Below, one piece after another: positions 1 to 61,384 of a DNA stretch of 61,384 bases. Within the stretch, counting starts at the first letter, position 1, and each line of letters opens with the position of its first letter. The position numbers and the translations under genes are program-made. The notes beneath the pieces were generated by a model. The model was not told where the DNA came from, ran no database searches, and saw nothing but the letters and a program-made list of their open reading frames with translations. The DNA is from Opitutia bacterium (GTDB taxonomy: Bacteria > Verrucomicrobiota > Verrucomicrobiia > Opitutales > Opitutaceae): NCBI GenBank assembly GCA_016190985.1, contig JACPPI010000021.1:1-61384 (forward strand), read 5' to 3'.

Positions 1-89
1 ACCTCTTTCTGGGACTGGCCGGTGCTCGCCTGATAGGCGAGCACCTCGCGTTTGAACTCTGCACTGTAGGATGGTTTGGTCTTGGGCAT
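1..89 (-). CDS. IS3-family transposase OrfA, N-terminal part (runs off the window)
   Basis: The minus strand opens with ATG at 87-89 and reads MPKTKPSYSAEFKREVLAYQ, continuing off the window. The S-x-E-F-K-R-E-V pattern is the start of the helix-turn-helix OrfA protein of IS3/IS911-type elements, which binds the element ends and makes the full transposase with OrfB by frameshifting. A good Shine-Dalgarno-like AAGGAA precedes the start, unlike most genes here, which fits a foreign gene. Only about 29 residues are visible, so subgroup and intactness cannot be judged. Confidence 0.8.
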   Translation of the reverse strand, partial: MPKTKPSYSAEFKREVLAYQASTGQSQKE

Positions 90-149
90 GGGTATCGGTT
101 CCTTTTGGGATGGTCCGCGCCCTCTGTCCACAAAACGGGGGTAGCCTCA
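1..149 (-). mobile_element. IS3-family insertion sequence, one end
   Basis: The transposase start is followed, moving away from the gene, by a short leader and then a G/C-tract segment reading on the minus strand TGAGGCTACCCCCGTTTTG from 149 downward. This has the form of an IS3-family terminal inverted repeat (TG at the tip, then a C-run followed by TTTTG). I place the element boundary near 149. The other end and the 3-4 bp target duplication are outside the window or not checkable. Confidence 0.6.
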
Positions 150-338
150 GTATTTGCGCGGGCGCCAGAAGTGAAGCAACAGCTGTGGGGCGGGGCGTTT
201 TGTGGCGAAGGCTGTTTCGTTAACACGGTGGGCCAACACGGCAGCGAGCAGACGATTGCCGCATACGTGCAGAGACAGGGCGGAAAGAGTGAGTATCGTC
301 AGTTGCACAAGGGGCAGTTGGATTTAGAGCTGTCTTGA
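150..338 (+). pseudogene. IS200-like transposase, C-terminal remnant
   Basis: The frame ending at TGA 336-338 encodes LWGGAFCGEGCFVNTVGQHG followed by a YVQRQG stretch and a final QLDLEL. This matches the C-terminal signature of IS200/IS605-type Y1 transposases (W-G-x-x-F-W-x-x-G-Y-F-V-x-T-V-G, then Y-I-x-x-Q). The catalytic HUH motif and the N-terminal two thirds are missing, and the reading frame runs directly into the IS3 end at about 149. The likely history, an inference, is that the IS3 element inserted into an IS200-like gene and the rest lies beyond it or is lost. Confidence 0.65.
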
Positions 339-421
339 TCAAATGCCCCGGGGCTTGCCCCGGAGATCTTTATCCTGTCTGTAAAGGCACACGTGACGCG
401 TAAAACAGGGCAACATTATCG

Positions 422-437
422 GGAGCAAGCTCGCTCC
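422..437. repeat. Short hairpin downstream of accA
   Basis: GGGAGCAAGCTCGCTCC folds into a small stem-loop 24 nt past the accA stop codon. The same GAGC-AAGCTC core appears at 7215-7226 and in GGGAGCGAGCTCGCTC at 22695-22710, so it looks like part of a dispersed repeat. There is no U-run to make it a clear terminator. The rest of 339-460 shows no gene. Confidence 0.4.
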
Positions 438-460
438 ATCAAGGGCACGCAACATTCGGC

Positions 461-1435
461 CTACTTCGCCGCGGTTTCGTGGTATTCGCCGAGGGCGCGG
501 TAGCGGTCGTAACGGGTGTCGAGCAGTTTCTCGGTGTCGAGTTGCAGGAGCTCGGCGAGGTGGCGCTCGAAGGCGGTCTTCAGGGAAGCGGCGGCGGCGG
601 CCGGGTCGTTGTGCGCGCCGCCGAAGGGCTCGGCGATGACCTCGTCGACGACGGCCAGGTCCTTGAGATTGGCGGCGTTGAGCTTGAGGGCCTCGGCGGC
701 CTGGGGGGCGTTGGAGCGGTCCTTCCAGAGAATGGCGGCGCAGCCCTCGGGCGAGATGACGGAATAGTAGGAGTTTTCGAAGATGAGCACGCGGTCGGTG
801 ACGCCGATGCCGAGCGCGCCGCCGGAGCCGCCTTCGCCGACAATCACCGCGATGGAGGGCACCTTGAGCATGGCCATCTCGCGAAGATTGACGGCGATGG
901 CCTCGGAGACGTGGCGCGCCTCGGACTCGACGCCGGGATAGGCGCCGGGGGTGTCGATGAACGACAGCACGGGGAGGTTGAATTTCTCCGCGAGTTTCAT
1001 CAGGCGGAGGGCCTTGCGGTAGCCCTCGGGCTGGGGCATGCCGAAGTTGCGGACGATGTTTTCCTTGGTGTCGCGGCCCTTCTGCTGGGCGATGATCATG
1101 ACGGAGCGGTCGCCAAAAAAGGCCGTGCCGCCCACGAGCGCGCGGTCGTCCTTGAACTGGCGGTCGCCGTGCAGCTCCTGGAAGTCGGTGCACAGCGCCG
1201 CGACGTAATCGAGGGCGTAGGGCCGCTTGGGATGGCGGGCCACCTGCACCCGCTGCCACGGCGTGAGGCTGGTGTAGATGTCGCTCTTGGTGACATCGAT
1301 CTTGGCCTCGATGGTCGCCAGCTCGGCGGACATATCGATGTTGTTCTCGAGGGACTGTTGGTGGAGGGCTTCGAGCTGTTTTTCGAGTTCGCGGAGCGGT
1401 TTCTCGAACTCCAGCAGGTAGGCGGGTCGATCCAT
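461..1435 (-). CDS. accA: Acetyl-CoA carboxylase carboxyltransferase, alpha subunit
   Basis: The 324-residue protein is the alpha subunit of the carboxyltransferase that, with AccD, moves the carboxyl group from biotin to acetyl-CoA to make malonyl-CoA for fatty acid synthesis in the cytoplasm. Visible family signatures are the N-terminal coiled segment (LEFEKPLRELEKQLEAL), RRNF-like VRNFGMPQPEGYRKALRLM, FIDTPGAYPG, the oxyanion segment GEGGSGGALGIG near residue 198, and SPEGCAAILWK near 226. Length matches the family (about 319). I prefer ATG at 1435 over an upstream ATG at 1474, because MDRPAYLLEFEKPL aligns with known N-termini. It is isolated from accD and the biotin genes here. Confidence 0.95.
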   Translation of the reverse strand: MDRPAYLLEFEKPLRELEKQLEALHQQSLENNIDMSAELATIEAKIDVTKSDIYTSLTPWQRVQVARHPKRPYALDYVAALCTDFQELHGDRQFKDDRALVGGTAFFGDRSVMIIAQQKGRDTKENIVRNFGMPQPEGYRKALRLMKLAEKFNLPVLSFIDTPGAYPGVESEARHVSEAIAVNLREMAMLKVPSIAVIVGEGGSGGALGIGVTDRVLIFENSYYSVISPEGCAAILWKDRSNAPQAAEALKLNAANLKDLAVVDEVIAEPFGGAHNDPAAAAASLKTAFERHLAELLQLDTEKLLDTRYDRYRALGEYHETAAK

Positions 1436-1589
1436 AGGCCGGGAAAGATAGTTGGCCTGATTGGCGCGTGTCAACGGGTGCCTCGGCCGGACCGGATGGA
1501 TTGCCGTCGCGAAGGATTGACATCACTGGAGATAAGTTGCGCCATTGTAATATCTAACGGGCCAGAAATTAATATTATCGGGAACCGAT

Positions 1590-2183
1590 ATGACTATTCT
1601 AGGTTTGATGGATCAAGTGACCCAATGGTGGGCGGAGCTCAGTTCCGCCCGGCAGGTTTTCTACGGGATCGGGCTGATCTCGGCTTTTATTGCCCTCTTG
1701 CTGGCTGCGCTGGGTTTTCTCGGGATGGAGCATCACGATGCGCTTGATGCGACGCATGCCGACATCAATCACGGCGGCGGGGGCATCTTCTCGATCAAGC
1801 CGCTCACCGGGTTCTTCCTTGGCTTCGGCTGGGCCGGCGGGCTGGCGGTTGATTCGGGTTGGTCGCTCATCGCGGCCCTGGCCGCCGCTGCGTTTGCCGG
1901 AGCATTGATGATGGCAGTGATTGTGGTGATGTTCCGCACGATCTTTGCCCTGCGCAGCGATGGCACCATGCGGATCGATGACGCGCTAGGCGCGGTCGGC
2001 ACAGTGTATGTCGCGCTGCCTGCATCCAAGGGCTCGGGAGGGCAAGTGACCGTCAATTTCCGCGGCCGCCAGGAAACATTTGCGGCACTGAACGTCACCT
2101 CTCACCCTGTGCCAAGTGGGGAAAAAATCAAGGTCGTCGAGATCATCGATGGACGGACCGTGCTGGTCGAACCGCTGACCTGA
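1590..2183 (+). CDS. NfeD-like membrane protein (flotillin partner)
   Basis: This 197-residue protein has hydrophobic segments at about 23-45, 72-88 and 91-118 and a soluble C-terminal domain (about 125-195) rich in beta-type Val/Gly patterning that ends KIKVVEIIDGRTVLVEPL, typical of the OB-fold of NfeD/YuaF proteins. Proteins of this family sit beside flotillin genes and work with them in membrane organisation. Here the flotillin gene follows 50 nt downstream on the same strand, so an operon is likely. A TTGACA at 1517-1522 is present upstream but has no well-spaced -10 partner. Start at 1590 is preceded by GGGAA. Confidence 0.85.
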   Translation: MTILGLMDQVTQWWAELSSARQVFYGIGLISAFIALLLAALGFLGMEHHDALDATHADINHGGGGIFSIKPLTGFFLGFGWAGGLAVDSGWSLIAALAAAAFAGALMMAVIVVMFRTIFALRSDGTMRIDDALGAVGTVYVALPASKGSGGQVTVNFRGRQETFAALNVTSHPVPSGEKIKVVEIIDGRTVLVEPLT

Positions 2184-2233
2184 GGCCGGCGCGATACATT
2201 TCAGCTGCATCAATCCTGTCACCCGCCTACACC

Positions 2234-3712
2234 ATGCCCATCCTGAACATCATCCTCGCCGCCGCCGCGGTTGTTTTCGTTGTCGTAATATTCTCCACCC
2301 TCGTCTCGCGCTACCGCATGTGCCCGCCCGACCGGATCCTGGTCGTCTACGGCAAGCTGGCCAACGGGCTGTCGTCGAAATGTTACCATGGCGGCTCGAC
2401 GTTCGTCATTCCGTTTTTCCAGAGCTACGGCTACCTCGACCTCTCGCCCATCAACATCGAGATCGAACTCAAGGGCGCGCTCTCCAGCCAGAATATCCGC
2501 ATCGACGCGCCGGCATCATTCACCATCGGCATCTCGACCGACCCCGAGATCATGCAGAATGCCGCCACGCGGCTGCTCGGCCGCTCCTCCGAGGAGATCC
2601 AGCACCTCGCCTCCGAGATCGTGATGGGCCAGATGCGCGTGGTGTTCGCCTCGATGACCATTGAGGAGGTCAACAACGACCGCGAGAAGCTCATCTCCGC
2701 GATCACCAAGGGCGTCGAGGTCGAGCTGCACAAGATCGGCCTGCGCATGATCAACGGCAACATCCGCGACATCAAGGATCTCTCCGGTTACATCGACGCG
2801 CTTGGCAAGGAGGCCGCCGCCAAGGCGATCAACGACGCGCAAATCCGCGTGGCGCAGGAAAACCAGCGCGGCGCGGTCGGCCGCGCCGAGGCCGAGCGCG
2901 AGCAGGCTGTCCGGGTGGCCACCGCGCAGGCCGAGGCCCGCAAGGGGGAAAACACCGCGCAGGTCGTCATCGCCAAGTCCAACGCCGACCTCGCCACCGA
3001 GCAGGCCGAGGCCAAGCGCCGCGTCGAGGCCGCGCAAAAAGTTGCCGAGGCCCGCGCCCTGCAGGAAGGTTACAAGGCCCAGCAGGAGGCCGAGCTCGCC
3101 CGCGCCGCGCGCGAGAAGGCCCAGCAACAGGCCGACCAGATCGTGAAGGCCGAGATCGACAAGGAGAAGGTCCGCATCGACGCCGAGGCCAAGGCCGCGC
3201 AGACCAAGATCATTCAGGAGGGCCAGTCCGCGGCCTATGTCATCCAGAAGGATGCCGAGGCCGAGGGTGTGCGGCGCGTCGCCGAGGGTGAGGCCGCAGG
3301 CATACGGGCCAAGCTGACGGCCGAGGCGACCGGCATCCAGGCGAAGCTGACGGCCGAGGCCGAAGGCACGCGCGCCATCCTCGATGCGAAATCGCAGGGT
3401 TTCGAGAAGCTGCTCAAGGTGGCGGACGATACCGCCGGCGCGACGCAGCTGCTCATCGCCGAAAACATCGTCCGCATCGCCGAGATCCAGGCGGGCGCGA
3501 TCAAGGGCCTGCAATTTGAGAAAGTCATCGTCATGGGCGCGGGTGGCAGCGGTGCCGGCCAGTTTGTGCAGGATCTCTACAAGGGCGTGCTGCCGATCAA
3601 CGAGCTCGCGAAAAGCGTCGGACTGAACCTGCCGGCGTTTCTCGGCCAGAGCCAGCCGGACGCGCCAGCCGCAAAACCGAGCGACACCCCGAAGAGAGAC
3701 GGGAAGGCGTAA
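2234..3712 (+). CDS. Flotillin-family SPFH/band-7 membrane scaffold protein
   Basis: The 492-residue protein starts with one membrane segment (residues 4-24), then an SPFH domain (about 25-200, with VVYGKLANG and the DIKDLSGYIDALGKEAAAKA end), then a long Glu/Ala-rich coiled coil (about 200-400), then a Gly-rich tail. This order and length match bacterial flotillins such as FloT/YuaG, which oligomerise at the inner membrane and organise microdomains. The coiled coil contains a direct repeat, AKLTAEATGIQ followed by AKLTAEAEGTR (about 358-380). The NfeD-like gene directly upstream supports the assignment. The family call is firm; the exact cellular role here is inferred. Confidence 0.92.
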   Translation: MPILNIILAAAAVVFVVVIFSTLVSRYRMCPPDRILVVYGKLANGLSSKCYHGGSTFVIPFFQSYGYLDLSPINIEIELKGALSSQNIRIDAPASFTIGISTDPEIMQNAATRLLGRSSEEIQHLASEIVMGQMRVVFASMTIEEVNNDREKLISAITKGVEVELHKIGLRMINGNIRDIKDLSGYIDALGKEAAAKAINDAQIRVAQENQRGAVGRAEAEREQAVRVATAQAEARKGENTAQVVIAKSNADLATEQAEAKRRVEAAQKVAEARALQEGYKAQQEAELARAAREKAQQQADQIVKAEIDKEKVRIDAEAKAAQTKIIQEGQSAAYVIQKDAEAEGVRRVAEGEAAGIRAKLTAEATGIQAKLTAEAEGTRAILDAKSQGFEKLLKVADDTAGATQLLIAENIVRIAEIQAGAIKGLQFEKVIVMGAGGSGAGQFVQDLYKGVLPINELAKSVGLNLPAFLGQSQPDAPAAKPSDTPKRDGKA

Positions 3713-3727
3713 GCGATCCGTCTGACT

Positions 3728-3790
3728 GTAGGAGCGGCTTTATGCCGCGATGCTTGCCGCTGAATCGCGGCATAAAGCCGCCTCCCGCAG
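3728..3790. repeat. REP-like palindrome between convergent genes
   Basis: GGAGCGGCTTTATGCCGCGAT and its near reverse complement ATCGCGGCATAAAGCCGCC flank a 12-nt loop. The element fills the gap between the flotillin gene and the convergent TPR gene. It resembles the repetitive extragenic palindromes spread through many high-G+C genomes and could act as a two-way transcription barrier. Only one copy is in this window. Confidence 0.7.
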
Positions 3791-3817
3791 TTCGAGCCGC
3801 GGGCGCAGCCACCGCGA

Positions 3818-4177
3818 TCAGAGTCCGCCCGCCGCGGTCTCGGGATTCTTCAGCTGGTCCTTCCAACTGAGGATTTTTGCCTGCGCGCCGTATTTCTCGG
3901 CGGTGGCCTTGTCGCCTTTTTCCATCCAGATGCGGGAGAGGGTGGTGTTGATGAACAGGTCGTCGGGCCGGAGGGCAAGGGCCCGGTCCGCCGCCACCAG
4001 GGCGGCGTCAAAACGGCGCAGGGAGAAGTTGATCTCGGCGAGCGCGTGCCAGGCCTCGAAGGCGGCGGGCGCGGCGGCGGTGGCGCGGGCGAGCTTGGCG
4101 AGCGCGGCGTCGTGCTCGCCCATGGTGTAATCGAAGGTGGCCTCCTCGACGAGGGACTGGATATCGGCGGGACTCAC
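3818..4177 (-). CDS. Small TPR-repeat protein
   Basis: The 119-residue protein has two to three tetratricopeptide-type helical hairpins: AFEAWHALAEINFSLRRFDAALVAADRALALRPDD is a textbook TPR unit with Trp, Ala and Pro at consensus sites, and flanking halves are visible at the N-terminus and around TTLSRIWMEKGDKATAEKY. There is no signal peptide or membrane segment, so a cytoplasmic adaptor is likely. TPRs mediate protein contacts and do not reveal a specific function. It lies tail to tail with the flotillin gene and upstream of yceI on the same strand, but nothing shows a shared operon. Confidence 0.75.
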   Translation of the reverse strand: MSPADIQSLVEEATFDYTMGEHDAALAKLARATAAAPAAFEAWHALAEINFSLRRFDAALVAADRALALRPDDLFINTTLSRIWMEKGDKATAEKYGAQAKILSWKDQLKNPETAAGGL

Positions 4178-4201
4178 GCTTGGACCGTAGCAGGGCGCGG
4201 G

Positions 4202-4234
4202 TAAAAAGAAAGGACGGCCTTGCGGGCCGTCCTT
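4202..4234 (-). terminator. Rho-independent terminator of yceI
   Basis: On the minus strand AAGGACGGCC, a 5-nt loop and GGCCGTCCTT are followed by TTCTTTTTAC, a clear stem with a U-rich tail, 20 nt past the yceI stop codon. Confidence 0.85.
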
Positions 4235-4254
4235 GGAGTGGTGGCATGCGGCGA

Positions 4255-4833
4255 TTACTTGGCCGCGGGCTTGTAGCCGGCTTCGACACCGATCGTCAGG
4301 CTGACCTCGTCACCCAGGGCCTTGCTCAGCATCGCCGGGCCGGCCAGGCCGAAATCGCTCTTGTTGATCTTGGTCGTGGCCTCCCAGCCCGTGACCATGG
4401 AACCGTCCATGCCCGGCCCGGAGCCGAGCAAGGTGGCGTGCAGCACGACTTCCTTGGTGACGTCCTTGATCGTGAGATCGCCGGTCACGTCAAAGGTGTC
4501 GGCACCGGTCTTTTTCCAGGACTTGCTCTTGAAGTTGGCGGAGGGGAACTTGGTGACATCGAAAAAGTCGCCGCTGAGCACATGCGCGTTGCGCTTCTCG
4601 TTGGCGGTGTTGATCGAGGCGATCTCCACCGTGGCCTCGACGCTGCTCTTCTCGGGGGCGGCGGCGTCAAAAGTGACGGTGCCGCTGACCTTGGTGAAGT
4701 TGCTGGAGAACTTCGACACGATGTGGCGAAGCGAGAAGCCGACCGAGGAATGGACGGAATCGATGGTGTAGGTCTCGGCCGACAGCGCGGCGGCGGAGGC
4801 GAGGGCGGTGAGGAGCAGGAGCAGTCTTTTCAT
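4255..4833 (-). CDS. YceI-family periplasmic lipocalin-like protein
   Basis: The 192-residue protein begins with a signal peptide (MKRLLLLLTALASAAALSA, cleavage before ETYTID). The mature part carries the YceI beta-barrel signatures: IDSVHSSVGFSLRHIVSKF, GTVTFD, N-ANEKRNAHVLSGDFFDV, FPSANFKSK, VTGDLTIKDVTKEVVL. Family members bind long isoprenoid or lipid tails, but physiological roles vary and none can be fixed here. The leader before the ATG is free of G for about 25 nt and has no Shine-Dalgarno sequence, a pattern seen at several genes here. It is followed by its own terminator, so it is probably monocistronic. Confidence 0.9.
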   Translation of the reverse strand: MKRLLLLLTALASAAALSAETYTIDSVHSSVGFSLRHIVSKFSSNFTKVSGTVTFDAAAPEKSSVEATVEIASINTANEKRNAHVLSGDFFDVTKFPSANFKSKSWKKTGADTFDVTGDLTIKDVTKEVVLHATLLGSGPGMDGSMVTGWEATTKINKSDFGLAGPAMLSKALGDEVSLTIGVEAGYKPAAK

Positions 4834-4920
4834 AGGGTGGTTATTTGTGAGTGGGTTCGGCTTCCCTCAATATTCAAAACAGAGCATCGTGCAACTGCGG
4901 ACTGGTTTGCGGCGGAGAAT

Positions 4921-6096
4921 TCACAAGATCAGCATGGCGTCGCCGTAGCTGAAGAAGCGGTAGTCACGGGCGACAGCCTCGGCGTAGATTTCTTTCAACC
5001 ATGCGATGCCGTCGGTCGAGTCCGGAGTCAGGTAAGCCGCCACGAGGCAGAGCAGGGTGGAGCGGGGCTGGTGGAAGTTGGTGATGAGCGCATCCACGCC
5101 GCGAAAGGCACGGGGCGGGTAGATGTAGATTTCCGCCTCACCGAAGTAATCTTTCATCGGTCTGTCATTGCGAGGAGGGGGGCGACGAAGCAATCCAGCT
5201 GGATCGCCACGGCGGGCTTCGCCCGCCTCGCGATGACAGGCAGGTTCCGGGTGTCGCGACAGAAAATCCTCGATACTGCGGACGGCGGTGGTGCCCACGG
5301 CGATCCGGCGGCCCGGGGTGTTGAAGAGCGCCTGCTGGGTCGCGACGGGCATTGCATAGACCTCGCGGTGAATGGCATGGTCCTCGACGCGCTCCGTGGC
5401 GATCGGGCGGAAGGTGCCGAGGCCGACATGCAGCGTGAGATCGGCGCAGGCCACCCCCCGGGTGGCGAGGGCGGCGAGCAGTTCGGGGGTGAAATGCAGG
5501 CCGGCCGTGGGCGCGGCGGCGGCGACCTGGTGGGCGCGGTCGGCGTAGACGGTCTGGTAGCGCTCGCGGTCCAGGGCGCGGGCCGTTTCGTTGTCATGCC
5601 CCGTGATGTAGGGCGGCAGCGGCATCTCGCCGATGCGGTTGGCGACGGCGAGAATGTCGCCGCCGCTGGTCGTGAAGGCAATGCGCACAAGACCGTCGTC
5701 GGTTTTCTCACGGACTGTGGCGGTGAACTGGCCTTCGAGGCCGAAGGTCGCACCGACGGGCAGCTTCTTGCCCGGGCGGAGGAGGCACCACCATTCCTCC
5801 TTTGCCAGGGCTTCGGAGGACACGGTCCCTGCGCTGGCAGCCGGTCGCAAGAGCAGGCACTCGACGTGGCCGCCGGTGGACCGGAAGGCGTGCAGCCGCG
5901 CGGGGATGACGGCGGCGTTGTTGCGGAACAGGCAGTCGCCGGCGCGCAGGTATTCCGGAAGATCGCGGAAGTGCCGGTGTTCAAGGCGATGTTCCCGCCG
6001 GTGCACCACGAGCAAGCGCGAGGCATCGCGCCGGTCGGCCGGTTGCTGGGCGATCAGCCGGTCAGGCAGCGGATAGTCGAAGAGATCGGTCTGCAC
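4921..6096 (-). CDS. queA: S-adenosylmethionine:tRNA ribosyltransferase-isomerase, with an in-frame repeat insertion
   Basis: QueA transfers the ribosyl part of S-adenosylmethionine to preQ1 in tRNA to give epoxyqueuosine. Family marks are DYPLPDRLIAQQPADRRDASRL at the N-terminus, HVGLGTFRPI, HREVYAMP, VGTTAVRSIED and ALITNFHQPRSTLLCLVAAY, and the C-terminal YRFFSYGDAMLI. At 391 residues it is about 35 longer than the usual 350-356. The excess falls between VRSIED and YFGEAEIYIYPP, where a palindromic element (5163-5238) is translated as roughly residues 286-311. That loop lies outside the recognisable conserved blocks, so the enzyme may still work. Activity is not certain from sequence. Confidence 0.93.
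   Translation of the reverse strand: MQTDLFDYPLPDRLIAQQPADRRDASRLLVVHRREHRLEHRHFRDLPEYLRAGDCLFRNNAAVIPARLHAFRSTGGHVECLLLRPAASAGTVSSEALAKEEWWCLLRPGKKLPVGATFGLEGQFTATVREKTDDGLVRIAFTTSGGDILAVANRIGEMPLPPYITGHDNETARALDRERYQTVYADRAHQVAAAAPTAGLHFTPELLAALATRGVACADLTLHVGLGTFRPIATERVEDHAIHREVYAMPVATQQALFNTPGRRIAVGTTAVRSIEDFLSRHPEPACHREAGEARRGDPAGLLRRPPPRNDRPMKDYFGEAEIYIYPPRAFRGVDALITNFHQPRSTLLCLVAAYLTPDSTDGIAWLKEIYAEAVARDYRFFSYGDAMLIL
5163..5238. repeat. Palindromic element inside queA (TCATTGCGAGG type)
   Basis: TGTCATTGCGAGGAGG on the left pairs with CCTCGCGATGACAG on the right, and inner arms GCAATCCAGC/GCTGGATCGC form a second dyad. About 75 nt in length, it preserves the queA reading frame. It has the same plan as the element in mutY (55465-55577) and the intergenic GTCATTCTGAGCG family here. 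Confidence 0.8.
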
Positions 6097-6218
6097 GGGA
6101 GCAAAGGGCTAGGCGGCTCCGGGCGGGACGGCAACAACGCTCCTGCGCGGGAGGAAAGAGTTCCAAAAACGAGCTTGCCTCACCGGAGGCAAATCAGCCG
6201 AATGCCGCCTCACTATTG

Positions 6219-6294
6219 GCCGCTTTAGCTCAGTTGGTAGAGCGACTCATTCGTAATGAGTAGGTCGTCGGTTCAAATCCGACAAGCGGCTCCA
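6219..6294 (+). tRNA. tRNA-Thr (anticodon CGT)
   Basis: A complete cloverleaf is visible: acceptor GCCGCTT paired with AAGCGGC, D arm GCTC-AGTTGGTA-GAGC, anticodon stem ACTCA/TGAGT around loop TTCGTAA (anticodon CGT, reading ACG), T arm GTCGG-TTCAAAT-CCGAC, discriminator T and an encoded CCA at 6292-6294. Confidence 0.97.
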
Positions 6295-6417
6295 GCCTTC
6301 GCTCGCAGCAAAGCGAGAGTGAAGACTGCCGCGCCGTAGCTCAGTCCGCTGCGCGAAGGCGGGCCACGGTCGCCGCTGCTACGGCTGGCAGGCCAGCCGG
6401 GCTTCTTGAAGCGCCGC
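6295..6417. other. Gap after tRNA-Thr with hairpins and a short repeat
   Basis: CTTCGCTCGC and GCGAGAGTGAAG (about 6298-6326) form a stem-loop after the tRNA that could stop transcription, without a U-run. Further on, GCTACGGCTGGCAGGCCAGC (about 6379-6400) matches motifs at 13722-13744 and 13783-13800. No gene seen. Confidence 0.45.
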
Positions 6418-7098
6418 TCAGTTATCCGCGATGTGATCGTCGGGCAGGTGACCTTGGAGTTTCCGGCGCAGGCGCTGGGCCTCGATCTCGGTCTTGAGCG
6501 AAGCCGCGAAAAGCTGCAGCCGGCGGCGGGTCTCCAGTGTCTCAAGGAGCTGCTGCTTGACGGCGCTGTCCTCGCAGAGATTGAAGACCGCGATGTCGGC
6601 GAAGGTGTCGATGTCCTCGATGCTTTCGAGGAACTGGGTCATGCCCTTGGGCGCGGCGGCGCCGAGCCGGCGACGGAGGTTGAGCAGGCGCATCACCTCC
6701 AGCCGCAGGAACTCGAGTTCGGCCTGGTGTGTGCCGGCCGAGGTGGCGAGCGGCTGCACGGCGATGATGCGATACGGCTCCTCGCGGATAATTTTTTTCA
6801 CCGTGACGCGGCAGATGCCTTGCAGGAGGAGGTTCGAGGTATCGTTCTCGCCTTTCTGGCAGGCGCGGATGATGCCCACCGTCGCCGTGTGGTGCGGGGG
6901 TTCGACCAGCTGAGGATCCTTGCGCGAGGTGGTGTCCAGATGCGCGACCGCGAACATGCGATCGCTGGCGAGCACATCGCGCAGCATCTGGCGGTAGCGG
7001 GGCTCGAAGATATGAAGCGGCAGCAGGGCCTGCGGAAAAAACACCGTGTCGGGCAGGGTCATCACCGGCACCGTCGCCGGCACATGCAGGGTTTCCAT
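6418..7098 (-). CDS. LON substrate-binding-domain protein (no protease domain)
   Basis: The 226-residue protein matches the N-terminal substrate-recognition domain of Lon protease: PVMTLPDTVFFPQALLPLHIFEPRYRQML near the start, then VGIIRACQKGENDTSNLLLQGICRV, then helices to residue 226. It lacks the AAA and Ser-Lys protease domains, as do the stand-alone LON/PUA proteins found in many bacteria, whose partners are mostly unknown. A role in protein quality control is suggested only by the domain and by the chaperone block that follows in the opposite direction, so it remains a guess. Confidence 0.85.
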   Translation of the reverse strand: METLHVPATVPVMTLPDTVFFPQALLPLHIFEPRYRQMLRDVLASDRMFAVAHLDTTSRKDPQLVEPPHHTATVGIIRACQKGENDTSNLLLQGICRVTVKKIIREEPYRIIAVQPLATSAGTHQAELEFLRLEVMRLLNLRRRLGAAAPKGMTQFLESIEDIDTFADIAVFNLCEDSAVKQQLLETLETRRRLQLFAASLKTEIEAQRLRRKLQGHLPDDHIADN

Positions 7099-7408
7099 GG
7101 ATTGAACCGTAGGTGCGGTGGCGGTATTTTCAACCAGTGGTTTTGACGGTGGGGGTTGCTTGGTTCAGATGTGGGTCTGCGGGCTTGCTCGCACTCTGCC
7201 CACCACCATCCGGCGCGAGCAAGCTCGCTGGCCCACCTTCCCGCCTCACGGCGCAGGTGTGACACGGGTGCGATCGGGTGTGCCACGGTGGCCCGTGAGC
7301 GGCTATGGTGTTGGCTGTTGCGAGCGGCGTAGATTATTTCAAGTAAGCCTGGACTAGCAGCTTAAGAATCAGCCCGGGACGAGGCACGGGCATTGCTAGG
7401 TTGCGCGC
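7099..7408. other. Divergent upstream region of dnaK with an inverted repeat
   Basis: The gap separates the LON-domain gene from dnaK and should contain both promoters. GTGGGTCTGCGGGCTTGCTCGC at 7171-7192 faces GCGAGCAAGCTCGCTGGCCCAC at 7215-7236, an imperfect long inverted repeat related to the GAGCAAGCTC hairpins elsewhere. No CIRCE element (TTAGCACTC-N9-GAGTGCTAA) is visible here or before groES, and I see no convincing sigma-32 consensus, so heat-shock control cannot be read from this region. Confidence 0.5.
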
Positions 7409-9349
<1,941 letters not shown>

Positions 9350-9367
9350 ATTTAGCGCGCGCCCGTT

Positions 9368-9385
9368 CCCGCCCGTCGGGGCGGG
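9368..9385 (+). other. G/C hairpin between dnaK and groES
   Basis: CCCGCCC, a short loop and GGGCGGG form a strong stem about 20 nt past the dnaK stop. No U-run follows, so it may be a pause, processing or partial termination site separating dnaK from groESL. Confidence 0.45.
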
Positions 9386-9394
9386 CTCGCTCTC

Positions 9395-9422
9395 TTCCAA
9401 CCACCAACCTTAAACCCCCAAC
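9395..9422 (+). repeat. Four 7-nt units in the groES leader
   Basis: The leader reads in consecutive heptamers TTCCAAC, CACCAAC, CTTAAAC, CCCCAAC, each ending AAC, with no G. Fourteen nt then separate the array from the groES ATG. No Shine-Dalgarno sequence is present. Confidence 0.6.
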
Positions 9423-9436
9423 CACACAAAACCCAT

Positions 9437-9733
9437 ATGGCTAAAGTAAACATCAAACCCATCGGTGATCGCGTGCTCGTGCAGCACATCGAGGAAAAAG
9501 AACAGGTCCGCGGCGGGATCATCATCCCCGACAGCGCCAAGGAAAAACCGCAGGAGGCCCGGGTCATCGCCCTGGGCACCGGCAAGCGGGATGAAAACGG
9601 CAAGGTCACGCCCTTCGAGGTGAAGGTCGGCGACAAGGTCCTCATCTCCAAATACGGCGGCACCGAGGTCAAACTCGACGACCAGAAGTTCACCCTCGTC
9701 CGCGAGGACGACATCCTCGGCGTCATCGGCTAA
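9437..9733 (+). CDS. groES: Co-chaperonin GroES
   Basis: The 98-residue protein is the lid of the GroEL folding chamber. It shows the family opening [44 protein letters not shown], including the mobile loop (RGGIIIPD) that contacts GroEL, and the closing [15 protein letters not shown]. Length is standard. It lies 87 nt after dnaK and 53 nt before groEL, all on the plus strand. Translation appears not to use a Shine-Dalgarno sequence. Confidence 0.97.
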
Positions 9734-9746
9734 CCCCGGAACGCCA

Positions 9747-9774
9747 CTCAACCCTCATCACTCAACTCTCAACT
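9747..9774 (+). repeat. Four 7-nt units in the groES-groEL gap
   Basis: Consecutive heptamers CTCAACC, CTCATCA, CTCAACT, CTCAACT make a 28-nt G-free array ending 12 nt before the groEL ATG. The layout copies that in front of groES and ctaE, with a different sequence. Confidence 0.7.
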
Positions 9775-9786
9775 TAGTTTCAAATT

Positions 9787-11424
9787 ATGGCAGCCAAACA
9801 ACTCCTCTTTGACGAGGCCGCTCGTCAGAAAATCCTCCGCGGCGTCGAGATCCTCTCCCGCGCCGTCAAAGTCACGCTCGGGCCCAAGGGCCGGAACGTC
9901 GTCATCGACAAAAAATTCGGGTCGCCGACCGTCACCAAGGACGGCGTCACCGTCGCCAAGGAAGTCGAGCTTCCCGATCCCTACGAGAACATGGGCGCGC
10001 AGATGGTCAAGGAAGTCGCTTCCAAGACCTCCGACAGCGCCGGTGACGGCACCACCACGGCGACCGTGCTCGCCGAGGGCATCTACCGCGAGGGCCTGAA
10101 GAACGTCACCGCCGGCGCCAACCCGATCTACCTCAAGCGCGGCATCGACAAGGCCGTCGAGGCCGCCGTCGCCGAGCTCGCGCGCGTTTCCAAGAAGGTC
10201 AATGACCGCGAGGAGATCCGCCAGGTCGCCACCGTCTCCGCCAACTGGGACGAGACGATCGGCAACATCATCGCCGACGCCATGGACAAGGTCGGCAAGG
10301 ACGGCACCATCACCGTCGAGGAGGCCAAGTCCATCGAGACGACCCTCGAGGTCGTCGAGGGCATGCAGTTCGACAAGGGTTACCTGTCGCCCTACTTCGC
10401 CACCAACATGGAGGCCCAGGAGGCCGTCCTCGAGGACGCCTACGTGCTCATCCACGAGAAGAAGATCGCCAACCTGCAGGAGTTCCTCCCGCTGCTCCAG
10501 ACCGTCGCCAAGAGCGGCAAGCCCCTCCTCGTCATCGCCGAGGAAGTCGAGGGCGAGGCGCTCGCCGCGCTCGTCGTCAACAAGATCCGCGGCACGATCA
10601 ACGTATGCGCCGTCAAGGCCCCCGGCTTTGGCGACCGCCGCAAGGCCATGCTGGAGGACATCGCGATCCTCACCGGCGGCAAGTGCATCACCGAGGACCT
10701 CGGCCTCAAGCTCGAGAACCTCACCATCGCCGACCTCGGCCGCGCCAAGCGCATCGTCGTCGACAAGGAGAACACCACCATCGTCAACGGCGGCGGCAAG
10801 TCCTCCGAAATCCAGGGCCGCGTGAAGCAGCTCCGCCGGCAGATCGACGAGACCACCTCCGATTACGACAAGGAGAAGCTCCAGGAGCGCCTCGCCAAGC
10901 TCGCCGGTGGCATCGCCGTCATCAACGTCGGCGCCTCCACCGAGGTCGAGATGAAGGAAAAGAAGGCCCGCGTCGAAGACGCCCTCCATGCGACCCGTGC
11001 GGCCGTGGAAGAGGGGATCGTCGCCGGCGGCGGGGTCGCGCTCCTGCGCACCATCAAGGCCATCGAGGCCCTCAAGCTCGAGGGCGACGAGGCCTTCGGC
11101 GCCCAGATCGTGCGCCGCGCCATCGAGCACCCGATCCGCATGCTCTGCGCCAATGCCGGCGTGGACGGCGGCGTGGTCGTCAAGGAAGTCCTCAGCGCCA
11201 AGGGCAACGTGGGCTACAACGTCGCCACCGACAAGTTCGAGGATCTCGTGAAGGCCGGCGTGGTGGACCCGACCAAGGTCACCCGCACCGCGCTGCAAAA
11301 CGCGGCCTCGATCGCCGGCCTGCTCCTCACCACCGAGTGCATGATCACCGATCTGCCGGAGAAGAAGGAAGCTCCGGCCGGCGGCGGCCACGGCGGCGGC
11401 GGCATGGGCGGCATGGACTACTGA
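9787..11424 (+). CDS. groEL: Chaperonin GroEL
   Basis: The 545-residue Hsp60 forms the double-ring folding chamber with GroES. Seen: [20 protein letters not shown] near the start, the ATP-site segment [11 protein letters not shown] and [15 protein letters not shown] (near residues 85-98), the apical-domain [29 protein letters not shown], and the Gly/Met-rich flexible tail ending GGGMGGMDY. Length and all conserved blocks are normal. A strong terminator follows at 11491, so dnaK-groES-groEL can be read as one block. It is the only groEL in the window. Confidence 0.98.
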
Positions 11425-11490
11425 TCCGCCTTCGCTCCGCACGGAGCTACGGCGCGACAAGGTCCCACCGACCATCTCGCATCAACTTCA

Positions 11491-11518
11491 AGGCGCGCTC
11501 TCCGGGGCGCGCCTTTTT
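11491..11518 (+). terminator. Rho-independent terminator of groEL
   Basis: AGGCGCGC, a short loop and GGCGCGCCT are followed by TTTTTCT, 66 nt past the groEL stop codon. Confidence 0.88.
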
Positions 11519-11553
11519 CTGCGCCGGGCAATTGAATGACGGTCGGGCCGGAA

Positions 11554-11631
11554 AGTAGCGCGGTGCTTTCAGCCCGCGTTCTGGTCGAGCGCGGCCAAGT
11601 TATCGAACGCAGGCTGAAGCTTCGCGCTGCT
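11554..11631. repeat. Imperfect palindrome
   Basis: AGTAGCGCGGTGCTTTCAGC and onward to GCGTTC faces GAACGCAGGCTGAAGC then CGCGCTGCT, giving long, slightly mismatched arms about a 23-nt centre. It sits between the groEL terminator and the XRE gene. Single copy in this window; same size class as the other palindromic repeats. Confidence 0.6.
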
Positions 11632-11667
11632 CCAAGGCACTTTCGTCCGTCCAAGCGGCGAGATTTA

Positions 11668-11916
11668 TCAATAGCCGCATTCGGCCAGCAAATCCGACGC
11701 CGACCGCTTCAGTGCCTTGGCGATTTGCAGCAGGACGGTAAGACTCGGCTCGTATTCACCGCGCTCGATGTTGCCGATGTAATTTTTGCTCAACGACACC
11801 AACTCCGAGAATTCTTCCTGAGAAAGGCCGGTTTTTTCCCGCTCCGCCCGCAGCCTTTTCCCCAGCGCCAATGCCACGGAGGATTTGGCTGCTTTGGTCT
11901 GCTTGCGTCTCGGCAT
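11668..11916 (-). CDS. XRE/Cro-type transcriptional regulator
   Basis: The 82-residue protein is essentially one helix-turn-helix domain: LGKRLRAEREKTGLSQEEFSELVSLSKNYIGNIERGEYEPSLTVLLQIAKALKRSASDLL, with the recognition-helix region SLSKNYIGNIERG. It resembles small XRE regulators of restriction, toxin-antitoxin and other accessory operons. It is transcribed away from the DMT-SET operon. Two matching palindromes (11955-11968 and 12008-12021) lie in the shared upstream region and are the natural candidates for its operators, an inference from position and symmetry. Confidence 0.88.
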   Translation of the reverse strand: MPRRKQTKAAKSSVALALGKRLRAEREKTGLSQEEFSELVSLSKNYIGNIERGEYEPSLTVLLQIAKALKRSASDLLAECGY

Positions 11917-11954
11917 GGCGCAGTGAGTTTAGCAAAGCTGACGAAGACACTCGA

Positions 11955-11968
11955 CCAAGCATCCTTGG
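11955..11968. promoter_or_regulatory. Candidate operator 1, CCAAG-N4-CTTGG
   Basis: CCAAGCATCCTTGG is a 5+4+5 palindrome located where the -35 region of a promoter with -10 TAGAAT (11981-11986) would fall, between the divergent XRE and DMT genes. Its twin is 53 bp away. Confidence 0.6.
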
Positions 11969-12007
11969 TATTTGCCTTGCTAGAATCCGAGGGCCGCCTT
12001 TTTCTAA

Positions 12008-12021
12008 CCAAGAATGCTTGG
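12008..12021. promoter_or_regulatory. Candidate operator 2, CCAAG-N4-CTTGG
   Basis: CCAAGAATGCTTGG repeats the arms of operator 1 exactly and overlaps the ATG (12014-12016) of the DMT gene. The 53-bp start-to-start distance is about five helical turns, so two bound dimers would face the same side of the DNA. Confidence 0.6.
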
Positions 12022-12364
12022 CCTGTCCCCAAAGTTCCTCGCCGTCGCAGCAGTGATCGGGCTGAGTATCGTGGGCGTCCTGGCGGAATGGCTGCTCAAG
12101 CTGGCGAGCCAAGAGGATAATTCCTGGCGCAGTCCTTTCCTCGTTGTGGGCGTGGTGGTTTTTGCCGCGACCTGCTTGGGATGGGTCTATGTCCTCAAGC
12201 ATCTCAAGTTGGCCAGCAGCGGCAGCATTTACTGCGTTAGCACCGTTCTCCTGCTTGCCGTGCTGGGCACCGTGGTCTTCGGTGAGAAATTGTCAGCGAC
12301 CGAGCTTGCCGGTGTGGGTTTTGCTGTGATTTCTCTCATTTTGCTCGGGAGGCACGCTGCTTGA
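12014..12364 (+). CDS. Small DMT/SMR-like membrane protein
   Basis: The 116-residue protein has four hydrophobic segments (about 8-28, 40-60, 70-88, 96-114) and the pattern SIYCVSTVLLLAVLGTVVFGEKLSATELAGVGFAVISLILLG, which is the second-half signature of drug/metabolite (EamA/EmrE-like) transporters. One such unit must dimerise to transport. The substrate is unknown. Its stop codon overlaps the start of the SET gene (TTGA at 12361-12364), showing translational coupling. The first residues MLGL are encoded within the second candidate operator. Base composition here is visibly poorer in G+C than the flanks, suggesting acquired DNA. Confidence 0.75.
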   Translation: MLGLSPKFLAVAAVIGLSIVGVLAEWLLKLASQEDNSWRSPFLVVGVVVFAATCLGWVYVLKHLKLASSGSIYCVSTVLLLAVLGTVVFGEKLSATELAGVGFAVISLILLGRHAA

Positions 12365-12867
12365 ACGGATCGGCGCAGAAGAAATTGCGGTCCTCGGTTT
12401 ATGTGGGCGAGTGCGCTTTGGGGCAGGGACTCTTTGCTGGGAGGGACTTCGGGGCAGGGGAGGAAATCCTGCAATTGACCGGACCGCTTATCTCCTTGGC
12501 GGAGACGATTTCGATGGGGGAACAAGAAGCCAACCCGCTACAGATCGGAATAGGCAAGTATATCGATATGGAAGAGCCCGGGGTATTTCTGAATCACTCG
12601 TGCGAGCCGAATGCAGGCATCGTCAAATCGCGCACGCTGATCGCCTTGTCCAGCATTGAGGCCGGCGAGGAAATTCGCTACGATTACTCGACCACCATGG
12701 ATGAAAATCGCTGGACGATGGTTTGCCTCTGCGGTGCCAAAGGCTGTCGTGGCCTCGTGCAGGATTTCCGGCTCCTCCCGTTCGAGCTGCAATCGAGCTA
12801 CCTGCGTCGCGGGGTGGTGCAGGAGTTCATCGCTAATAAGCTCAAAGGAGCGCACCCTGAGGCCTGA
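12361..12867 (+). CDS. SET-domain protein (putative protein-lysine methyltransferase)
   Basis: The 168-residue protein reads as a stand-alone SET domain: SVYVGECALGQGLFAGRDFGAGEEI at the N-terminus, FLNHSCEPNAG (the NHS-C core that binds S-adenosylmethionine), GEEIRYDYS, and a short post-SET cysteine pair CLCGAKGC. These are the defining blocks of the fold, used in eukaryotes and some bacteria to methylate lysines. It starts with TTG at 12361, overlapping the upstream stop codon by 4 nt. The likely target is unknown; secreted chlamydial/legionella-type use on host histones is one known role of bacterial SET proteins, but no secretion signal is seen. Confidence 0.88.
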   Translation: MNGSAQKKLRSSVYVGECALGQGLFAGRDFGAGEEILQLTGPLISLAETISMGEQEANPLQIGIGKYIDMEEPGVFLNHSCEPNAGIVKSRTLIALSSIEAGEEIRYDYSTTMDENRWTMVCLCGAKGCRGLVQDFRLLPFELQSSYLRRGVVQEFIANKLKGAHPEA

Positions 12868-12925
12868 ATCTGATGGGGTCGAATCTGTGATGGGGCCGAA
12901 GGCGGCCCCGGGCGGGAGGGGTGGC

Positions 12926-12954
12926 TTGACAAGCCGCGTTGGTGAAACAAGATG
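12926..12954 (+). promoter_or_regulatory. Candidate promoter of the Phd/PIN module
   Basis: A perfect TTGACA (12926-12931) is followed after 17 nt by AAGATG (12949-12954), a weak -10. Transcription would then start near 12961, at the ATG of the antitoxin, implying a leaderless message. The -10 match is poor, so this is tentative. Confidence 0.35.
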
Positions 12955-12960
12955 ATTCAC

Positions 12961-13212
12961 ATGAAAACAGCCACCGTCCGCCAGTTGCGCACCGAGTTCC
13001 CCAAGGTCCTCGCCTGGGTCAACGCCGGCCAGGAGGTGGCCATCACCCGGCGCCGCAAGATCGTGGCCAGTCTCACCCCGGCGGGTGACGCCGCGAAGAA
13101 AAAGCCAACTTTGCCGGATTTTGGTGCCCGGCTGCGGGCTCGTTTCGGCGACAAGATCATCCCGGCAGGGGTCATGGCGGATATTCTGGCGGATAACAAA
13201 GGGCGTTACTGA
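12961..13212 (+). CDS. Phd/YefM-type antitoxin
   Basis: The product (83 aa from ATG 12961; an ATG at 12952 is possible) opens MKTATVRQLRTEFPKVLAWV and continues GQEVAITRRRKIVASLTP, the standard Phd/YefM DNA-binding fold with its V-x-E-L-R and G-E-x-V-x-I-T-R-R-G-K-P-V-A-like lines. The C-terminal tail (FGARLRARFGDKIIPAGVMADILADNKGRY) would wrap the toxin. The stop codon and the PIN gene's ATG share one base (TGATG), so the pair is coupled. Such pairs usually repress their own promoter; a TTGACA lies just upstream. Confidence 0.9.
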   Translation: MKTATVRQLRTEFPKVLAWVNAGQEVAITRRRKIVASLTPAGDAAKKKPTLPDFGARLRARFGDKIIPAGVMADILADNKGRY

Positions 13213-13646
13213 TGGCCGGGCCGACTTATGCCGACACGAGTTTTCTCGTCTCGCTCTGTCTGCGGGATGCCAACTCGGCCCGCGCGGCCGGGGCAGCGTT
13301 ACGGGTCATGCCAGCTTTCCTCACGCCGCTGCTCGAGCACGAACTGCGCAATGCCATCCGGCTGTGCGCATTTCGCCGCCAGATTAGCTCAAACCAGCGG
13401 GAGGAGGTGCTGCATGATCTCGAGCAGGATAAGGCGGCAGGCGTGTTTCACCTCGTGCCTTTGGATTGGCCCAGGGCATTGAAGCATGCCGAGACGCTGA
13501 GCCGACGGCATACGGAGGCGTTGGGCGTGCGAGGCATGGATATTCTGCATGTCGCGTCAGCCCTGGCGCTGAAGGCCGGCCGATTTGTGACCTTCGACGA
13601 GCGGCAGCGTGAACTCGCCCATTTGGCGGGTCTGGAAGTCCGCTGA
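13212..13646 (+). CDS. PIN-domain ribonuclease toxin
   Basis: The 144-residue PIN protein shows the acidic residues expected to hold metal: D8 in YADTSFLVSL, E in LEHELRNAIRL, and D in RGMDILHVASALALKAGRFVTFDERQ. VapC-like enzymes with this fold cut tRNA, rRNA or mRNA and are held inactive by the upstream antitoxin. Gene order antitoxin-toxin with a one-base overlap is standard for this class. No defects are visible. The target RNA cannot be predicted. Confidence 0.9.
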   Translation: MAGPTYADTSFLVSLCLRDANSARAAGAALRVMPAFLTPLLEHELRNAIRLCAFRRQISSNQREEVLHDLEQDKAAGVFHLVPLDWPRALKHAETLSRRHTEALGVRGMDILHVASALALKAGRFVTFDERQRELAHLAGLEVR

Positions 13647-13926
13647 ATCACAAGGTCAGCTGTAGAAACTGCTGTGACCGACGCGCCGGCGTGGCCCGAG
13701 CTTCAGCCTTCGCTAGGCCTACGGCTGACTGGCCAGCCTCCGCAAAGCCCTCAGCCTACGCCGAGCCTGCGGCCCGACAAGACGGCTGGCAGGCCAGTCT
13801 TCGCCAAGCCGATGGCTGGTGTTTCGTGGTTTCATCCCAATCCGTGCGCATCCGGGCTATCCGCAGTTTAACTCCGGGGGTGGAATTGAATCTTGCGGGA
13901 GGATTCCGGCTGGCTAGATTGTCGGC
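13647..13926. other. Noncoding gap with short repeats
   Basis: No gene is supported. CCTACGGCTGACTGGCCAGCC (about 13722-13742) and GACGGCTGGCAGGCCAGTC (about 13782-13800) are related to each other and to a motif after tRNA-Thr near 6379, so this looks like decayed repeat DNA between two toxin-antitoxin modules. Confidence 0.4.
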
Positions 13927-14139
13927 ATGTCAGTCGAGGAAATCAAAGCCACGGTGGACAAGGCGACACCGACCGAGCGCCGGCTGATGTCGGCCTACCT
14001 CAAGCTCAAGACGCAGGAAGAGGGCGGCCGGCTGGCCAAGGATCTGGGCGATGCGCACCGGCGGATCGACGCCGGCAAGGCGGCCAAGCTGGAGGATGTC
14101 ATCGCCCTCCATGAATCCATGAAACGTGTGGGGTTGTGA
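13927..14139 (+). CDS. Putative antitoxin of a RelE/ParE-like pair
   Basis: The 70-residue, charged, mostly helical protein (MSVEEIKATVDKATPTERRL and onward, ending ALHESMKRVGL) has no motif I can name with confidence. Its assignment rests on position: it overlaps the next gene by 4 nt (GTGA at 14136-14139), and that gene looks like a RelE/ParE-fold toxin. It may neutralise the toxin by its helical tail. It could alternatively be an unrelated small protein. Confidence 0.6.
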   Translation: MSVEEIKATVDKATPTERRLMSAYLKLKTQEEGGRLAKDLGDAHRRIDAGKAAKLEDVIALHESMKRVGL

Positions 14140-14396
14140 GTGGATACGAGCTCTCCCTTGATTTGGAGGTTTTGCAGCAGCTCTTGCGGGCCGACAAGGA
14201 ACAGCGGGAGCAGGTGATTGAGCTGCTGACCCGCCTGCGCCTGGAGCCGTTTCTTTCCGGTGATTTTCGCGAATCCGACGATACCGGCCGCACCAACGAG
14301 GTTGTTTTGGCCGGCGATGTGCTGGTATTTTTCTGGAGCGATCACGCGGTCAAAACCGTGCGTGTGACCAAGGTGGATTTTATCGAGGGTGACTGA
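14136..14396 (+). CDS. Putative RelE/ParE-superfamily toxin
   Basis: The 86-residue protein starts with GTG inside the stop codon of the preceding gene. The layout of a helical first half (DLEVLQQLLRADKEQREQVIELLTRLRLEP) and a beta-rich second half (GRTNEVVLAGDVLVFFWSDHAVKTVRVTKVDFI) matches the RelE/ParE fold, in which the C-terminal strands carry catalytic or gyrase-binding residues. The usual basic residues are few, so the family call is moderate. This would be the second toxin-antitoxin module within 1.5 kb. Confidence 0.6.
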   Translation: MSGYELSLDLEVLQQLLRADKEQREQVIELLTRLRLEPFLSGDFRESDDTGRTNEVVLAGDVLVFFWSDHAVKTVRVTKVDFIEGD

Positions 14397-14447
14397 GAGC
14401 GTAGCTCTTGCCAAAGAGCAGGCCAGGCTCTTCCGTTGTCTCCTCAT

Positions 14448-15248
14448 ATGGAAGTCATCTTCATGGGCACGGGCACGTCGCAGGGAGTGCCGATGATCGC
14501 ATGCCAGTGCGCCGTCTGCACCTCGGCCGATCCGCGCAACCACCGCACGCGGGCGAGCATCCATGTCGTCATGGACGGGCTGCACATCCAGGTGGATGCC
14601 GCGCCGGAGTTCCGCCTGCAATGCCTGCGCGAAAAGGTGGCGCAGCTCGACGTGTTCATCCTCACCCACGGCCACAACGACCATATCACGGGCATGGACG
14701 ACCTGCGCCGCTTCTGCGACCTGCGCGACGGCACGGCGCTGACCGTCCACACCACCGACGAAGGCATGGCGCGCGTGCTGGCGATGTTTCCCTACGCGAT
14801 CGCCGAGCGGCCGGTGTCGAAGGGCTATGCGGCCTTCAAGCTGGTGGAGATGCCGCCGGTGCTGGAATTTCCGCAGGGGAGCATCCGTTCCACGCTGCTG
14901 CCGCATGGCGGCATCAACACGCTCGGCTTGGTTTTTCAGGAAAAGTCGTCGGGCAAGAAGTTCGCCTATTACAACGACTGCAAGCGCATCCCGCACGAGG
15001 CGGTCGCGCTGGCGAAGGGCGCCGATGCGGTTTGCCTCGACGGCCTGCGCGTCGAGCCGCATCCGTCCCACATGAACATCGAGGAGGCTTGCGCCGCCGC
15101 AGCCGAAATCGGAGCCCCGGTCACCTATCTCACCCACCTGACACACCGGATCGGACACGAGGAGTGGAGCGCGAGACTCCCCCGGGGCGTGCAACTGGCT
15201 TATGACGGGCTCAGGTTGCACCTCCAAGCCGGGGGCGCGCGGGCATAA
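14448..15248 (+). CDS. PhnP-like metallo-beta-lactamase-fold hydrolase
   Basis: The 266-residue protein opens MEVIFMGTGTSQGVPMIACQ and CxxC-like cysteines (CQCAVC), then DAAPEFRLQC, then the metal-binding ILTHGHNDHITGMDDLRRF and a late LTHRIGHEEW. This is the plan of PhnP and related cyclic phosphodiesterases, which hydrolyse phosphodiester bonds with two metal ions. No phosphonate-use genes are nearby, so a general housekeeping phosphodiesterase is more likely. ATG at 14448 is chosen because the family begins directly with the first strand; an in-frame TTG 12 nt upstream is less likely. Confidence 0.85.
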   Translation: MEVIFMGTGTSQGVPMIACQCAVCTSADPRNHRTRASIHVVMDGLHIQVDAAPEFRLQCLREKVAQLDVFILTHGHNDHITGMDDLRRFCDLRDGTALTVHTTDEGMARVLAMFPYAIAERPVSKGYAAFKLVEMPPVLEFPQGSIRSTLLPHGGINTLGLVFQEKSSGKKFAYYNDCKRIPHEAVALAKGADAVCLDGLRVEPHPSHMNIEEACAAAAEIGAPVTYLTHLTHRIGHEEWSARLPRGVQLAYDGLRLHLQAGGARA

Positions 15249-15313
15249 GACACCCGGGGCGTTTGCTTTTCGCCTTAATTTCGCTGCATTGACCGCCACA
15301 ACCCACGATCCGC

Positions 15314-16297
15314 ATGGCCAAGATCTACAACGACATCACGGAAACGATCGGCAACACGCCGCTCGTGCGCCTCAACCGCACCGCCGCCGCCCATGGCGCC
15401 CAGGCCGAGATCCTGCTCAAGCTCGAGTTCTTCAACCCGCTCTCCAGCGTCAAGGACCGCATCGGCTTCTCGATGATCGATGACGCCATCAAGGCCGGCA
15501 AGATCACCAAGGACAGCGTCATCATCGAGCCGACCAGCGGCAACACCGGCATCGCGCTGGCCTTTGTCGCCGCCGCCAAGGGCCTCAAGCTCATCCTGAC
15601 CATGCCGGAGACGATGAGCACCGAGCGCCGCAAGCTGCTCAAGATCCTCGGCGCGCGCGTCGTCCTCACCGAGGGGCCCAAGGGCATGAAGGGCGCCATC
15701 GCCAAGGCCGAGGAGCTGGCGGCGAAGATTCCGAAGAGCATCATCCTCCAGCAATTTTCCAACCCGGCCAACCCGGCGATCCACCGCAAGACCACCGCCG
15801 AGGAGATCTGGCGCGACACCGACGGCAAGGTGGACATTGTCGTCGCCGGCGTCGGCACCGGCGGCACGATCACCGGCGTGGGCGAGGTGTTGAAGGCCCG
15901 CAAGCCCGGCATCAGGATGGTCGTGGTCGAGCCCGACGCCTCGCCTGTGCTCTCGGGCGGCGCGCCCGGCCCGCACAAGCTGCAGGGCATCGGCGCCGGC
16001 TTCGTGCCCGCCGTGCTCAACACCAAGATCTACGACGAGATCATCCGCGTGAAGGAGGCCGACTCCGGCCCGGTCTCGAAGCAGGTCAACCAGCTCGACG
16101 GCATCCCGGTCGGCATCTCCTCCGGCGCCATGATCTGGGCGGCCCTCCAGCTCGCCCGGCGCCCCGAGAACAACGGCAAGCAGATCGTCGTCATCGTGCC
16201 CTCCAGCACGGAGCGTTACCTCTCCACCTGGCTCTTCGCCGACATCAACGTCGAGAGCGACCCGGTGGACGACCTGATCCCGGCCGCGGACGCCTGA
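15314..16297 (+). CDS. cysK: Cysteine synthase A
   Basis: The 327-residue enzyme makes cysteine from O-acetylserine and sulfide using pyridoxal phosphate. Visible are [12 protein letters not shown], the PLP lysine in [15 protein letters not shown] (about residue 46), the phosphate/substrate loops [16 protein letters not shown] and [16 protein letters not shown], and PVGISSGA near the C-terminus. Length is typical of CysK rather than CysM or cystathionine synthase. It stands alone with a strong terminator after it; cysE is not in the window. Confidence 0.95.
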
Positions 16298-16316
16298 GGC
16301 ATTCAAAGTAGTTCGA

Positions 16317-16352
16317 GGGGGAGCGCGTTGACCTCAACGCGCTCCCCCTTTT
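16317..16352. terminator. Two-way terminator between cysK and ctaG
   Basis: GGGGGAGCGCGTTG, loop ACCT, CAACGCGCTCCCCC and TTTT form a near-perfect 14-bp stem. It sits 20 nt after the cysK stop and a few nt past the convergent ctaG stop, so it can serve both directions. Confidence 0.88.
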
Positions 16353-16354
16353 GA

Positions 16355-17170
16355 CTATCCGGTGCAATCCCGTCCTTGTTTTTTTCCCGCCCGCGCCTCG
16401 CTGGCCTGGAACCAGCGGTAGAAGCTGACGCCGAAGGCGATCATCGCCACGCTCATGCCGACGAGTTTCATCATCGCGCCGGCGAGGAGCTGGTCGGCCG
16501 CGGCGGACAGGCCGTCCACGATGCGCGGGGCGTATTCGTAGGTCGGATAGAGGACGTCGGTGGAGAACGTGATGTAGGCGAAGACCGGCGTCATGCCGAT
16601 GAGGACGGCCAGCAGGTAGAGCATCTGCCAGGCGTAGCTCGCCGGAGGAAATTCCTTCGACGGGCTGAGCAGCGGCCACCAGTAGAACAGCGCCGCGCCG
16701 AAGAACGAGAAGTGCTCGGCGATGTGGACGGGGCGATTTTGCAGCGCGAGGTCGTAGAACGACGGCAGGTGCCAGACCGTGATGACGGCGGTGTAGAGCA
16801 CGCCGCACACGAGCGGATGAGTGAGCACCCGCAGGATGGGGCGCAGGCCCGGCCGGCCCGTGAGCGGCCGGACCAGCCAGTCGGGCAGGCCGAGCAGAAA
16901 GAGGACGGCGGCGGGATAGAGGATGAGCTGGTGCTGCAGCATGTGCGCGCTGAGCAGGTAGCGCTCGCCCGCCTGATCAAGCGGCGAGCCCACGGCGAGG
17001 TAGAAAATCACGAGCGCGGCGTAGAACTTCACGGCGTGCCGGCGCGGATAAAGTGCGCCCGGAGCGAGCTGCTCGCGCCACGGCCCGGTCAGGATGGCGT
17101 AGAGCCAGCCGAGGAAGATGAGCCCGCCGATGAGGAACGGCTCATTGTGCCAGTGGGTCCAGTCGATCAT
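16355..17170 (-). CDS. ctaG: CtaG-type cytochrome oxidase assembly membrane protein
   Basis: The 271-residue protein has about seven membrane segments and the caa3_CtaG signatures: FYLAVGSPLDQAGERYLLSAHMLQHQLILYPAAVLFLLGLP, HIAEHFSFFGAALFYWW and a late DQLLAGAMMKLVG. Members help assemble caa3-type oxidases, probably in copper insertion at CuB. This is the Bacillus-type CtaG, not the Cox11-type protein that shares the name. It closes the minus-strand ctaC-D-E-F-G series, separated from ctaF by a palindromic repeat. The Lys/Arg-rich tail faces the cytoplasm. Confidence 0.88.
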   Translation of the reverse strand: MIDWTHWHNEPFLIGGLIFLGWLYAILTGPWREQLAPGALYPRRHAVKFYAALVIFYLAVGSPLDQAGERYLLSAHMLQHQLILYPAAVLFLLGLPDWLVRPLTGRPGLRPILRVLTHPLVCGVLYTAVITVWHLPSFYDLALQNRPVHIAEHFSFFGAALFYWWPLLSPSKEFPPASYAWQMLYLLAVLIGMTPVFAYITFSTDVLYPTYEYAPRIVDGLSAAADQLLAGAMMKLVGMSVAMIAFGVSFYRWFQASEARAGKKQGRDCTG

Positions 17171-17191
17171 GGGATGAGCATTTCCATAGCA

Positions 17192-17263
17192 GTCATTCTG
17201 AGCGAAACGAAGAATCCAGCGGTGGCGAGCTTCCTGTGGATTCTTCGCTGCGCTCAGAATGAC
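17192..17263. repeat. GTCATTCTGAGCG palindrome, copy 1
   Basis: GTCATTCTGAGCG then AACGAAGAATCC on the left face GGATTCTTCGCTGCGCTCAG and AATGAC on the right, with about 22 nt between. It lies 22 nt upstream of the ctaG start codon. Three more copies occur here (24324, 28307, 36154). Confidence 0.88.
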
Positions 17264-17324
17264 CGGTGGCGGAAATAATAAAGCCGCGCTGGTGGCGCGG
17301 CTTGAAGCGGGGTGGGAACAGGTC

Positions 17325-17690
17325 TCAGGCGAGGGCCACCCGGGCGAACTCCAGCGCGACGGCGGTCAGCGGCTTGGCGGCGTCGGCGCCGAAGAGGTGG
17401 AGCAGGGCCCACATCGTGCCGCCGGCGAGCACGAGGCCGATGAAGAACAGGATCGTGCAAAAGACCTTGTCCCAGCGCAGGTGCATGAAGAAGAAGATGA
17501 CGAACATGAACTTCACCGCCGAGAGCAGGCAGAGGGCCGTGACGACAAACCACTTCACGATCGGCAGGTAGACCAGCACGACCTCCACGCCGGTGATGAC
17601 GGCCAGGATCATCGCGACCTGGATGTAGAAGTGGAATTTGCTCGGCTCGGAGTGGCCGGCGGCGGGAGAAGCGGCAGCGGGGGCAGACAT
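17325..17690 (-). CDS. ctaF: Cytochrome c oxidase subunit IV
   Basis: The 121-residue protein has three membrane segments (about 25-45, 50-72, 80-100) and the subunit IV core VVTALCLLSAVKFMFVIFFFMHLRWD, where the H-L-R-W-D end is characteristic of the CtaF/CyoD group. It stabilises the oxidase and has no redox centre. The N-terminus is Ala/Pro-rich and cytoplasmic. It is the fourth gene in the oxidase series, separated from ctaE by a 72-nt hexamer array. Confidence 0.88.
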   Translation of the reverse strand: MSAPAAASPAAGHSEPSKFHFYIQVAMILAVITGVEVVLVYLPIVKWFVVTALCLLSAVKFMFVIFFFMHLRWDKVFCTILFFIGLVLAGGTMWALLHLFGADAAKPLTAVALEFARVALA

Positions 17691-17706
17691 GGGGAGAGAG
17701 TTGGAT

Positions 17707-17778
17707 AATCTTTCTCGTTCTCGTAATCGTTATCTTAATCTCAAGAGAACGATTAGGATTAAGAGAATGAGAACGATT
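17707..17778. repeat. Mirrored 6-nt array, 6+6 units
   Basis: The sequence splits exactly into hexamers: AATCTT, TCTCGT, TCTCGT, AATCGT, TATCTT, AATCTC, then AAGAGA, ACGATT, AGGATT, AAGAGA, ATGAGA, ACGATT. The second six are the reverse-complement vocabulary of the first six, so the whole is a periodic hairpin. It fills the ctaE-ctaF gap. Confidence 0.85.
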
Positions 17779-17780
17779 GG

Positions 17781-18617
17781 TTAGAGATACTCCAGGAGGT
17801 AGACGGCGGTGAAGATGATGATCCAGACGATGTCGACGAAGTGCCAGTAGAGGCCGATGGCCTCGACATCGATGGCGTTTTTCTCGCCGAACTCGACCGC
17901 GCCGCGGGCCCGGCCGAGGGCGACCATGGCGGCGAGGCCCACGAGGCCGACGCCGAACTGCGCCGCGTGGTGCGACAGCATCCGGCCGAGCGGCAGGCCG
18001 TAGATGACCTCGATCATGCCCGGGACGAACCAGATGAAGGCGACGCCGAAGGTGACCGCGACGGCGAGCAGATGGAGGAGGTTCATCACCAGGCCGGCGC
18101 CGCTGGCGGGCTTGAAGGTGCGCACATACATCATGCCCAGCAGGAGCACGCCGATGGCGACGTGGGTGCCGTGGGTGCCGGTGAGGGTGTAGAACGTGGA
18201 GCCGAAGATGCTGTTCGACAGCGTCATCTTCTTCACCGCGACGAAGTGGGTGAACTCGTAGACCTGGCCGCCGAGGAAGATGCAGCCGAAGAACATCGTG
18301 CCGAGCAGCATGGTGCGCGTGCTGCGGATGTTGCCGCGCTGGATGGCGTTCACGGCGAGCGCCATGAGCAGCGAGGACATGAGCAGGATGAACGTCGAGA
18401 AGGACGTGAGCTCGATGTTGAACACCTGCGTCGGGACCGCGTTGCCCGGGGGCGGGTTGAGGCGGTAGACGAGGTGGGTCGAGATCAGCGTGCCGAAGAA
18501 CATGCAGTCCGAAGCGAGGAAGGCCCACCACAGGAGCTTCTTGTTTGGGATGCCCGTCGACGTGGTGTGGTCGTGATGGTGGTCGATGTGACCGGCGGTG
18601 GCCGCGTGGCTGCTCAT
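17781..18617 (-). CDS. ctaE: Cytochrome c oxidase subunit III, with extra membrane segments
   Basis: Family signatures are KLLWWAFLASDCMFFGTLISTHLVYR at the first helix, the His-rich FTLTGTHGTHVAIGVLLL-like segment, and the final GLYWHFVDIVWIIIFTAVYLLEYL. Most five-helix CtaE proteins have about 200 residues; this has 278. The excess, about residues 178-250, holds two added hydrophobic segments (LLHLLAVAVTFGVAFIWFVPG and FGVGLVGLAAMVALGRARG) between the conserved HGTHV helix and the final helix. The N-terminus is His-rich (HIDHHHDHTT), possibly metal-binding. The start is preceded by a four-unit heptamer array and no Shine-Dalgarno sequence. Confidence 0.9.
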   Translation of the reverse strand: MSSHAATAGHIDHHHDHTTSTGIPNKKLLWWAFLASDCMFFGTLISTHLVYRLNPPPGNAVPTQVFNIELTSFSTFILLMSSLLMALAVNAIQRGNIRSTRTMLLGTMFFGCIFLGGQVYEFTHFVAVKKMTLSNSIFGSTFYTLTGTHGTHVAIGVLLLGMMYVRTFKPASGAGLVMNLLHLLAVAVTFGVAFIWFVPGMIEVIYGLPLGRMLSHHAAQFGVGLVGLAAMVALGRARGAVEFGEKNAIDVEAIGLYWHFVDIVWIIIFTAVYLLEYL

Positions 18618-18624
18618 GGCTTAG

Positions 18625-18652
18625 TTGAAAGGTGAAAGTTGAAAGGTGAAAG
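18625..18652 (-). repeat. Four 7-nt units in the ctaE leader
   Basis: On the coding strand: CTTTCAC, CTTTCAA, CTTTCAC, CTTTCAA, a 28-nt G-free array in the ctaD-ctaE gap, ending 7 nt before the ctaE ATG. Confidence 0.75.
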
Positions 18653-18662
18653 CCAAGGCGGC

Positions 18663-20672
18663 TTAGTGGTGGTCGCCGCGGGACTCGGTGACCTTGCCGT
18701 CGGCGCCGAGGTGGAGGTGGTAGCCGCCGGGGCCCTCGAGGGACCAGAGGTAGCAGGCGGCGAGCAGGATGACGCCGCCGGCGATGCCGAGCGGGAGATG
18801 GGAGGCGAAGATCTGGTTGCCGAACATGACGACCGGGTGGTGGAGCTGGGCCATGTTGTAGGCGCCGATGAGCAGGCCGAAGGCGGCGATGATCGGATAC
18901 CACGACTGGTCGGGCATGTGGATGCCGCCATGGGATTCCTCGGCCTGGATGAGGGCCGCCTTCTCCTTCGCGATCTCGTCCTTGTGGGTCTTCTCATACC
19001 ACCAGGCGTCGCGGGCATGGACGCTCGGGATGGCGTCGAAGTTGTGCTCAGGCGGCGGGGAGGGGATGGACCATTCCAGTGTGCGGCCGTCCCACGGGTC
19101 GTTGCCGCACTTCTGGCCCTTGAAGAGCGACCAGACGAGCACGGCGAAGTAGGTGAAGATGCCGACGCCGAGCAGGTAGGCGCCGCAGGTGGCGAAGAGG
19201 TTGCCCTCGTTCCAGCCCATGTTGGAGTCGTAGGTCCAGGTGCGGCGGGGCATGCCGTTCAGGCCGAGGAAGTGCATCGGGAAGAACGTGCAGTTGAAGC
19301 CGACGAAGATGAGCCAGAACGAGACCTTGCCCCAGAACTCGGGCACCATCCGGCCGAAGAACTTCGGGAACCAGTAGTGGATGGCGGCGAGCAGCGCGAA
19401 GGTGGCGCCGCCGATGAGCACGTAGTGGAAGTGCGCGATGACGAAGTAGCTGTCCTGTTGCTGGGCGTCGGCCGGCGCGGCGGAGTGCATGATGCCGGAG
19501 AAGCCGCCGAGCATGAACATCCAGATGAATCCGAGGGCGAACATCATCGGCACGCGGGTCATGATCTGGCCGCCCCAGAGGGTGCCGATCCAGTTGAAGA
19601 TCTTGACGCCGGTCGGGACCGCGATGGCCATGGTGGCGAGCGCGAAGGCCGCGGTGGCGACGTTGCCCAGGCCGGTGGTGAACATGTGGTGGCTCCACAC
19701 GCCGAAGCCGATGAAGCCGATCGCCACGCCCGAGAACACGATGATCGGGTAGCCGAAGAGCGGCTTGCGCGAGAAGGTCGGGAGGATCTCCGAGACGTAG
19801 CCCATCGGGGGCAGGATGAGGATGTAGACCTCGGGGTGGCCGAACACCCAGAAGAGGTGCTGCCAGAGAATGGGCTGGCCGCCGCCGGAAACCTCGAAGA
19901 AGTTCGTGCCGAAGTTGCGGTCGAACATCACCTCGACCAGCGCGATGGCGATGGCCGGCAGGGCGAGGATGAGCAGGAAGCTCGTGACGAGCGCCATCCA
20001 GGTGAACACCGGCAGGCGCATCATCGTCAGGCCCGGGGCGCGCAGGTTGATGATCGTGACGATGAAGTTCAGCGACGCCACGATCGAGGAGAGGCCGAGC
20101 ACCTGGATGCCCAGCACCCAGAAGTCGGTGGACAGGTCGGGCGTAAAGGCCTTGGAGGTCAGCGGGGCGTAGCCGAACCAGCCGACATCGGGCGCGCCGC
20201 CGAAGTTCATGTGGGGGAAGACGTGCGAGATCCAGCCGACGTTGAGCAGGATGGCGCCGACGACCCAGACCCAGAGCGAGAAGGAGTTGAGGCGGGGGAA
20301 GGCCACGTCGCGCGCGCCGACCTGGATCGGCACGAGCAGGTTGAAGAACGCGGCGTTGAGCGGCATGACCGCGAGGAAGATCATCGTCGTGCCGTGCATC
20401 GTGAACAGCTCGTTGTAGAGCTGCGCGCTGATGAAGCGGTTGTTCGGCACGATGAGCTGCGTGCGGATCATCAGGGCCTCGAGGCCGCCGATGAGGAAGA
20501 ACAGGATGGCGAAGCCGCCGTAGAGCATGCCGATGCGCTTGTGGTCGACGGTGGTCAGCCAGCTGACGAGGCCGGTCTTGGCGGTCGGCCGGGCGAACAG
20601 ATCAAAGGTCGCCTTCTTCGCCGGGGCGCGGGCGCCGCCGGTGTAGGCGGATTTTGCGATAGCTTCAGCCAT
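18663..20672 (-). CDS. ctaD: Cytochrome c oxidase subunit I
   Basis: The 669-residue subunit holds heme a, heme a3 and CuB and reduces O2 while pumping protons. Seen: VDHKRIGMLYGGFAILFFLIGG, LFTMHGTTMIFLAVMP (heme a His), WVFGHPEVYILILPPMG with the cross-linked His-Tyr pair, the HHMFTTGL CuB histidines, and SYFVIAHFHYVLIGG with heme ligands. The C-terminal 130 residues add two membrane helices (YPIIAAFGLLIGAYNMAQ and LGIAGGVILLAACYLWSLEG), as in caa3-type SoxB/CtaD forms. It follows ctaC by 18 nt. Confidence 0.96.
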   Translation of the reverse strand: MAEAIAKSAYTGGARAPAKKATFDLFARPTAKTGLVSWLTTVDHKRIGMLYGGFAILFFLIGGLEALMIRTQLIVPNNRFISAQLYNELFTMHGTTMIFLAVMPLNAAFFNLLVPIQVGARDVAFPRLNSFSLWVWVVGAILLNVGWISHVFPHMNFGGAPDVGWFGYAPLTSKAFTPDLSTDFWVLGIQVLGLSSIVASLNFIVTIINLRAPGLTMMRLPVFTWMALVTSFLLILALPAIAIALVEVMFDRNFGTNFFEVSGGGQPILWQHLFWVFGHPEVYILILPPMGYVSEILPTFSRKPLFGYPIIVFSGVAIGFIGFGVWSHHMFTTGLGNVATAAFALATMAIAVPTGVKIFNWIGTLWGGQIMTRVPMMFALGFIWMFMLGGFSGIMHSAAPADAQQQDSYFVIAHFHYVLIGGATFALLAAIHYWFPKFFGRMVPEFWGKVSFWLIFVGFNCTFFPMHFLGLNGMPRRTWTYDSNMGWNEGNLFATCGAYLLGVGIFTYFAVLVWSLFKGQKCGNDPWDGRTLEWSIPSPPPEHNFDAIPSVHARDAWWYEKTHKDEIAKEKAALIQAEESHGGIHMPDQSWYPIIAAFGLLIGAYNMAQLHHPVVMFGNQIFASHLPLGIAGGVILLAACYLWSLEGPGGYHLHLGADGKVTESRGDHH

Positions 20673-20690
20673 GGGAGGAAAGGGTGGGGG

Positions 20691-21986
20691 TTACTTGAGG
20701 CTGTGCAGGTAGGCGACGAGGGCGTTGACCTCGGCGTCGTTGAGCGTGAAGTTCTGCTTCCACGCGCCGGTCGGATCCTGCACGAGGTAGCCGCCGAAAT
20801 ACATCTTGTTGCCGGGCTTGAAGTGGGCCGGCTCGTGGAGCCACTGGCTCAGGCGCTCCGGGGTGTTTTCCAGCACGCCGGCGGCGATGGTCGAGCGGGC
20901 GCCGACATGGGTGAGGTCGGGGCCGGTGATGCCGATGCCCTCGTGGCCGCGGGTGGTGTGGCAGGAAATGCAGGTCTTGCTGGAGAACAGCTTGCGGCCG
21001 GCGGCGATGAGCGCGGGATTTTCCCCGGCGGCGGGTTCCTGCATCTTCTGCCAGGCGGCGAGGGGATTGGCGTCAAACTCGGTCGAGCCGGCGAGCGCGC
21101 GGCCGTCGTTGAGTTTCAGGCTGGCGAACCTGACCTGCGGCAGACCGGCGGCGGCGAGGGCCGGGGCCGGGACGGTGCGCGCGGGCTGCTTCTGGCGGGC
21201 GAGCCATTGGTCGTAGTCCGCCTGCGCCAGCGCGATGACGCGGAATTTCATGATCGCGTGGGACTCGCCGCAATACTCGGCGCACTGGCCGTAGAAGTAG
21301 CCCGGCCGCTCGGCCTTGAACCAGAGGAAATTCGGGCGGTTCGGCATCATGTCCACCTTGCCGGCCAGCTTGGGGATCCAGAAGCTGTGGATGACATCGA
21401 CGGTGCGGAGCTGCACGCGGACGGGGCGGCCGGCGGGCACGACCAGCTCGTTGCCGGTGACGAGCGGGGCCTCGCCGCCGGTCGGGAGCTTCACCAGCTC
21501 GTTGGGGTATTCGAACTTGAACCACCACTGATAGCCGGTGGCGGTGACATCGAGGGCGTTGCCCTTTTCGGCCTCGGGGACGTCGTGCGTATACCAGATG
21601 TCGCGCACCGTCGGGATGGCGATGATGACCAGCAGGCCGACGGACGCGACAATCAGGCCAATCTCAATCAGAGGATTGCCGTGACCCTGCGGTGGGGGCG
21701 GGGATTTTTCGTCGGCCTCGGATTTGGCGCGGAATTTGATCTGCGCGTAGGCCAGCACGCTGCCGACCACGAGGAAGATGCCACCTGTCACCCAGCAGGT
21801 GACGAGGAACAGGTCCCATTGCGACCTAGCCACCGGGCCCTCGGTGACCATGGTGGACTGGGGGCCGCTGAGGCTGAAGACCTGGTGCAGCCAGGCGCAG
21901 CCGGTGCAGCTGACCAGGACGAGCCCGGCGAGAAAAACGGCGGCAAAGCGGAAGATTTTGCGGTGGTCGGAGCGTGGACTGGTCAT
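20691..21986 (-). CDS. ctaC: Cytochrome c oxidase subunit II with fused cytochrome c domain (caa3 type)
   Basis: From ATG 21986 the protein has 431 residues: a lipoprotein-like signal (VFLAGLVLVSCTGC), two membrane helices (about 58-80 and 105-125), the CuA cupredoxin domain with WWFKFEYPNE, HSFWIPKLAGK and the CuA ligands in YGQCAEYCGESHAIM, then a C-terminal cytochrome c with heme motif CISCH (about 337) and Met ligand in GNKMYFGG. The fusion marks a caa3-type oxidase that takes electrons from its own cytochrome. In-frame ATG 22004 and TTG 22025 lie upstream. I chose 21986 because the signal peptide follows it. First gene of the ctaC-D-E-F series. Confidence 0.93.
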   Translation of the reverse strand: MTSPRSDHRKIFRFAAVFLAGLVLVSCTGCAWLHQVFSLSGPQSTMVTEGPVARSQWDLFLVTCWVTGGIFLVVGSVLAYAQIKFRAKSEADEKSPPPPQGHGNPLIEIGLIVASVGLLVIIAIPTVRDIWYTHDVPEAEKGNALDVTATGYQWWFKFEYPNELVKLPTGGEAPLVTGNELVVPAGRPVRVQLRTVDVIHSFWIPKLAGKVDMMPNRPNFLWFKAERPGYFYGQCAEYCGESHAIMKFRVIALAQADYDQWLARQKQPARTVPAPALAAAGLPQVRFASLKLNDGRALAGSTEFDANPLAAWQKMQEPAAGENPALIAAGRKLFSSKTCISCHTTRGHEGIGITGPDLTHVGARSTIAAGVLENTPERLSQWLHEPAHFKPGNKMYFGGYLVQDPTGAWKQNFTLNDAEVNALVAYLHSLK

Positions 21987-22102
21987 GTGTAACAAGGGCG
22001 GCATCAGCGGGGTGCGCCGGGCCAAGTGAGTGGGGTCAGCGTTTGGAAAACGGAACCCATTTCAACCACAAAACCGCGCCAAAATCCGGCCTGCGGCCCG
22101 GG

Positions 22103-22144
22103 GGTATTAACCGCGCGGCGCCTGGTATTAGCCGGGTGTTAACC
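22103..22144. promoter_or_regulatory. Three helically phased GGTRTTARCC decamers
   Basis: GGTATTAACC (22103), GGTATTAGCC (22124) and GGTGTTAACC (22135) start 21 and 11 bp apart, two turns and one turn of B-DNA. They lie between divergent ctaC and the cupredoxin gene. Each decamer has GGT...ACC or GCC symmetry. They are the best operator candidate for joint control. Confidence 0.5.
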
Positions 22145-22194
22145 TGCGCTGCGGCATTGCAGACCGCCCGCAAAGTGTGCGAGGCTGCCGCTCC

Positions 22195-22683
22195 ATGAAA
22201 AAACACCTGCTTCTCCCCTTGCTCACCGGCTGCCTCGCGCTCACCGGCTGCGGCCCGAAAGACCAGGCCGCGGCCCCGAACTCCGCGGCGTCCGCCTCGG
22301 CGGTGGCGGTCTTCGAATTCACCGCCAACGACTCGATGAAATTCAACCTCACCCGCATCGAGGTGAAGGCCGGCCAGGACGTGAAAGTCACGCTGACCAA
22401 CACCGGCAGCATGCCCAAGGCCGCCATGGCGCACAACTGGGTGCTCCTCAAGAAGGGCGCCGACGGCAAGGCGTTCACCGACGCCGCCGTCACGGCCCAG
22501 GCCACGGATTACATCCCGCCCGCGCTCGCCGACCAGATCATCGTCCACACAAAGATGATCGGCGCCAAGCAGAGCGACGAGATCACCTTCAAGGCCCCGA
22601 CCGAGCCTGGCGAATACCCGTTCGTCTGCACCTTCCCGGCGCATTTCCTGTCGGGCATGCAGGGTGTGATGGTCGTCAAGTAA
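22195..22683 (+). CDS. Azurin/auracyanin-like cupredoxin lipoprotein
   Basis: The 162-residue protein (from ATG 22195) has a lipoprotein signal ending LALTGC, then an Ala/Ser-rich linker and a cupredoxin domain. Type 1 copper ligands are visible: His in AMAHNWVLLK, then Cys, His and Met in FVCTFPAHFLSGMQGVMVV. N-terminal half IEVKAGQDVKVTLTNTGSMPKAAMAHN is typical of azurin and auracyanin. It probably shuttles electrons at the outer face of the membrane, and its divergence from the caa3 operon suggests it may feed the oxidase, an inference from position. Confidence 0.9.
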   Translation: MKKHLLLPLLTGCLALTGCGPKDQAAAPNSAASASAVAVFEFTANDSMKFNLTRIEVKAGQDVKVTLTNTGSMPKAAMAHNWVLLKKGADGKAFTDAAVTAQATDYIPPALADQIIVHTKMIGAKQSDEITFKAPTEPGEYPFVCTFPAHFLSGMQGVMVVK

Positions 22684-22721
22684 GCGCCCCTGTGGGAGCG
22701 AGCTCGCTCGCGACGCCATTC

Positions 22722-22756
22722 AAGCCGGGCCTCCGCGCCCGGCTTTTGTTTTTTTG
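22722..22756 (+). terminator. Rho-independent terminator of the cupredoxin gene
   Basis: AAGCCGGGC, loop CTCC, GCGCCCGGCTT followed by TTGTTTTTTT, 39 nt past the stop codon. Confidence 0.9.
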
Positions 22757-22836
22757 CGGCGGGACCATCAGCCTCGCAGCGCAGGTGTAGGTTGCGCGCT
22801 CGCGCGCAACGGGGCGTGCAAGCACGCCACCTGCAT

Positions 22837-23271
22837 TCAGCCCGCCGGCCACCACCGGTAGAGGAAGAAATACACCAGCACGCCGGTCACCGACACATAA
22901 TACCAGATCGGGAAGGTGAACTTCGCCCAGCGCTTGTGCGTTTCGTAGTCGCCCTTGATCGCGAACCAAAACGTGCGCGGCACGAGGTAGGCGATGGCCA
23001 TGGCCAGCACGATGTGCGTGAGCAGCATCGTGAAATAGAAGGCGCGCAGCAGCGGCGCCTCGCCGCCGAACGGGGTGTGCACGCCGCGCACGAGGATCTT
23101 GTGGGTCACATAGCCCGCGAGGAACACCGCCGACACCGCGCCGGCGCTGAGCATGCAGGCCCGGTGCAGGTCGCGCTGGCCGCGCCTGATGAAAACAAAG
23201 CCCGCCGTGATGAGCACCGTCGCGGTGGCGTTGAGCGCGGCGTTGATGGTGGGGAGGTCGGCGACGGTCAT
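22837..23271 (-). CDS. DUF420 membrane protein (CtaM/YozB-like)
   Basis: The 144-residue protein has four membrane segments and DUF420 signatures: LPTINAALNATATVLITAGFVFIRRGQRDLHRACML, YVTHKIL, FYFTMLLTHIVLAMAI and HKRWAKFTFPIWYYVSVTGVLVYFFLY. Its conserved His residues may carry metal. In Gram-positives the homologue CtaM is needed for aa3-type oxidase activity, and the position here, directly downstream of ctaB and ctaA, supports a role in oxidase maturation. An octamer array fills the gap to ctaB. Confidence 0.85.
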   Translation of the reverse strand: MTVADLPTINAALNATATVLITAGFVFIRRGQRDLHRACMLSAGAVSAVFLAGYVTHKILVRGVHTPFGGEAPLLRAFYFTMLLTHIVLAMAIAYLVPRTFWFAIKGDYETHKRWAKFTFPIWYYVSVTGVLVYFFLYRWWPAG

Positions 23272-23295
23272 GGGAAAATCGGAAAAAGGATCTGT

Positions 23296-23367
23296 CTGGG
23301 ACTCAGAAAATCAGGGAAACAGAGACGCTGATTGGTTCGTTTCCTGAGTTCCTGATTTCCAGATTTA
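23296..23367. repeat. 8-nt array, nine units
   Basis: The ctaB to DUF420 gap reads in octamers CTGGGACT, CAGAAAAT, CAGGGAAA, CAGAGACG, CTGATTGG, TTCGTTTC, CTGAGTTC, CTGATTTC, CAGATTTA. Eight of nine begin CTG or CAG. The first and last parts can pair (CAGAAAATCAGGGAAAC with GTTTCCTGAGTTCCTG), giving a hairpin. Total 72 nt, the same as the hexamer array. Confidence 0.75.
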
Positions 23368-24282
23368 AAATCGGAAAATCAGCCGGTCCGTGACGAGGAG
23401 CGTCAGCAGCAGCGGCAGGTAGGCGATCGAGATGAAGAACAGCCGGCGCGCCTCGGTCTCGCGCTTGGCCGGGTTGAGGAAGGTGATCGCGGATTTCAGC
23501 ATCCACAGTCCGAGCGCGGCGGCGGCGGCGAAGTAATACCACGAGCAGTAGCCGAGCAGCGTGGGCAGCACGCTGGCCGCGACCAGCAGCACCGCCCACA
23601 CGAAGGCCCGGCGCGCCGTCCGGCGGCCGTCCGGGTCGGTGACGGAGACCATGCGGAGCCCGGCGGCGGCGTAGTCCTGGCGGTAGGTCCAGGCCAGCGA
23701 GAAGAAGTGCGGCATCTGCCAGGTGTAGAGGATGGCGAAGAGCGACCAGCCAAGCGGATCATTCGAGCGCCCGGCCGCGGCCCAGCCGATCATCGGCGGC
23801 AGGGCCCCGCTGATGGCGCCGATCTCGGTGTTCCAGCGCGACCATTTCTTGGCCGGCGTGTAGATGGCGAGGTAGGCGACGATGGTGGCGAGCGCGAGGA
23901 AGGCCGACTGGCCGTTCACCTGTCGGAACAACACGGCGAGCCCGGCGATGCACATCAGCCAGCCCACGATGAAGGCCGAGCCGGGCTGCACCGCGCCGGT
24001 CGGGATGGGGCGGTCCGCCGTGCGTTTCATTTTCGCGTCGAGGTCGCTCTCCATCCACTGGTTCAGCGCGGCCACGCCGCCGGCGCACAGCGCCGTGCCG
24101 AGCATGACAAACAGAGTCCGCGCCCAGTCCCAGAACGGCAGCGCCGCCAGATAACCGACCATCGCCGTGACGACCGACAGGAAACTCAACCGCGGTTTCG
24201 TCAGCTCCAGATAATGCCGCCAGGTCGCGCGCCCGGCGGGGGCGGCGAGTCCGGTCGGGTTCTGTTCCTCGGTCTTCGTCAT
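23365..24282 (-). CDS. ctaB: Protoheme IX farnesyltransferase (heme O synthase)
   Basis: The 305-residue UbiA-type enzyme joins farnesyl diphosphate to heme B to give heme O. The signature LNQWMESDLDAKMKRTADRPIPTG carries the Asp-rich metal/diphosphate site. YLELTKPRLSFLSVVTAMVGY opens the fold and QMPHFFSLAWTYRQDYAAAGLRM is the second conserved loop. Around nine membrane helices are visible. Next enzyme in the route, ctaA, is directly upstream on the same strand. Its stop codon lies at the edge of the octamer array. Confidence 0.95.
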   Translation of the reverse strand: MTKTEEQNPTGLAAPAGRATWRHYLELTKPRLSFLSVVTAMVGYLAALPFWDWARTLFVMLGTALCAGGVAALNQWMESDLDAKMKRTADRPIPTGAVQPGSAFIVGWLMCIAGLAVLFRQVNGQSAFLALATIVAYLAIYTPAKKWSRWNTEIGAISGALPPMIGWAAAGRSNDPLGWSLFAILYTWQMPHFFSLAWTYRQDYAAAGLRMVSVTDPDGRRTARRAFVWAVLLVAASVLPTLLGYCSWYYFAAAAALGLWMLKSAITFLNPAKRETEARRLFFISIAYLPLLLTLLVTDRLIFRF

Positions 24283-24323
24283 GGATCGGAGCGAGCGGAC
24301 AAAGTCATCGAATATCCCTGCCG

Positions 24324-24409
24324 GTCATTCTGAGCGCAGCGAAGAATCCACGCATTCGAAAGCGGCATCGTGTTCGTGGCCGTGGATTCTTCACTTCGTT
24401 CAGAATGAC
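24324..24409. repeat. GTCATTCTGAGCG palindrome, copy 2
   Basis: Arms GTCATTCTGAGCGCAGCGAA and GAATCCACG face CGTGGATTCTTCACTTCG and TTCAGAATGAC. It fills the ctaA-ctaB gap, starting 42 nt upstream of the ctaB start. Confidence 0.88.
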
Positions 24410-24421
24410 ACATTTTTGGGG

Positions 24422-25384
24422 TCATGGGTGATTCCGTTCAATCGAGCCGCGCCCGGTGAAAAAGGCCACCACGAACGTCACCGCCAGGGTCAGCGCGCCG
24501 AGGATCACGTGGCCTGTGGTCATGGTGACGCTCCGGCCGGTCCAGATGATCTGGGCGCCGAGGCAGATCTGGCCGGCCACGAGCGCGACCAGCAGGAAGC
24601 TGGCCCCGCGCAGCGGCGGGACCAGGGATTTCTCGCGCCAGAGAAAATGGGAGTAGAGGAGGACCATCACGCCGATCAGGGCGGCCACGACGCGGTGGGC
24701 GAATTGCAGCATCACCTTGTAGTCCCACTGCGCCGGCAGCAGCGCGCCTTCCGGAGTGGAAAAGGGAAAGGTCGGGATGGCCAGGCCCGCATAATTGTGC
24801 CGCATCGTCACCGCCACGCCCAGCTGCACGAACAGCAGGGCGACGCACCACCAGCCCAGCCGGCGGACAAGTTCGCTCGGCGTGCCCAGCGTATTCTCGA
24901 CCCAAGCCCGGGACAGGCCGGCGACGATGGCGAAAAGCATGCAGACATAGACCTGCGCCAGCATGCCGTGCGGCACGCGCAGCATCTGGCCGAGGGTCAT
25001 GTCGAAGCCCGGCACACTGAGCGCGTCGAGGAGCACGCGTTTGCCGCCGATCAGGCCCTGCACAATGACGATGGCCAGCGCCCACCAGCCGAGCCGGCGC
25101 AGCCAGCGGCGCTCCTCGCGCAGGTGGACCCAGACGGCGAGCGCGATGGTGATGAAGCCCATCACGGCACCCGACAAGCGGTGGGAGTGCTCGGCGAACT
25201 TGTCGATCTCGGTCAGCCAGCCGTGCGGGTTGACGGAGCCGTTGGACAGCGGCCAGTCGGGGAAAGCCATGCCCGCGCCGATGCTGGTCGTGAAGGCCCC
25301 GAGGGCCACGAGCACGAAGACCCAGCCGCTGCCGACGGTGGCGAATGCGGCGAGAGCGGGCTTGAAGGCGGAGGTGCGGCGCAT
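24422..25384 (-). CDS. ctaA: Heme A synthase
   Basis: The 320-residue membrane protein oxidises heme O to heme A. Four conserved heme-ligand histidines are visible at helix starts: EHSHRLSGAVMGF, RVPHGMLAQVYV, LQFAHRVVAALIGV and TTGHVILGALTL. TM1 is followed by GAFTTSIGAGMAFPDWPLSNG, the periplasmic signature of the family. I start at ATG 25384. The open frame continues 50 codons upstream, but those codons cover a 57-nt palindromic repeat. With ctaB downstream it forms the heme A pathway for the caa3 oxidase. Confidence 0.93.
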   Translation of the reverse strand: MRRTSAFKPALAAFATVGSGWVFVLVALGAFTTSIGAGMAFPDWPLSNGSVNPHGWLTEIDKFAEHSHRLSGAVMGFITIALAVWVHLREERRWLRRLGWWALAIVIVQGLIGGKRVLLDALSVPGFDMTLGQMLRVPHGMLAQVYVCMLFAIVAGLSRAWVENTLGTPSELVRRLGWWCVALLFVQLGVAVTMRHNYAGLAIPTFPFSTPEGALLPAQWDYKVMLQFAHRVVAALIGVMVLLYSHFLWREKSLVPPLRGASFLLVALVAGQICLGAQIIWTGRSVTMTTGHVILGALTLAVTFVVAFFTGRGSIERNHP

Positions 25385-25392
25385 GGGTCTTG

Positions 25393-25449
25393 GGTGGAGC
25401 GGCTTGACCTCAAGACGCCCGAAGCGCGCTGGGGTCAGCGCGCTCCACC
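25393..25449. repeat. GGTGGAGCGGCTTGACC repeat, copy 1
   Basis: GGTGGAGCGGCTTGACCTCA to GGGGTCAGCGCGCTCCACC, 57 nt, 8 nt upstream of the ctaA start. A second copy of exactly 57 nt lies at 29289-29345. Confidence 0.85.
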
Positions 25450-25563
25450 GGAGAGGGAATGGGGGCAGAGCACATGGTTGGGCGGGAATGGGCAGGGGAT
25501 ACTTCGGCTGCGGGCAGCGCAAACCTTTTGACAATTTTCCCCGCTGGCAAATGTGTGTGGCGG

Positions 25564-26481
25564 ATGAAGCCCAGTTATTCGCCCTTCCCGCGGTTGGTTG
25601 CCGTCTCGCTAATGGCGGCCTTGGCGGCGATCGCGCCGGGTTGCGGGAAACAGGAGGCGCCCGTGAGGTCGAGTGCCCCGGCGGCTCCCGCCGAAAAACG
25701 CCATCCGCTGACGGGCGAGGTCGTGAAGGCCGACACCGAACGCAGCGCGCTCATCGTCACGCACGATGAGATCAAGGGTTTCATGCCGGCGATGACGATG
25801 GAGTTCAAGGTGGCCAAGGGCGACCTCGCCATCGCCCGGCCCGGCACTCACATCCGCGCCGAGCTGGTGCGGCGCGGCAGCGATTTCCATCTGGAGAAAA
25901 TCTGGCCCGACGACGCGGCCACCCGGCGCGCGCTCGACGCCGCGGCCAAGGCGCTGGCGCAGGACACGGCGATGCGCGGCAAGGAGGCCTACCGCGAGAT
26001 CGGCGAGGTGCTGCCCGAGTTCACCCTGCTCGACCAGGAGGGCCGCGCCGTGAGCGGCAGCCGGTTCCGGGGCCGGCAGATCGTGCTCAATTTCATCTTC
26101 ACACGCTGTCCGATCGCCACGATGTGCCCGGCCGCCACGGAACGCATGGCCCGGCTGCAAAAGGCCGCGCGCGAGGCGGGGGCGACCGACTTCGATCTCG
26201 TCTCCATCTCCCTCGACCCGGAATACGACACCCCGGGCGTGCTGAAGGATTACGCGCAGGCCCGCGGCCTCGACACCACGAACTGGTCGTTCCTCACCGG
26301 GCCCGATGCCGCCGTGCGCCACCTGCTCGCGCAGCTCGGCGTCATCCGCGAGTTCGAGGGCGCCACGATCAAGCACACCCTCGCCACCGTGCTCATCAAC
26401 GAGGACGGCAAGATCGCCTACCGCATGGACGGCAGCATGTGGGCGGTGGAGGACTTTGTCCGCCGGCTGAAGAAGGGATGA
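25564..26481 (+). CDS. Sco1/SenC-family copper chaperone with N-terminal CusF-like domain
   Basis: From ATG 25564 the protein has 305 residues: a lipoprotein signal ending AIAPGC, a CusF-like copper-binding domain (about 43-105: LTGEVVKADTERSALIVTHDEIKGFMPAMTMEFKV, with the His/Met ligands), a linker, and a Sco thioredoxin fold with copper cysteines in FTRCPIATMCPAAT and a late His in TIKHTLATVLIN. The cysteines are separated by five residues, not the three of classical Sco, a variant I have seen in other Sco-like proteins. The role is probably CuA assembly on CtaC. The fusion of two copper carriers is notable. Confidence 0.9.
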   Translation: MKPSYSPFPRLVAVSLMAALAAIAPGCGKQEAPVRSSAPAAPAEKRHPLTGEVVKADTERSALIVTHDEIKGFMPAMTMEFKVAKGDLAIARPGTHIRAELVRRGSDFHLEKIWPDDAATRRALDAAAKALAQDTAMRGKEAYREIGEVLPEFTLLDQEGRAVSGSRFRGRQIVLNFIFTRCPIATMCPAATERMARLQKAAREAGATDFDLVSISLDPEYDTPGVLKDYAQARGLDTTNWSFLTGPDAAVRHLLAQLGVIREFEGATIKHTLATVLINEDGKIAYRMDGSMWAVEDFVRRLKKG

Positions 26482-26495
26482 GCGCGCCTGAACAA

Positions 26496-26568
26496 GGTGG
26501 AACCCGGCCTCCGGACGGGTTTCTTACAGCGCGAATCCTGAAAACGCGTCCGGAGGCCGCGTTCCACC
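26496..26568. repeat. GGTGGAAC...GTTCCACC palindrome, copy 1
   Basis: GGTGGAACCCGGCCTCCGGA and ACGCGTCCGGAGGCCGCGTT with CCACC at the end form a 73-nt imperfect hairpin that abuts the next start codon (ATG 26570). Relatives are at 59583-59652 and, in short form, 53774-53804. Confidence 0.85.
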
Positions 26569-26569
26569 C

Positions 26570-27463
26570 ATGACCCAGCGCAATCAGATCATCCTCATCA
26601 CCGCCGTGGCGCTGGCGCTCTACGTGGGCGTGCGGCTGCTGCCGACCGGCAGCAACCTCAACCACATGGATTTCCGGATGGAGGGGAAGGGCGTGCTCGA
26701 ATTCTGCGATCCCGCCAACCCGCAGTTCATCCCGGTCGTCGCCGCGCGTTCACCGGTGGCGACCTCCCTGCAGGCGGACCGCGAGCCGGCGCGCGACCAG
26801 CCGGTGGCCTTCACGCTCACGTTGCGCACGGCCAGCGGCAAACCGGTGGCGCCCGAGGATCTGCTGGTCGCGCACACCCGCAAGCTGCACCTGCTGATCG
26901 TCGATCCCACGCTGGAGGACTACCAGCACGTGCATCCGGTGCCCGGGCGCCGGCCGGGCGAATGGGTGTTCACGCTGACCCCGGTGCGCGCCGGCCGGTA
27001 TCGGGTGTTCGCGGATTTCACGCCGGCCGCGACGCAGCGCGGACTCTATGCCTCGGCCGATTTCACCGTGCCCGGTCCGGTGGCCACGGTGGTCCGCGAG
27101 CCCAACACGCTGGTCCAGCTGGCCGGGTTCAACTTCCGGCTCATCCTGCCGGATACGTTCCGCGCCGGCCGCACTGCGGACTTGAAACTCCGCATCGAGA
27201 GCCCCGGCCGGGAGAAAATCCGCGTGCCCCTCCAGCCGGTGATGGGGGCCTTCGCGCACCTCGTGGCCTTTGACGAGGCCCGCAGCGGCTTCGCCCATCT
27301 GCACCCGGCCGAGACCGACCTGACCAAGCCGCCCGACGCGCTGCGCCCCGAGCTGAATTTCAAGGTCACGATCCCGGTGCCCGGCCGCTTTGTGATCTGG
27401 GCCCAGGTGAGCCTGGAAGGCCGGGAGATCTTCGCCCCGTTCTGGGTGGACGTGGCGCCGTAG
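26570..27463 (+). CDS. Membrane-anchored periplasmic protein of the oxidase region, function unknown
   Basis: The 297-residue protein has one N-terminal membrane anchor (about 7-25) and two related beta-rich domains. Each carries a His pair: VAHTRKLHLLIVDPTLEDYQHVHPVPGRRPG in the first and FAHLVAFDEARSGFAHLHPAE in the second. The H-x-H and H-V-H-P groups look suited to metal binding. Domains of this kind accompany copper-handling and oxidase genes, but I cannot name a characterised family. Placement directly after the CusF-Sco gene suggests copper trafficking or oxidase biogenesis. The start codon touches the upstream palindrome. Confidence 0.6.
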   Translation: MTQRNQIILITAVALALYVGVRLLPTGSNLNHMDFRMEGKGVLEFCDPANPQFIPVVAARSPVATSLQADREPARDQPVAFTLTLRTASGKPVAPEDLLVAHTRKLHLLIVDPTLEDYQHVHPVPGRRPGEWVFTLTPVRAGRYRVFADFTPAATQRGLYASADFTVPGPVATVVREPNTLVQLAGFNFRLILPDTFRAGRTADLKLRIESPGREKIRVPLQPVMGAFAHLVAFDEARSGFAHLHPAETDLTKPPDALRPELNFKVTIPVPGRFVIWAQVSLEGREIFAPFWVDVAP

Positions 27464-27468
27464 CCCCG

Positions 27469-27525
27469 GCCGCAGCCCGGAAATTTGTAATCTATTATAT
27501 TGCAAATTTCCCTGGCTCCGTGCGG
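27469..27525. repeat. A/T-rich hairpin between convergent genes
   Basis: GGAAATTTG and CAAATTTCC (27479-27487, 27503-27511) form a perfect 9-bp stem, flanked by GCCGCAG / CTCCGTGCGGC arms that extend it. The central 23 nt (27484-27506) match, at 17 of 23 positions, a palindrome inside the methyltransferase gene at 46029-46051. It probably terminates both genes. Confidence 0.7.
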
Positions 27526-27535
27526 CCGGTGGGGA

Positions 27536-28228
27536 TCACGCGGTCTCGCCGGAGAGTTCGAGCACCTCGCCGCCGTCGGTGCTGAGGTAGCGGCCGAGTT
27601 CCGAGCCGGGAAAACTGCCGAAGGTGCCCGGGTGGCAGCGGAGCAGGCCCTCGCGCGCCAGCCGCACGATGCTGCGCTGGTTGCGCCCGGGGTCGTTGCA
27701 GAAATAGTGTTCGCGCGCCTTGTTCGGCCACACGAGGCTGCCGCGCAGCACGTCGCCGATGAGCGCCTCGCCGCTGGCGAGCACCACGGAGACGGAGCCG
27801 GGGGTGTGGCCCGGGGTCGGCACGACGCGGGCGCGCAGGCCGTAGGGCTCAAGCGCGATGCCTTCCGTGAAGACCAGGTCGGGCTCGAAGGCCTCGAACT
27901 CCTCGTCCACGAACGGGCGGAGGAGGCGCCCGAGGGTGTCCTGCACGGCGAGCACGCCGTTGCGGCCGGCGCGCACGAGGGGGGCGTCGCCGGCGTGGAT
28001 GGCGATCTGGGCGCCGCTGCGGCGCCGCAATTCCGCGGCGCACCCGGCGTGGTCGCTGTGGCCGTGCGTGAGGAGGATGAGGGCGATCTTCGCCGGGTCG
28101 ACGCCATGGGCGCGCAGGGCGCCGAGGATGCGCTTGAGGTCGCCGGGCGCGCCGGCGTCGACCAGCACGGGCTTCGTGCCGAGCAGCAGGTAGCAGTTGG
28201 AGATCGCGCCTTTGATTCGGATCAGCAT
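27536..28228 (-). CDS. Metallo-beta-lactamase-fold hydrolase
   Basis: The 230-residue protein opens MLIRIKGAISNCYLLLGTKP with VLVDAG, then the zinc motif ILLTHGHSDHAG (H-x-H-x-D-H), PTPGHTPGSVSVVL and GDVLRGS with further ligands. This is the glyoxalase II-like branch of the family. Substrate is not inferable; glutathione thioester hydrolase, quorum-signal lactonase or other esters are all possible. No neighbour explains it. Confidence 0.82.
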   Translation of the reverse strand: MLIRIKGAISNCYLLLGTKPVLVDAGAPGDLKRILGALRAHGVDPAKIALILLTHGHSDHAGCAAELRRRSGAQIAIHAGDAPLVRAGRNGVLAVQDTLGRLLRPFVDEEFEAFEPDLVFTEGIALEPYGLRARVVPTPGHTPGSVSVVLASGEALIGDVLRGSLVWPNKAREHYFCNDPGRNQRSIVRLAREGLLRCHPGTFGSFPGSELGRYLSTDGGEVLELSGETA

Positions 28229-28306
28229 GGCGGTATTTCAGGTAGGGGGGACGAAGATCATTTGACCACGGAGGACACGGATTGACACGGATCAATTCAG
28301 GCAAGC

Positions 28307-28388
28307 GTCATTCTGCGCGCAGCGAAGAATCCAGGATGATACACGCAGGCGGGCATGCTGCTGTATTCTTCGCTGCGCTCAGAATGAC
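28307..28388. repeat. GTCATTCTGAGCG palindrome, copy 3
   Basis: GTCATTCTGCGCGCAGCGAA on the left and TTCTTCGCTGCGCTCAGAAT with GAC on the right. It lies 79 nt upstream of the MBL gene and 62 nt past the amn stop codon. Confidence 0.86.
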
Positions 28389-28450
28389 AATCGGTGCCAT
28401 TGATCCGCGATCATCTGTGCAGCCCGTGGCGAGAAATCCAACGGTCGGCC

Positions 28451-29221
28451 TCAGAACTTCAGGTGTTTGACGGTGACGCCCTTGTTGATGAGCTGTTTCA
28501 GCGAGTCGATGCCGATGCGCAGGTGCATCCCGACGTGCTTGTGGTCCACGGCCTGGTCGCTGGCCTCGGTCTTGACGCCCTCGGGCGTCATCGGCTCGTC
28601 GGAGACGAGGAGGAGCGCGCCGGTGGGGGTCTCGTTGGCGAAGCCGGTGATGAAGATCGTCGCCGTCTCCATGTCCACCGCGATGGCGCGGACTTTCCTC
28701 AGGTATTTCTTGAAGTCGGCGTCGTGCTCCCAGACGCGGCGGTTGGTGGTGTAGATGGTGCCGGTCCAGTAGTCCTTGTGGTGGTCGCGGATGGTGGTGG
28801 AGATGGCCTTTTGCAGCGCGAAGGAGGGCAGGGCGGGCACCTCGGGCGGGAAATAGTCGTTGCTCGTGCCCTCGCCGCGGATGGCGGCGATGGGGAGGAT
28901 GAGGCTGCCGAGCTTGGCGCGGTGCTTGAGGCCGCCGCATTTGCCGAGGAAGAGCACCGCCTCGGGCTTGATGGCGCTGAGCAGGTCCATGATCGTGGCC
29001 GCCGTGGCGCTGCCCATGCCGAAGTTGATGATGGAGATGCCGCCGGCGGTGGCGCTGCGCATGGGCTTGTTCCGGCCGTGCACCGGCACGCGGTGCCAGT
29101 GGGCGAACTGCTCGACGTAGCGGTCGAAATTGGTGAGCAGCACGTAGCGGCCGAAATTTTTCAGCGGCACGCCGGTGTAGCGCGGCAGCCAGTTCTCGAC
29201 GATTTTCCTCTTGGTTTCCAT
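28451..29221 (-). CDS. amn: AMP nucleosidase (short form)
   Basis: The 256-residue protein belongs to the nucleoside phosphorylase fold. It shows IINFGMGSATAATIMDLLSAIKPEAVLFLGKCGGLK, RGEGTSNDYFPPEVPALPSF, YTTNRRVWEHD, VDMETATIFITGFA and LLVSDEPMTPEGVKTEASD, all found in AMP nucleosidase, which splits AMP to adenine and ribose 5-phosphate. Proteobacterial Amn has about 480 residues with an extra N-terminal domain absent here, so this is the short form. Regulation by phosphate or ATP, which involves that domain, may differ. Confidence 0.88.
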   Translation of the reverse strand: METKRKIVENWLPRYTGVPLKNFGRYVLLTNFDRYVEQFAHWHRVPVHGRNKPMRSATAGGISIINFGMGSATAATIMDLLSAIKPEAVLFLGKCGGLKHRAKLGSLILPIAAIRGEGTSNDYFPPEVPALPSFALQKAISTTIRDHHKDYWTGTIYTTNRRVWEHDADFKKYLRKVRAIAVDMETATIFITGFANETPTGALLLVSDEPMTPEGVKTEASDQAVDHKHVGMHLRIGIDSLKQLINKGVTVKHLKF

Positions 29222-29288
29222 GAAGGGGCTTTTGCCCGCGAAAAATTAGCCCCGCCGCGGGATTCCGCGAGGCAAATCGGTGCATCGG

Positions 29289-29345
29289 GGTGGAGCGGCT
29301 TGACCTCAGGACGCTGTGAACGCGCTGGGGTCAGCGCGTTCCACC
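29289..29345. repeat. GGTGGAGCGGCTTGACC repeat, copy 2
   Basis: GGTGGAGCGGCTTGACCTCA to GGGGTCAGCGCG and TTCCACC, 57 nt. It lies between amn and lipA, 4 nt beyond the lipA stop. Nearly identical to the copy at 25393. Confidence 0.85.
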
Positions 29346-29349
29346 TGCC

Positions 29350-30252
29350 TCAAACCGCGGAGGCCAGCGTCGGCGCGATGTTCAGGTGGTCGGCGCCGGT
29401 GTATTTCAGGGACTGCTCGTCGGCGTGGTAGCTGGAGCGGACCAGCGGGCCGCTCTCGACAGTGCCGAGGCCGGCCGCGAGGGCGAACTGTTTCCAGTGC
29501 GCGAATTCCTCCGGCGGCACCCAGCGGTCGATCTTCCAGTGCTGCGGCGTCGGCTGGAGGTATTGGCCGATGGTCAGAATGTCCGCTTTCTTGGCGGCGA
29601 TGTCGCGGAGGCACTGCTCGATCTCGGGGGCCGTCTCGCCGAGGCCGAGCATGATGCCGGTCTTGGTGGTGAAGCCGCGGCTCTTGGCGTGGCGGAGCAC
29701 GCTCAGGCTGCGGTCGTAACGGGCCTGCACGCGGACGGGCTTCTGCAGGCGCTCGACGGTTTCGACGTTGTGGTTGAAGATGTCGGGCTGGGCGTCGAGG
29801 ACGGTGTCGAGGTCGTGCAGGCGGCCCTTCCAGTCCGGGGTGAGCACCTCGATCGCGCACCGGGGGTTGCGGTATTTGGTGGCGCGGATGGTGGCGGCCC
29901 AGACGCTGGCGCCGCCGTCGGCCAGGTCGTCGCGCGCGACGGAGGTGATGACACAGTAACGCAGGCCCATCTTGGCCACGGAGTCGGCCACGCGGGCGGG
30001 TTCGCCGAGATCAAATTCCGTCGGACGGCCGGTCTGGATCGCGCAGAAGTTGCAGGAGCGCGTGCAGATGTTGCCGAGGATCATGACCGTGGCCGTGCCG
30101 CGCGACCAGCACTCGCCGATGTTGGGGCATTGCGCGCTCTGGCAGACGGTGTGCAGCTTGTTGTCCTCAACCAGGCGGCGGGTGGCCTGGTAGGCCGGGC
30201 CGGAGGGCAGCCTGGCGCGGAGCCAGTCGGGTTTGCGGTGGGTGGGCGTCAT
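29350..30252 (-). CDS. lipA: Lipoyl synthase
   Basis: The 300-residue radical SAM enzyme inserts two sulfurs into octanoyl groups to make lipoyl cofactors. The auxiliary cluster cysteines are in CQSAQCPNIGECW, and the radical SAM cluster is in ICTRSCNFCAIQTG. Other marks are VITSVARDDLADGGA, IFNHNVETVERL and a C-terminal RSSYHADEQS (the R-S-S-Y motif holding the auxiliary cluster serine). Length is typical. It overlaps lipB by 4 nt, so the two are cotranscribed and coupled. Confidence 0.97.
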   Translation of the reverse strand: MTPTHRKPDWLRARLPSGPAYQATRRLVEDNKLHTVCQSAQCPNIGECWSRGTATVMILGNICTRSCNFCAIQTGRPTEFDLGEPARVADSVAKMGLRYCVITSVARDDLADGGASVWAATIRATKYRNPRCAIEVLTPDWKGRLHDLDTVLDAQPDIFNHNVETVERLQKPVRVQARYDRSLSVLRHAKSRGFTTKTGIMLGLGETAPEIEQCLRDIAAKKADILTIGQYLQPTPQHWKIDRWVPPEEFAHWKQFALAAGLGTVESGPLVRSSYHADEQSLKYTGADHLNIAPTLASAV

Positions 30253-30920
30253 GTTCCGGCGAAGAACTTCGGCAGGAGCGCCCAGAATTCAAGCGCCAAT
30301 ACCCGCTTCACCTCTTCGGCGGAGGGCGCCGCGCCGAGCTCGGCGGCGAGCGAGGTGACGGTGCCGTCGGTGATGCCGCAGGGCACGATGCCGGAGAACG
30401 GCGCGAGGTCGGCGTCCACGTTGAGGGCGAAGCCGTGGAAGGTCGTCCATTTCTTCACCGCGATGCCGATGGCGGCGATCTTGCGCGGACCGAGCCAGAT
30501 GCCGGTCTTGCCCTCGCGCCGGGCGGCGGCGAGTCCGAAGGTGCCGACCGTGTTGATCAGCACCTGCTCGACGAAGCGCAGGTAGGCGTGCAGGTCCTTG
30601 CGCGGGGCGAGGCTGATGATCGGGTAGCCGACGATCTGGCCCGGGCCGTGGTAGGTGATGTCGCCGCCGCGGTTGGTCGTCACCACCGCGATGCCGCGCC
30701 GCGCCAGCTCGGCCTCGTCCCAGAGCATGTGCTGCTCGGCGCCCTTGCGCACCCCCAAGGTGTAGACGGGATCGTGTTCGGTGAAGACGAGCGTGTCGCC
30801 GATCTCGCCCGCGTTGCGCCGGGCGACCAGATCCTCCTGCCGCCGCCAGGCCTCGGCATAAACGGTGCGGCCCCAATCGCGGGTGGCGCGGGTCAGCGAA
30901 GTGGCAGACGCAGTGGTCAT
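30249..30920 (-). CDS. lipB: Octanoyl-ACP:protein octanoyltransferase
   Basis: The 223-residue enzyme moves octanoyl from acyl carrier protein to lipoyl domains, before LipA acts. It carries VFTEHDPVYTLGVRKG, the signature RGGDITYHGPGQIVGYPII, the catalytic Lys in GPRKIAAIGIAVKKWTTFHG and the Cys in IVPCGITD. Length matches the family. It is the first gene of the lipB-lipA pair. An antitoxin-like gene starts 73 nt away, divergently. Confidence 0.95.
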   Translation of the reverse strand: MTTASATSLTRATRDWGRTVYAEAWRRQEDLVARRNAGEIGDTLVFTEHDPVYTLGVRKGAEQHMLWDEAELARRGIAVVTTNRGGDITYHGPGQIVGYPIISLAPRKDLHAYLRFVEQVLINTVGTFGLAAARREGKTGIWLGPRKIAAIGIAVKKWTTFHGFALNVDADLAPFSGIVPCGITDGTVTSLAAELGAAPSAEEVKRVLALEFWALLPKFFAGT

Positions 30921-30993
30921 TTGTTCCGACTATCCCCACCTGGTTGCCGGGCGCAATCTTGACTTCGCGGGGCCTTGGGATGACCTGTAGCCC

Positions 30994-31218
30994 ATGACTG
31001 CGAATGCCCGGCAAGTCCTCGATGCGGCGCTCCGCCTGTCCGTGCCGGAGCGGGAGCTGATGGCGGAAAAATTGGTCGAGAGCCTCCTGGACCCGGAGAT
31101 CGAGCAGTCTCATCTGCAGGCGGTGCAAGAACGCCGCGCGGACTATCAGGCCGGTCGTTCGGCATTGATCGATGGTGCCGAGGCCATGAAGCAGGTCCGT
31201 TCCGCCATCCGGCGATGA
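30994..31218 (+). CDS. Antitoxin of a ParE-like pair (addiction-module component)
   Basis: The 74-residue protein reads ARQVLDAALRLSVPERELMAEKLVESLLDPE followed by a charged helical tail. The pattern A-L-x-L-x-x-x-E-R-x-x-L-x-x-x-L-x-x-S-L is characteristic of the addiction-module component family that pairs with RelE/ParE toxins. Its stop codon overlaps the toxin start (ATGA at 31215-31218). Since the toxin gene is interrupted, the antitoxin may now be an orphan. Confidence 0.85.
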   Translation: MTANARQVLDAALRLSVPERELMAEKLVESLLDPEIEQSHLQAVQERRADYQAGRSALIDGAEAMKQVRSAIRR

Positions 31219-31511
31219 AGTTTCGGTTGGATCGAGCGGCCCGCGACGAATACCGCGAAGCCGCCGAGCATTACCAGGAAGTTTCTCCCCGCATCGCCGC
31301 GGCTTTTGTCGACGAGGCCGAGGCGACGATTCAGCTGGTCAGGGAAAAACCCATGACTTGGCGGGCTTAGAATCACGATGTCAGGCGCTGCTTGGTCAGG
31401 CGATTTCCCTTTGGTGTCTATTGCACGGTCGGGAAGGACGAAATTGTTGTCTGGGCCATCATGCACCTGCACCGGCGGCCGGGCTATTGGCAGGGACGCC
31501 GGGCGCAGTAA
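31215..31511 (+). pseudogene. RelE/ParE-family toxin with an in-frame stop codon
   Basis: From ATG 31215 the frame reads MKFRLDRAARDEYREAAEHY up to KPMTWRA and then TAG (31368-31370). The same frame continues without shift NHDVRRCLVRRFPFG, VYCTVGKDEIVVWAIMHLH and RRPGYWQGRRAQ to TAA at 31509-31511. The downstream part is the strongly conserved second half of ParE-type toxins (V-R-R-C-L-V-R-R-F-P, then M-H-L-H-R-R-P-G-Y-W). A single nonsense change at codon 52 thus breaks an otherwise intact gene of 98 codons. Sequencing error or readthrough are the alternatives. Confidence 0.85.
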
Positions 31512-31557
31512 TTTCCGTTTGCGCCCGTTGCCGGGGCCTCCAAGCCTGCGCCCTTCC

Positions 31558-33048
31558 ATGAGCGACATCCCCGAGGACATCTCCCACGACCAGTATGCCG
31601 TGCGGCTGAAAAAGCTGGCCGACATGCGCGCGGCGGGCTTCGATCCGTTCCGCGCCAGCGTCGAGCAGACGCATTTCTCGGCCGACGCCATGCGGCTCCA
31701 CGTCGAGGGCCAGGACAACGCCGTCGCCGTCAAGGTCGCCGGCCGGCTCGTCGTCATCCGCGACATGGGCAAGAGCCACTTCGTCAAGATCCTCGACCAG
31801 CAGGGCCAGATCCAGCTCTACCTCAAGAAGGATGTCGTCGGCGAGGAGGCCTACGCCGCGTTCAAAAAACTCGACCTCGGCGACATCATCGGCGCCGAAG
31901 GCACCCTCTTCAAAACGAAGACCGGCGAGATCACGGTGCGCGTCACCGGCTACACCCTCGTCACCAAGGCGCTGCGCCCGCTCCCGGAGAAGTGGCACGG
32001 CCTGTCGGACATGGAGCAGGTCTACCGCCAGCGCTACCTCGACCTCATCGTCAACCCCGAGTCGCGCGCGCGCCTGATGCTGCGCAGCCGCATCGTGGCC
32101 AGCATCCGCGCGACGCTGGCGAAGCGCAGCTTCCTCGAGGTGGAGACGCCGGTGCTGGAGGGCGTGGCGGGCGGCGCGGCGGCGCGGCCGTTCACCACGC
32201 ACCACAACGCGCTCGGCGTGGATTTTTTCCTGCGCATCGCGCTCGAGCTGCGGCTCAAGCGTCTGCTCGTCGGCGGCTACGACCGCGTGTTCGAGATCGG
32301 CCGCATTTTCCGCAACGAGGGCATCTCCCGGAAGCACAACCCGGAGTTCACCATGCTCGAGGTCTACCAGGCCTATTCGGATTTCCGCGGCATGATGGAC
32401 CTGATCAAGGCCATCTTCACCGACGTGTGCCGCGACGTGCTCGGAACCTTCGAGATCAAGCACGCCGCCAGCGGACAGGTGATCAACTTCGCCGGCGAGT
32501 GGCGCGAGGCGCGCTACTTCGACCTGATCGACGAGGCGGTGGGCTTCAAGCTGAGCGGGTTCCGCGCCAGGGAAAACTACCGGGAGCAGGCGCTCCGGGC
32601 AGCGGTGCAGATGGAGGTCCATTACGACCCCAAGTGGGAGACCTTCGAGATCGTGAACGAGATTTTCTCCAAGAAGATCGAACCCGCGCTCATCCAACCG
32701 ACCTTCGTCACGCACCTGCCGAAGGAGCTGTGCCCGCTGGCCAAGCTCAACCAGCAGGACCCCGGCCTGATCGACGTCTTCGAGCTGTGCATCGGCGGCA
32801 TGGAGATCGCGCCGGCCTACTCCGAGCAGAACGACCCGTTCGTGCAACGCGAGATGTTCGAGAAGCAGATTGGTGAGGATAAGCAAAAAATGGATGTAGA
32901 CTTCCTGCTTGCGCTCGAGCACGGCATGCCGCCCGCCGGCGGCATGGGCGTCGGCATCGACCGCCTCTGCATCCTGCTCACCGGCGCCGAGAGCATCCGC
33001 GACGTGATTCTGTTCCCGTCGCTGCGGCCTTCGGACGCAAAAGGCTGA
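31558..33048 (+). CDS. lysS: Lysyl-tRNA synthetase, class II
   Basis: The 496-residue enzyme charges tRNA-Lys. It has the N-terminal OB-fold (VAGRLVVIRDMGKSHFVKILD), then class II motif 1 (FLEVETPVLEGVAGGAAARPF), motif 2 (FRNEGISRKHNPEFTMLE) and motif 3 (GMGVGIDRLCILLTG). Start ATG 31558 (MSDIPEDISHDQYAVRLKKL) matches family N-termini; the frame stays open 60 codons upstream, over the broken toxin, with no support. The stop codon falls in the first unit of an octamer array. Confidence 0.96.
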   Translation: MSDIPEDISHDQYAVRLKKLADMRAAGFDPFRASVEQTHFSADAMRLHVEGQDNAVAVKVAGRLVVIRDMGKSHFVKILDQQGQIQLYLKKDVVGEEAYAAFKKLDLGDIIGAEGTLFKTKTGEITVRVTGYTLVTKALRPLPEKWHGLSDMEQVYRQRYLDLIVNPESRARLMLRSRIVASIRATLAKRSFLEVETPVLEGVAGGAAARPFTTHHNALGVDFFLRIALELRLKRLLVGGYDRVFEIGRIFRNEGISRKHNPEFTMLEVYQAYSDFRGMMDLIKAIFTDVCRDVLGTFEIKHAASGQVINFAGEWREARYFDLIDEAVGFKLSGFRARENYREQALRAAVQMEVHYDPKWETFEIVNEIFSKKIEPALIQPTFVTHLPKELCPLAKLNQQDPGLIDVFELCIGGMEIAPAYSEQNDPFVQREMFEKQIGEDKQKMDVDFLLALEHGMPPAGGMGVGIDRLCILLTGAESIRDVILFPSLRPSDAKG

Positions 33049-33127
33049 AAGACCGAAGGACTGAAGGACTGAAACAGGCCGGGTAAATTTCAGCCTTTCA
33101 GCTTTTCCGCCCTTCAGTCTTTCTTCC
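33045..33127. repeat. Mirrored 8-nt array, 4+5 units
   Basis: CTGAAAGA, CCGAAGGA, CTGAAGGA, CTGAAACA, an 11-nt G-rich centre, then TTTCAGCC, TTTCAGCT, TTTCCGCC, CTTCAGTC, TTTCTTCC. The second block is the reverse-complement vocabulary of the first. It fills the lysS-lolC gap and ends 3 nt before the next ATG. Confidence 0.85.
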
Positions 33128-33130
33128 GCC

Positions 33131-34366
33131 ATGCCCTGGCCCATCTATCTCGCCTTTAAGCAGCTGTTCCCGTCGGGCCGGCGGGTGCCGTTCTTCACGC
33201 TGATCTCCGTGCTCGGCGTCGCGCTGGGCGTGGCCCTGATGCTGGTGACGATGAGCGTCATGGGCGGCTTCGGCCACCAGATCAAAAAGATGATCATCGA
33301 CACGCAGGGCGAGGTGCAGGTGCGCGCCCGCGTGCTGCTCGACCAGCCGGCCGCCGCCACCGTCGAAAAGGCGTTGGCCGCGTCACCCGCCGTGGAGGCC
33401 TACGCGCCGTATGCGACCGGCATGGTGATGCTGGAATACCAGAGCCGCCCGGCGTTTCCCGCCGTGCAGGGTTTCAATTACGAGCAGATGAAAAAAGTCG
33501 TGCCGCTGGGGCAATACCTCACCGCCGGCTCGCTCGACAACCTCGACGACGACTCCGTCATCCTCAGCTCGGTGCTCGCCAGCACGCTGGGCGTGCGGAT
33601 GGGCGACACGGTCAGCCTCTACTCGCCGCTGGCGCTGGAGCGCGCGAAGCGCAACGAGCTGCTGCTGCCGCGCGAGGTGCTCGTGGCGGGCATCTTCCAT
33701 GTCGGCCATCAGCAGCTCGACAGCTCGACGGTCCTTTGTTCGCTGCGCCTCATGCAGGACCTCTACGGCCTGGAGCAGCGCGTGCACGGCTATAACGTCC
33801 GCCTGAAGCCCGGCGCGGACGAACATGCCGCGGCCGCCGCGCTGAACCAAAACCTGCCCGCCGGCACGCGGGCGCTCACCTGGTTCGAGGCCAACGCCGA
33901 CTTCCAGGCCGTGCTCAGCTTTGAGCGCAACATGATCTTCTTCCTCCTCACGTTCATCATCGTGGTGGCGGCGTTCTCCATCACCAGCTCGCTGCTCGTG
34001 ACGGTGGTGCGCAAGACCCGCGAGATCGGCCTGCTCGGCGCCATGGGCGGCCGGGCGCGGCATGTCGCCGCGTGCTTCTGCGTGCAGGGCCTGTTCATCG
34101 GTCTGGCCGGCACGGCGCTCGGCCTGGCGCTCGGGTTCGCGCTGCTGCATTTCCGCGACGACCTCGTGGGTTTCATCGCCCGGATGACGATGGGCAGGGA
34201 GGCTTTCGTGAAATTCTACCAGTTCAGCGCGCTGCCCGCGCACACGGCGCCGAAGGACGTGGCGCTGATCATCATTTTCTCCGTGCTGGCCTCGACGATC
34301 GCCGGGCTGATCCCCGCGTGGCGCGCCGCCCGGCTGCAACCCGTGGAGGCGCTGCGGTCCGAATAA
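33131..34366 (+). CDS. LolC/LolE-type lipoprotein-releasing ABC permease
   Basis: The 411-residue protein has a MacB/LolCE layout: one membrane helix near residues 20-45, a large periplasmic domain (about 46-265), and three C-terminal helices (about 270-297, 315-340, 370-395). Signatures are FLLTFIIVVAAFSITSSLLVTVVRKTREIGLLGAMGG and a late AGLIPAWRAARLQPVEALRSE. The gene after it encodes a LolD-type ATPase, so the pair should extract lipoproteins from the inner membrane for transport to the outer membrane. Only one permease gene is present, suggesting a homodimer (LolF-like arrangement). Confidence 0.9.
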   Translation: MPWPIYLAFKQLFPSGRRVPFFTLISVLGVALGVALMLVTMSVMGGFGHQIKKMIIDTQGEVQVRARVLLDQPAAATVEKALAASPAVEAYAPYATGMVMLEYQSRPAFPAVQGFNYEQMKKVVPLGQYLTAGSLDNLDDDSVILSSVLASTLGVRMGDTVSLYSPLALERAKRNELLLPREVLVAGIFHVGHQQLDSSTVLCSLRLMQDLYGLEQRVHGYNVRLKPGADEHAAAAALNQNLPAGTRALTWFEANADFQAVLSFERNMIFFLLTFIIVVAAFSITSSLLVTVVRKTREIGLLGAMGGRARHVAACFCVQGLFIGLAGTALGLALGFALLHFRDDLVGFIARMTMGREAFVKFYQFSALPAHTAPKDVALIIIFSVLASTIAGLIPAWRAARLQPVEALRSE

Positions 34367-34369
34367 TGG

Positions 34370-34465
34370 CTGAAAGACTGAATAGCTGAAAAGCTGACGA
34401 ACCCATCCATTGCGCGCCCCCATCGAAACCATGTCAGCCCTTCAGCCTTCCAGTTTTTCAGTCCT
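34370..34465. repeat. Mirrored 8-nt array running into lolD
   Basis: CTGAAAGA, CTGAATAG, CTGAAAAG, CTGACGAA (34370-34401), then a 32-nt centre containing the ATG, then TCAGCCCT, TCAGCCTT, CCAGTTTT, TCAGTCCT (34434-34465). The second block is coding: it supplies the first residues after Met of LolD. Confidence 0.78.
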
Positions 34466-35129
34466 TCGTGCCCGGGGAATCGCCAAGACCTACCCGAGCG
34501 GCGACCGCACGCTCGCGGTGCTGACCGGCGTGGACTTCGCCCTCGCGGCCGGCGAGACGGTCTCGGTCCGCGGCGAGTCCGGCTCGGGCAAGAGCACGTT
34601 GCTCAACATCCTCGCCGGCCTCGACCGGCCCGACCGCGGCGAACTTTTCTGGGGGACCGAGGCGGCGCACGATCTCTCGCTGGGCGAACTCACGGCGCGC
34701 CGCAGCCGGTTTCTCGGCATGGTCTTCCAGTCCTATTACCTGATTCCCGAGCTCGACGCCTTCGCCAACGTGCTGCTCGGCGCGCGCATGCTCGGCGGGG
34801 TGGGGGCGGCGGAGCGCGCCCGCGCCACGGCGCTGCTCCGGCGCGTCGGCCTCGCCGAGCGCGGCCATCACCTGCCGGCCCAGCTCTCCGGCGGCGAACG
34901 CCAGCGCGTCGCCGTCGCCCGGGCGCTGATGAACCGGCCGGCCGTCATCCTTGCCGACGAGCCCACCGGCAACCTCGACGAGCGCACCGGCGACGAGGTC
35001 ATCGGCCTCCTGCTCGAGGTCTGCGCCGAGGAAAAGGCCGCCCTCGTGCTGGTCACGCACAATCCCGCCCACGCGAAAAAAACAAGTCGCCAACTTGTCC
35101 TGAAAAACGGACAAATGGGGTATGGTTAA
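34431..35129 (+). CDS. lolD: LolD-type ABC transporter ATPase
   Basis: The 232-residue ATPase shows Walker [14 protein letters not shown]-loop [22 protein letters not shown] signature [15 protein letters not shown], Walker [13 protein letters not shown] and the switch His in [11 protein letters not shown]. It pairs with the permease 65 nt upstream to power lipoprotein release. Start ATG 34431 is the only reasonable one. Residues 2-12 ([11 protein letters not shown]) come from the octamer array and replace the usual N-terminus, while homology starts at [12 protein letters not shown]. It overlaps the next gene by 8 nt. Confidence 0.93.
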
Positions 35130-36105
35130 ACCCCGGATCAAGTGCGGCGTGGCCGGGGTCGGCTCGCTCGGCCAGCATCACGCGCGCATCTACGCGTCGT
35201 TGCCCGATGTCGAGTTCATGGGCATCTTCGAGACCAGCGACGCCCGCGCGGCGGAGATCTGCGCCAAGTTCAACTGCCGGCGCTTCGCCAGCCTCGCCGA
35301 GCTGGGCGCGGCCTGCGACGCCATCAGCGTCGTCGTGCCGACCGACAAGCACGCGCTGGTCGCCCTGCCGCTGCTGGCCCAAGGCTGCCACCTGCTGATT
35401 GAGAAACCGCTCTGTGCCTCGCTGGAGGAGGCCGAGCAGGTGCTGGCCGCCGCGCGGAAGCACCACTGCCTCGTGCAGGTCGGCCACATCGAGCATTTCA
35501 ACCCGGTGATGAGCTACCTCGAGAAGCACGCCGGCCGGCCGCAATACATCACCACCGAGCGCCTCGCGCCCTACCAGACCCGCGGCACCGAGGTTGGCGT
35601 CGTGCTCGACCTGATGATCCACGACATCGGCATCGTGCTGGCGCTCGTCGATTCCCCGATCCGCAAGATCGACTCTGTCGGCATCAACGTGCTCTCCAGG
35701 ACCGAGGACATCGCGAACGCGCGCATCGAGTTCGAGAGCGGCTGCGTGGCCAACCTCACGGCGTCGCGCATGAGCCTGAAGAAGAACCGTGAGATCCGCG
35801 TCTTCCAGGACAACGCCTACCTCTCGCTCGATTTCATGAACCAGAAGGGGCACCTCGTGAAGAAGAGCGACATCATCGCCTACGGGGTGAAGCTGAAAAT
35901 CGGCCTGGCCAAGGCCGGCGACGCCTCCTCGATCCCGGTGCACGAGATCCCCATCGAGAAGGGCGAGCCGCTGGCGATCGAGCTGGCGCACTTTGTCGAC
36001 AGCGTGCGCGAAGCGAAGCAGCCCAAGGTCGGCGGCGCCCTCGGCAAGTCGGCCCTCGAGGTGGCCATCAGCATCACCGAGCAGATCCGGAAGAATCAGA
36101 AGTGA
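35122..36105 (+). CDS. Gfo/Idh/MocA-family NAD(P)-dependent oxidoreductase
   Basis: The 327-residue protein has an N-terminal Rossmann fold ([20 protein letters not shown]), the family motif [10 protein letters not shown] (E-K-P) and the C-terminal alpha/beta domain with GHIEHFNPV and [15 protein letters not shown], where H-D probably contacts substrate. It lies between lolD (8-nt overlap) and lpxB. A Gfo/Idh/MocA enzyme, GnnA, oxidises UDP-GlcNAc at C3 for amide-linked lipid A, so a nucleotide-sugar role in lipid A synthesis is reasonable. No GnnB-like aminotransferase is in the window, so this stays a hypothesis. Confidence 0.85.
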
Positions 36106-36153
36106 TGGCCGCAACAAGGCACAACAAGGCGCAAAAAGAATTACACTTCGCGT

Positions 36154-36235
36154 GTCATTCTGAGCGGAGCGAAGAATCCAGAATGATGATTGACCGCGGA
36201 ATTACGGCTGGATTCTTCGCTCCGCTCAGAATGAC
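36154..36235. repeat. GTCATTCTGAGCG palindrome, copy 4
   Basis: GTCATTCTGAGCGGAGCGAA and GAATCCAG on the left face CTGGATTCTTCGCTCCGCTC and AGAATGAC on the right. It lies 59 nt upstream of the lpxB start. Confidence 0.9.
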
Positions 36236-36294
36236 GGGGGAGGGGGTGCCATGCGCGACCCCGCCCACAATCAATCAAGCAGGAGGCTTTCGCC

Positions 36295-37452
36295 ATGAGT
36301 GAGGCGCTGCTCCCGCCGCCCGCTACCGGCCGCGTCGACCTGCTCATCGTCGCCGCCGAGCATTCGGGCGATGAGCACGCGGGCAACATGCTGCGCGAAC
36401 TGCTCGGGAAAAGTCCCGGCCTGAAGGCCTGCGCGCTCGGCGGGCCGCGCCTGGCGGCGGCCGGGGCGCAGCTGTTGCGCGATCTCACCGTCTCCTCCGC
36501 GATGGGTTTCGCCGTGCTGGCGGAAATTTCGCATTACCGCGCCCTGATCGCCGAGGTCGTGCGCTGGGTGGGGGAGCACCGACCGCGCGCGGTGTGCTTT
36601 GTCGATTCGTCGGGCCTGAACCTTCGCATCGCGGCCGGGCTCCATGACCGCGGATTTTCGGCCAAGGCCGGCGGGCCGACCAGGGTGCTTTACTACATCA
36701 GCCCGCAGATCTGGGCCTCGCGGGCCGGGCGGCGCTTCGAGATGGCGCGGCACCTGGACGGTGTGGCCGCGATCTTTCCGTTTGAGCCGGCCTGTTACGC
36801 GGACACGGCGCTGCCGGTGGAGTTCGTGGGCCACCCGTTTGTCGCGCCGGCCTACGCGGCCCCGGTGGGCTTTGACCCGGCCGGGCCCGTGCTGCTGCTG
36901 CCCGGCAGCCGGCGCGGCGTGGTGCGGAGGATTTTTCCGCTTCTGCTTGCGGCCCACCGCGAGTCGGGCACCGGCCGGCCGGCGGTCGTGCTTTATCCCA
37001 GCGAGGAAATCCTGGCCGTGCTGCGGGCGGCGAACCCGCCGGCAAATGTCGGGCTGCGCCGGACCGGGTCCGGCGCAGCGCCGGTGCGCGCGGCCGCCGT
37101 CCTCACGGCCAGCGGCACGATGTCGATGCATTGCGCGCTGGCCGGCATCCCCGGGGCGCTGACCTACCGCACCGATGCGCTGACTTATTTCCTCGGCCGG
37201 ATGCTGGTGAAGGTCGAATACATCGGCATCGCGAACCTGCTGCTCAAGGAGCCGATGTATCCGGAGTTCATCCAGGGCGCGGCGACGCCCGCGGCCTTGG
37301 CCGCCGAGTTGCGCGCCTGTCTGAACGAGCCGGCCCGGTTGGAGCGGACCCGGGCGCAGGCGCGGAAACTGCGGGCGCTGCTCGCCCAGCCGGCCCGGGG
37401 CACCGCGGCCGACTGGCTCGCGCGGCAACTCGTGCCCACGCCAGCCGCCTGA
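36295..37452 (+). CDS. lpxB: Lipid-A-disaccharide synthase
   Basis: The 385-residue glycosyltransferase joins 2,3-diacylglucosamine-1-P with UDP-2,3-diacylglucosamine, forming the lipid A disaccharide at the inner membrane. Visible: VAAEHSGDEHAGNMLRELLG (N-terminal Gly-rich loop), FVDSSGLNLRIA, LYYISPQIWASRAGRRFEMA, FPFEPACYADTALPVEFVGHPF, LLLPGSRRGVVRRIFP, TASGTMSMHCALAGIPGALTYRTDALTYFLGR. ATG 36295 follows a strong AGGAGG, a rare clear Shine-Dalgarno sequence in this window. It shows that the organism builds a lipid A outer membrane. Confidence 0.95.
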   Translation: MSEALLPPPATGRVDLLIVAAEHSGDEHAGNMLRELLGKSPGLKACALGGPRLAAAGAQLLRDLTVSSAMGFAVLAEISHYRALIAEVVRWVGEHRPRAVCFVDSSGLNLRIAAGLHDRGFSAKAGGPTRVLYYISPQIWASRAGRRFEMARHLDGVAAIFPFEPACYADTALPVEFVGHPFVAPAYAAPVGFDPAGPVLLLPGSRRGVVRRIFPLLLAAHRESGTGRPAVVLYPSEEILAVLRAANPPANVGLRRTGSGAAPVRAAAVLTASGTMSMHCALAGIPGALTYRTDALTYFLGRMLVKVEYIGIANLLLKEPMYPEFIQGAATPAALAAELRACLNEPARLERTRAQARKLRALLAQPARGTAADWLARQLVPTPAA

Positions 37453-37458
37453 ACTTCC

Positions 37459-40400
37459 GTGCCCGTCTCACGTCCAGCGCCGCCGCCCCGCCGCAAGAAT
37501 CGCGCCCGCCACCTGCCCTGGCTGGTATTGGTGATACTGCTGTCATTCACCTTGGTGGTCTGGCGGCAGGTGCGGCAGCAGGTGAGTCAATCCGAGCAGG
37601 CCCGGTTTGAACGGCTGGCCGAGCGGGTCACGACAATCCTCCACGACCGGATCGACTCGGCGGCCAACTCGGTCGCCGGCGCGCGGGCGCTGGTGGAAGC
37701 CAGCGACAACGTGAGCCGGCAGGAATGGGCCACCTATGTCTCGTCGGTGCGTGATTTCACCCAGGGCGCGGTGGTGGGGCTGGGTTATATCAAACGGGTG
37801 CATCGTTCGGAATTGGATGCCTTTGAAGCCCGGGTCCGGGAGGAATGGGACAACCGGTTTACGGTCGAGCGGACGGGCAACAATGAATGGCTTTATGTTG
37901 TTACCCGGATTGAACCGATCGAGATGAATGCCAGCGCCCTGGGCCTGGATATCGGCTCGGGCAACACTCGCCGGACCGCCGCCGAAGAGGCCATGCGCAC
38001 GAACCGCATGGTGCTGACGCATCGGATCCATATCATCGAAAACGGCCGCAAGATCCCGGGCTTTCTGCTGCTGGCCCCGGTCTATCAACGGGACAGACGG
38101 CTGGCCACCCCGGCGGAACGAACGGAGGCCTTGAGTGGCTGGGCCTTCGCCTCGATCCGAATAGCCGCCTTGCTGGAGGGGGTGAAAAGCAGCACCGAGA
38201 CGCAGGTCGACTTCGAGGTCTTTGATGGCGAGCAAGCGACGCTGGAGCAGCGCCTCTTTGATGCGGAGGGCCATTTGGACCCGGCGGCCGTGCGCCCCGG
38301 AGTCAAAGGGGCCGATATCAACGGGCGCACTTTTTCAAGTTCCACCCGGCTCGATTTCTATGGCCGCACCTGGACATTGGTGATCAGCACCCGGCCGGAA
38401 TTCGATTCCGCGGGCAGTGCCAAACTTCCTTGGGCCATCCTGTTCGGCGGTCTGCTGGTCACGGGCCTGGGCACGGGGCTGACCTGGGCGCTGGTGTCGG
38501 CCCGCGGCCGCGCGCTCAGCCTGGCCGACGCGATGACGGCCAGCCTCCGCGCGGCCGAGGCGGAGTCCCGCCGGCTCGCCCTGGTCGCCAGCCGCACGGC
38601 CAACGCGGTGGGCCTGTCCGACAGCGACGGCAGGGTGGTGTGGGTCAACGACGGCTTCACCCGGCTCTTCGGCTACACCAACGACGAGGCCCGGGGGCGT
38701 TTCGGGCCGTTCCTCATCAAGGGGCCGAAAACCAGCAAGCGCACCCTGGCCCAGGTGGCGCGCGATGCCCAGGCCGGCCGCGCCAGCCGCGGCGAAGCGC
38801 TGAATTACTCCAAGGACGGCCGCGAAATCTGGTGCGATTTCGAGACCCAGCCCCTGCGCGACGAGCAGGGCGCGCTGACCGGGTTCATGTCGATCATGCT
38901 CGACATCACCGCCCGGAAAAAAGCCGAGGCCGAGCTGGCCCGGCAGGAAGCCCTGCTGCGGTTCATCCTCAACTCGCTGCCCATCGGCGTGAGCTGGACT
39001 TCGTATCGCGCCGGCGAGGAGACCTGGGTCAACGACGCCGTGCTGCGGATCACGGGCCTGCCCCGGGCCGAGGCCGAGCGGCTGAACGCCTACCAGGCGA
39101 TCACCCATCCCGAGGACTGGGCCCGGCAGGCCGCCGAGTATGAGCGGCTGCGCCGCGGCGAAATCGAGAGCTTCACCCTGGAGAAGCGCTACCTGCGCCG
39201 CGACGGCCGCGAGGTCAACGTGCTGCTGCTGGTGCAGATCTTCCGCGGCGCCGGGGGCCGGATCGAGCAGGAAATCGCGGCCGTGGTGGACATTTCCGAG
39301 CTGAAACAGGTCCAGCGCCAGCTCGAGGGCGCCAAGCAGGCGGCGGAGGAGCTGAACCGCCAGCTCGAGGCGGCCATCGATCAGGCCCGGCAGGCCGTGG
39401 TCCAGGCCAACCTCGCCAATGTCGCCAAGAGCCAGTTCCTCGCCGTGATGAGCCACGAGATCCGCACGCCGATGAACGGCGTCGTCGGCATGACGAGCCT
39501 CCTGCTCGACACCCCGCTGACCCCCGAGCAGCGGGACTACGTGGAGACGGTCCGCGTCAGCGGCGACGCGCTGCTGACGATCATCAACGACATCCTCGAC
39601 TTCTCCAAGATCGAGTCCGGGCACATGGAACTGGAGCAGGCGCCGTTCATCCTCCGCGGGGTCGTCGAGGGCGCGCTCGACCTGCTCGCGGGCCGGGCGG
39701 CCGAGAAGCGGATCGATCTGCTCTACGAGATCGCCGACGCCGTGCCGGGCATGATCGAGGGCGACTCGACCCGCCTGCGGCAGGTGCTGGTCAACCTGCT
39801 GGGCAACGCCCTCAAGTTCACCGAGCGCGGCGAAGTGGTGCTCTCCGTCCACCCGGCCGCGAGCGGGGAGGGCTGGGTGGAATTGCAGTTCGACGTGCGC
39901 GACACCGGCATCGGCATCCCGCCCGAGGGCTTGGACCGGTTGTTCAAGTCCTTCAGCCAGGTCGACAGCACGACCGCGCGCCGCTACGGCGGCACCGGCC
40001 TCGGGCTGGCCATCAGCAAGCGGCTCGCGGAGCTGATGGGCGGACGGATCTGGGTGCACAGCGCCGTCGGGGCGGGCTCGACCTTCAGCTTCACGATCCG
40101 GGTGCGGCCGGTCGCGACCAAACCCGTTTTGTTCCAGCCGGCGGCGGTGCGGCTCGACGGCCTGAATGTGCTCATCCTCGACGACAACCTCACGAACTGC
40201 CGCATCCTCGAGGCGCTGGCCGTGAAGTGGGGGATGCAGCCACGGGTCTGCCACAGCGGCGCCGAGGCCTTGGAGCTGCTGCAAAAAGGCGCGCCGCTCG
40301 ACCTCGGCATCATCGACCTGCACATGCCGGGCATGGACGGGGCCGCGTTCGCCCGCGAAGCCCGCCGCCTGCGTCCGGCTTCCGTGCTGCCTTTCGTCCT

Positions 40401-40965
40401 GTTGTCCTCAATCGGGCGGCTGGGCAAGGGACCCTCGGCCGGTTTGTTCGAGGCCGCGCTCGTCAAGCCCGTCAAGCCCTCGCAGCTGTTCGACGCGCTG
40501 GCGCAGGTGGTGCAGCATTTGCGCGGAGGCCCGGCAGCGGCCGGCGACAACGGCGCGGCCCCGGAAGCGACGGCCGAGCCCCGCGCGGAGCGCTTGCTCC
40601 TGGCCGAGGACAGTGTCGTGAACCAGAAGGTCGCGCTGGCCATCCTCCACAAATTCGGGTTTCGCGCCGACGTGGCGGCCAACGGCCGCGAGGTCCTCGC
40701 CGCCGTCGAGCGCCAGCCCTACGACGTCATCCTCATGGACGTGCACATGCCCGAGATGGACGGGCTGGAGGCGGCGCGGCGGCTCGGGCAGCTGCGCCCC
40801 GACGCGGCCAGCCGGCCCTGGATCGTCGCGCTCACGGCCAACGCGATGCAGGGCGACCGCGAGATGTGCCTCGCCGCCGGCATGGACGATTACATCAGCA
40901 AGCCCATCAAGCCCGCGGATCTGCTCGCCGCCATCAGGCGGGCGCGCCGCCGCGGCCGCAGCTGA
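37459..40965 (+). CDS. CHASE-domain hybrid sensor histidine kinase with two receiver domains
   Basis: The 1168-residue protein (GTG start, 6 nt after lpxB) has a membrane helix at about 20-38, a periplasmic CHASE domain (about 80-300, with AVVGLGYIKRV and GFLLLAPVYQRD), a second helix (about 322-345), two PAS/PAC modules (about 375-500 and 500-625), a coiled linker, HisKA with SHEIRTPMNGVVG (His near 666), HATPase with NLLGNALKFTERG, DTGIGIP and GGTGLGLAIS, then REC1 (about 902-1020, LDDN and IDLHMPGMDG) and REC2 (about 1043-1165, LAEDSVVNQK and LMDVHMPEMDG). It should sense a small extracellular ligand. No output domain or HPt is attached. Confidence 0.93.
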   Translation: MPVSRPAPPPRRKNRARHLPWLVLVILLSFTLVVWRQVRQQVSQSEQARFERLAERVTTILHDRIDSAANSVAGARALVEASDNVSRQEWATYVSSVRDFTQGAVVGLGYIKRVHRSELDAFEARVREEWDNRFTVERTGNNEWLYVVTRIEPIEMNASALGLDIGSGNTRRTAAEEAMRTNRMVLTHRIHIIENGRKIPGFLLLAPVYQRDRRLATPAERTEALSGWAFASIRIAALLEGVKSSTETQVDFEVFDGEQATLEQRLFDAEGHLDPAAVRPGVKGADINGRTFSSSTRLDFYGRTWTLVISTRPEFDSAGSAKLPWAILFGGLLVTGLGTGLTWALVSARGRALSLADAMTASLRAAEAESRRLALVASRTANAVGLSDSDGRVVWVNDGFTRLFGYTNDEARGRFGPFLIKGPKTSKRTLAQVARDAQAGRASRGEALNYSKDGREIWCDFETQPLRDEQGALTGFMSIMLDITARKKAEAELARQEALLRFILNSLPIGVSWTSYRAGEETWVNDAVLRITGLPRAEAERLNAYQAITHPEDWARQAAEYERLRRGEIESFTLEKRYLRRDGREVNVLLLVQIFRGAGGRIEQEIAAVVDISELKQVQRQLEGAKQAAEELNRQLEAAIDQARQAVVQANLANVAKSQFLAVMSHEIRTPMNGVVGMTSLLLDTPLTPEQRDYVETVRVSGDALLTIINDILDFSKIESGHMELEQAPFILRGVVEGALDLLAGRAAEKRIDLLYEIADAVPGMIEGDSTRLRQVLVNLLGNALKFTERGEVVLSVHPAASGEGWVELQFDVRDTGIGIPPEGLDRLFKSFSQVDSTTARRYGGTGLGLAISKRLAELMGGRIWVHSAVGAGSTFSFTIRVRPVATKPVLFQPAAVRLDGLNVLILDDNLTNCRILEALAVKWGMQPRVCHSGAEALELLQKGAPLDLGIIDLHMPGMDGAAFAREARRLRPASVLPFVLLSSIGRLGKGPSAGLFEAALVKPVKPSQLFDALAQVVQHLRGGPAAAGDNGAAPEATAEPRAERLLLAEDSVVNQKVALAILHKFGFRADVAANGREVLAAVERQPYDVILMDVHMPEMDGLEAARRLGQLRPDAASRPWIVALTANAMQGDREMCLAAGMDDYISKPIKPADLLAAIRRARRRGRS

Positions 40966-40976
40966 CCCCGCCTCCA

Positions 40977-42020
40977 TCAAATGGCTTTGTTGAGCGATTG
41001 CGCCACCTGCGGCCACAGCGCCGCGCTGCGCCCGGCGAGGATCGCCCGGCTGCGCGCCGCCTCGGCCTCGCGCAGGGCGAGGTTTTCGCGGGCGATCTCC
41101 GCCAGGTCGTCGAGGTTGTAGAGGAACACGTTGGGCAGCTTGGCGGCGGCGGGGTCGATGTCGCGGGGCAGCGCGAGGTCGATGAGGAAAAGCGGGCGGG
41201 CCGGCCGCCGCGCCAGGGCGGCCGTCACCAGCTCCTTGCCCAGCACAAAACCCGGGGCGGCGGTGGAGCTGGTGACGATGTCCGCGGCGGCCACCAGCTC
41301 GGGCAGCTCCGCCAGGCTCGCGGCCCAGCCGCCGGCGAAGGCGGCGGCCTCCTCGGCCTTGGCGAGGGTGCGGCTGGCGACCGTGATCGCCGTGGCGCCG
41401 CGGCTCTGGAAGGCCTGCACGGTCTTCAGGCCGATGTCGCCGGCGCCGACGACGAGCACGCGCGTCGTGGCCAGCTCGCCGAAGATGCGGCCGGCCAGGT
41501 CGACCGCCACGCTGGCGACGCTGACCTGGCCCGCCCCGATGGCGGTGTGGGTGCGGATGTGTTTCGCCGCCTGGAAGGTTTTTTGGAAAACGCGGTTGAG
41601 CACCGGGCCCGTCCAATGGCGGGCGAGCGCGGCATCGTAGGCGTCCTTCACCTGCCCGAGGATCTCCGTCTCGCCGACGAGCTGCGAGTCGAGGCCCGAG
41701 GCCACGGAAAAAAGGTGCTCGACGACCTGGTGGCCGAGACGGGTTTTCAGCACGCCGTCCAATTCCGTGGCGGAGCAGCCGGTGACGTGCGCCAGCGTGG
41801 CGGTGATGGGCGTGAACGCGTCGGCGTGGCCGACCCCGTAGATTTCGACGCGGTTGCAGGTGTTCAGCAGCGTGAACTCCCGGACGCCGGGCTGGGCCCG
41901 CAGCAGCTCGGCCAGCGCGGCGGCCTTGGCGTCGTCGAGGGCGAGCTTCTCGCGCACGGCGAGCGGCGCGGTGTGGTGGCTGACGCCGAGGAGGAAGAGG
42001 ACGGGCGGGGACGGCTCCAT
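40977..42020 (-). CDS. hemA: Glutamyl-tRNA reductase
   Basis: HemA reduces glutamyl-tRNA to glutamate semialdehyde, first step of tetrapyrrole synthesis by the C5 route. Seen: GVSHHTAPLAVREKLAL, the catalytic Cys in LLNTCNRVEIYG, SVASGLDSQLVGETEILGQVK, the NADPH fold VLVVGAGDIGLKT and IDLALPRDIDPAAA. At 347 residues it is shorter than the usual 410-430, because the C-terminal dimerisation helices are cut back. It overlaps nothing and is 3 nt from the CcsA-like gene, with which it likely forms an operon. Confidence 0.94.
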   Translation of the reverse strand: MEPSPPVLFLLGVSHHTAPLAVREKLALDDAKAAALAELLRAQPGVREFTLLNTCNRVEIYGVGHADAFTPITATLAHVTGCSATELDGVLKTRLGHQVVEHLFSVASGLDSQLVGETEILGQVKDAYDAALARHWTGPVLNRVFQKTFQAAKHIRTHTAIGAGQVSVASVAVDLAGRIFGELATTRVLVVGAGDIGLKTVQAFQSRGATAITVASRTLAKAEEAAAFAGGWAASLAELPELVAAADIVTSSTAAPGFVLGKELVTAALARRPARPLFLIDLALPRDIDPAAAKLPNVFLYNLDDLAEIARENLALREAEAARSRAILAGRSAALWPQVAQSLNKAI

Positions 42021-42023
42021 CGG

Positions 42024-42869
42024 TCAGCGTTCCGGCGTGAGGGTGACCTGGGCCGGCCGGTGCGAGCTCACCGGCCCGAGCGAGAGCAGGGCGAGGGCGA
42101 ACATCACGAGGCAGACCCAGGCGAAGCGCGTCGACACGAGCCGGGTCCGCCAGCGCAGCAGCCACACCGCCAGGTAGGCGGCCCACACGGCGACCGTCAC
42201 GACGAGCTTGGGCAGGTCCACCGAGGCGGTGTCCCGCACCCACCACGCCGCGCCGACCCCGAGCGAGACGCTCAGCAGCAGCACGCCCAGTGCGAGCAGG
42301 CGGAAGTTGATCTGGTCGAGCTGGACCACCGACGGCAGGAACCAGAACAGGCCGTTGAGCCGCTTGTGCTTCAGGCTCCAGTTCTGCAACAGGTGCATGA
42401 CCGCGGTCAGCGCCAGCAGGCCGAACACGCCGTAGCTGAAGACCGCGAGCGCGGCGTGCAGCTCGATCCAGGGGTTGTTGCCGAAGATTTTCTGTCCGCG
42501 CGCGGCGTCCCACGGCGGGACGAGCAGCGAGAGGAGCGCCAGCGAGGCCGCGTAGCCGGCGGTGAACAGGCCGAGCAGGCTGCCGCGGAAGATGGGGCCG
42601 ACGAAGAAATACAGCACCATCGCCGACCACGCCACAAACTGGACGATCTCGAAGGTGTTGCCGAGCGGGCAGCCGCCGGTGGCGAGGCCGCGCACGTAAA
42701 GCCCCGCCATCTGGCAGATCCAGCCCGCCAGGAGAAAGATGTTGAGCAACGGGCGGGCTCCGGTCGCGGGTTGCGCCCGCGTCAGCCCGACGAGGCCCGT
42801 CACGAAGCCGGCGAGGTAAAGCAGGGCGCCGAGCCACAGCAGGGCGCGGTCGGTGGGCAGCGAGGACAT
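42024..42869 (-). CDS. CcsA/HemX-like cytochrome assembly membrane protein
   Basis: The 281-residue protein (ATG 42869) has about eight membrane helices and the cytochrome-C-assembly-family pattern GGCPLGNTFEIVQFVAWSAMVLYFFVGP, WIELHAALAVFSYGVFGLLALTAVMHLLQNW and LDQINFRLLALGVLLLSVSLGVGAAWW. In many bacteria such a gene precedes hemA and is called hemX or ccsA-like; it may influence HemA levels or handle heme. The position here, immediately before hemA on the same strand, matches. Biochemical function is unproven in most cases. Confidence 0.83.
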   Translation of the reverse strand: MSSLPTDRALLWLGALLYLAGFVTGLVGLTRAQPATGARPLLNIFLLAGWICQMAGLYVRGLATGGCPLGNTFEIVQFVAWSAMVLYFFVGPIFRGSLLGLFTAGYAASLALLSLLVPPWDAARGQKIFGNNPWIELHAALAVFSYGVFGLLALTAVMHLLQNWSLKHKRLNGLFWFLPSVVQLDQINFRLLALGVLLLSVSLGVGAAWWVRDTASVDLPKLVVTVAVWAAYLAVWLLRWRTRLVSTRFAWVCLVMFALALLSLGPVSSHRPAQVTLTPER

Positions 42870-42919
42870 GGCGGCAACTTGGAGTCCGGGGCAGGGCACG
42901 GCAAGCCCGGCGGTGAGGG

Positions 42920-42958
42920 AATAAGGGCAGGGCGAATCCTCCGGATGAGCCGCTTATT
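42920..42958. repeat. Partial GGCGAATCCTCCGGATGAGCC repeat
   Basis: AATAAG...CTTATT encloses GGGCGAATCCTCCGGATGAG, a core shared with repeats at 46398, 53367 and 58293. Located between the CcsA-like and GNAT genes. Confidence 0.6.
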
Positions 42959-43019
42959 GGCCATGCCGCTACAGATGATTCCATCTTGGCGAAAGACGCC
43001 GGGCCCGCATGCTGGCCGC

Positions 43020-43613
43020 ATGACCTTTGATCCCAAGCCAATCGTGCTGGAAGGCCGCCAGGTGCGGCTGGAACCGCTCGAGCGCCGCCACCTGCCCGCG
43101 CTGGTCGCCGCCGCGCAGGACCCGGAGATTTTCCAGTTTTTCCTCACCCCGCCGCTTGGCGTCGAGGCCGAGATGGGCAAATGGCTCGAGGAGCGGCTGA
43201 CCAACACGGCGGCCGGCGCCGAGGTGGGCTGGGCCACCGTGCGGATCAGCGACGGCCGCGTGGTCGGGGCGACGACCTTCCTCGACATCCGGCGGGCCAA
43301 CCGCGGCCTCGAGATCGGCAACACCTGGCTGGCCAAGGAAGCCTGGCGCACGCCCGTCAACACCGAGGCCAAGCTGCTGCAGCTCACCCACGCCTTTGAA
43401 AGGCTCGGGGCCGTGCGCGTGCAGTTGAAGACCGACGCGCGCAACGCCCGCTCGCGCGCGGCCATCGCGCGGCTCGGCGCCGGCTTCGAGGGCGTCCTGC
43501 GCCGCTACCAGGCGCGCTACGACGGCTACGTGCGCGACACCGCCATCTTCAGCCTCACCGCCGAGGAGTGGCCGGCGGCGAAGGCCGCGTTGCAGGCGAA
43601 GCTCGCGCGCTGA
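43020..43613 (+). CDS. GNAT-family N-acetyltransferase (RimJ/RimL-like)
   Basis: The 197-residue protein opens VLEGRQVRLEPLERRHLPAL, typical of RimJ/RimL-type acetyltransferases, with VGATTFLDIRRANRGLEIGNTWL, then TEAKLLQLTHAFERLGAVRVQLKTDARNARSRAAIARLGAGFEGVLRRY, where the R-S-R-A-I-x-x-L-G-x-x-x-E-G line is the family signature for acetyl-CoA binding. Substrate could be a ribosomal protein, amino sugar or small amine. ATG 43020 is the first start in the coding part; the much longer open frame upstream is antisense to hemA and ccsA and unsupported. Confidence 0.85.
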   Translation: MTFDPKPIVLEGRQVRLEPLERRHLPALVAAAQDPEIFQFFLTPPLGVEAEMGKWLEERLTNTAAGAEVGWATVRISDGRVVGATTFLDIRRANRGLEIGNTWLAKEAWRTPVNTEAKLLQLTHAFERLGAVRVQLKTDARNARSRAAIARLGAGFEGVLRRYQARYDGYVRDTAIFSLTAEEWPAAKAALQAKLAR

Positions 43614-43700
43614 ACCGGCCAACCGGCGGCGCGCCCGCGCGGAACGGGCTTGCGACCCTTCGCCCGGTTGTGTGGGCTGGGGGCAACCCAGCAACCCACT

Positions 43701-45566
43701 ATGCTTATGACCAACCTGCGCAACCGCCTCCTCGGCGCGCTGCTTGTGGCCGGATTCATCGCCGCCACGGCCGCCGCCCAACAGCCCGCCCCGCGTAGCT
43801 ATTCCAGCTACTTCTTCTTCGGTGACAGCCTCACCGACAACGGCAACCTGTTCGCGGCCACCGGGAGCCCGCCGCCGCCGTATTTCCAGGGCCGCGTCTC
43901 CAACGGCCCGACCTACGCCGAATACCTGCGGCCCGGCCTCGCGCCGGCCCTCACCGCGGCCGCGACCGTGAAGACCAACCTCAACTTCGCCTTCGCCGGC
44001 GCGACCGCCACCCCCGGCGTCACCTCGCCGCCCAACATCGGCCTGCAGATCGGGCTCTATCAGGCGCGCGCCATCACCGCCGGCGCCAACGACATGTTTG
44101 TCGTCCTCGCCGGCGCCAACGACCTGCTGAACGCCACGGCCAATCCCGCCACCCAGAACGGCCCCGCGCTCACCGTCACCGGGCAGACGGCCGCGCAGGC
44201 CGTCGGCGGCCATGTGCAGACCCTGCTCGGCCTCGGCGCGAAAAACCTGTTCGTCCTCAACGTGCCCAACATCGCCAACACCCCGCGCTTCATCACCGGC
44301 AGCGGCGCGCCGGCCCGCAGCATCATCGAGGTGGGCGCGCTGGCCTTCAACACCGAGCTCCGCAGCCGCCTCGGCGGCCTGAACATCGGCTCCGGGGTCA
44401 ACGTCACGCTCTTCGACCTCGCCTCGGTCTTCGACCTCATCCGCCGCAACGCCGCCACCTTCGGCTTCACCGTCACCACCCAGGAATACCTCGGCGTCCT
44501 CCAGTCCGGCGCCAACCCGGGCGACATCAACGGCTACATGTTCTTCGACGGCATCCACCCGACCACCAAGACCCACCAGCTCCTCTCGCTGGCGCTGACC
44601 GAGGCCATGAATCCCGAGTTCGCCCTCGGGCACGCCGCCGTGCAGGGCAGCGCCGTGCTCGTCGCCGCCGGGATGAACGCCGACAGCATCGACACGCGCC
44701 TCGCCCAGCTCCGCGGACTCGCCACGCGCCACCGGGCCGAGGGGTTTGCCAGTTTCGACTACCAGGACGGATCGCGCGACGTCAGCGGTTACCGCAACGG
44801 TTTCGGATTTTCCTCCTCGCGGGCCACCGCCGGGGTCGACTGGTCCGCGGGCGATCATCTGACCGTGGGCCTCGCCCTCAGCCAGGGCCGCACCAAGGCG
44901 ACCCACCGGGCGGCGGCGGGCGGCTTCAAGCTCCAGGGGGAGACGGGCACCGTGTTCGCGGCGTTGAACGGCATGGGCGTGTTTTCCTTCGAGGGCATGG
45001 CCTTCTACGGCACCTACAATGTGCGCGACATCCGCCGCACCACATCCCTCGGGTTCCAGGCGACCGGCCAGAACGACAGCGGCGTCTGGGGCGGGTCCCT
45101 CCGCATGCTGGGGAACATGAAGTGGCCGGGCTTCAGGCTCCAGCCTTTCCTCGGGCTGCGTTACCTGGATGCCCGGGTCGGTTCCTACAACGAGACCGGC
45201 GTGGCCGGCCTCAACATGCTTTACCGCGAGCAGGACGCCAAATCCTCCGCCTGGCAGGCCGGCGCCTTCGCGGACTGGGAATTCCGCCTGGCCGAGCGCC
45301 CCCTCCGGCTCAGCCTCTCCGGCCTGTTCCAGGGCGAACTGCACGGCGGGGACCGCCAGCTCGCCGGCCGCCTCTACGACACCTTCGTGTCCAACGACGC
45401 CACGGCCACCGTCGCCGACGGCGACGGCGACTCCTTCAAGCTCGGCGCGCGCCTCGGCGGGGCGCTGGGCAGGCACTGGGGCTGGTCGCTGGCTTACTCC
45501 GCCGAATTCCGGGACGATGGCGACACCGGCAGCCGCTTCGGCTTCTCGATCCACTCGGGCTTCTGA
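43701..45566 (+). CDS. GDSL-lipase autotransporter
   Basis: The 621-residue protein has a signal peptide (LLGALLVAGFIAATAAA), then a GDSL esterase domain (about 35-325) with block I FFFGDSLTDNGNLF, block III VLAGANDLL and the catalytic Asp-His in FFDGIHPTTKT, and then a C-terminal autotransporter beta-barrel (about 350-621) with alternating hydrophobic strands and a terminal Phe. This plan matches EstA/GDSL-type outer-membrane esterases. It would be anchored in the outer membrane with the esterase facing out. Starts at 43701 and 43707 are both possible. Confidence 0.9.
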   Translation: MLMTNLRNRLLGALLVAGFIAATAAAQQPAPRSYSSYFFFGDSLTDNGNLFAATGSPPPPYFQGRVSNGPTYAEYLRPGLAPALTAAATVKTNLNFAFAGATATPGVTSPPNIGLQIGLYQARAITAGANDMFVVLAGANDLLNATANPATQNGPALTVTGQTAAQAVGGHVQTLLGLGAKNLFVLNVPNIANTPRFITGSGAPARSIIEVGALAFNTELRSRLGGLNIGSGVNVTLFDLASVFDLIRRNAATFGFTVTTQEYLGVLQSGANPGDINGYMFFDGIHPTTKTHQLLSLALTEAMNPEFALGHAAVQGSAVLVAAGMNADSIDTRLAQLRGLATRHRAEGFASFDYQDGSRDVSGYRNGFGFSSSRATAGVDWSAGDHLTVGLALSQGRTKATHRAAAGGFKLQGETGTVFAALNGMGVFSFEGMAFYGTYNVRDIRRTTSLGFQATGQNDSGVWGGSLRMLGNMKWPGFRLQPFLGLRYLDARVGSYNETGVAGLNMLYREQDAKSSAWQAGAFADWEFRLAERPLRLSLSGLFQGELHGGDRQLAGRLYDTFVSNDATATVADGDGDSFKLGARLGGALGRHWGWSLAYSAEFRDDGDTGSRFGFSIHSGF

Positions 45567-45591
45567 CCGACCGGCGGTTTATTATTCCGCC

Positions 45592-45616
45592 AAGGCCGCG
45601 CCAACCGCGCGGCCTT
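45592..45616. terminator. Hairpin between convergent genes
   Basis: AAGGCCGCG, a short loop and CGCGGCCTT followed by GTTATTT, between the GDSL gene and the convergent methyltransferase gene. A likely terminator for the GDSL gene. Confidence 0.7.
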
Positions 45617-45617
45617 G

Positions 45618-46391
45618 TTATTTGCGCGCGACCCAGAAGCGGCAGTTGTCGGAGAAATTGCGCACTTTCGGCGTCTCGCTCGCCAGCTCGTTGCGCGTGG
45701 AGTCGTAGACGTGGCTCCAGCCGGTCGCGGCCATGTCTTCAAGCACCTCCTGGCGGTCGGGCAGGTGCATGAAGGTGTTGCCGTTGTGGTCGGTGAAGTA
45801 GCGGTCGCCAAACTCCACCAGCCGCGGGTTCTGCTCGCCCTTGGCCCAGCGCTCGGCCTCCGCAGCCCATTCCTTCAGGTCGGCGGGATCGCCGCGGTCG
45901 TGCGTGGTGAAGATGAGGGGCGCGCCGGGCCGGGCGAGCCGGTGCAATCCCCGCAACGCCGCGCGGCGCTGCTCCCGCCCCGGAATCTGCATCAGGCCGT
46001 TGAAGAGGAAGAGCACGCCGTCAAACGGTTGGTAGTCTATTAGACTACCAAGGGCCAGCTGGGTCGCGTCGGCCTGGAGAAAAGTTATGCCATCGCCGAT
46101 GCCCTGCTCCCGGGCGAGGTTCGCCGCCTGGTCGAGCAGCTCGGACGAGAAATCGAAGCCGACCACGCGCCGGTAGCCCTGGTGCCAGAGCCCGACGGCC
46201 ACCCGGCCGGCGCCGCACCCGGCCTCGAGCAGGCGCGCATTCTTATCCGGCAGGTATTGCCCGATCAGGCGCAGCTCGGACTTCCACAGGCCGATGAAAT
46301 GCGCGGCCCGCGTGTAGTGGAGCACGGTGTTGATGCTGTTGTAGTCAGCGCGCACCGTGTCGCCGGTGATCTTGGGTGGTTGGTCGGGCAT
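45618..46391 (-). CDS. Class I SAM-dependent methyltransferase
   Basis: The 257-residue protein (ATG 46391) carries motif I RLLEAGCGAGRVAVGLWHQGY, then VVGFDFSSELLDQA, FLQADATQL, FDGVLFLFNGLMQIPG and a beta-strand end. Substrate is unknown. Between ADATQL and the motif IV strand it has ALGSLIDYQPFD, encoded by a perfect palindrome (46029-46051), an unusual insertion place. Its start abuts a repeat (46398). The frame is open upstream through that repeat but not supported. Confidence 0.82.
   Translation of the reverse strand: MPDQPPKITGDTVRADYNSINTVLHYTRAAHFIGLWKSELRLIGQYLPDKNARLLEAGCGAGRVAVGLWHQGYRRVVGFDFSSELLDQAANLAREQGIGDGITFLQADATQLALGSLIDYQPFDGVLFLFNGLMQIPGREQRRAALRGLHRLARPGAPLIFTTHDRGDPADLKEWAAEAERWAKGEQNPRLVEFGDRYFTDHNGNTFMHLPDRQEVLEDMAATGWSHVYDSTRNELASETPKVRNFSDNCRFWVARK
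46029..46051. repeat. Perfect 23-nt palindrome inside the methyltransferase gene
   Basis: TTGGTAGTCTA, a single central T and TAGACTACCAA: 11-bp arms without mismatch. It encodes part of LGSLIDYQ. A related 23-mer (17 of 23 identical) forms the centre of the intergenic hairpin at 27484-27506. Confidence 0.75.
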
Positions 46392-46397
46392 ACAATG

Positions 46398-46487
46398 GGT
46401 AGGGCGAGTCGTCTCGACGAGCCGAAGGGACGGCTCATCCGGCTTGTCGGCCATAGCCTTGGCGACGGCCGGAGGATTCGCCCTACC
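46398..46487. repeat. GGTAGGGCGA...CGCCCTACC palindrome, copy 1
   Basis: GGTAGGGCGAGTCGTCTCGA with GACGGCTCATCCGG on the left and GGCCGGAGGATTCGCCCTAC with C at the right. It lies 6 nt upstream of the methyltransferase start and overlaps the last codon of the rsmB-like gene. Relatives are at 42920, 53367 and 58293. Confidence 0.8.
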
Positions 46488-47661
46488 GCCTTTTCCATTG
46501 CGCGATGAACATGCCATTGGCGTCGAGCTCGTGCGGCCAGAGGGTCTGCGTGGAGAGCGGCGCGAGTTCCGGGTGCGCGGCGGTGAAGGCGGCGGCGACC
46601 GCCGTGGTCTCCGCGCGGGTCAGCGTGCAGACGGCGTAGACGAGCCGGCCGCCGGGCTTGAGCGAGCCGGCGACATGGTCGAGCAACTGCGTCTGCACGG
46701 CGGCCAATTCGCGGACATCCTTCGGCGCCGTGGTCCAGCGGGCGTGCGGGTTGCGCTGCCAGGTGCCGACGCCCGAGCAGGGGGCGTCCACGAGGATGCC
46801 GTCGAACTTGGTCTTCGTCGGCAGCTTGGCGCCGCCCTCCCACTGCGCCGCGCGGAAGTTGAAGACCTGGGCGCGGGCGGCGCGCGCCTTGAGCTTGCCG
46901 AGCCGGCGGAGCGAACGGTCGCTGGCCCAGAGCAGGCCCTTGTTCCGCATCAGGTCGGAGAGGTGCATGGTCTTGCCGCCTTCGCCGGCGCAGGCGTCCC
47001 ACCACGTCTCGCCGGGCCGGGGCGCGGCGGCGAGGCCGACCAGTTGCGAGGCGAGGTCCTGGATCTCGAATTCGCCGGTCTGGAACTCCGGCGTGCGGTA
47101 AAGATCGATGAGGCCCGAGTAGCTGAGAGCTGAGAGTTGAGAGCTGAGAGCCGGAAATTGCGACAAGGAAGCTGGGCGGCAGTGGCTGAGTTTGGCGGCC
47201 AGACTGGTAGCTTGGCCTTGCTTGGCGCGGATCCACAGCGCGGGTTCGCGTTGCAGCTGCGCGAGCCACCCATCCTTCGCTGAAGCTACGGAGGGCAGGT
47301 GCACGGTGCTACCACCGGGGAAATCCATTTCATCCCACAGCCAGTCGGGCACGGCCTTGGCGGCGAGGGCCTCGGGCTTGAAGGCGGCGGGGTTGGTGTC
47401 GAAGCGTTTTTGCAGCTCCAGCGCGGCGGCAAGCTGCTTTTGGGCGGAGTCGGATTCGTCGAGCCAGCGCCACCAGCGATAGTAGGTGAACACGGCCCGG
47501 CTGATGCCGCGGCGCTCGGCGGGCGCGGTGAAGTGACGGTTCTGCGTCAGCGACTCGCGCAACGCCTGGTCGGCCGGCGTGCCGCCCTGCACCAGCTTCA
47601 GGATGCGCGCCGCATGGTTGAGGATGGCGGAAGAGGGCACTGGCGCAGCAGAGCCGGTCAC
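46483..47661 (-). CDS. RsmB/NSUN-type RNA cytosine-5 methyltransferase
   Basis: From GTG 47661 the protein has 392 residues: an N-terminal helical domain (NHAARILKLVQGGTPADQAL), then the Rossmann methyltransferase domain with WWDACAGEGGKTMHLSDLM (SAM site), the catalytic Cys in VDAPCSGVGTWQRNPHARW and the second Cys in LVYAVCTLTRAE. These two cysteines define m5C RNA methyltransferases. It may modify 16S rRNA like RsmB, but the subtype is uncertain. GTG overlaps the peptidase stop (GTGA), so the two are coupled. An in-frame heptamer array encodes LSSQLSALS near residue 175. Confidence 0.85.
   Translation of the reverse strand: MTGSAAPVPSSAILNHAARILKLVQGGTPADQALRESLTQNRHFTAPAERRGISRAVFTYYRWWRWLDESDSAQKQLAAALELQKRFDTNPAAFKPEALAAKAVPDWLWDEMDFPGGSTVHLPSVASAKDGWLAQLQREPALWIRAKQGQATSLAAKLSHCRPASLSQFPALSSQLSALSYSGLIDLYRTPEFQTGEFEIQDLASQLVGLAAAPRPGETWWDACAGEGGKTMHLSDLMRNKGLLWASDRSLRRLGKLKARAARAQVFNFRAAQWEGGAKLPTKTKFDGILVDAPCSGVGTWQRNPHARWTTAPKDVRELAAVQTQLLDHVAGSLKPGGRLVYAVCTLTRAETTAVAAAFTAAHPELAPLSTQTLWPHELDANGMFIAQWKRR
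47123..47150 (-). repeat. Four 7-nt units inside the rsmB-like gene
   Basis: Coding strand CTCTCAG, CTCTCAA, CTCTCAG, CTCTCAG: four perfect-phase heptamers, 28 nt, G-poor, translated as part of ALSSQLSALS. Same unit count as the arrays before groES, groEL and ctaE. Confidence 0.75.
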
Positions 47662-49613
47662 AGGTGCTTCTTCAAGAACGCTTCGACGCGGGTGAAATAA
47701 TCGACCCGGTGCTTCAGCTCTGCAAGGCCGTGGGATTCGCCGGGGATGAACATCGCCTCGTGCGGCACGCCGGCTTTTTTCAGCGCCTTCACCAGGCGGT
47801 GTGATTGCTCGGTGTCGGCGTTGTTGTCCTCGGTGCCATGGGCGATAAAGAGCGGAACCTTGATCTTGTCCACGGAGTGCAGGGGCGACATCGCCTCGAA
47901 TTTCTCGCGGTTCTTCTCGGGGTCGCCGAGTTCGCGGCGGAACCAATCGCGGCGGAAAACGTTATCGTTGTCGCGGTCGTCCTTCATCATGGTTTTCACG
48001 TCGAAGACGCCGGCGTAGGAGACGGCGCATTGGTAGAGGCCCGGCTCGAAGGCGGCGCCGGCGACGGCGAGGTAGCCGCCGAAGCTGGCGCCGACGATGG
48101 CGAGGTGCGCGGGGTCGGCGATCTTGGCGGCGACGAGGGCGCGGACGCCGTCGGTGACGTCGTCGTGCATCCGACGGAACTCCATGCGCGGGCGGTGGCT
48201 GATCTCGTCGTTATAGCCGGTGGAGCCGCGGTAATTCGGGCGGAAAACGATGTAGCCGCGGCTGGCGTAGAACTGGCTCTCGGGATCGTAGCCCCAGACG
48301 TCGCGGTGCCAGGGACCGCCGTGCGGGAGCACGATCACGGGACCGGGCTTCGATTCGTCGTGGCCGAGCGGGAGAGTGACATAGCCGTCAAGCTTGAGCC
48401 CGTCGCGGGCCTTGTAGGTCATCAGGCGCACGGGCGCCATGAGACGCTCGGGCAGCCACGGCGCCACCGCAGTCAGTTCCTTGAGCTGCAATTTATCGCG
48501 GTCAAAAAGATAGAGCGAACCGGGGTGACGGTCGGAAGAGCTGCGGATGATCAGGCGCTTGCCGTCGCGACTGCGGCTGGCGATGAGATTGAGGTGATTT
48601 GGCGGCAGGGCGGCGTCGATGCGGCGTTGCAGGGCCGCCTCCTCGTCGCGCAGCCAAACCTGCTCGGGCGCCTGCCGGGCGTAGACCAGGCCGATGATTT
48701 CCTTCTCGGCGGCGGAGTAATGGACGGTGCCTTCGCCGAAGTCGTATTTCTCGTCGCTGTAGAGCACGGGACCGTGCGAGCCGTCGGTGGTGTTGAAGCG
48801 CATGAGGTCGCGCGCGCCGGTGGCGTTGCGGTGGGCGACGAAGAGGATGTTGGGGTCGGTGTCGACGGCGAGCGGCTCGTCGAGGGCCAGGTCGATGGCG
48901 ACGGGAGCCCACTTGTCGTCGTCGCGGCGGAGGAGAGAAATTCGTCCCTTGGAATGGGCGGCGGCGTAGCGGATCTCGCCTTGCCGGTCGCGCAGCCACC
49001 GCCGCACGCCCGCGTAGCCACGGGGAATCGGGATGCTGTGGCGGACGTTCATGACATCGCCGGGATTGCGCTGGTTGCGGCGCAGGTCGATCTCCTGAAC
49101 GCCGTTGTCGCGGCCGTCGTAGCGCGCGTCGCGCTGCACCCAGATGAGGAGGCTGTCGGGGCGCTGGCGCGGCACGCCCAGCACTTGCACGACGTCGCGG
49201 GAGTTGAGCGTCGTGACGCGGTAGGGGTCGTTGCGGTTGGCGGCGTAGAGGCCCCAGGCGTAGTGGTTGTCCTTCACGATCGAGAATACCAGCCGCTCGT
49301 CGTCGGCCCAGGTGAAGGCCCCGATGTTCGGGTCGGTGCTGCCGCGCACGCCCTTCACTTGCATGTCGGCAAGACTGAAAATAGCGAGCGAGTTGGCATC
49401 GTTTTTCAGGTCATGGGCGAGCAGCGCCAGATGGGTGCCCGCCGGGTTGAGCTGCGGCGAACGGACGGAGCGGGGCCGGAAGAAACTCTCGACCGGTATT
49501 TCGCCGGGGTGCGTCGGTGCCGGAGGCGCAGCGGAGTCAGCGGGCGCGCACAGCCCGAGGAGCGGTGCGAAAAGGAGCACGCTCGCGAGGCGCGCGGAGA
49601 TTATTGGAGGCAT
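47658..49613 (-). CDS. Secreted S9-family prolyl oligopeptidase-like peptidase
   Basis: The 651-residue protein (ATG 49613) has a signal peptide (LASVLLFAPLLGLCAPADSA), a beta-propeller N-terminal part (about 30-380) and a C-terminal alpha/beta hydrolase domain. Catalytic residues: Ser in AIVGASFGGYLAVAGA, Asp in LFIAHGTEDNNADTEQS and His in FIPGESHGLAE. HGGPWHRDVWGYDPESQFYASRGY and NYRGSTGYN are family lines. It should cleave oligopeptides in the periplasm. The last codon overlaps the start of the rsmB-like gene. Confidence 0.9.
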   Translation of the reverse strand: MPPIISARLASVLLFAPLLGLCAPADSAAPPAPTHPGEIPVESFFRPRSVRSPQLNPAGTHLALLAHDLKNDANSLAIFSLADMQVKGVRGSTDPNIGAFTWADDERLVFSIVKDNHYAWGLYAANRNDPYRVTTLNSRDVVQVLGVPRQRPDSLLIWVQRDARYDGRDNGVQEIDLRRNQRNPGDVMNVRHSIPIPRGYAGVRRWLRDRQGEIRYAAAHSKGRISLLRRDDDKWAPVAIDLALDEPLAVDTDPNILFVAHRNATGARDLMRFNTTDGSHGPVLYSDEKYDFGEGTVHYSAAEKEIIGLVYARQAPEQVWLRDEEAALQRRIDAALPPNHLNLIASRSRDGKRLIIRSSSDRHPGSLYLFDRDKLQLKELTAVAPWLPERLMAPVRLMTYKARDGLKLDGYVTLPLGHDESKPGPVIVLPHGGPWHRDVWGYDPESQFYASRGYIVFRPNYRGSTGYNDEISHRPRMEFRRMHDDVTDGVRALVAAKIADPAHLAIVGASFGGYLAVAGAAFEPGLYQCAVSYAGVFDVKTMMKDDRDNDNVFRRDWFRRELGDPEKNREKFEAMSPLHSVDKIKVPLFIAHGTEDNNADTEQSHRLVKALKKAGVPHEAMFIPGESHGLAELKHRVDYFTRVEAFLKKHL

Positions 49614-49751
49614 GGTTCTCGTTCCTAGGCCCGTGGGGAGAGAAAAACAGGGCGCCCACCGGCAGTCAACTGGGCCGTGGCCCGCAGAGAGAAGAGGCTT
49701 GATCGCCGCCGGGACGGCGGCGACCACCTTCGCCAGAGCGGTGGAAAGTCG

Positions 49752-52700
49752 TTAGGAGCGATTCGACCATCGGCGTTGTTCCTTCAGCTCCAGGCGGCGG
49801 GCTTCTGTCTGGGTGCCGGCGACCGCCGGATGCGCGCGCAGTTCCTGAAAAGCGGGCGGGGTGACACGCCAGTTGAGGCTGGAGGCAGCCTCGGCAACCG
49901 GCGCGGCGCGGCTCTCGAAGAGAAACGCCAGCTCGACGCGGGTCTCGCCGCCGGAGGCGTTGATGGCGGCGCGAAGCTTTTGGAGGAAATCGGGCAGCAG
50001 CGGATGCTCGGGCCGGAGGAGCCACGTGACCTTGCGCACCGCCGTCGGCAGGTAGGCGTCGAGCGGGTAGCACTCCTTGACGTTGAGCCGGGCGCCATCG
50101 GCGCCGCGCATGACGTTGCCGAGGATGACGACCGGCTGGTTCTCGCCGAGGCTTTTGCCGTAGTTCTCGAACGCCTCGGCATACATGTTGACCGGGACGG
50201 TGGCGCGCTTGCTCGCGAGGTTGAAGAAGGCCCAGGGGCGGTTGTCCTTGCGCGAGAGTTTCCTGGTGATGCCGCTGGCGACGCCGCACAGACGAAACTC
50301 AATGCGGTCGCCCTCGGCGAGGATCTGCTCCTCCGTGTGGGTGGTGATCGCCTCCGCGAGCCCGGCGTAGGCGTTCATCGGATGCCCGGAGATATAGAAG
50401 CCGAGCAGCTCCTTCTCGAATTGCAGGCGCTCGGCCGAGGAGAAGTCGGCGTGGCGGCCGGAACCGTTCCGCGGCGATCCCGCCGAGGCGGGAGCGGATC
50501 CATTTGCGGGCGGCGCTTCCTGCAACTCGTCGAGGAAGGAATGCTGCCCGGCCGCGAGGTCGCGCTGGCGGGCGGCGACGGAGGCCAGGGCCTCGTCGAT
50601 CTGCGCGAAGAGCACGCCGCGCTTCTCGCCGGCGAAGTCGAAGGCGCCCGTCTTCACCAGGTGCTCGAGCACGCGCTTGTTGATGGCGCGGCCGTCGACG
50701 CGGGCGGTGAGGTCGAGGAAATCCTGGTAGGGGCCGTTTTTCTCGCGCTCCTCGATGATCTTCTGCGCGGCGGCCTCGCCCACGCCCTTGATGGCGCCGA
50801 GGCCGAAGCGGATCTTGTCGCCGACCGGCGTGAAGTTCTCGCGCGACTCGTTGATGTCGGGGCCGAGCACCTGCAGGCCCATCGCGGCGCACTCGGCGAC
50901 GAAGTGCGCGACTTTTTCCGAGTTGCCGAGCTCGTTGGCGAGCACGGCGGCCATGAACTGCACGGGGTAGTTGGCCTTCAGGTAGCCGGTGCGGTAGCTG
51001 AGGATGGCGTAGGCGGCGGAGTGGGATTTGTTGAAGCCGTAGCCGGCGAATTTCTCCAGCAGGGCGAAGATCTCCAGCGCCTTCTTCTCGGGAATCTTAT
51101 TGGTCTGGGCCGCGCCCGACACGAAGACGCTGCGCTGCTGTTCCATCTCCTCGGCGTTCTTCTTGCCCATGGCGCGGCGGAGCACGTCGGCGCCGCCGAG
51201 GGTGTAGCCGGCGATGCGGCGCGCGGCCTCCATGACCTGCTCCTGGTAGACCATGATGCCGTAGGTCTCGCGGCAGACTGCCTCCAGCAGCGGGTGCGGA
51301 TACTCGACGGTCGCGGGGTCCTTTTTGCCGCGGATGTATTGCGGGATGAGGTCCATGGGGCCGGGGCGGTAGAGCGCGATGAGGGCGATGATCTCCTCGA
51401 TGGAATTGATGCTGAGCTGGCGGCAGAGCGCCTGCATGCCGCCGGATTCCAGCTGGAACACGCCGGTGGTGCGGCCGGAATTGAGCAGGGCGAAGGTCTT
51501 CGCGTCGTCGAGCGGCACGCGGTCCATGTCGAACTGCGGGTCGGCCGTGCGGCGGATGCTGTCCACGGCGTCCTGGATGATGGTGAGCGTGCGCAGGCCG
51601 AGGAAATCCATCTTGAGGAGCCCGAGTTTCTGCACGGGATCCATCGCGAACTGCGTGGTGATGTCGCCTTCCTGGAGCGTGAGCGGCACGAAGTCGCTGA
51701 GCGGCCGGTCGGCGATGATGATGCCGGCGGCGTGCTTGCCGGAGTTGCGCACCATGCCCTCGAGCACCAGCGCCTGCTCGATGATCTTTTTGGTGGCGGG
51801 GCTGGCGGCGATGGCGTCGCGCAGCTCGGCGGACTTGTCGATGGCGGCCTGCAGCTCGATGTTGAGCTCGTCGGGGATCATCTTGGCCAGCCGGTCGGCC
51901 TCGGCGTAGGGCAGGTTGTGCACGCGCGAGACGTCGCGGATGACGGCCTTGGCCCCGAGCGTGCCGAAGGTGACGATGTTGGCGACGCACTCGCGGCCGT
52001 ATTTTTCGCGAACGTAGGAGATGACCTCGTCGCGGCGGCGCATGCAGAAGTCGATGTCGAAGTCGGGCGGGGACACGCGCTCGGGATTGAGGAAGCGCTC
52101 GAAGAGCAGGCCGAAGCGGAGCGGCTCGATGTCGGTGATGCCGAGCACGTAGGCGACGAGCGAGCCGGCGCCCGAGCCGCGGCCGGGACCGACCGGGATG
52201 CCGTGCTGCTTGGCCCAGGCGATGAAATCCCAGACGATGAGGAAATAGTCGACGAAGCCGGTCTTGGCGATGATGCCGAGCTCGTAGTCGAGCCGCTCGA
52301 CGAGCGTCTGGGCGAGCGCGGCATCCTGGGCTGTGGCGGGCTTGGCGTAGTGCACGCCGTAGCGGCGGTGCAGGCCGTCCACGCAGAGTTCCTTCAGGTA
52401 GCCGGGCTTGTCGGTCTTGATCTCGGGCGGCAGCGGGTATTTCGGGTAGCGGTTCTCACCGAATTTGATGGTGAGGTCGCACATCTCGGCGACGGCGGAG
52501 GTGTTGGTGACGGCCTCGGGCACCTCGGCGAAGACGCGCGCCATCTCCTCGCGGCTCTTGAGGTAGAACTGCGGCGTGTCGAAGCGCATGCGGTCGGCGT
52601 CCTCGAGCTTCGCGCCGGTCTGGATGCAGAGCATCGTGTCGTGCGGCGAGGCGTCGGCGGCGTTGACGTAATGGACGTCGTTCGTGACGACGACCTTCAG

Positions 52701-53312
52701 CCGGAACTCCTCGGCAAGCTTGAGGAGGAGCGGGGCGATGCGGCGCTGTTCCGGGATGCCGTGGTCCTGCAGCTCGATGATGAAGTTCTCGCGGCCGAAC
52801 ATGTCGACGAAGCGGCCGGTGGCCTTGTGGGCGTCCTCCCAGCGGTTTTGCAGGAGCATCTGCGGCACCAGCGCGGCGAGGCAGCCGCTGAAGGCGATCA
52901 GGCCGCCGGCGTGCGCGGCGAGGGTGTCGAGATCGGTGCGCGGCTTGTAGTAGAAGCCCTGGAGGTGTGCGTCGGAGACGAGCTTGAGGAGGTTGGCGTA
53001 GCCCTGGGCGTTTTTGGCCAGCAGCCCCATGTGGTAGCGGCTTTTCTCGCCCTCGACCCGGGCGGTCTTTTCCAGGCGCGAGCCCTCGACGAGGTAGATT
53101 TCGCAGCCGACGAGGGGCTTGATGCCCCTGGCCTTGGCGGTGGTGAAGAAGTCGATCGCCCCGAACAGCACGCCGTGGTCGGTGAGGGCCACCGCGGTCT
53201 GGCCCAGTTCGGCGACGCGGTTGATCAGGCGGTCGATGCGACAGGCGCCGTCGAGCAGGCTGTAGTCGCTGTGGACGTGGAGATGAACGAAATTCTGGTC
53301 GGCGGAGCCCAC
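49752..53312 (-). CDS. dnaE: DNA polymerase III subunit alpha
   Basis: The replicative polymerase starts with a PHP domain (FVHLHVHSDYSLLDGACRID), then the palm with catalytic aspartates in PDFDIDFC (about 413-420) and LKMDFLGLRTL, fingers, GPGRGSGAGSLVAYVLGITDI, YRPGPMDLIPQYIRGK, and the C-terminal helix-hairpin-helix and OB-fold. About 1186 residues, close to E. coli DnaE (1160). No ATG fits; GTG 53312 gives MGSADQNFVHLHVHSDYS, the normal N-terminus, and is my choice. CTG a few codons upstream is possible. It runs away from rpsU. Confidence 0.95.
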   Translation of the reverse strand: MGSADQNFVHLHVHSDYSLLDGACRIDRLINRVAELGQTAVALTDHGVLFGAIDFFTTAKARGIKPLVGCEIYLVEGSRLEKTARVEGEKSRYHMGLLAKNAQGYANLLKLVSDAHLQGFYYKPRTDLDTLAAHAGGLIAFSGCLAALVPQMLLQNRWEDAHKATGRFVDMFGRENFIIELQDHGIPEQRRIAPLLLKLAEEFRLKVVVTNDVHYVNAADASPHDTMLCIQTGAKLEDADRMRFDTPQFYLKSREEMARVFAEVPEAVTNTSAVAEMCDLTIKFGENRYPKYPLPPEIKTDKPGYLKELCVDGLHRRYGVHYAKPATAQDAALAQTLVERLDYELGIIAKTGFVDYFLIVWDFIAWAKQHGIPVGPGRGSGAGSLVAYVLGITDIEPLRFGLLFERFLNPERVSPPDFDIDFCMRRRDEVISYVREKYGRECVANIVTFGTLGAKAVIRDVSRVHNLPYAEADRLAKMIPDELNIELQAAIDKSAELRDAIAASPATKKIIEQALVLEGMVRNSGKHAAGIIIADRPLSDFVPLTLQEGDITTQFAMDPVQKLGLLKMDFLGLRTLTIIQDAVDSIRRTADPQFDMDRVPLDDAKTFALLNSGRTTGVFQLESGGMQALCRQLSINSIEEIIALIALYRPGPMDLIPQYIRGKKDPATVEYPHPLLEAVCRETYGIMVYQEQVMEAARRIAGYTLGGADVLRRAMGKKNAEEMEQQRSVFVSGAAQTNKIPEKKALEIFALLEKFAGYGFNKSHSAAYAILSYRTGYLKANYPVQFMAAVLANELGNSEKVAHFVAECAAMGLQVLGPDINESRENFTPVGDKIRFGLGAIKGVGEAAAQKIIEEREKNGPYQDFLDLTARVDGRAINKRVLEHLVKTGAFDFAGEKRGVLFAQIDEALASVAARQRDLAAGQHSFLDELQEAPPANGSAPASAGSPRNGSGRHADFSSAERLQFEKELLGFYISGHPMNAYAGLAEAITTHTEEQILAEGDRIEFRLCGVASGITRKLSRKDNRPWAFFNLASKRATVPVNMYAEAFENYGKSLGENQPVVILGNVMRGADGARLNVKECYPLDAYLPTAVRKVTWLLRPEHPLLPDFLQKLRAAINASGGETRVELAFLFESRAAPVAEAASSLNWRVTPPAFQELRAHPAVAGTQTEARRLELKEQRRWSNRS

Positions 53313-53366
53313 GGTCGGGTATGGGAAGCCGCTGGGCAGACCCCCGCAAGTCCTAAACTGGCATGA

Positions 53367-53415
53367 GGTAGGGCGAATCCTCCGGATAAGCCGCCGCCCG
53401 TCGGGACGACTCCCC
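53367..53415. repeat. GGTAGGGCGAATCC repeat, copy 2
   Basis: GGTAGGGCGAATCCTCCGGA through CCGTCGGGACGACTCCCC. It lies 55 nt upstream of the dnaE start, in the divergent dnaE-rpsU region (53313-53512), which must also contain both promoters; none is obvious to me. Confidence 0.7.
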
Positions 53416-53512
53416 TTGCCGGACGAATTGGCGGGCGAAAAAATCCTGTTGACGGTCGCCGGAGCGGCTGGCTTCGTGCTCGTTTTCTCCAACACCAACC
53501 TGTCCATTTCCC

Positions 53513-53710
53513 ATGTCCATTGAGATCAAGATGCGCAAGAACGAGCCGATCGATCGGGCGCTGCGCCGCATGAAGAAGAAACTCGAACGCGAGAACATCA
53601 TCAAGGATGTCCGCATGAAGCGCTACGCCGAGAAGCCCTCGGAGCGCCGCCGCCGCAAGGACAAGGTCATGGCCTTCACCGCCATGCTGCGCCGGCGTTA
53701 CGCCGAATAA
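53513..53710 (+). CDS. rpsU: 30S ribosomal protein S21
   Basis: The 65-residue, strongly basic protein (IEIKMRKNEPIDRALRRMKK to KDKVMAFTAMLRRRYAE) is S21, which sits by the anti-Shine-Dalgarno end of 16S rRNA and helps start translation. Length and sequence are typical. The leader before its ATG is C/A/T-rich (CTCCAACACCAACCTGTCC) and lacks a Shine-Dalgarno sequence. It has its own terminator. Confidence 0.95.
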   Translation: MSIEIKMRKNEPIDRALRRMKKKLERENIIKDVRMKRYAEKPSERRRRKDKVMAFTAMLRRRYAE

Positions 53711-53738
53711 GACTGCTCTCCGCCTTTTGCTTTGACCG

Positions 53739-53767
53739 GCCGGACGTCCTCGGATGTCCGGCTTTTT
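53739..53767 (+). terminator. Rho-independent terminator of rpsU
   Basis: GCCGGACGTCC, TC, GGATGTCCGGC then TTTTTGC, 28 nt after the rpsU stop codon. Confidence 0.9.
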
Positions 53768-53773
53768 GCTTGG

Positions 53774-53804
53774 GGTGGAGCGCGGCCTCCGGACGCGTTC
53801 CACC
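53774..53804. repeat. Short GGTGGAGC...GTTCCACC repeat
   Basis: GGTGGAGCGCGGCCTCCGGA then CGCGTTCCACC: a shortened relative of the palindromes at 26496 and 59583, upstream of the TIM-barrel gene. Confidence 0.65.
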
Positions 53805-53871
53805 TTCCAAGTTGCCGCGCCGCGCCCGGCTTGATTTACTGCACCGCTCCTGTCCTAGTGCTGGCAGCCGC

Positions 53872-54822
53872 ATGAAGCCCATTGTCGCCCTCTCCACCTG
53901 CTGGTGCTCGCACCGTCATCAGGATGGCTATGCGATGCTACAGGAGATGGCGGACATGGGTTTTGCGTGGGTTGAGTTGAGCCACGGCATCCGGATCACG
54001 CTCGTGCCGGGCATCCTGAAGGCCGTCGCGGAGGGCGTCATCAAGGTCGTGTCCTGCCACAACTTTTGCCCGTTGCCCACAGGCGTCCTGCACGCCGCGC
54101 CCAACCTCTACCTGCCTTCCTCGGCCGACGCCCGCGAGCGCGACCAGTGGCTGCGCCACACCAAGCGCACCATCGACTTCGCCCACCAGGTCAAGGCCCG
54201 CAAGGTCGTGCTGCACCTCGGCTCGGTCGAGTTCTTCTGGTTCAACCCGGCGGGCAAGGTGGAAGCCTATGTCGCTTCGCATCCCGGCGCCGACCTCTCC
54301 GCCGACACCGGCTACCAAAAACTCCTCGCCGGTTCACTCGCCAAACTGAAGGCCCGGATGCCGCGTTATTGGGAGAACACCAAGCAGGGCCTGGCCGAAC
54401 TGCTGCCCTATGCCGAGCAGAAGGGCGTGCTGCTCGGCTTCGAGAACCGCGAGAAATTCGAGGAGCTGCCGCTCGATGCCGACCATCCCGGGCTGATCAC
54501 CGCCATGGCCAAGCCCGGCGCCTGCGGTTACTGGCACGACACCGGCCACGCCCAGATCAAGCAGACCATGGGCCTGCTCAACCACCGCGAGCATCTGGAG
54601 AAGAACGCGCCCAACGCCATCGGCTTCCACCTGCACGACGTGAGCGCCGAGGGCCGCGATCACCACGCCATCGGCTCGGGCCAGGTCGACTTTGAGATGG
54701 TCAGCACCTTCTGGCGGCCCGAGCACACCCTCGTCATCGAGCTCAGCCCGCGCCTTACGCCCGAGGAAGTGCTGGCGTCGAAGCAGCGCGTCGAGGCGTT
54801 GCTCAACCACCGATTCGGCTGA
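53872..54822 (+). CDS. Sugar phosphate isomerase/epimerase-like TIM-barrel protein
   Basis: The 316-residue protein belongs to the xylose-isomerase-like/AP-endonuclease-2 TIM barrels: MGFAWVELSHGIRITLVPGI, VVLHLGSVEFFW, GVLLGFENREKFEELPLD, YWHDTGHAQI, IGFHLHDVSAEGRDHHAIGSGQVDF and a late ELSPRLTPEEV. Metal ligands E, D/H, H and E are at the expected strand ends. Substrate (a sugar, inositol derivative or other) is not inferable. ATG 53872 gives MKPIVALSTCWCSHRHQDGY. It is followed by a SnoaL-like gene 5 nt later on the same strand. Confidence 0.82.
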   Translation: MKPIVALSTCWCSHRHQDGYAMLQEMADMGFAWVELSHGIRITLVPGILKAVAEGVIKVVSCHNFCPLPTGVLHAAPNLYLPSSADARERDQWLRHTKRTIDFAHQVKARKVVLHLGSVEFFWFNPAGKVEAYVASHPGADLSADTGYQKLLAGSLAKLKARMPRYWENTKQGLAELLPYAEQKGVLLGFENREKFEELPLDADHPGLITAMAKPGACGYWHDTGHAQIKQTMGLLNHREHLEKNAPNAIGFHLHDVSAEGRDHHAIGSGQVDFEMVSTFWRPEHTLVIELSPRLTPEEVLASKQRVEALLNHRFG

Positions 54823-54827
54823 TTGAA

Positions 54828-55238
54828 ATGAGCACACCCCAACTTGTCGCCGATTTCTATGAACGGCTCTGGCATCGCCAGGAGCGTGACGCACTGAGGG
54901 ACATTCTCGATGATGAGTTTGTCTTTCGCGGGTCACTTGGAAGTGAGCGGCGTGGTCAGGAGCAGTTCTGGGCCTATCTCAAGGAAGTGCACGCGGCCCT
55001 CGGTGACTACCGGTGCGAGATCCTTGGCTGTGTTGCCGAGGGGAACGCGGTATTCGCGCAGATGGAGTTTTCGGGCCGGCACCGCGGCGTCTTTCGCGGC
55101 TATCCGCCAACCCAGCATGAAATCTCGTGGAAGGGCGCGGCCTACTTCAGGTTTCGAGCCGGCCGGATCGCCTCATTGTGGGTCTTGGGCGACTTGTGGT
55201 CGCTGGAGGAGATGCTTAAGCGCAACGCGCGCCCTTGA
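54828..55238 (+). CDS. SnoaL/NTF2-like fold protein
   Basis: The 136-residue protein has the cone-shaped NTF2-like pattern VADFYERLWHRQERDALRDILDDEFVFRGSLGSERRGQEQFWAYLKEVHAALGDYRCEI and FSGRHRGVFRGYPPTQHEI, with a final Trp-rich LWVLGDLWSLEEML. SnoaL-like proteins include polyketide cyclases, isomerases and many of unknown role. It is 5 nt from the TIM-barrel gene, so the two probably form an operon. No substrate is suggested. Confidence 0.8.
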   Translation: MSTPQLVADFYERLWHRQERDALRDILDDEFVFRGSLGSERRGQEQFWAYLKEVHAALGDYRCEILGCVAEGNAVFAQMEFSGRHRGVFRGYPPTQHEISWKGAAYFRFRAGRIASLWVLGDLWSLEEMLKRNARP

Positions 55239-55258
55239 TGTGGTGGGTCATGGCGCAG

Positions 55259-56410
55259 TTATTCAAAAAGCTCCGCGATCCATCGTTTATGCGGGCCGGA
55301 CAGCGTGACGCGGTCCAGCTGCCGCAACGGCACCCACTCAAGCGCGGCAGTATTGGCGATGCGCCGGAGCAGCGCGGCCGTGGGTTTCACGGCATAGATT
55401 GATTCGGTGATCCGAAAGCGCGTGATCGAGCGGCGCTTCACGGCCAGAAGAGTCAACCCGGTCTTGTCCTCGCGAGCCCGTCCCGCCGTTGCGGGACGGG
55501 CGTGGCCGCCGAGGCTTGCGCACTCGTCGCGATCCATCTGGATGGCCGCGTCGCCCTGATGGGCTCCTCGCAATGACGCAATCTTGATCCCGAGGTCGGC
55601 GGCCTCGGGCAGTTCGTGCAGGCCGGCGAGGCGCTTGGCCCTCGCGTGGCCGCGACGGAGCAACAGGGCGCCGCGATAAAGGCAGAATGTTCGTGATACG
55701 AACATTGGCCGGGTCGTCTTCGGCTTGAGGCGGGGGAGTTTTTCCGGAGAACCGCTCTTTCGGCCGGCGCAGAACCGCGCGACGGGACAGATTTGACACT
55801 GCGGGTTCTGGCGCAGGCAGACGGTGGCGCCGAGTTCCATCATGGCCTGGTTGTGCTCGCCGGGCTCGGAACCCACCACCAGCGCGCCGGCCAGCGGGGT
55901 GAAATGTTTCACGGCCTCGGTGCCGTCGCGAAACAGCCGGCCCTCGCCGGTCAGACGGGCGAGGATGCGGACGACGTTGCCGTCGACCACGGCGGCGGGT
56001 TCGCCGAACGCGATGCTCGTGATGGCGGCGGCGGTGTAGGGGCCGACGCCCGGCAGTTCGCGCCATTCGGCCGACGTGCGGGGCTTGATCGAAGCAGCCA
56101 CGTAGGTCTGCGCCAGTTTGTGCAGATTGCGGGCGCGGGAGTAGTAGCCGAGACCTTCCCAGAGTTTCATGACCTTCGCTTCGGGCGCGGCGGCCAGAGT
56201 GGCGAAGTCCGGCAGCGCGCGCAGCCAGCGGTCGAAGTAGGGGAGCACGGTCGCGACCTGCGTCTGCTGCAGCATGAATTCCGACACGACCGTCTTGTAG
56301 AGCGAAGGGGTGTCGCGCCACGGCAGCTGCCGCTGGTTGACGCGATACCACGCATGCAGGGCGGCCTGAAAGGACGGGCGTCGGGAGATTAGCTTTGGGG
56401 AACTGGCCAC
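55259..56410 (-). CDS. mutY: A/G-specific adenine glycosylase, with an in-frame repeat insertion
   Basis: MutY removes adenine mispaired with 8-oxoguanine. The catalytic half shows LPWRDTPSLYKTVVSEFMLQQTQV, the helix-hairpin-helix LPGVGPYTAAAITSIAF, catalytic Asp in AVVDGNVVRILARL, and iron-sulfur cysteines in CLRQNPQCQICPVARFC. The C-terminal NUDIX-like domain is split by a palindromic element (55465-55577) read as about residues 278-315. No ATG fits the start; GTG 56410 is chosen, within the edge of a repeat array. Effect of the insertion on activity is unknown. Confidence 0.9.
   Translation of the reverse strand: MASSPKLISRRPSFQAALHAWYRVNQRQLPWRDTPSLYKTVVSEFMLQQTQVATVLPYFDRWLRALPDFATLAAAPEAKVMKLWEGLGYYSRARNLHKLAQTYVAASIKPRTSAEWRELPGVGPYTAAAITSIAFGEPAAVVDGNVVRILARLTGEGRLFRDGTEAVKHFTPLAGALVVGSEPGEHNQAMMELGATVCLRQNPQCQICPVARFCAGRKSGSPEKLPRLKPKTTRPMFVSRTFCLYRGALLLRRGHARAKRLAGLHELPEAADLGIKIASLRGAHQGDAAIQMDRDECASLGGHARPATAGRAREDKTGLTLLAVKRRSITRFRITESIYAVKPTAALLRRIANTAALEWVPLRQLDRVTLSGPHKRWIAELFE
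55465..55577. repeat. Palindromic element inside mutY (TCATTGCGAGG type)
   Basis: On the coding strand GTCATTGCGAGGAGCCCATC at one end and GCTCGCGAGGAC at the other; ATCCAGATGGAT marks the centre; a second hairpin CCCGTCCCGC/GCGGGACGGG is nested at 55476-55499. It matches the plan of the queA element and is translated without breaking the frame. Confidence 0.7.
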
Positions 56411-56489
56411 GAAAAACACGAGAAGACACAAAAATGAAGAAGTGGGAAGAGGCGTTTTTCTCTTCGTGCTTTTTCGCGGTTTTTGTGGC
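56406..56489. repeat. Mirrored array of about 10-nt units
   Basis: Left block CCACGAAAAA, CACGAGAAGA, CACAAAAATG; right block TTTTTCTCTTCG, TGCTTTTTCG, CGGTTTTTGTGG. The right block is the reverse-complement vocabulary of the left. It lies between divergent mutY and rnhC and contains the mutY GTG at its edge. Units are less regular (9-11 nt) than in the other arrays. Confidence 0.6.
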
Positions 56490-56500
56490 TAATCCTCCGC

Positions 56501-57511
56501 ATGCCCAAACGGTCCCACGACGCGGAGGAAGAGAAGCCCAAGGCGATCACCACCTACACCATCAAGCTCGACGACGCGCAGATGGGGAAGCTGCGTGCGG
56601 CCGTCGCGGCCAAGCACTGGGAGGAAACCGAGGTGCCGTATGCGCGCTTCGCCTTCAAGGGCCCGAAGGTCAACGTCACCGCCTACACCAGCGGCAAGGT
56701 GGTCGTGGCCGGCAAGGAGACCGAGGATTTCGTGCAGAACGTCATCGAAGCCGAGGTCACCGGCGCGCCGAAGCTCGGCTACGACGAGGTGCTGCACCCG
56801 GAGTGGTATGAGCCCCACGCCGGCCTCGACGAGAGCGGCAAGGGCGACTTGTTCGGCCCGGTCGTGGCCGCGACGGTCATCGCCGGCCAGGACGCGGTGC
56901 TGGCCTGGCAGGCCGCCGGCGTGCGCGACAGCAAGACCGTCGTCGACACCCAGATCCTCAAGCTCGACGAACTCATCCGCGCCACGCCGGGCGTCGTGGT
57001 CGAGACGCGCTACATGGAGATGGGCGAATACAACCGCGCGATGGGGCGGCCCTGGGCCAGCCTCAACCGCCTGCTCGCGCAGCACCACGCCGACGCGCTC
57101 GACGCCGCGCTGAAAAAGAAATGGGTGCCGCGCGGCCTGCTCGACCAATTTTCCAAGGAGCCGCTCGTGCAGCGCGAGCTGAAGAAGCTCGGCCTCGAGC
57201 GCTTCCACCTCGCCATGCGCACCAAGGCCGAGGAGGACCCGGTCGTCGCCGCCGCGTCGATCGTGGCCCGCGCGGAGTTTGTCCGGCTGATGCGGAGCCT
57301 GTCGCGCGAGTTCGGCGACAAGCTGCAAAAGGGCGCCGGGGCCGCGGCCAAGGCGCAGGCGCGCGTGCTCATCGACAAATTCGGCGCGAAAGCGCTCGGC
57401 AAGTTCGCCAAGCTGCATTTCCGCACCTGCTACGAGGTCGTGTCCGCGGCCGGCAAGCTCGACGAGCTGCCGCTGCCCGTGCCGAAGGAAAAGACCGAGT
57501 GGAAGCGCTGA
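56501..57511 (+). CDS. rnhC: Ribonuclease HIII
   Basis: The 336-residue enzyme degrades RNA in RNA:DNA hybrids. The N-terminal domain (about 15-90, YTIKLDDAQMGKLRAAVAAK and YTSGKVVVAGKETEDFV) is the TBP-like hybrid-binding domain found in RNase HIII. The catalytic domain opens HAGLDESGKGDLFGPVVAA with the D-E pair, followed by GVRDSKTV and AAASIVARAEFV. ATG 56501 is preceded by an in-frame ATG at 56483 that lies in the repeat. It is followed 20 nt later by rnhB. Confidence 0.93.
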   Translation: MPKRSHDAEEEKPKAITTYTIKLDDAQMGKLRAAVAAKHWEETEVPYARFAFKGPKVNVTAYTSGKVVVAGKETEDFVQNVIEAEVTGAPKLGYDEVLHPEWYEPHAGLDESGKGDLFGPVVAATVIAGQDAVLAWQAAGVRDSKTVVDTQILKLDELIRATPGVVVETRYMEMGEYNRAMGRPWASLNRLLAQHHADALDAALKKKWVPRGLLDQFSKEPLVQRELKKLGLERFHLAMRTKAEEDPVVAAASIVARAEFVRLMRSLSREFGDKLQKGAGAAAKAQARVLIDKFGAKALGKFAKLHFRTCYEVVSAAGKLDELPLPVPKEKTEWKR

Positions 57512-57531
57512 GCCCGGGCTGACCCAGATCC

Positions 57532-58290
57532 ATGGCCAAACGCCGCCAGCTCCGCGCATTCGACCTGAAGCAGATCTACGGCTTCGGCGGATTGATCGGC
57601 GTGGACGAGGCGGGCCGCGGGGCGCTCGCCGGGCCGGTGGTCGCTGCCGCCGTGCTGGTCTCGCAGGATTTTCTGGAGGGCCGCTGGGCCGTCGCCAAAT
57701 CCGGCCGCGTGAACGACTCGAAACAATTGTCGGCCGGCGAACGCGCGGAGCTCTACGCCGGGTTCGAGGAACTGGCGGCGCAGGGTCAGATCCACGCCCA
57801 CCACGGCGTCGCCACCGTGGCGGAGGTCGAGACCGTCAACATCCTCGGCGCCACCAAGCTCGCCATGCGCCGCGCCCTCGGGGGCATCTACCCGCCGGAT
57901 GCGTTTGCGCGGAAAGCCGAGCCCGACCTGTTCGCCAGCGCGGCCGAGAAGGCGGCGTTCCGGCCCACGGTGTCCTGCCGGATCCTGGTCGACGGGCTGC
58001 CGCTGCGCCATTTCCCGTATCCGCACCAGGGCGTCGTCAGCGGCGACGCCCGCTCGCTGTGCATCGCCATGGCGTCCATCATCGCCAAGGTCACGCGCGA
58101 CCGGCTGATGGACGCGCTGGACCGCGCGCACCCCGGCTACGGCTTCGCCCAGCACAAGGGCTACGGCACGGAGGAACACCGCGAGGCCATCCTCAAGCTC
58201 GGCCGAAGCGCCGCGCACCGCGACAGTTTCCTGCGGAAACTCTACGCGCAGCCCCGCGACCTCGAGGGCCAGATGATTCTGTTTGATTGA
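57532..58290 (+). CDS. rnhB: Ribonuclease HII
   Basis: The 252-residue enzyme, GVDEAGRGALAGPVVAAAVL with the D-E-A-G-R-G motif, VNDSKQLSAGERAELYAGF and SIIAKVTRDRLM, with the third Asp in LVDGLPLRHF. It removes single ribonucleotides from DNA. It lacks the N-terminal TBP-like domain of its neighbour and has an insert (about 115-150, IYPPDAFARKAEPDLFASAAE) compared with short RNase HII. A tandem with rnhC is unusual, since the two are usually unlinked. Confidence 0.94.
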   Translation: MAKRRQLRAFDLKQIYGFGGLIGVDEAGRGALAGPVVAAAVLVSQDFLEGRWAVAKSGRVNDSKQLSAGERAELYAGFEELAAQGQIHAHHGVATVAEVETVNILGATKLAMRRALGGIYPPDAFARKAEPDLFASAAEKAAFRPTVSCRILVDGLPLRHFPYPHQGVVSGDARSLCIAMASIIAKVTRDRLMDALDRAHPGYGFAQHKGYGTEEHREAILKLGRSAAHRDSFLRKLYAQPRDLEGQMILFD

Positions 58291-58292
58291 GG

Positions 58293-58347
58293 GGTAGGGC
58301 GGATCCACTGGATGAGCCGCGGCTCGTCGGGGACGACTCGCCCTACC
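58293..58347. repeat. GGTAGGGCGGATCC repeat, copy 3
   Basis: GGTAGGGCGGATCCACTGGA with TGAGCCGCGG, then GGGGACGACTCGCCCTACC. It lies 2 nt past the rnhB stop and 48 nt upstream of the kinase start. Confidence 0.82.
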
Positions 58348-58394
58348 AAAAGATTGCAGCCGCCGCCCTCCTCTGGCCAACTCCCGCGACATAC

Positions 58395-59573
58395 ATGTCC
58401 GGCCGGAAATCCAGTTCCCTCGACAAGGTGCTCGACCGCCTCGACCGGCTCGACGCCGCCGGGCTGCGCACGCTGGTGCAGCGGCTGGCCCGCGAACGCG
58501 CGCTGCTCGACACGGTCTTCAACACCCTGCAGGAGGGCGTGCTGGTCATCACGGCCGACGGCGAGATCGACTACGCCAACAGCGCGGCGGCGCGGCTCAT
58601 CGGTTTCAAGGACGAGGCCGGCGCCGCGGCGACGCTGTGGCGGCTGGTGCCGGGCCTGCGGGCCTCGCTGGAGGGCGCGGGCGGGCCGGGGCCGAAGCAG
58701 GGGCAGCCGCTGGTCACGCGCGAGTTTGAGCTGACCTACCCCGCGCCGCGGGTCGTGCGGCTCTACATGGTGCCGTTCAGCGAAGGCGAGGGCGGCGCGC
58801 CGCGCTTCGCCATCATCCTCTCCGACATCACCGGGGAGAAAAAATCCACGGCGGAGCTGATCGAGAACGAAAAAATCTCCTCCATCCTCCTGCTCGCCGC
58901 GGGCGTGGCCCACGAGCTGGGCAACCCGCTCAACTCGCTCACCATCCATCTCCAGCTCATCGAGCGGAAGCTGAAAAAACTCAGGGGCTCGAAGGAGTCC
59001 GAGTCGCTCACCGACTCGATCCGGATCTGCCAGGACGAGGTCACGCGGCTCGACGGCATCATCCGGAATTTTCTCGAGGCCATCCGCCCGCGTCCGCCCG
59101 ACCTCGGCGAGGTCAACATCGCCGAGATCATCGAGGACGTGCTGCGCTTCCAGGGCAAGGAGCTGGCCGACCGCCGCCTCGTGGTGGAGGGCGAGCTGCC
59201 CGCCAGCACGCCCGTGATCATGGCCGACCGCAACCAGCTCAAGCAGGTGTTCTTCAACTTGGTGAAGAACGCCATGGAGGCCATGCCCGCCGGCGGCAAG
59301 CTGACCCTCCGCGTCGGCGCGGACGACGACTCGGTGTTCATCCGCATCGCCGACACCGGCAGCGGCATCAAGACCGAGGACCTCACCAAGCTTTTTTCGC
59401 CCTATCACACGACCAAGACCGGCGGGCACGGCCTCGGGCTGATGATCGTGCAGCGCATCATGCGCGACCACGGCGGCCACGTCGGCATCGAGAGCAAGGA
59501 GGGCGTCGGCACGGTCGTGACGCTGCAGTTCCCGCAGAAACACCGCCGGGTGCGGATGCTGCCGGGGGCGTGA
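58395..59573 (+). CDS. PAS-domain sensor histidine kinase (NtrB-like), cytoplasmic
   Basis: The 392-residue kinase has a short helical N-terminus, a PAS domain (about 45-150, with GVLVITADGEIDYANSAAARLIG), HisKA with LLAAGVAHELGNPLNSLTIH (phospho-His), and HATPase with NLVKNAMEAMPAGGKL, DTGSGIKTEDLTKLFSPYHT and GGHGLGLMIVQRI. No membrane segments, so it senses an internal signal. The NtrB-like HELGNPL type usually phosphorylates a sigma-54 activator. No response regulator is adjacent; the next gene is in the opposite direction. Confidence 0.9.
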   Translation: MSGRKSSSLDKVLDRLDRLDAAGLRTLVQRLARERALLDTVFNTLQEGVLVITADGEIDYANSAAARLIGFKDEAGAAATLWRLVPGLRASLEGAGGPGPKQGQPLVTREFELTYPAPRVVRLYMVPFSEGEGGAPRFAIILSDITGEKKSTAELIENEKISSILLLAAGVAHELGNPLNSLTIHLQLIERKLKKLRGSKESESLTDSIRICQDEVTRLDGIIRNFLEAIRPRPPDLGEVNIAEIIEDVLRFQGKELADRRLVVEGELPASTPVIMADRNQLKQVFFNLVKNAMEAMPAGGKLTLRVGADDDSVFIRIADTGSGIKTEDLTKLFSPYHTTKTGGHGLGLMIVQRIMRDHGGHVGIESKEGVGTVVTLQFPQKHRRVRMLPGA

Positions 59574-59582
59574 CCCGCTTTG

Positions 59583-59652
59583 GGTGGAACCCGACCTCCT
59601 GGCGGGTTTGGCTGAAATTCAATAAACGCGTCCAGGTCGGCCGCGTTCCACC
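59583..59652. repeat. GGTGGAAC...GTTCCACC palindrome, copy 2
   Basis: GGTGGAACCCGACCTCCTGG at the left, ACGCGTCCAGGTCGGCCGCG and TTCCACC at the right. It lies between convergent genes and is a close relative of 26496-26568. Confidence 0.85.
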
Positions 59653-59668
59653 TTTGCACAGCGCGGGC

Positions 59669-60229
59669 TCAGATCGGTTTTTGCGGGGCGAAGAGGGTCA
59701 GCGACTGCACCAGGCGCCGCGCCTCCGCGAACGCCGGGGCCGAGGGATCGTCGGAGAAGATCGTCGCCGCCAGCAGGAGGCCGTCCCCGAGGTAGACGAA
59801 GCAGGAGGTGACGGTCTTGTAGTCGTCCTTGCGCGCCGGCTGGCCGACCAGTGCGGCGTCGGTGAACAGCGCGGCGTAGCCGGTCCGGCCGGCCACCTTG
59901 AATTCCTTGAGGTAGGCTTTGCGCTCCACCGAGGCGTCGATGAACTGGCGGGTGGACATCTCGACCAGTTCGCGGAGCAGCGCGGGATCGGCGAGTTGCT
60001 CGTCGGGCATCGGCAGCAGGGTGAGGAGCACGGCGTCATTGCCGCCGTCCTTGGTGGCGTAGCGCACGCTGACCGCCCGGGCGGAGTTTTCCGGCACGCC
60101 GGCCGACACCTTGGTCGCCTCCCAGCCGGCGGGCAGGGTGAGCAGGGCGGCGCGGCCGCCGCCGAGGTCGATGCGCTCGGCCGCCAGCGCGGCGGTCACG
60201 GCCAGGAACAGGGGCAGGATTCTCTTCAT
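59669..60229 (-). CDS. Secreted protein of unknown function
   Basis: The 186-residue protein has a signal peptide (MKRILPLFLAVTAALA, cleavage near AERI). The mature part (LGGGRAALLTLPAGWEATKV, then VLLTLLPMPDEQLADPALLRELVE and KEFKVAGRTGYAALFTDAALVGQ) alternates strands and helices, reminiscent of the PsbP/MOG1-like fold seen in some small periplasmic proteins, but I cannot assign a family. No cysteine pair or metal motif is visible. It is 16 nt before the VF530-type gene in the opposite sense of reading order (both minus strand). Confidence 0.65.
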   Translation of the reverse strand: MKRILPLFLAVTAALAAERIDLGGGRAALLTLPAGWEATKVSAGVPENSARAVSVRYATKDGGNDAVLLTLLPMPDEQLADPALLRELVEMSTRQFIDASVERKAYLKEFKVAGRTGYAALFTDAALVGQPARKDDYKTVTSCFVYLGDGLLLAATIFSDDPSAPAFAEARRLVQSLTLFAPQKPI

Positions 60230-60245
60230 GCGGGGGCGGGGTTGA

Positions 60246-60509
60246 TCAGGAAGTGGCGCGGGCCGCCGCGAATTCGCGGTAGAGCTGCTCGACCTTGGCG
60301 CGGGCCCAGGGCGTGCGCCGGAGGAATCTCAACGAGGAGGTGATGCTCGGCTCGAACATGAAGCAGCGGACCCCGATCCGCGCCGCCAGCCCGCGCCAGC
60401 CATGGTGCGCGACGAGCGCCTCCAGGATTTTCTCCAGGGTGACACCGTGCAGCGGATCCTTGGATCTGTGCATAAAAAGTTCGCGGATGGTGGGGGCGGG
60501 TGATGTCAA
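60246..60509 (-). CDS. VF530-family (DUF2132) small protein
   Basis: The 87-residue protein contains the compact family signature DPLHGVTLEKILEALVAHHG, WRGLAARIGVRCFMFEPSI and SSLRFLRRTPWARAKVEQLY. VF530-type proteins have a known helical fold and are described as possible DNA-binding proteins; cellular role is not settled. Length fits the family (70-90). It is directly upstream of the secreted protein gene and downstream of the YdeI-like gene on the same strand, 3 nt apart from the latter. Confidence 0.9.
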   Translation of the reverse strand: MTSPAPTIRELFMHRSKDPLHGVTLEKILEALVAHHGWRGLAARIGVRCFMFEPSITSSLRFLRRTPWARAKVEQLYREFAAARATS

Positions 60510-60512
60510 CCA

Positions 60513-61160
60513 TTAGTTGACATCAGCCGGAGGGCGTCGGATGTGGCAGGCTCCGCAGTTTTCGTATTTCCAGTGGCGTTTCTTGCCCGCGGCCACCCAC
60601 GCGAGGGTGGTGGCGAGGCGGGTGGCGCGGGTCTCGGGGCGCTTGGCCTCGGTGACCCACTCGATGTAGTCGCGGCGAGCGCCGGGACTGAAGTCCGCCC
60701 ACACCGCGGCGGCCTTTGGGTTTTCCCGCAGCGCGGCGGCGAGGTCGGCCGGGACGGGGAGGGCGGGCTTGGGTTTCGCCTTCATCCGGGCGGGCAGGCC
60801 GGAGTCGTGGAGTTTTACGGCGGTCCGGATGTAGCCGAGCAATGTCCGGTCGCCGGGCAGGTCCTTGAGACTGGTGATGCGGCCGAGCAGCCCCATGGCG
60901 TCGTCGACCTTGGCTCCTTCCCGGCGCAGCAGCTTTTCCAAACCCTGATGATGGAGGCCGAAGGCCGCGTGAGCCTTGAAGGCGGCAAGGCTGGCGAACA
61001 TTTTCCCCCGATGGGTGAAGAACGGCATGCCCCACTTGACGGTTTCCTCCGCCGCGGGGTTGCCTTGGTGGACGAGTTTGCGGAGGTGCTGCAGGATCGG
61101 CTGCGCGAACGGGGCCGACTTGGCGATGTAGGTGTCTGTCCGGGGATCACGCTGGGCCAT
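60513..61160 (-). CDS. YdeI/OmpD-associated family protein with DUF1801 domain
   Basis: From ATG 61160 the protein has 215 residues: a DUF1801 half (FAQPILQHLRKLVHQGNPAAEETVKWGMPFFTHRGKMFASLAAFKAHAAFGLHH) and a C-terminal YdeI half (VPADLAAALRENPKAAAVWADFSPGARRDYIEWVTEAKRPETRATRL), where F-x-x-F-S-P-x-x-x-R-x-Y-x-x-W-V-x-x-A-K-R-x-x-T-R is the signature. The family is linked to peptide stress and bacteriocin protection in some reports. C-terminal CGACH is unusual but is probably not a heme site, as there is no signal peptide. Confidence 0.86.
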   Translation of the reverse strand: MAQRDPRTDTYIAKSAPFAQPILQHLRKLVHQGNPAAEETVKWGMPFFTHRGKMFASLAAFKAHAAFGLHHQGLEKLLRREGAKVDDAMGLLGRITSLKDLPGDRTLLGYIRTAVKLHDSGLPARMKAKPKPALPVPADLAAALRENPKAAAVWADFSPGARRDYIEWVTEAKRPETRATRLATTLAWVAAGKKRHWKYENCGACHIRRPPADVN

Positions 61161-61276
61161 GCCGGGAAATTGCCAAAACCGTCCCTGCCGGGCGAGCGGC
61201 AATTTCCGCCCTGCGGCCAACCCGGACGGGCTTCATTCACAGTGGGTCCAATGCCCCAAAAGCTGAGGTAGTCCGG

Positions 61277-61384
61277 TCAAGCTGTAATCTCGATTTTTGG
61301 CAGAGTGGCGGCGAGGGGGGAGCGGTGGCGGCGGAGGGTGGCGGGCCGGACTTTTTGCACCGCGGCCAGTTCGGGGAAGCGCCG
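61277..61384 (-). CDS. C-terminal end of an unidentified protein (runs off the window)
   Basis: The minus strand is open from the window edge to TGA at 61277-61279 and ends FPELAAVQKVRPATLRRHRS with a short tail. The L-x-V-x-x-V-R-P-A-T-L-R-R-H pattern recalls the last helices of HRDC-like domains, as in RNase D, but 35 residues are too few to be sure. Nothing else can be said from this window. Confidence 0.4.
   Translation of the reverse strand, partial: RRFPELAAVQKVRPATLRRHRSPLAATLPKIEITA

Follow-up and report, generated by a model that had tools for sequence, protein, structure and literature searches.

Many bacteria carry short palindromes dispersed over their genomes. ERIC/IRU elements, for example, are short imperfect palindromes that lie in transcribed intercistronic space, contain no gene of their own and share one consensus among copies; to our knowledge, no internal hexamer grammar is known for them or for MITE-like palindromes. 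The STRR heptamers of cyanobacteria form degenerate intergenic arrays of short units, and we know of no description of these as mirrored pairs.

REPs are dispersed extragenic palindromes of 20–40 bp that are tagged by GTAG or CGTC, mostly have stems of 6–9 bp and are linked to RAYT genes. They are described as lying mainly in unidirectional and convergent gaps near the 3′ end of the upstream gene, at a varying distance from the downstream one, and Opitutus terrae is reported to be rich in GTAG repeats (PMC3733652). In Beggiatoaceae, the exact heptamer TAACTGA is repeated in direct orientation (169 sets, with one indirect repeat, reported for one genome); the repeats lie mostly just upstream of start codons and are patchily distributed over phyla (PMC4679880). 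The palindromic microsatellite repeats of Fusarium mitochondria consist of mononucleotide A/T runs, are optional between species and are thought by their authors to be mobile (PMC7218506). Structure-related sequence features in prokaryotes have also been described (PMC4060949). Our literature search, which covered few subscription journals, found no report of mirrored hexamer arrays.

The window analysed here is a stretch of 61,384 nt from an Opitutaceae genome (contig JACPPI010000021.1), and the gap between its respiratory genes ctaE and ctaF carries an array of this kind (Table 1). As the original prediction held, positions 17707–17778 can be read off as exactly 12 hexamers in two parts: six of the NNTCNT type (AATCTT, TCTCGT, TCTCGT, AATCGT, TATCTT, AATCTC), followed by six of the reverse-complement type (AAGAGA, ACGATT, AGGATT, AAGAGA, ATGAGA, ACGATT). 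Divisibility by six had been claimed for the gap itself; the 72 nt are those of the array, and the gap is 90 nt long (17691–17780). The whole array fits hexamers without remainder because its loop is 0 nt. Its G+C content is 33%, against 66% in the window. The best two pairings of the arms span 26–28 nt at 77–79% complementarity, and the array folds with a z-score of −3.08, 1/200 shuffles being equally good. ATCCAACTCTCTCCCC comes after the array in transcript direction. The G+C-rich stem and T-run of an intrinsic terminator were not found in the G+C-poor array, and the region 17600–17900 contains no terminator-like site. The array has no Rfam match at gathering score, the sole match in the window being a tRNA at 6219–6291. 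Pyrimidine-rich tracts (CCTCCC, CTCCCC), and not Shine-Dalgarno-like words, appear often to precede start codons directly in many gaps of the genus, as at 17691–17706.

Table 1. Positions of the ctaE-ctaF array, its flanking genes and the period-8 arrays in the window.
Feature	Position	Strand	Description
Array, left arm	17707..17742	+	6 hexamers of NNTCNT type, the sixth being AATCTC
Array, right arm	17743..17778	+	6 hexamers, reverse-complement vocabulary (ANGANN)
Whole ctaE-ctaF intercistronic gap	17691..17780		90 nt
Upstream gene, ctaE (name from the original prediction)	17781..18617	-	Pfam COX3; stop codon 2 nt from array
Downstream gene, ctaF (name from the original prediction)	17325..17690	-	Pfam COX4_pro; start 16 nt from array
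Period-8 mirrored array	23272..23364		Inverted symmetry scored
Period-8 array, GACTGAAG words then CTTTCAGC words	33049..33130		Mirroring seen by eye in the sequence
Purine half of period-8 array, GCTGAAAG words	34367..34409		Mirroring seen by eye; pyrimidine half just past 34409

The lag-6 score of the ctaE-ctaF gap (22) is the highest among 280 gaps in a 461-kb sample of its own genome, and a score of 14 was reached by none of 1,400 dinucleotide shuffles (five per gap). The octamer arrays that had been named at 23296, 33045 and 34370 also exist, as period-8 gaps, with the symmetry scored for the first and judged by eye for the other two. The pyrimidine half of the third falls inside a called frame, the start of which was probably miscalled. 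A further short-period array, of TTGAAAGGTGAAAG words, occupies the gap at 18618–18662 between ctaE and the next upstream gene (18663–20672), and its lag score of 17 is the second highest in the sample. Also, a palindrome, TCATTCTGAGCGAAACGAAGAATCC ... GGATTCTTCGCTGCGCTCAGAATGACC, is found at 17190–17265, between a Caa3_CtaG gene (16355–17170, Pfam) and ctaF, and recurs in further gaps of the same genome and of its relatives.

The ctaE-ctaF array has many counterparts, for which we use the family name HexA: two arms, usually of six hexamers, with the grammar WMTCNT and a free loop of 0–52 nt. BLAST gave 43 matches to the array in its own genome, at about 25 places, and matches in 15 of 57 genomes including this one, 11 of them among the 21 of the genus. 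A sequence-only profile built from 27 elements matched 15/21 genus genomes at E ≤ 0.01 and gave 59 matches in the own genome, where one palindrome may count twice. Across the class, it matched at most 52 of 286 genomes at E ≤ 1e-4, an upper bound because the profile matches in two of them (G277 and G246) are plain hexamer runs. (G000 denotes the own genome, other G numbers the genomes of relatives and L numbers loci.)

Both arms could be parsed in 75 elements, which were found by similarity to the window element in a search that favours intact grammar. Exactly six units were present in 46 left and 50 right arms, with a range of 3–10, while the loops vary in length and are multiples of six in 23/75, zero loops included. 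Among 844 units from 74 elements (L042 was left out), T at position 3 (829), C at position 4 (837) and T at position 6 (714) are near-fixed; position 1 is A or T in 768 and position 2 is A or C in 821, mostly as AA or TC, and position 5 varies freely. Unit preferences, counted from the outer end towards the loop, are the same in both arms, namely AATCGT, TCTCGT, TCTCTT or TCTCGT, two mixed positions and TCTCTC. The consensus of 27 elements begins with AATCGT, ends with ACGATT and has arms of about 36 nt.

Like ERIC/IRU and MITE-like intergenic palindromes, HexA is an imperfect intercistronic palindrome without its own gene. It shares with STRR the degenerate short-unit intergenic array but is mirrored. 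A microsatellite or STRR proper, with direct repeats only and a free unit number, was ruled out as a description, since the array is mirrored and the unit number of the family clusters at six. The TAACTGA heptamers likewise form many short-unit intergenic arrays, but as described they are unmirrored and have no interchangeable alphabets (PMC4679880). The Fusarium repeats combine microsatellite and palindrome as HexA does, but in A/T mononucleotide runs and in a mitochondrial genome (PMC7218506).

HexA elements are placed mostly between co-directional genes (61/69, with 5 convergent and 3 divergent), as compared with 247 co-directional, 67 convergent and 96 divergent among 410 background gaps of 60–400 nt (divergent, p = 8e-5; convergent versus co-directional, p = 0.009). 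Six of the 75 elements, at a contig edge or inside a weak called frame, were omitted, and genes were called with a simple purpose-written caller, not a standard tool. The elements lie at a median of 4 nt behind the upstream stop and 16 nt ahead of the downstream start, and the window element at 2 and 16 nt. HexA thus resembles REPs, as these are described, in being extragenic, in its few divergent gaps and in its closeness to the stop codon, and this agreement with the published placement was counted for an insertion origin (PMC3733652). Unlike REPs, it has long arms made of hexamers, a consensus without GTAG or CGTC tag and few convergent gaps, and it is not found as pairs beside Y1 genes.

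Y1 genes were detected in 11/21 genomes of the genus and HexA in 11/21, with both in 9. HexA without Y1 was seen in G003, a single contig with no Y1 match at E ≤ 1e-10, and in G010, which is 82% complete. None of 20 regions around Y1 matches (gene called in 18) had a HexA pair beside the Y1/RAYT match. These regions gave no support to a RAYT link, and the co-occurrence in genomes is suggestive only. Three of 35 Y1 flanks (L340, L355, L358) passed a weak mirrored-and-periodic cut, against 0.1 in shuffles, and by eye these contain no gap alphabet. Single hexamer Y-runs without a mirrored partner were noticed near a Y1 transposase gene at L353:738–761 and inside the called gene at L350:1764–1793.

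The HexA element is itself an inverted repeat. Near-identical copies, a hallmark of MITEs, were not found in six genus genomes with 7–16 parsed elements each: the closest two elements within a genome have identities of 0.87–0.91, so no recent copy is seen among these. A similar-core element occurs in 40 places of G142, whose family within the class is a different one, with 77–93% identity to the query copy. Its copies (L360–L368, L380–L389) consist of a hexamer core with outer inverted ends like TAGAGCGTTTTGCGTTTAATC, the ends having been placed by eye. This element is probably a MITE, resembling one that moved recently, and its likeness to HexA may be due to convergence of low-complexity sequence.

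The age of HexA elements can be read from shared junctions. At the ctaE junction, G000 and G012, another species of its genus, agree at 67/75 gap positions, with 76% agreement at fourfold sites (51% expected by composition). In transcript direction, the G012 gap has the left-arm unit types in the same order, three of the units differing, each at position 5 alone; its right arm is one unit short and its loop is longer. Most of this reads as an inherited array that has changed by substitution, apart from the gain or loss of a single unit. Similarly, the lpd-junction gaps of G013 and G012 are identical at 75/84 aligned positions, while the fourfold sites of lpd agree at 58% (52% expected). Unrelated HexA elements agree at 77% on average (95th percentile, 83%). 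After three of 18 orthologous pairs had been dropped for an arm with fewer than five parsed units, 6/15 exceeded this percentile and the other nine resembled random pairs. Therefore, some elements are plainly inherited, and other shared junctions keep only the grammar, which re-insertion could explain.

In the same junctions of other species, the words often differ. In other genera, the ctaE-ctaF gap measures −4 to 18 nt in 17/22 loci (L121–L142) and 25–88 nt in five, so most other Opitutaceae in the comparison have a very short gap here. Within the genus, G000 and G012 both have HexA in this gap. It is filled with GTGAAA hexamers in G004, G007 and G009 and with period 7–8 words in G015 and G018; G013, G011 and others have heptamer words on one side only, and in G017 the gap is 1 nt long. 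A mirrored-and-periodic cut was passed in 6/15 species. The words also differ between species at the lpd (disulphide oxidoreductase), trpS (class I tRNA synthetase) and MoxR-type ATPase junctions, least at trpS, and the lpd junction has a mirrored array in 11/13 species, in about five alphabets. (The gene of the third of these junctions is not a dehydrogenase subunit, as Pfam assigns it to the MoxR-type ATPases.) A survey was made of 40 stretches, taken from the surroundings of the ctaE, lpd and MoxR loci, together with part of the window; 42 of its junctions, with 412 gaps, are common to at least five species. Among its 279 gaps of 30–300 nt, 70 combined mirroring with periodicity, whereas shuffles gave 1.7; the best lags were 6 (22), 7 (19), 10 (11), 9 (9), 8 (7) and 5 (2). 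HexA had already been seen at the junctions that guided the choice of stretches, so these rates are not genome-wide. The alphabets, labelled by eye, are scattered over a four-protein tree. The proposed class with shared architecture and different sequence is thus real: real gaps far exceed shuffled ones in short-period mirrored arrays, and orthologous gaps carry different mirrored alphabets. Because architecture and not sequence is shared, similarity-based repeat finders would file the families apart or miss them. Operon spacers with several unrelated mirrored alphabets, which differ from species to species at one and the same junction, represent a natural experiment on what a spacer needs, and comparisons of junctions let one ask what keeps the arrays in place: their structure, tolerance of insertions or a reader protein.

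Within an element, the arms are matched no more closely than arms taken from different elements. Real and permuted arms fold at −31.9 and −33.9 kcal/mol in 66 elements, at −35.0 and −34.6 in five elements found without BLAST, and at −33.1 and −33.6 in 18 distant elements. Covariation between arms lies below all 500 shuffles (27 elements). Mismatches on the mRNA strand of 55 arrays comprise 46 G-U and 82 A-C (p = 0.002), opposite to selection for pairing, and HexA alone gives 28 and 33. There is an apparent excess of mismatch between the arms of one element (100/300 matches at N5 against 118.5 expected; folding P = 0.001, 66 elements). However, in a simulation of the element search, such selection alone accounts for about 2–10 of the observed deficit of 17, and eight distant elements show none, so we state only that arm matching is no better than chance.

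We lean, with some reserve, towards the array being a member of an old dispersed family of REP/MITE-like palindromic insertions that has been kept in operon junctions. An insertion origin is the best reading because the similar-core element of G142 looks like a MITE. Nested arrays, in which one mirrored array lies within the loop of another (seen by eye), also agree with what insertions would give. HexA elements would have arrived as non-autonomous insertions mobilised in trans, and would have survived where neither gene nor promoter is broken, that is, in tiny operon spacers, later to be kept or replaced by others of the same kind. In the transcript, the palindrome would fold away the spacer that separates the stop codon from the start codon. 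The insertion could be tolerated for this reason, and the downstream gene might also have its expression tuned in this way. A possible though rather unlikely alternative is a functional intercistronic RNA hairpin (an mRNA stabiliser, attenuator or stop-start coupler), with the architecture selected and the alphabets differing by species. The position of elements close behind stop codons and often near the next start would suit such a hairpin, but as most ctaE-ctaF gaps elsewhere are short, an insert that is tolerated there cannot lie far from either codon. At junctions with HexA in some species, 13/38 of the gaps that lack it are mirrored and periodic (by eye, one of these, G015 at the third junction, is a worn HexA), compared with 32/250 at the remaining co-directional junctions (p = 0.003), but restricting the count to gaps ≥ 30 nt weakens the excess to p = 0.10. 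Likewise, the frequent mirroring at the lpd junction and an occupancy by mirrored arrays that differs among 30 co-directional junctions beyond 2,000 permutations point to the hairpin, but these counts still include shared ancestry and overlapping genes that are unable to hold an insert. Selection on an RNA hairpin obtains no support from G-U against A-C mismatches, covariation or folding with swapped arms.

It is improbable that the arms are binding arrays for a putative repeat-reading DNA- or RNA-binding protein, with one reader per alphabet. The near-invariance of positions 3, 4 and 6 beside a free position 5, the A/T and A/C preferences of positions 1–2 without transition drift, and a grammar kept at shared junctions where 9/15 pairs are no more alike than random ones would be expected of such a reader, but the similarity search favours intact grammar and re-insertion could account for the nine pairs. 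The origin put forward in the original prediction, with hexamers multiplied by slippage in place and then copied in inverted orientation, has become very hard to believe. It would account for the presence of both tandem and inverted repetition and for the one-unit difference between the right arms of G000 and G012, but unit counts cluster at six, both arms share their outer-to-inner preferences, arms are no more alike within than between elements, and about 25 places in the genome show one and the same grammar. We also give little credence to the idea that operon junctions of the genus are conserved slots, repeatedly rewritten by some activity with mirrored arrays. Their alphabets, interchangeable and with periods of 6–10, would be swapped, whereas the site and the architecture would stay; in the boldest form of this idea, each alphabet may have its own writer or reader. 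Such an activity might, for example, add copies of a single degenerate unit to the two ends of a break; the result would be a repeat and then its reverse complement, with the arms drawn independently.

Mirrored decamer arrays of the type CCACGAATGGACACGAATG ... CATTCGTGTCCATTCGTGG, with the variants CACTAATG, CACGGATG and CACAGATG, were observed at L085:16858–16957, L090:19269–19347 and other places. Similar decamer words may also occur in other phyla. At the junction (L338_6,L339_6), a decamer pair surrounds an element of the ACAGGAG/CTCCTGT type in G013 (L331) and G018 (L332), and in G000 (L329) it surrounds a CATTCTGAACG palindrome, the left outer half being worn.
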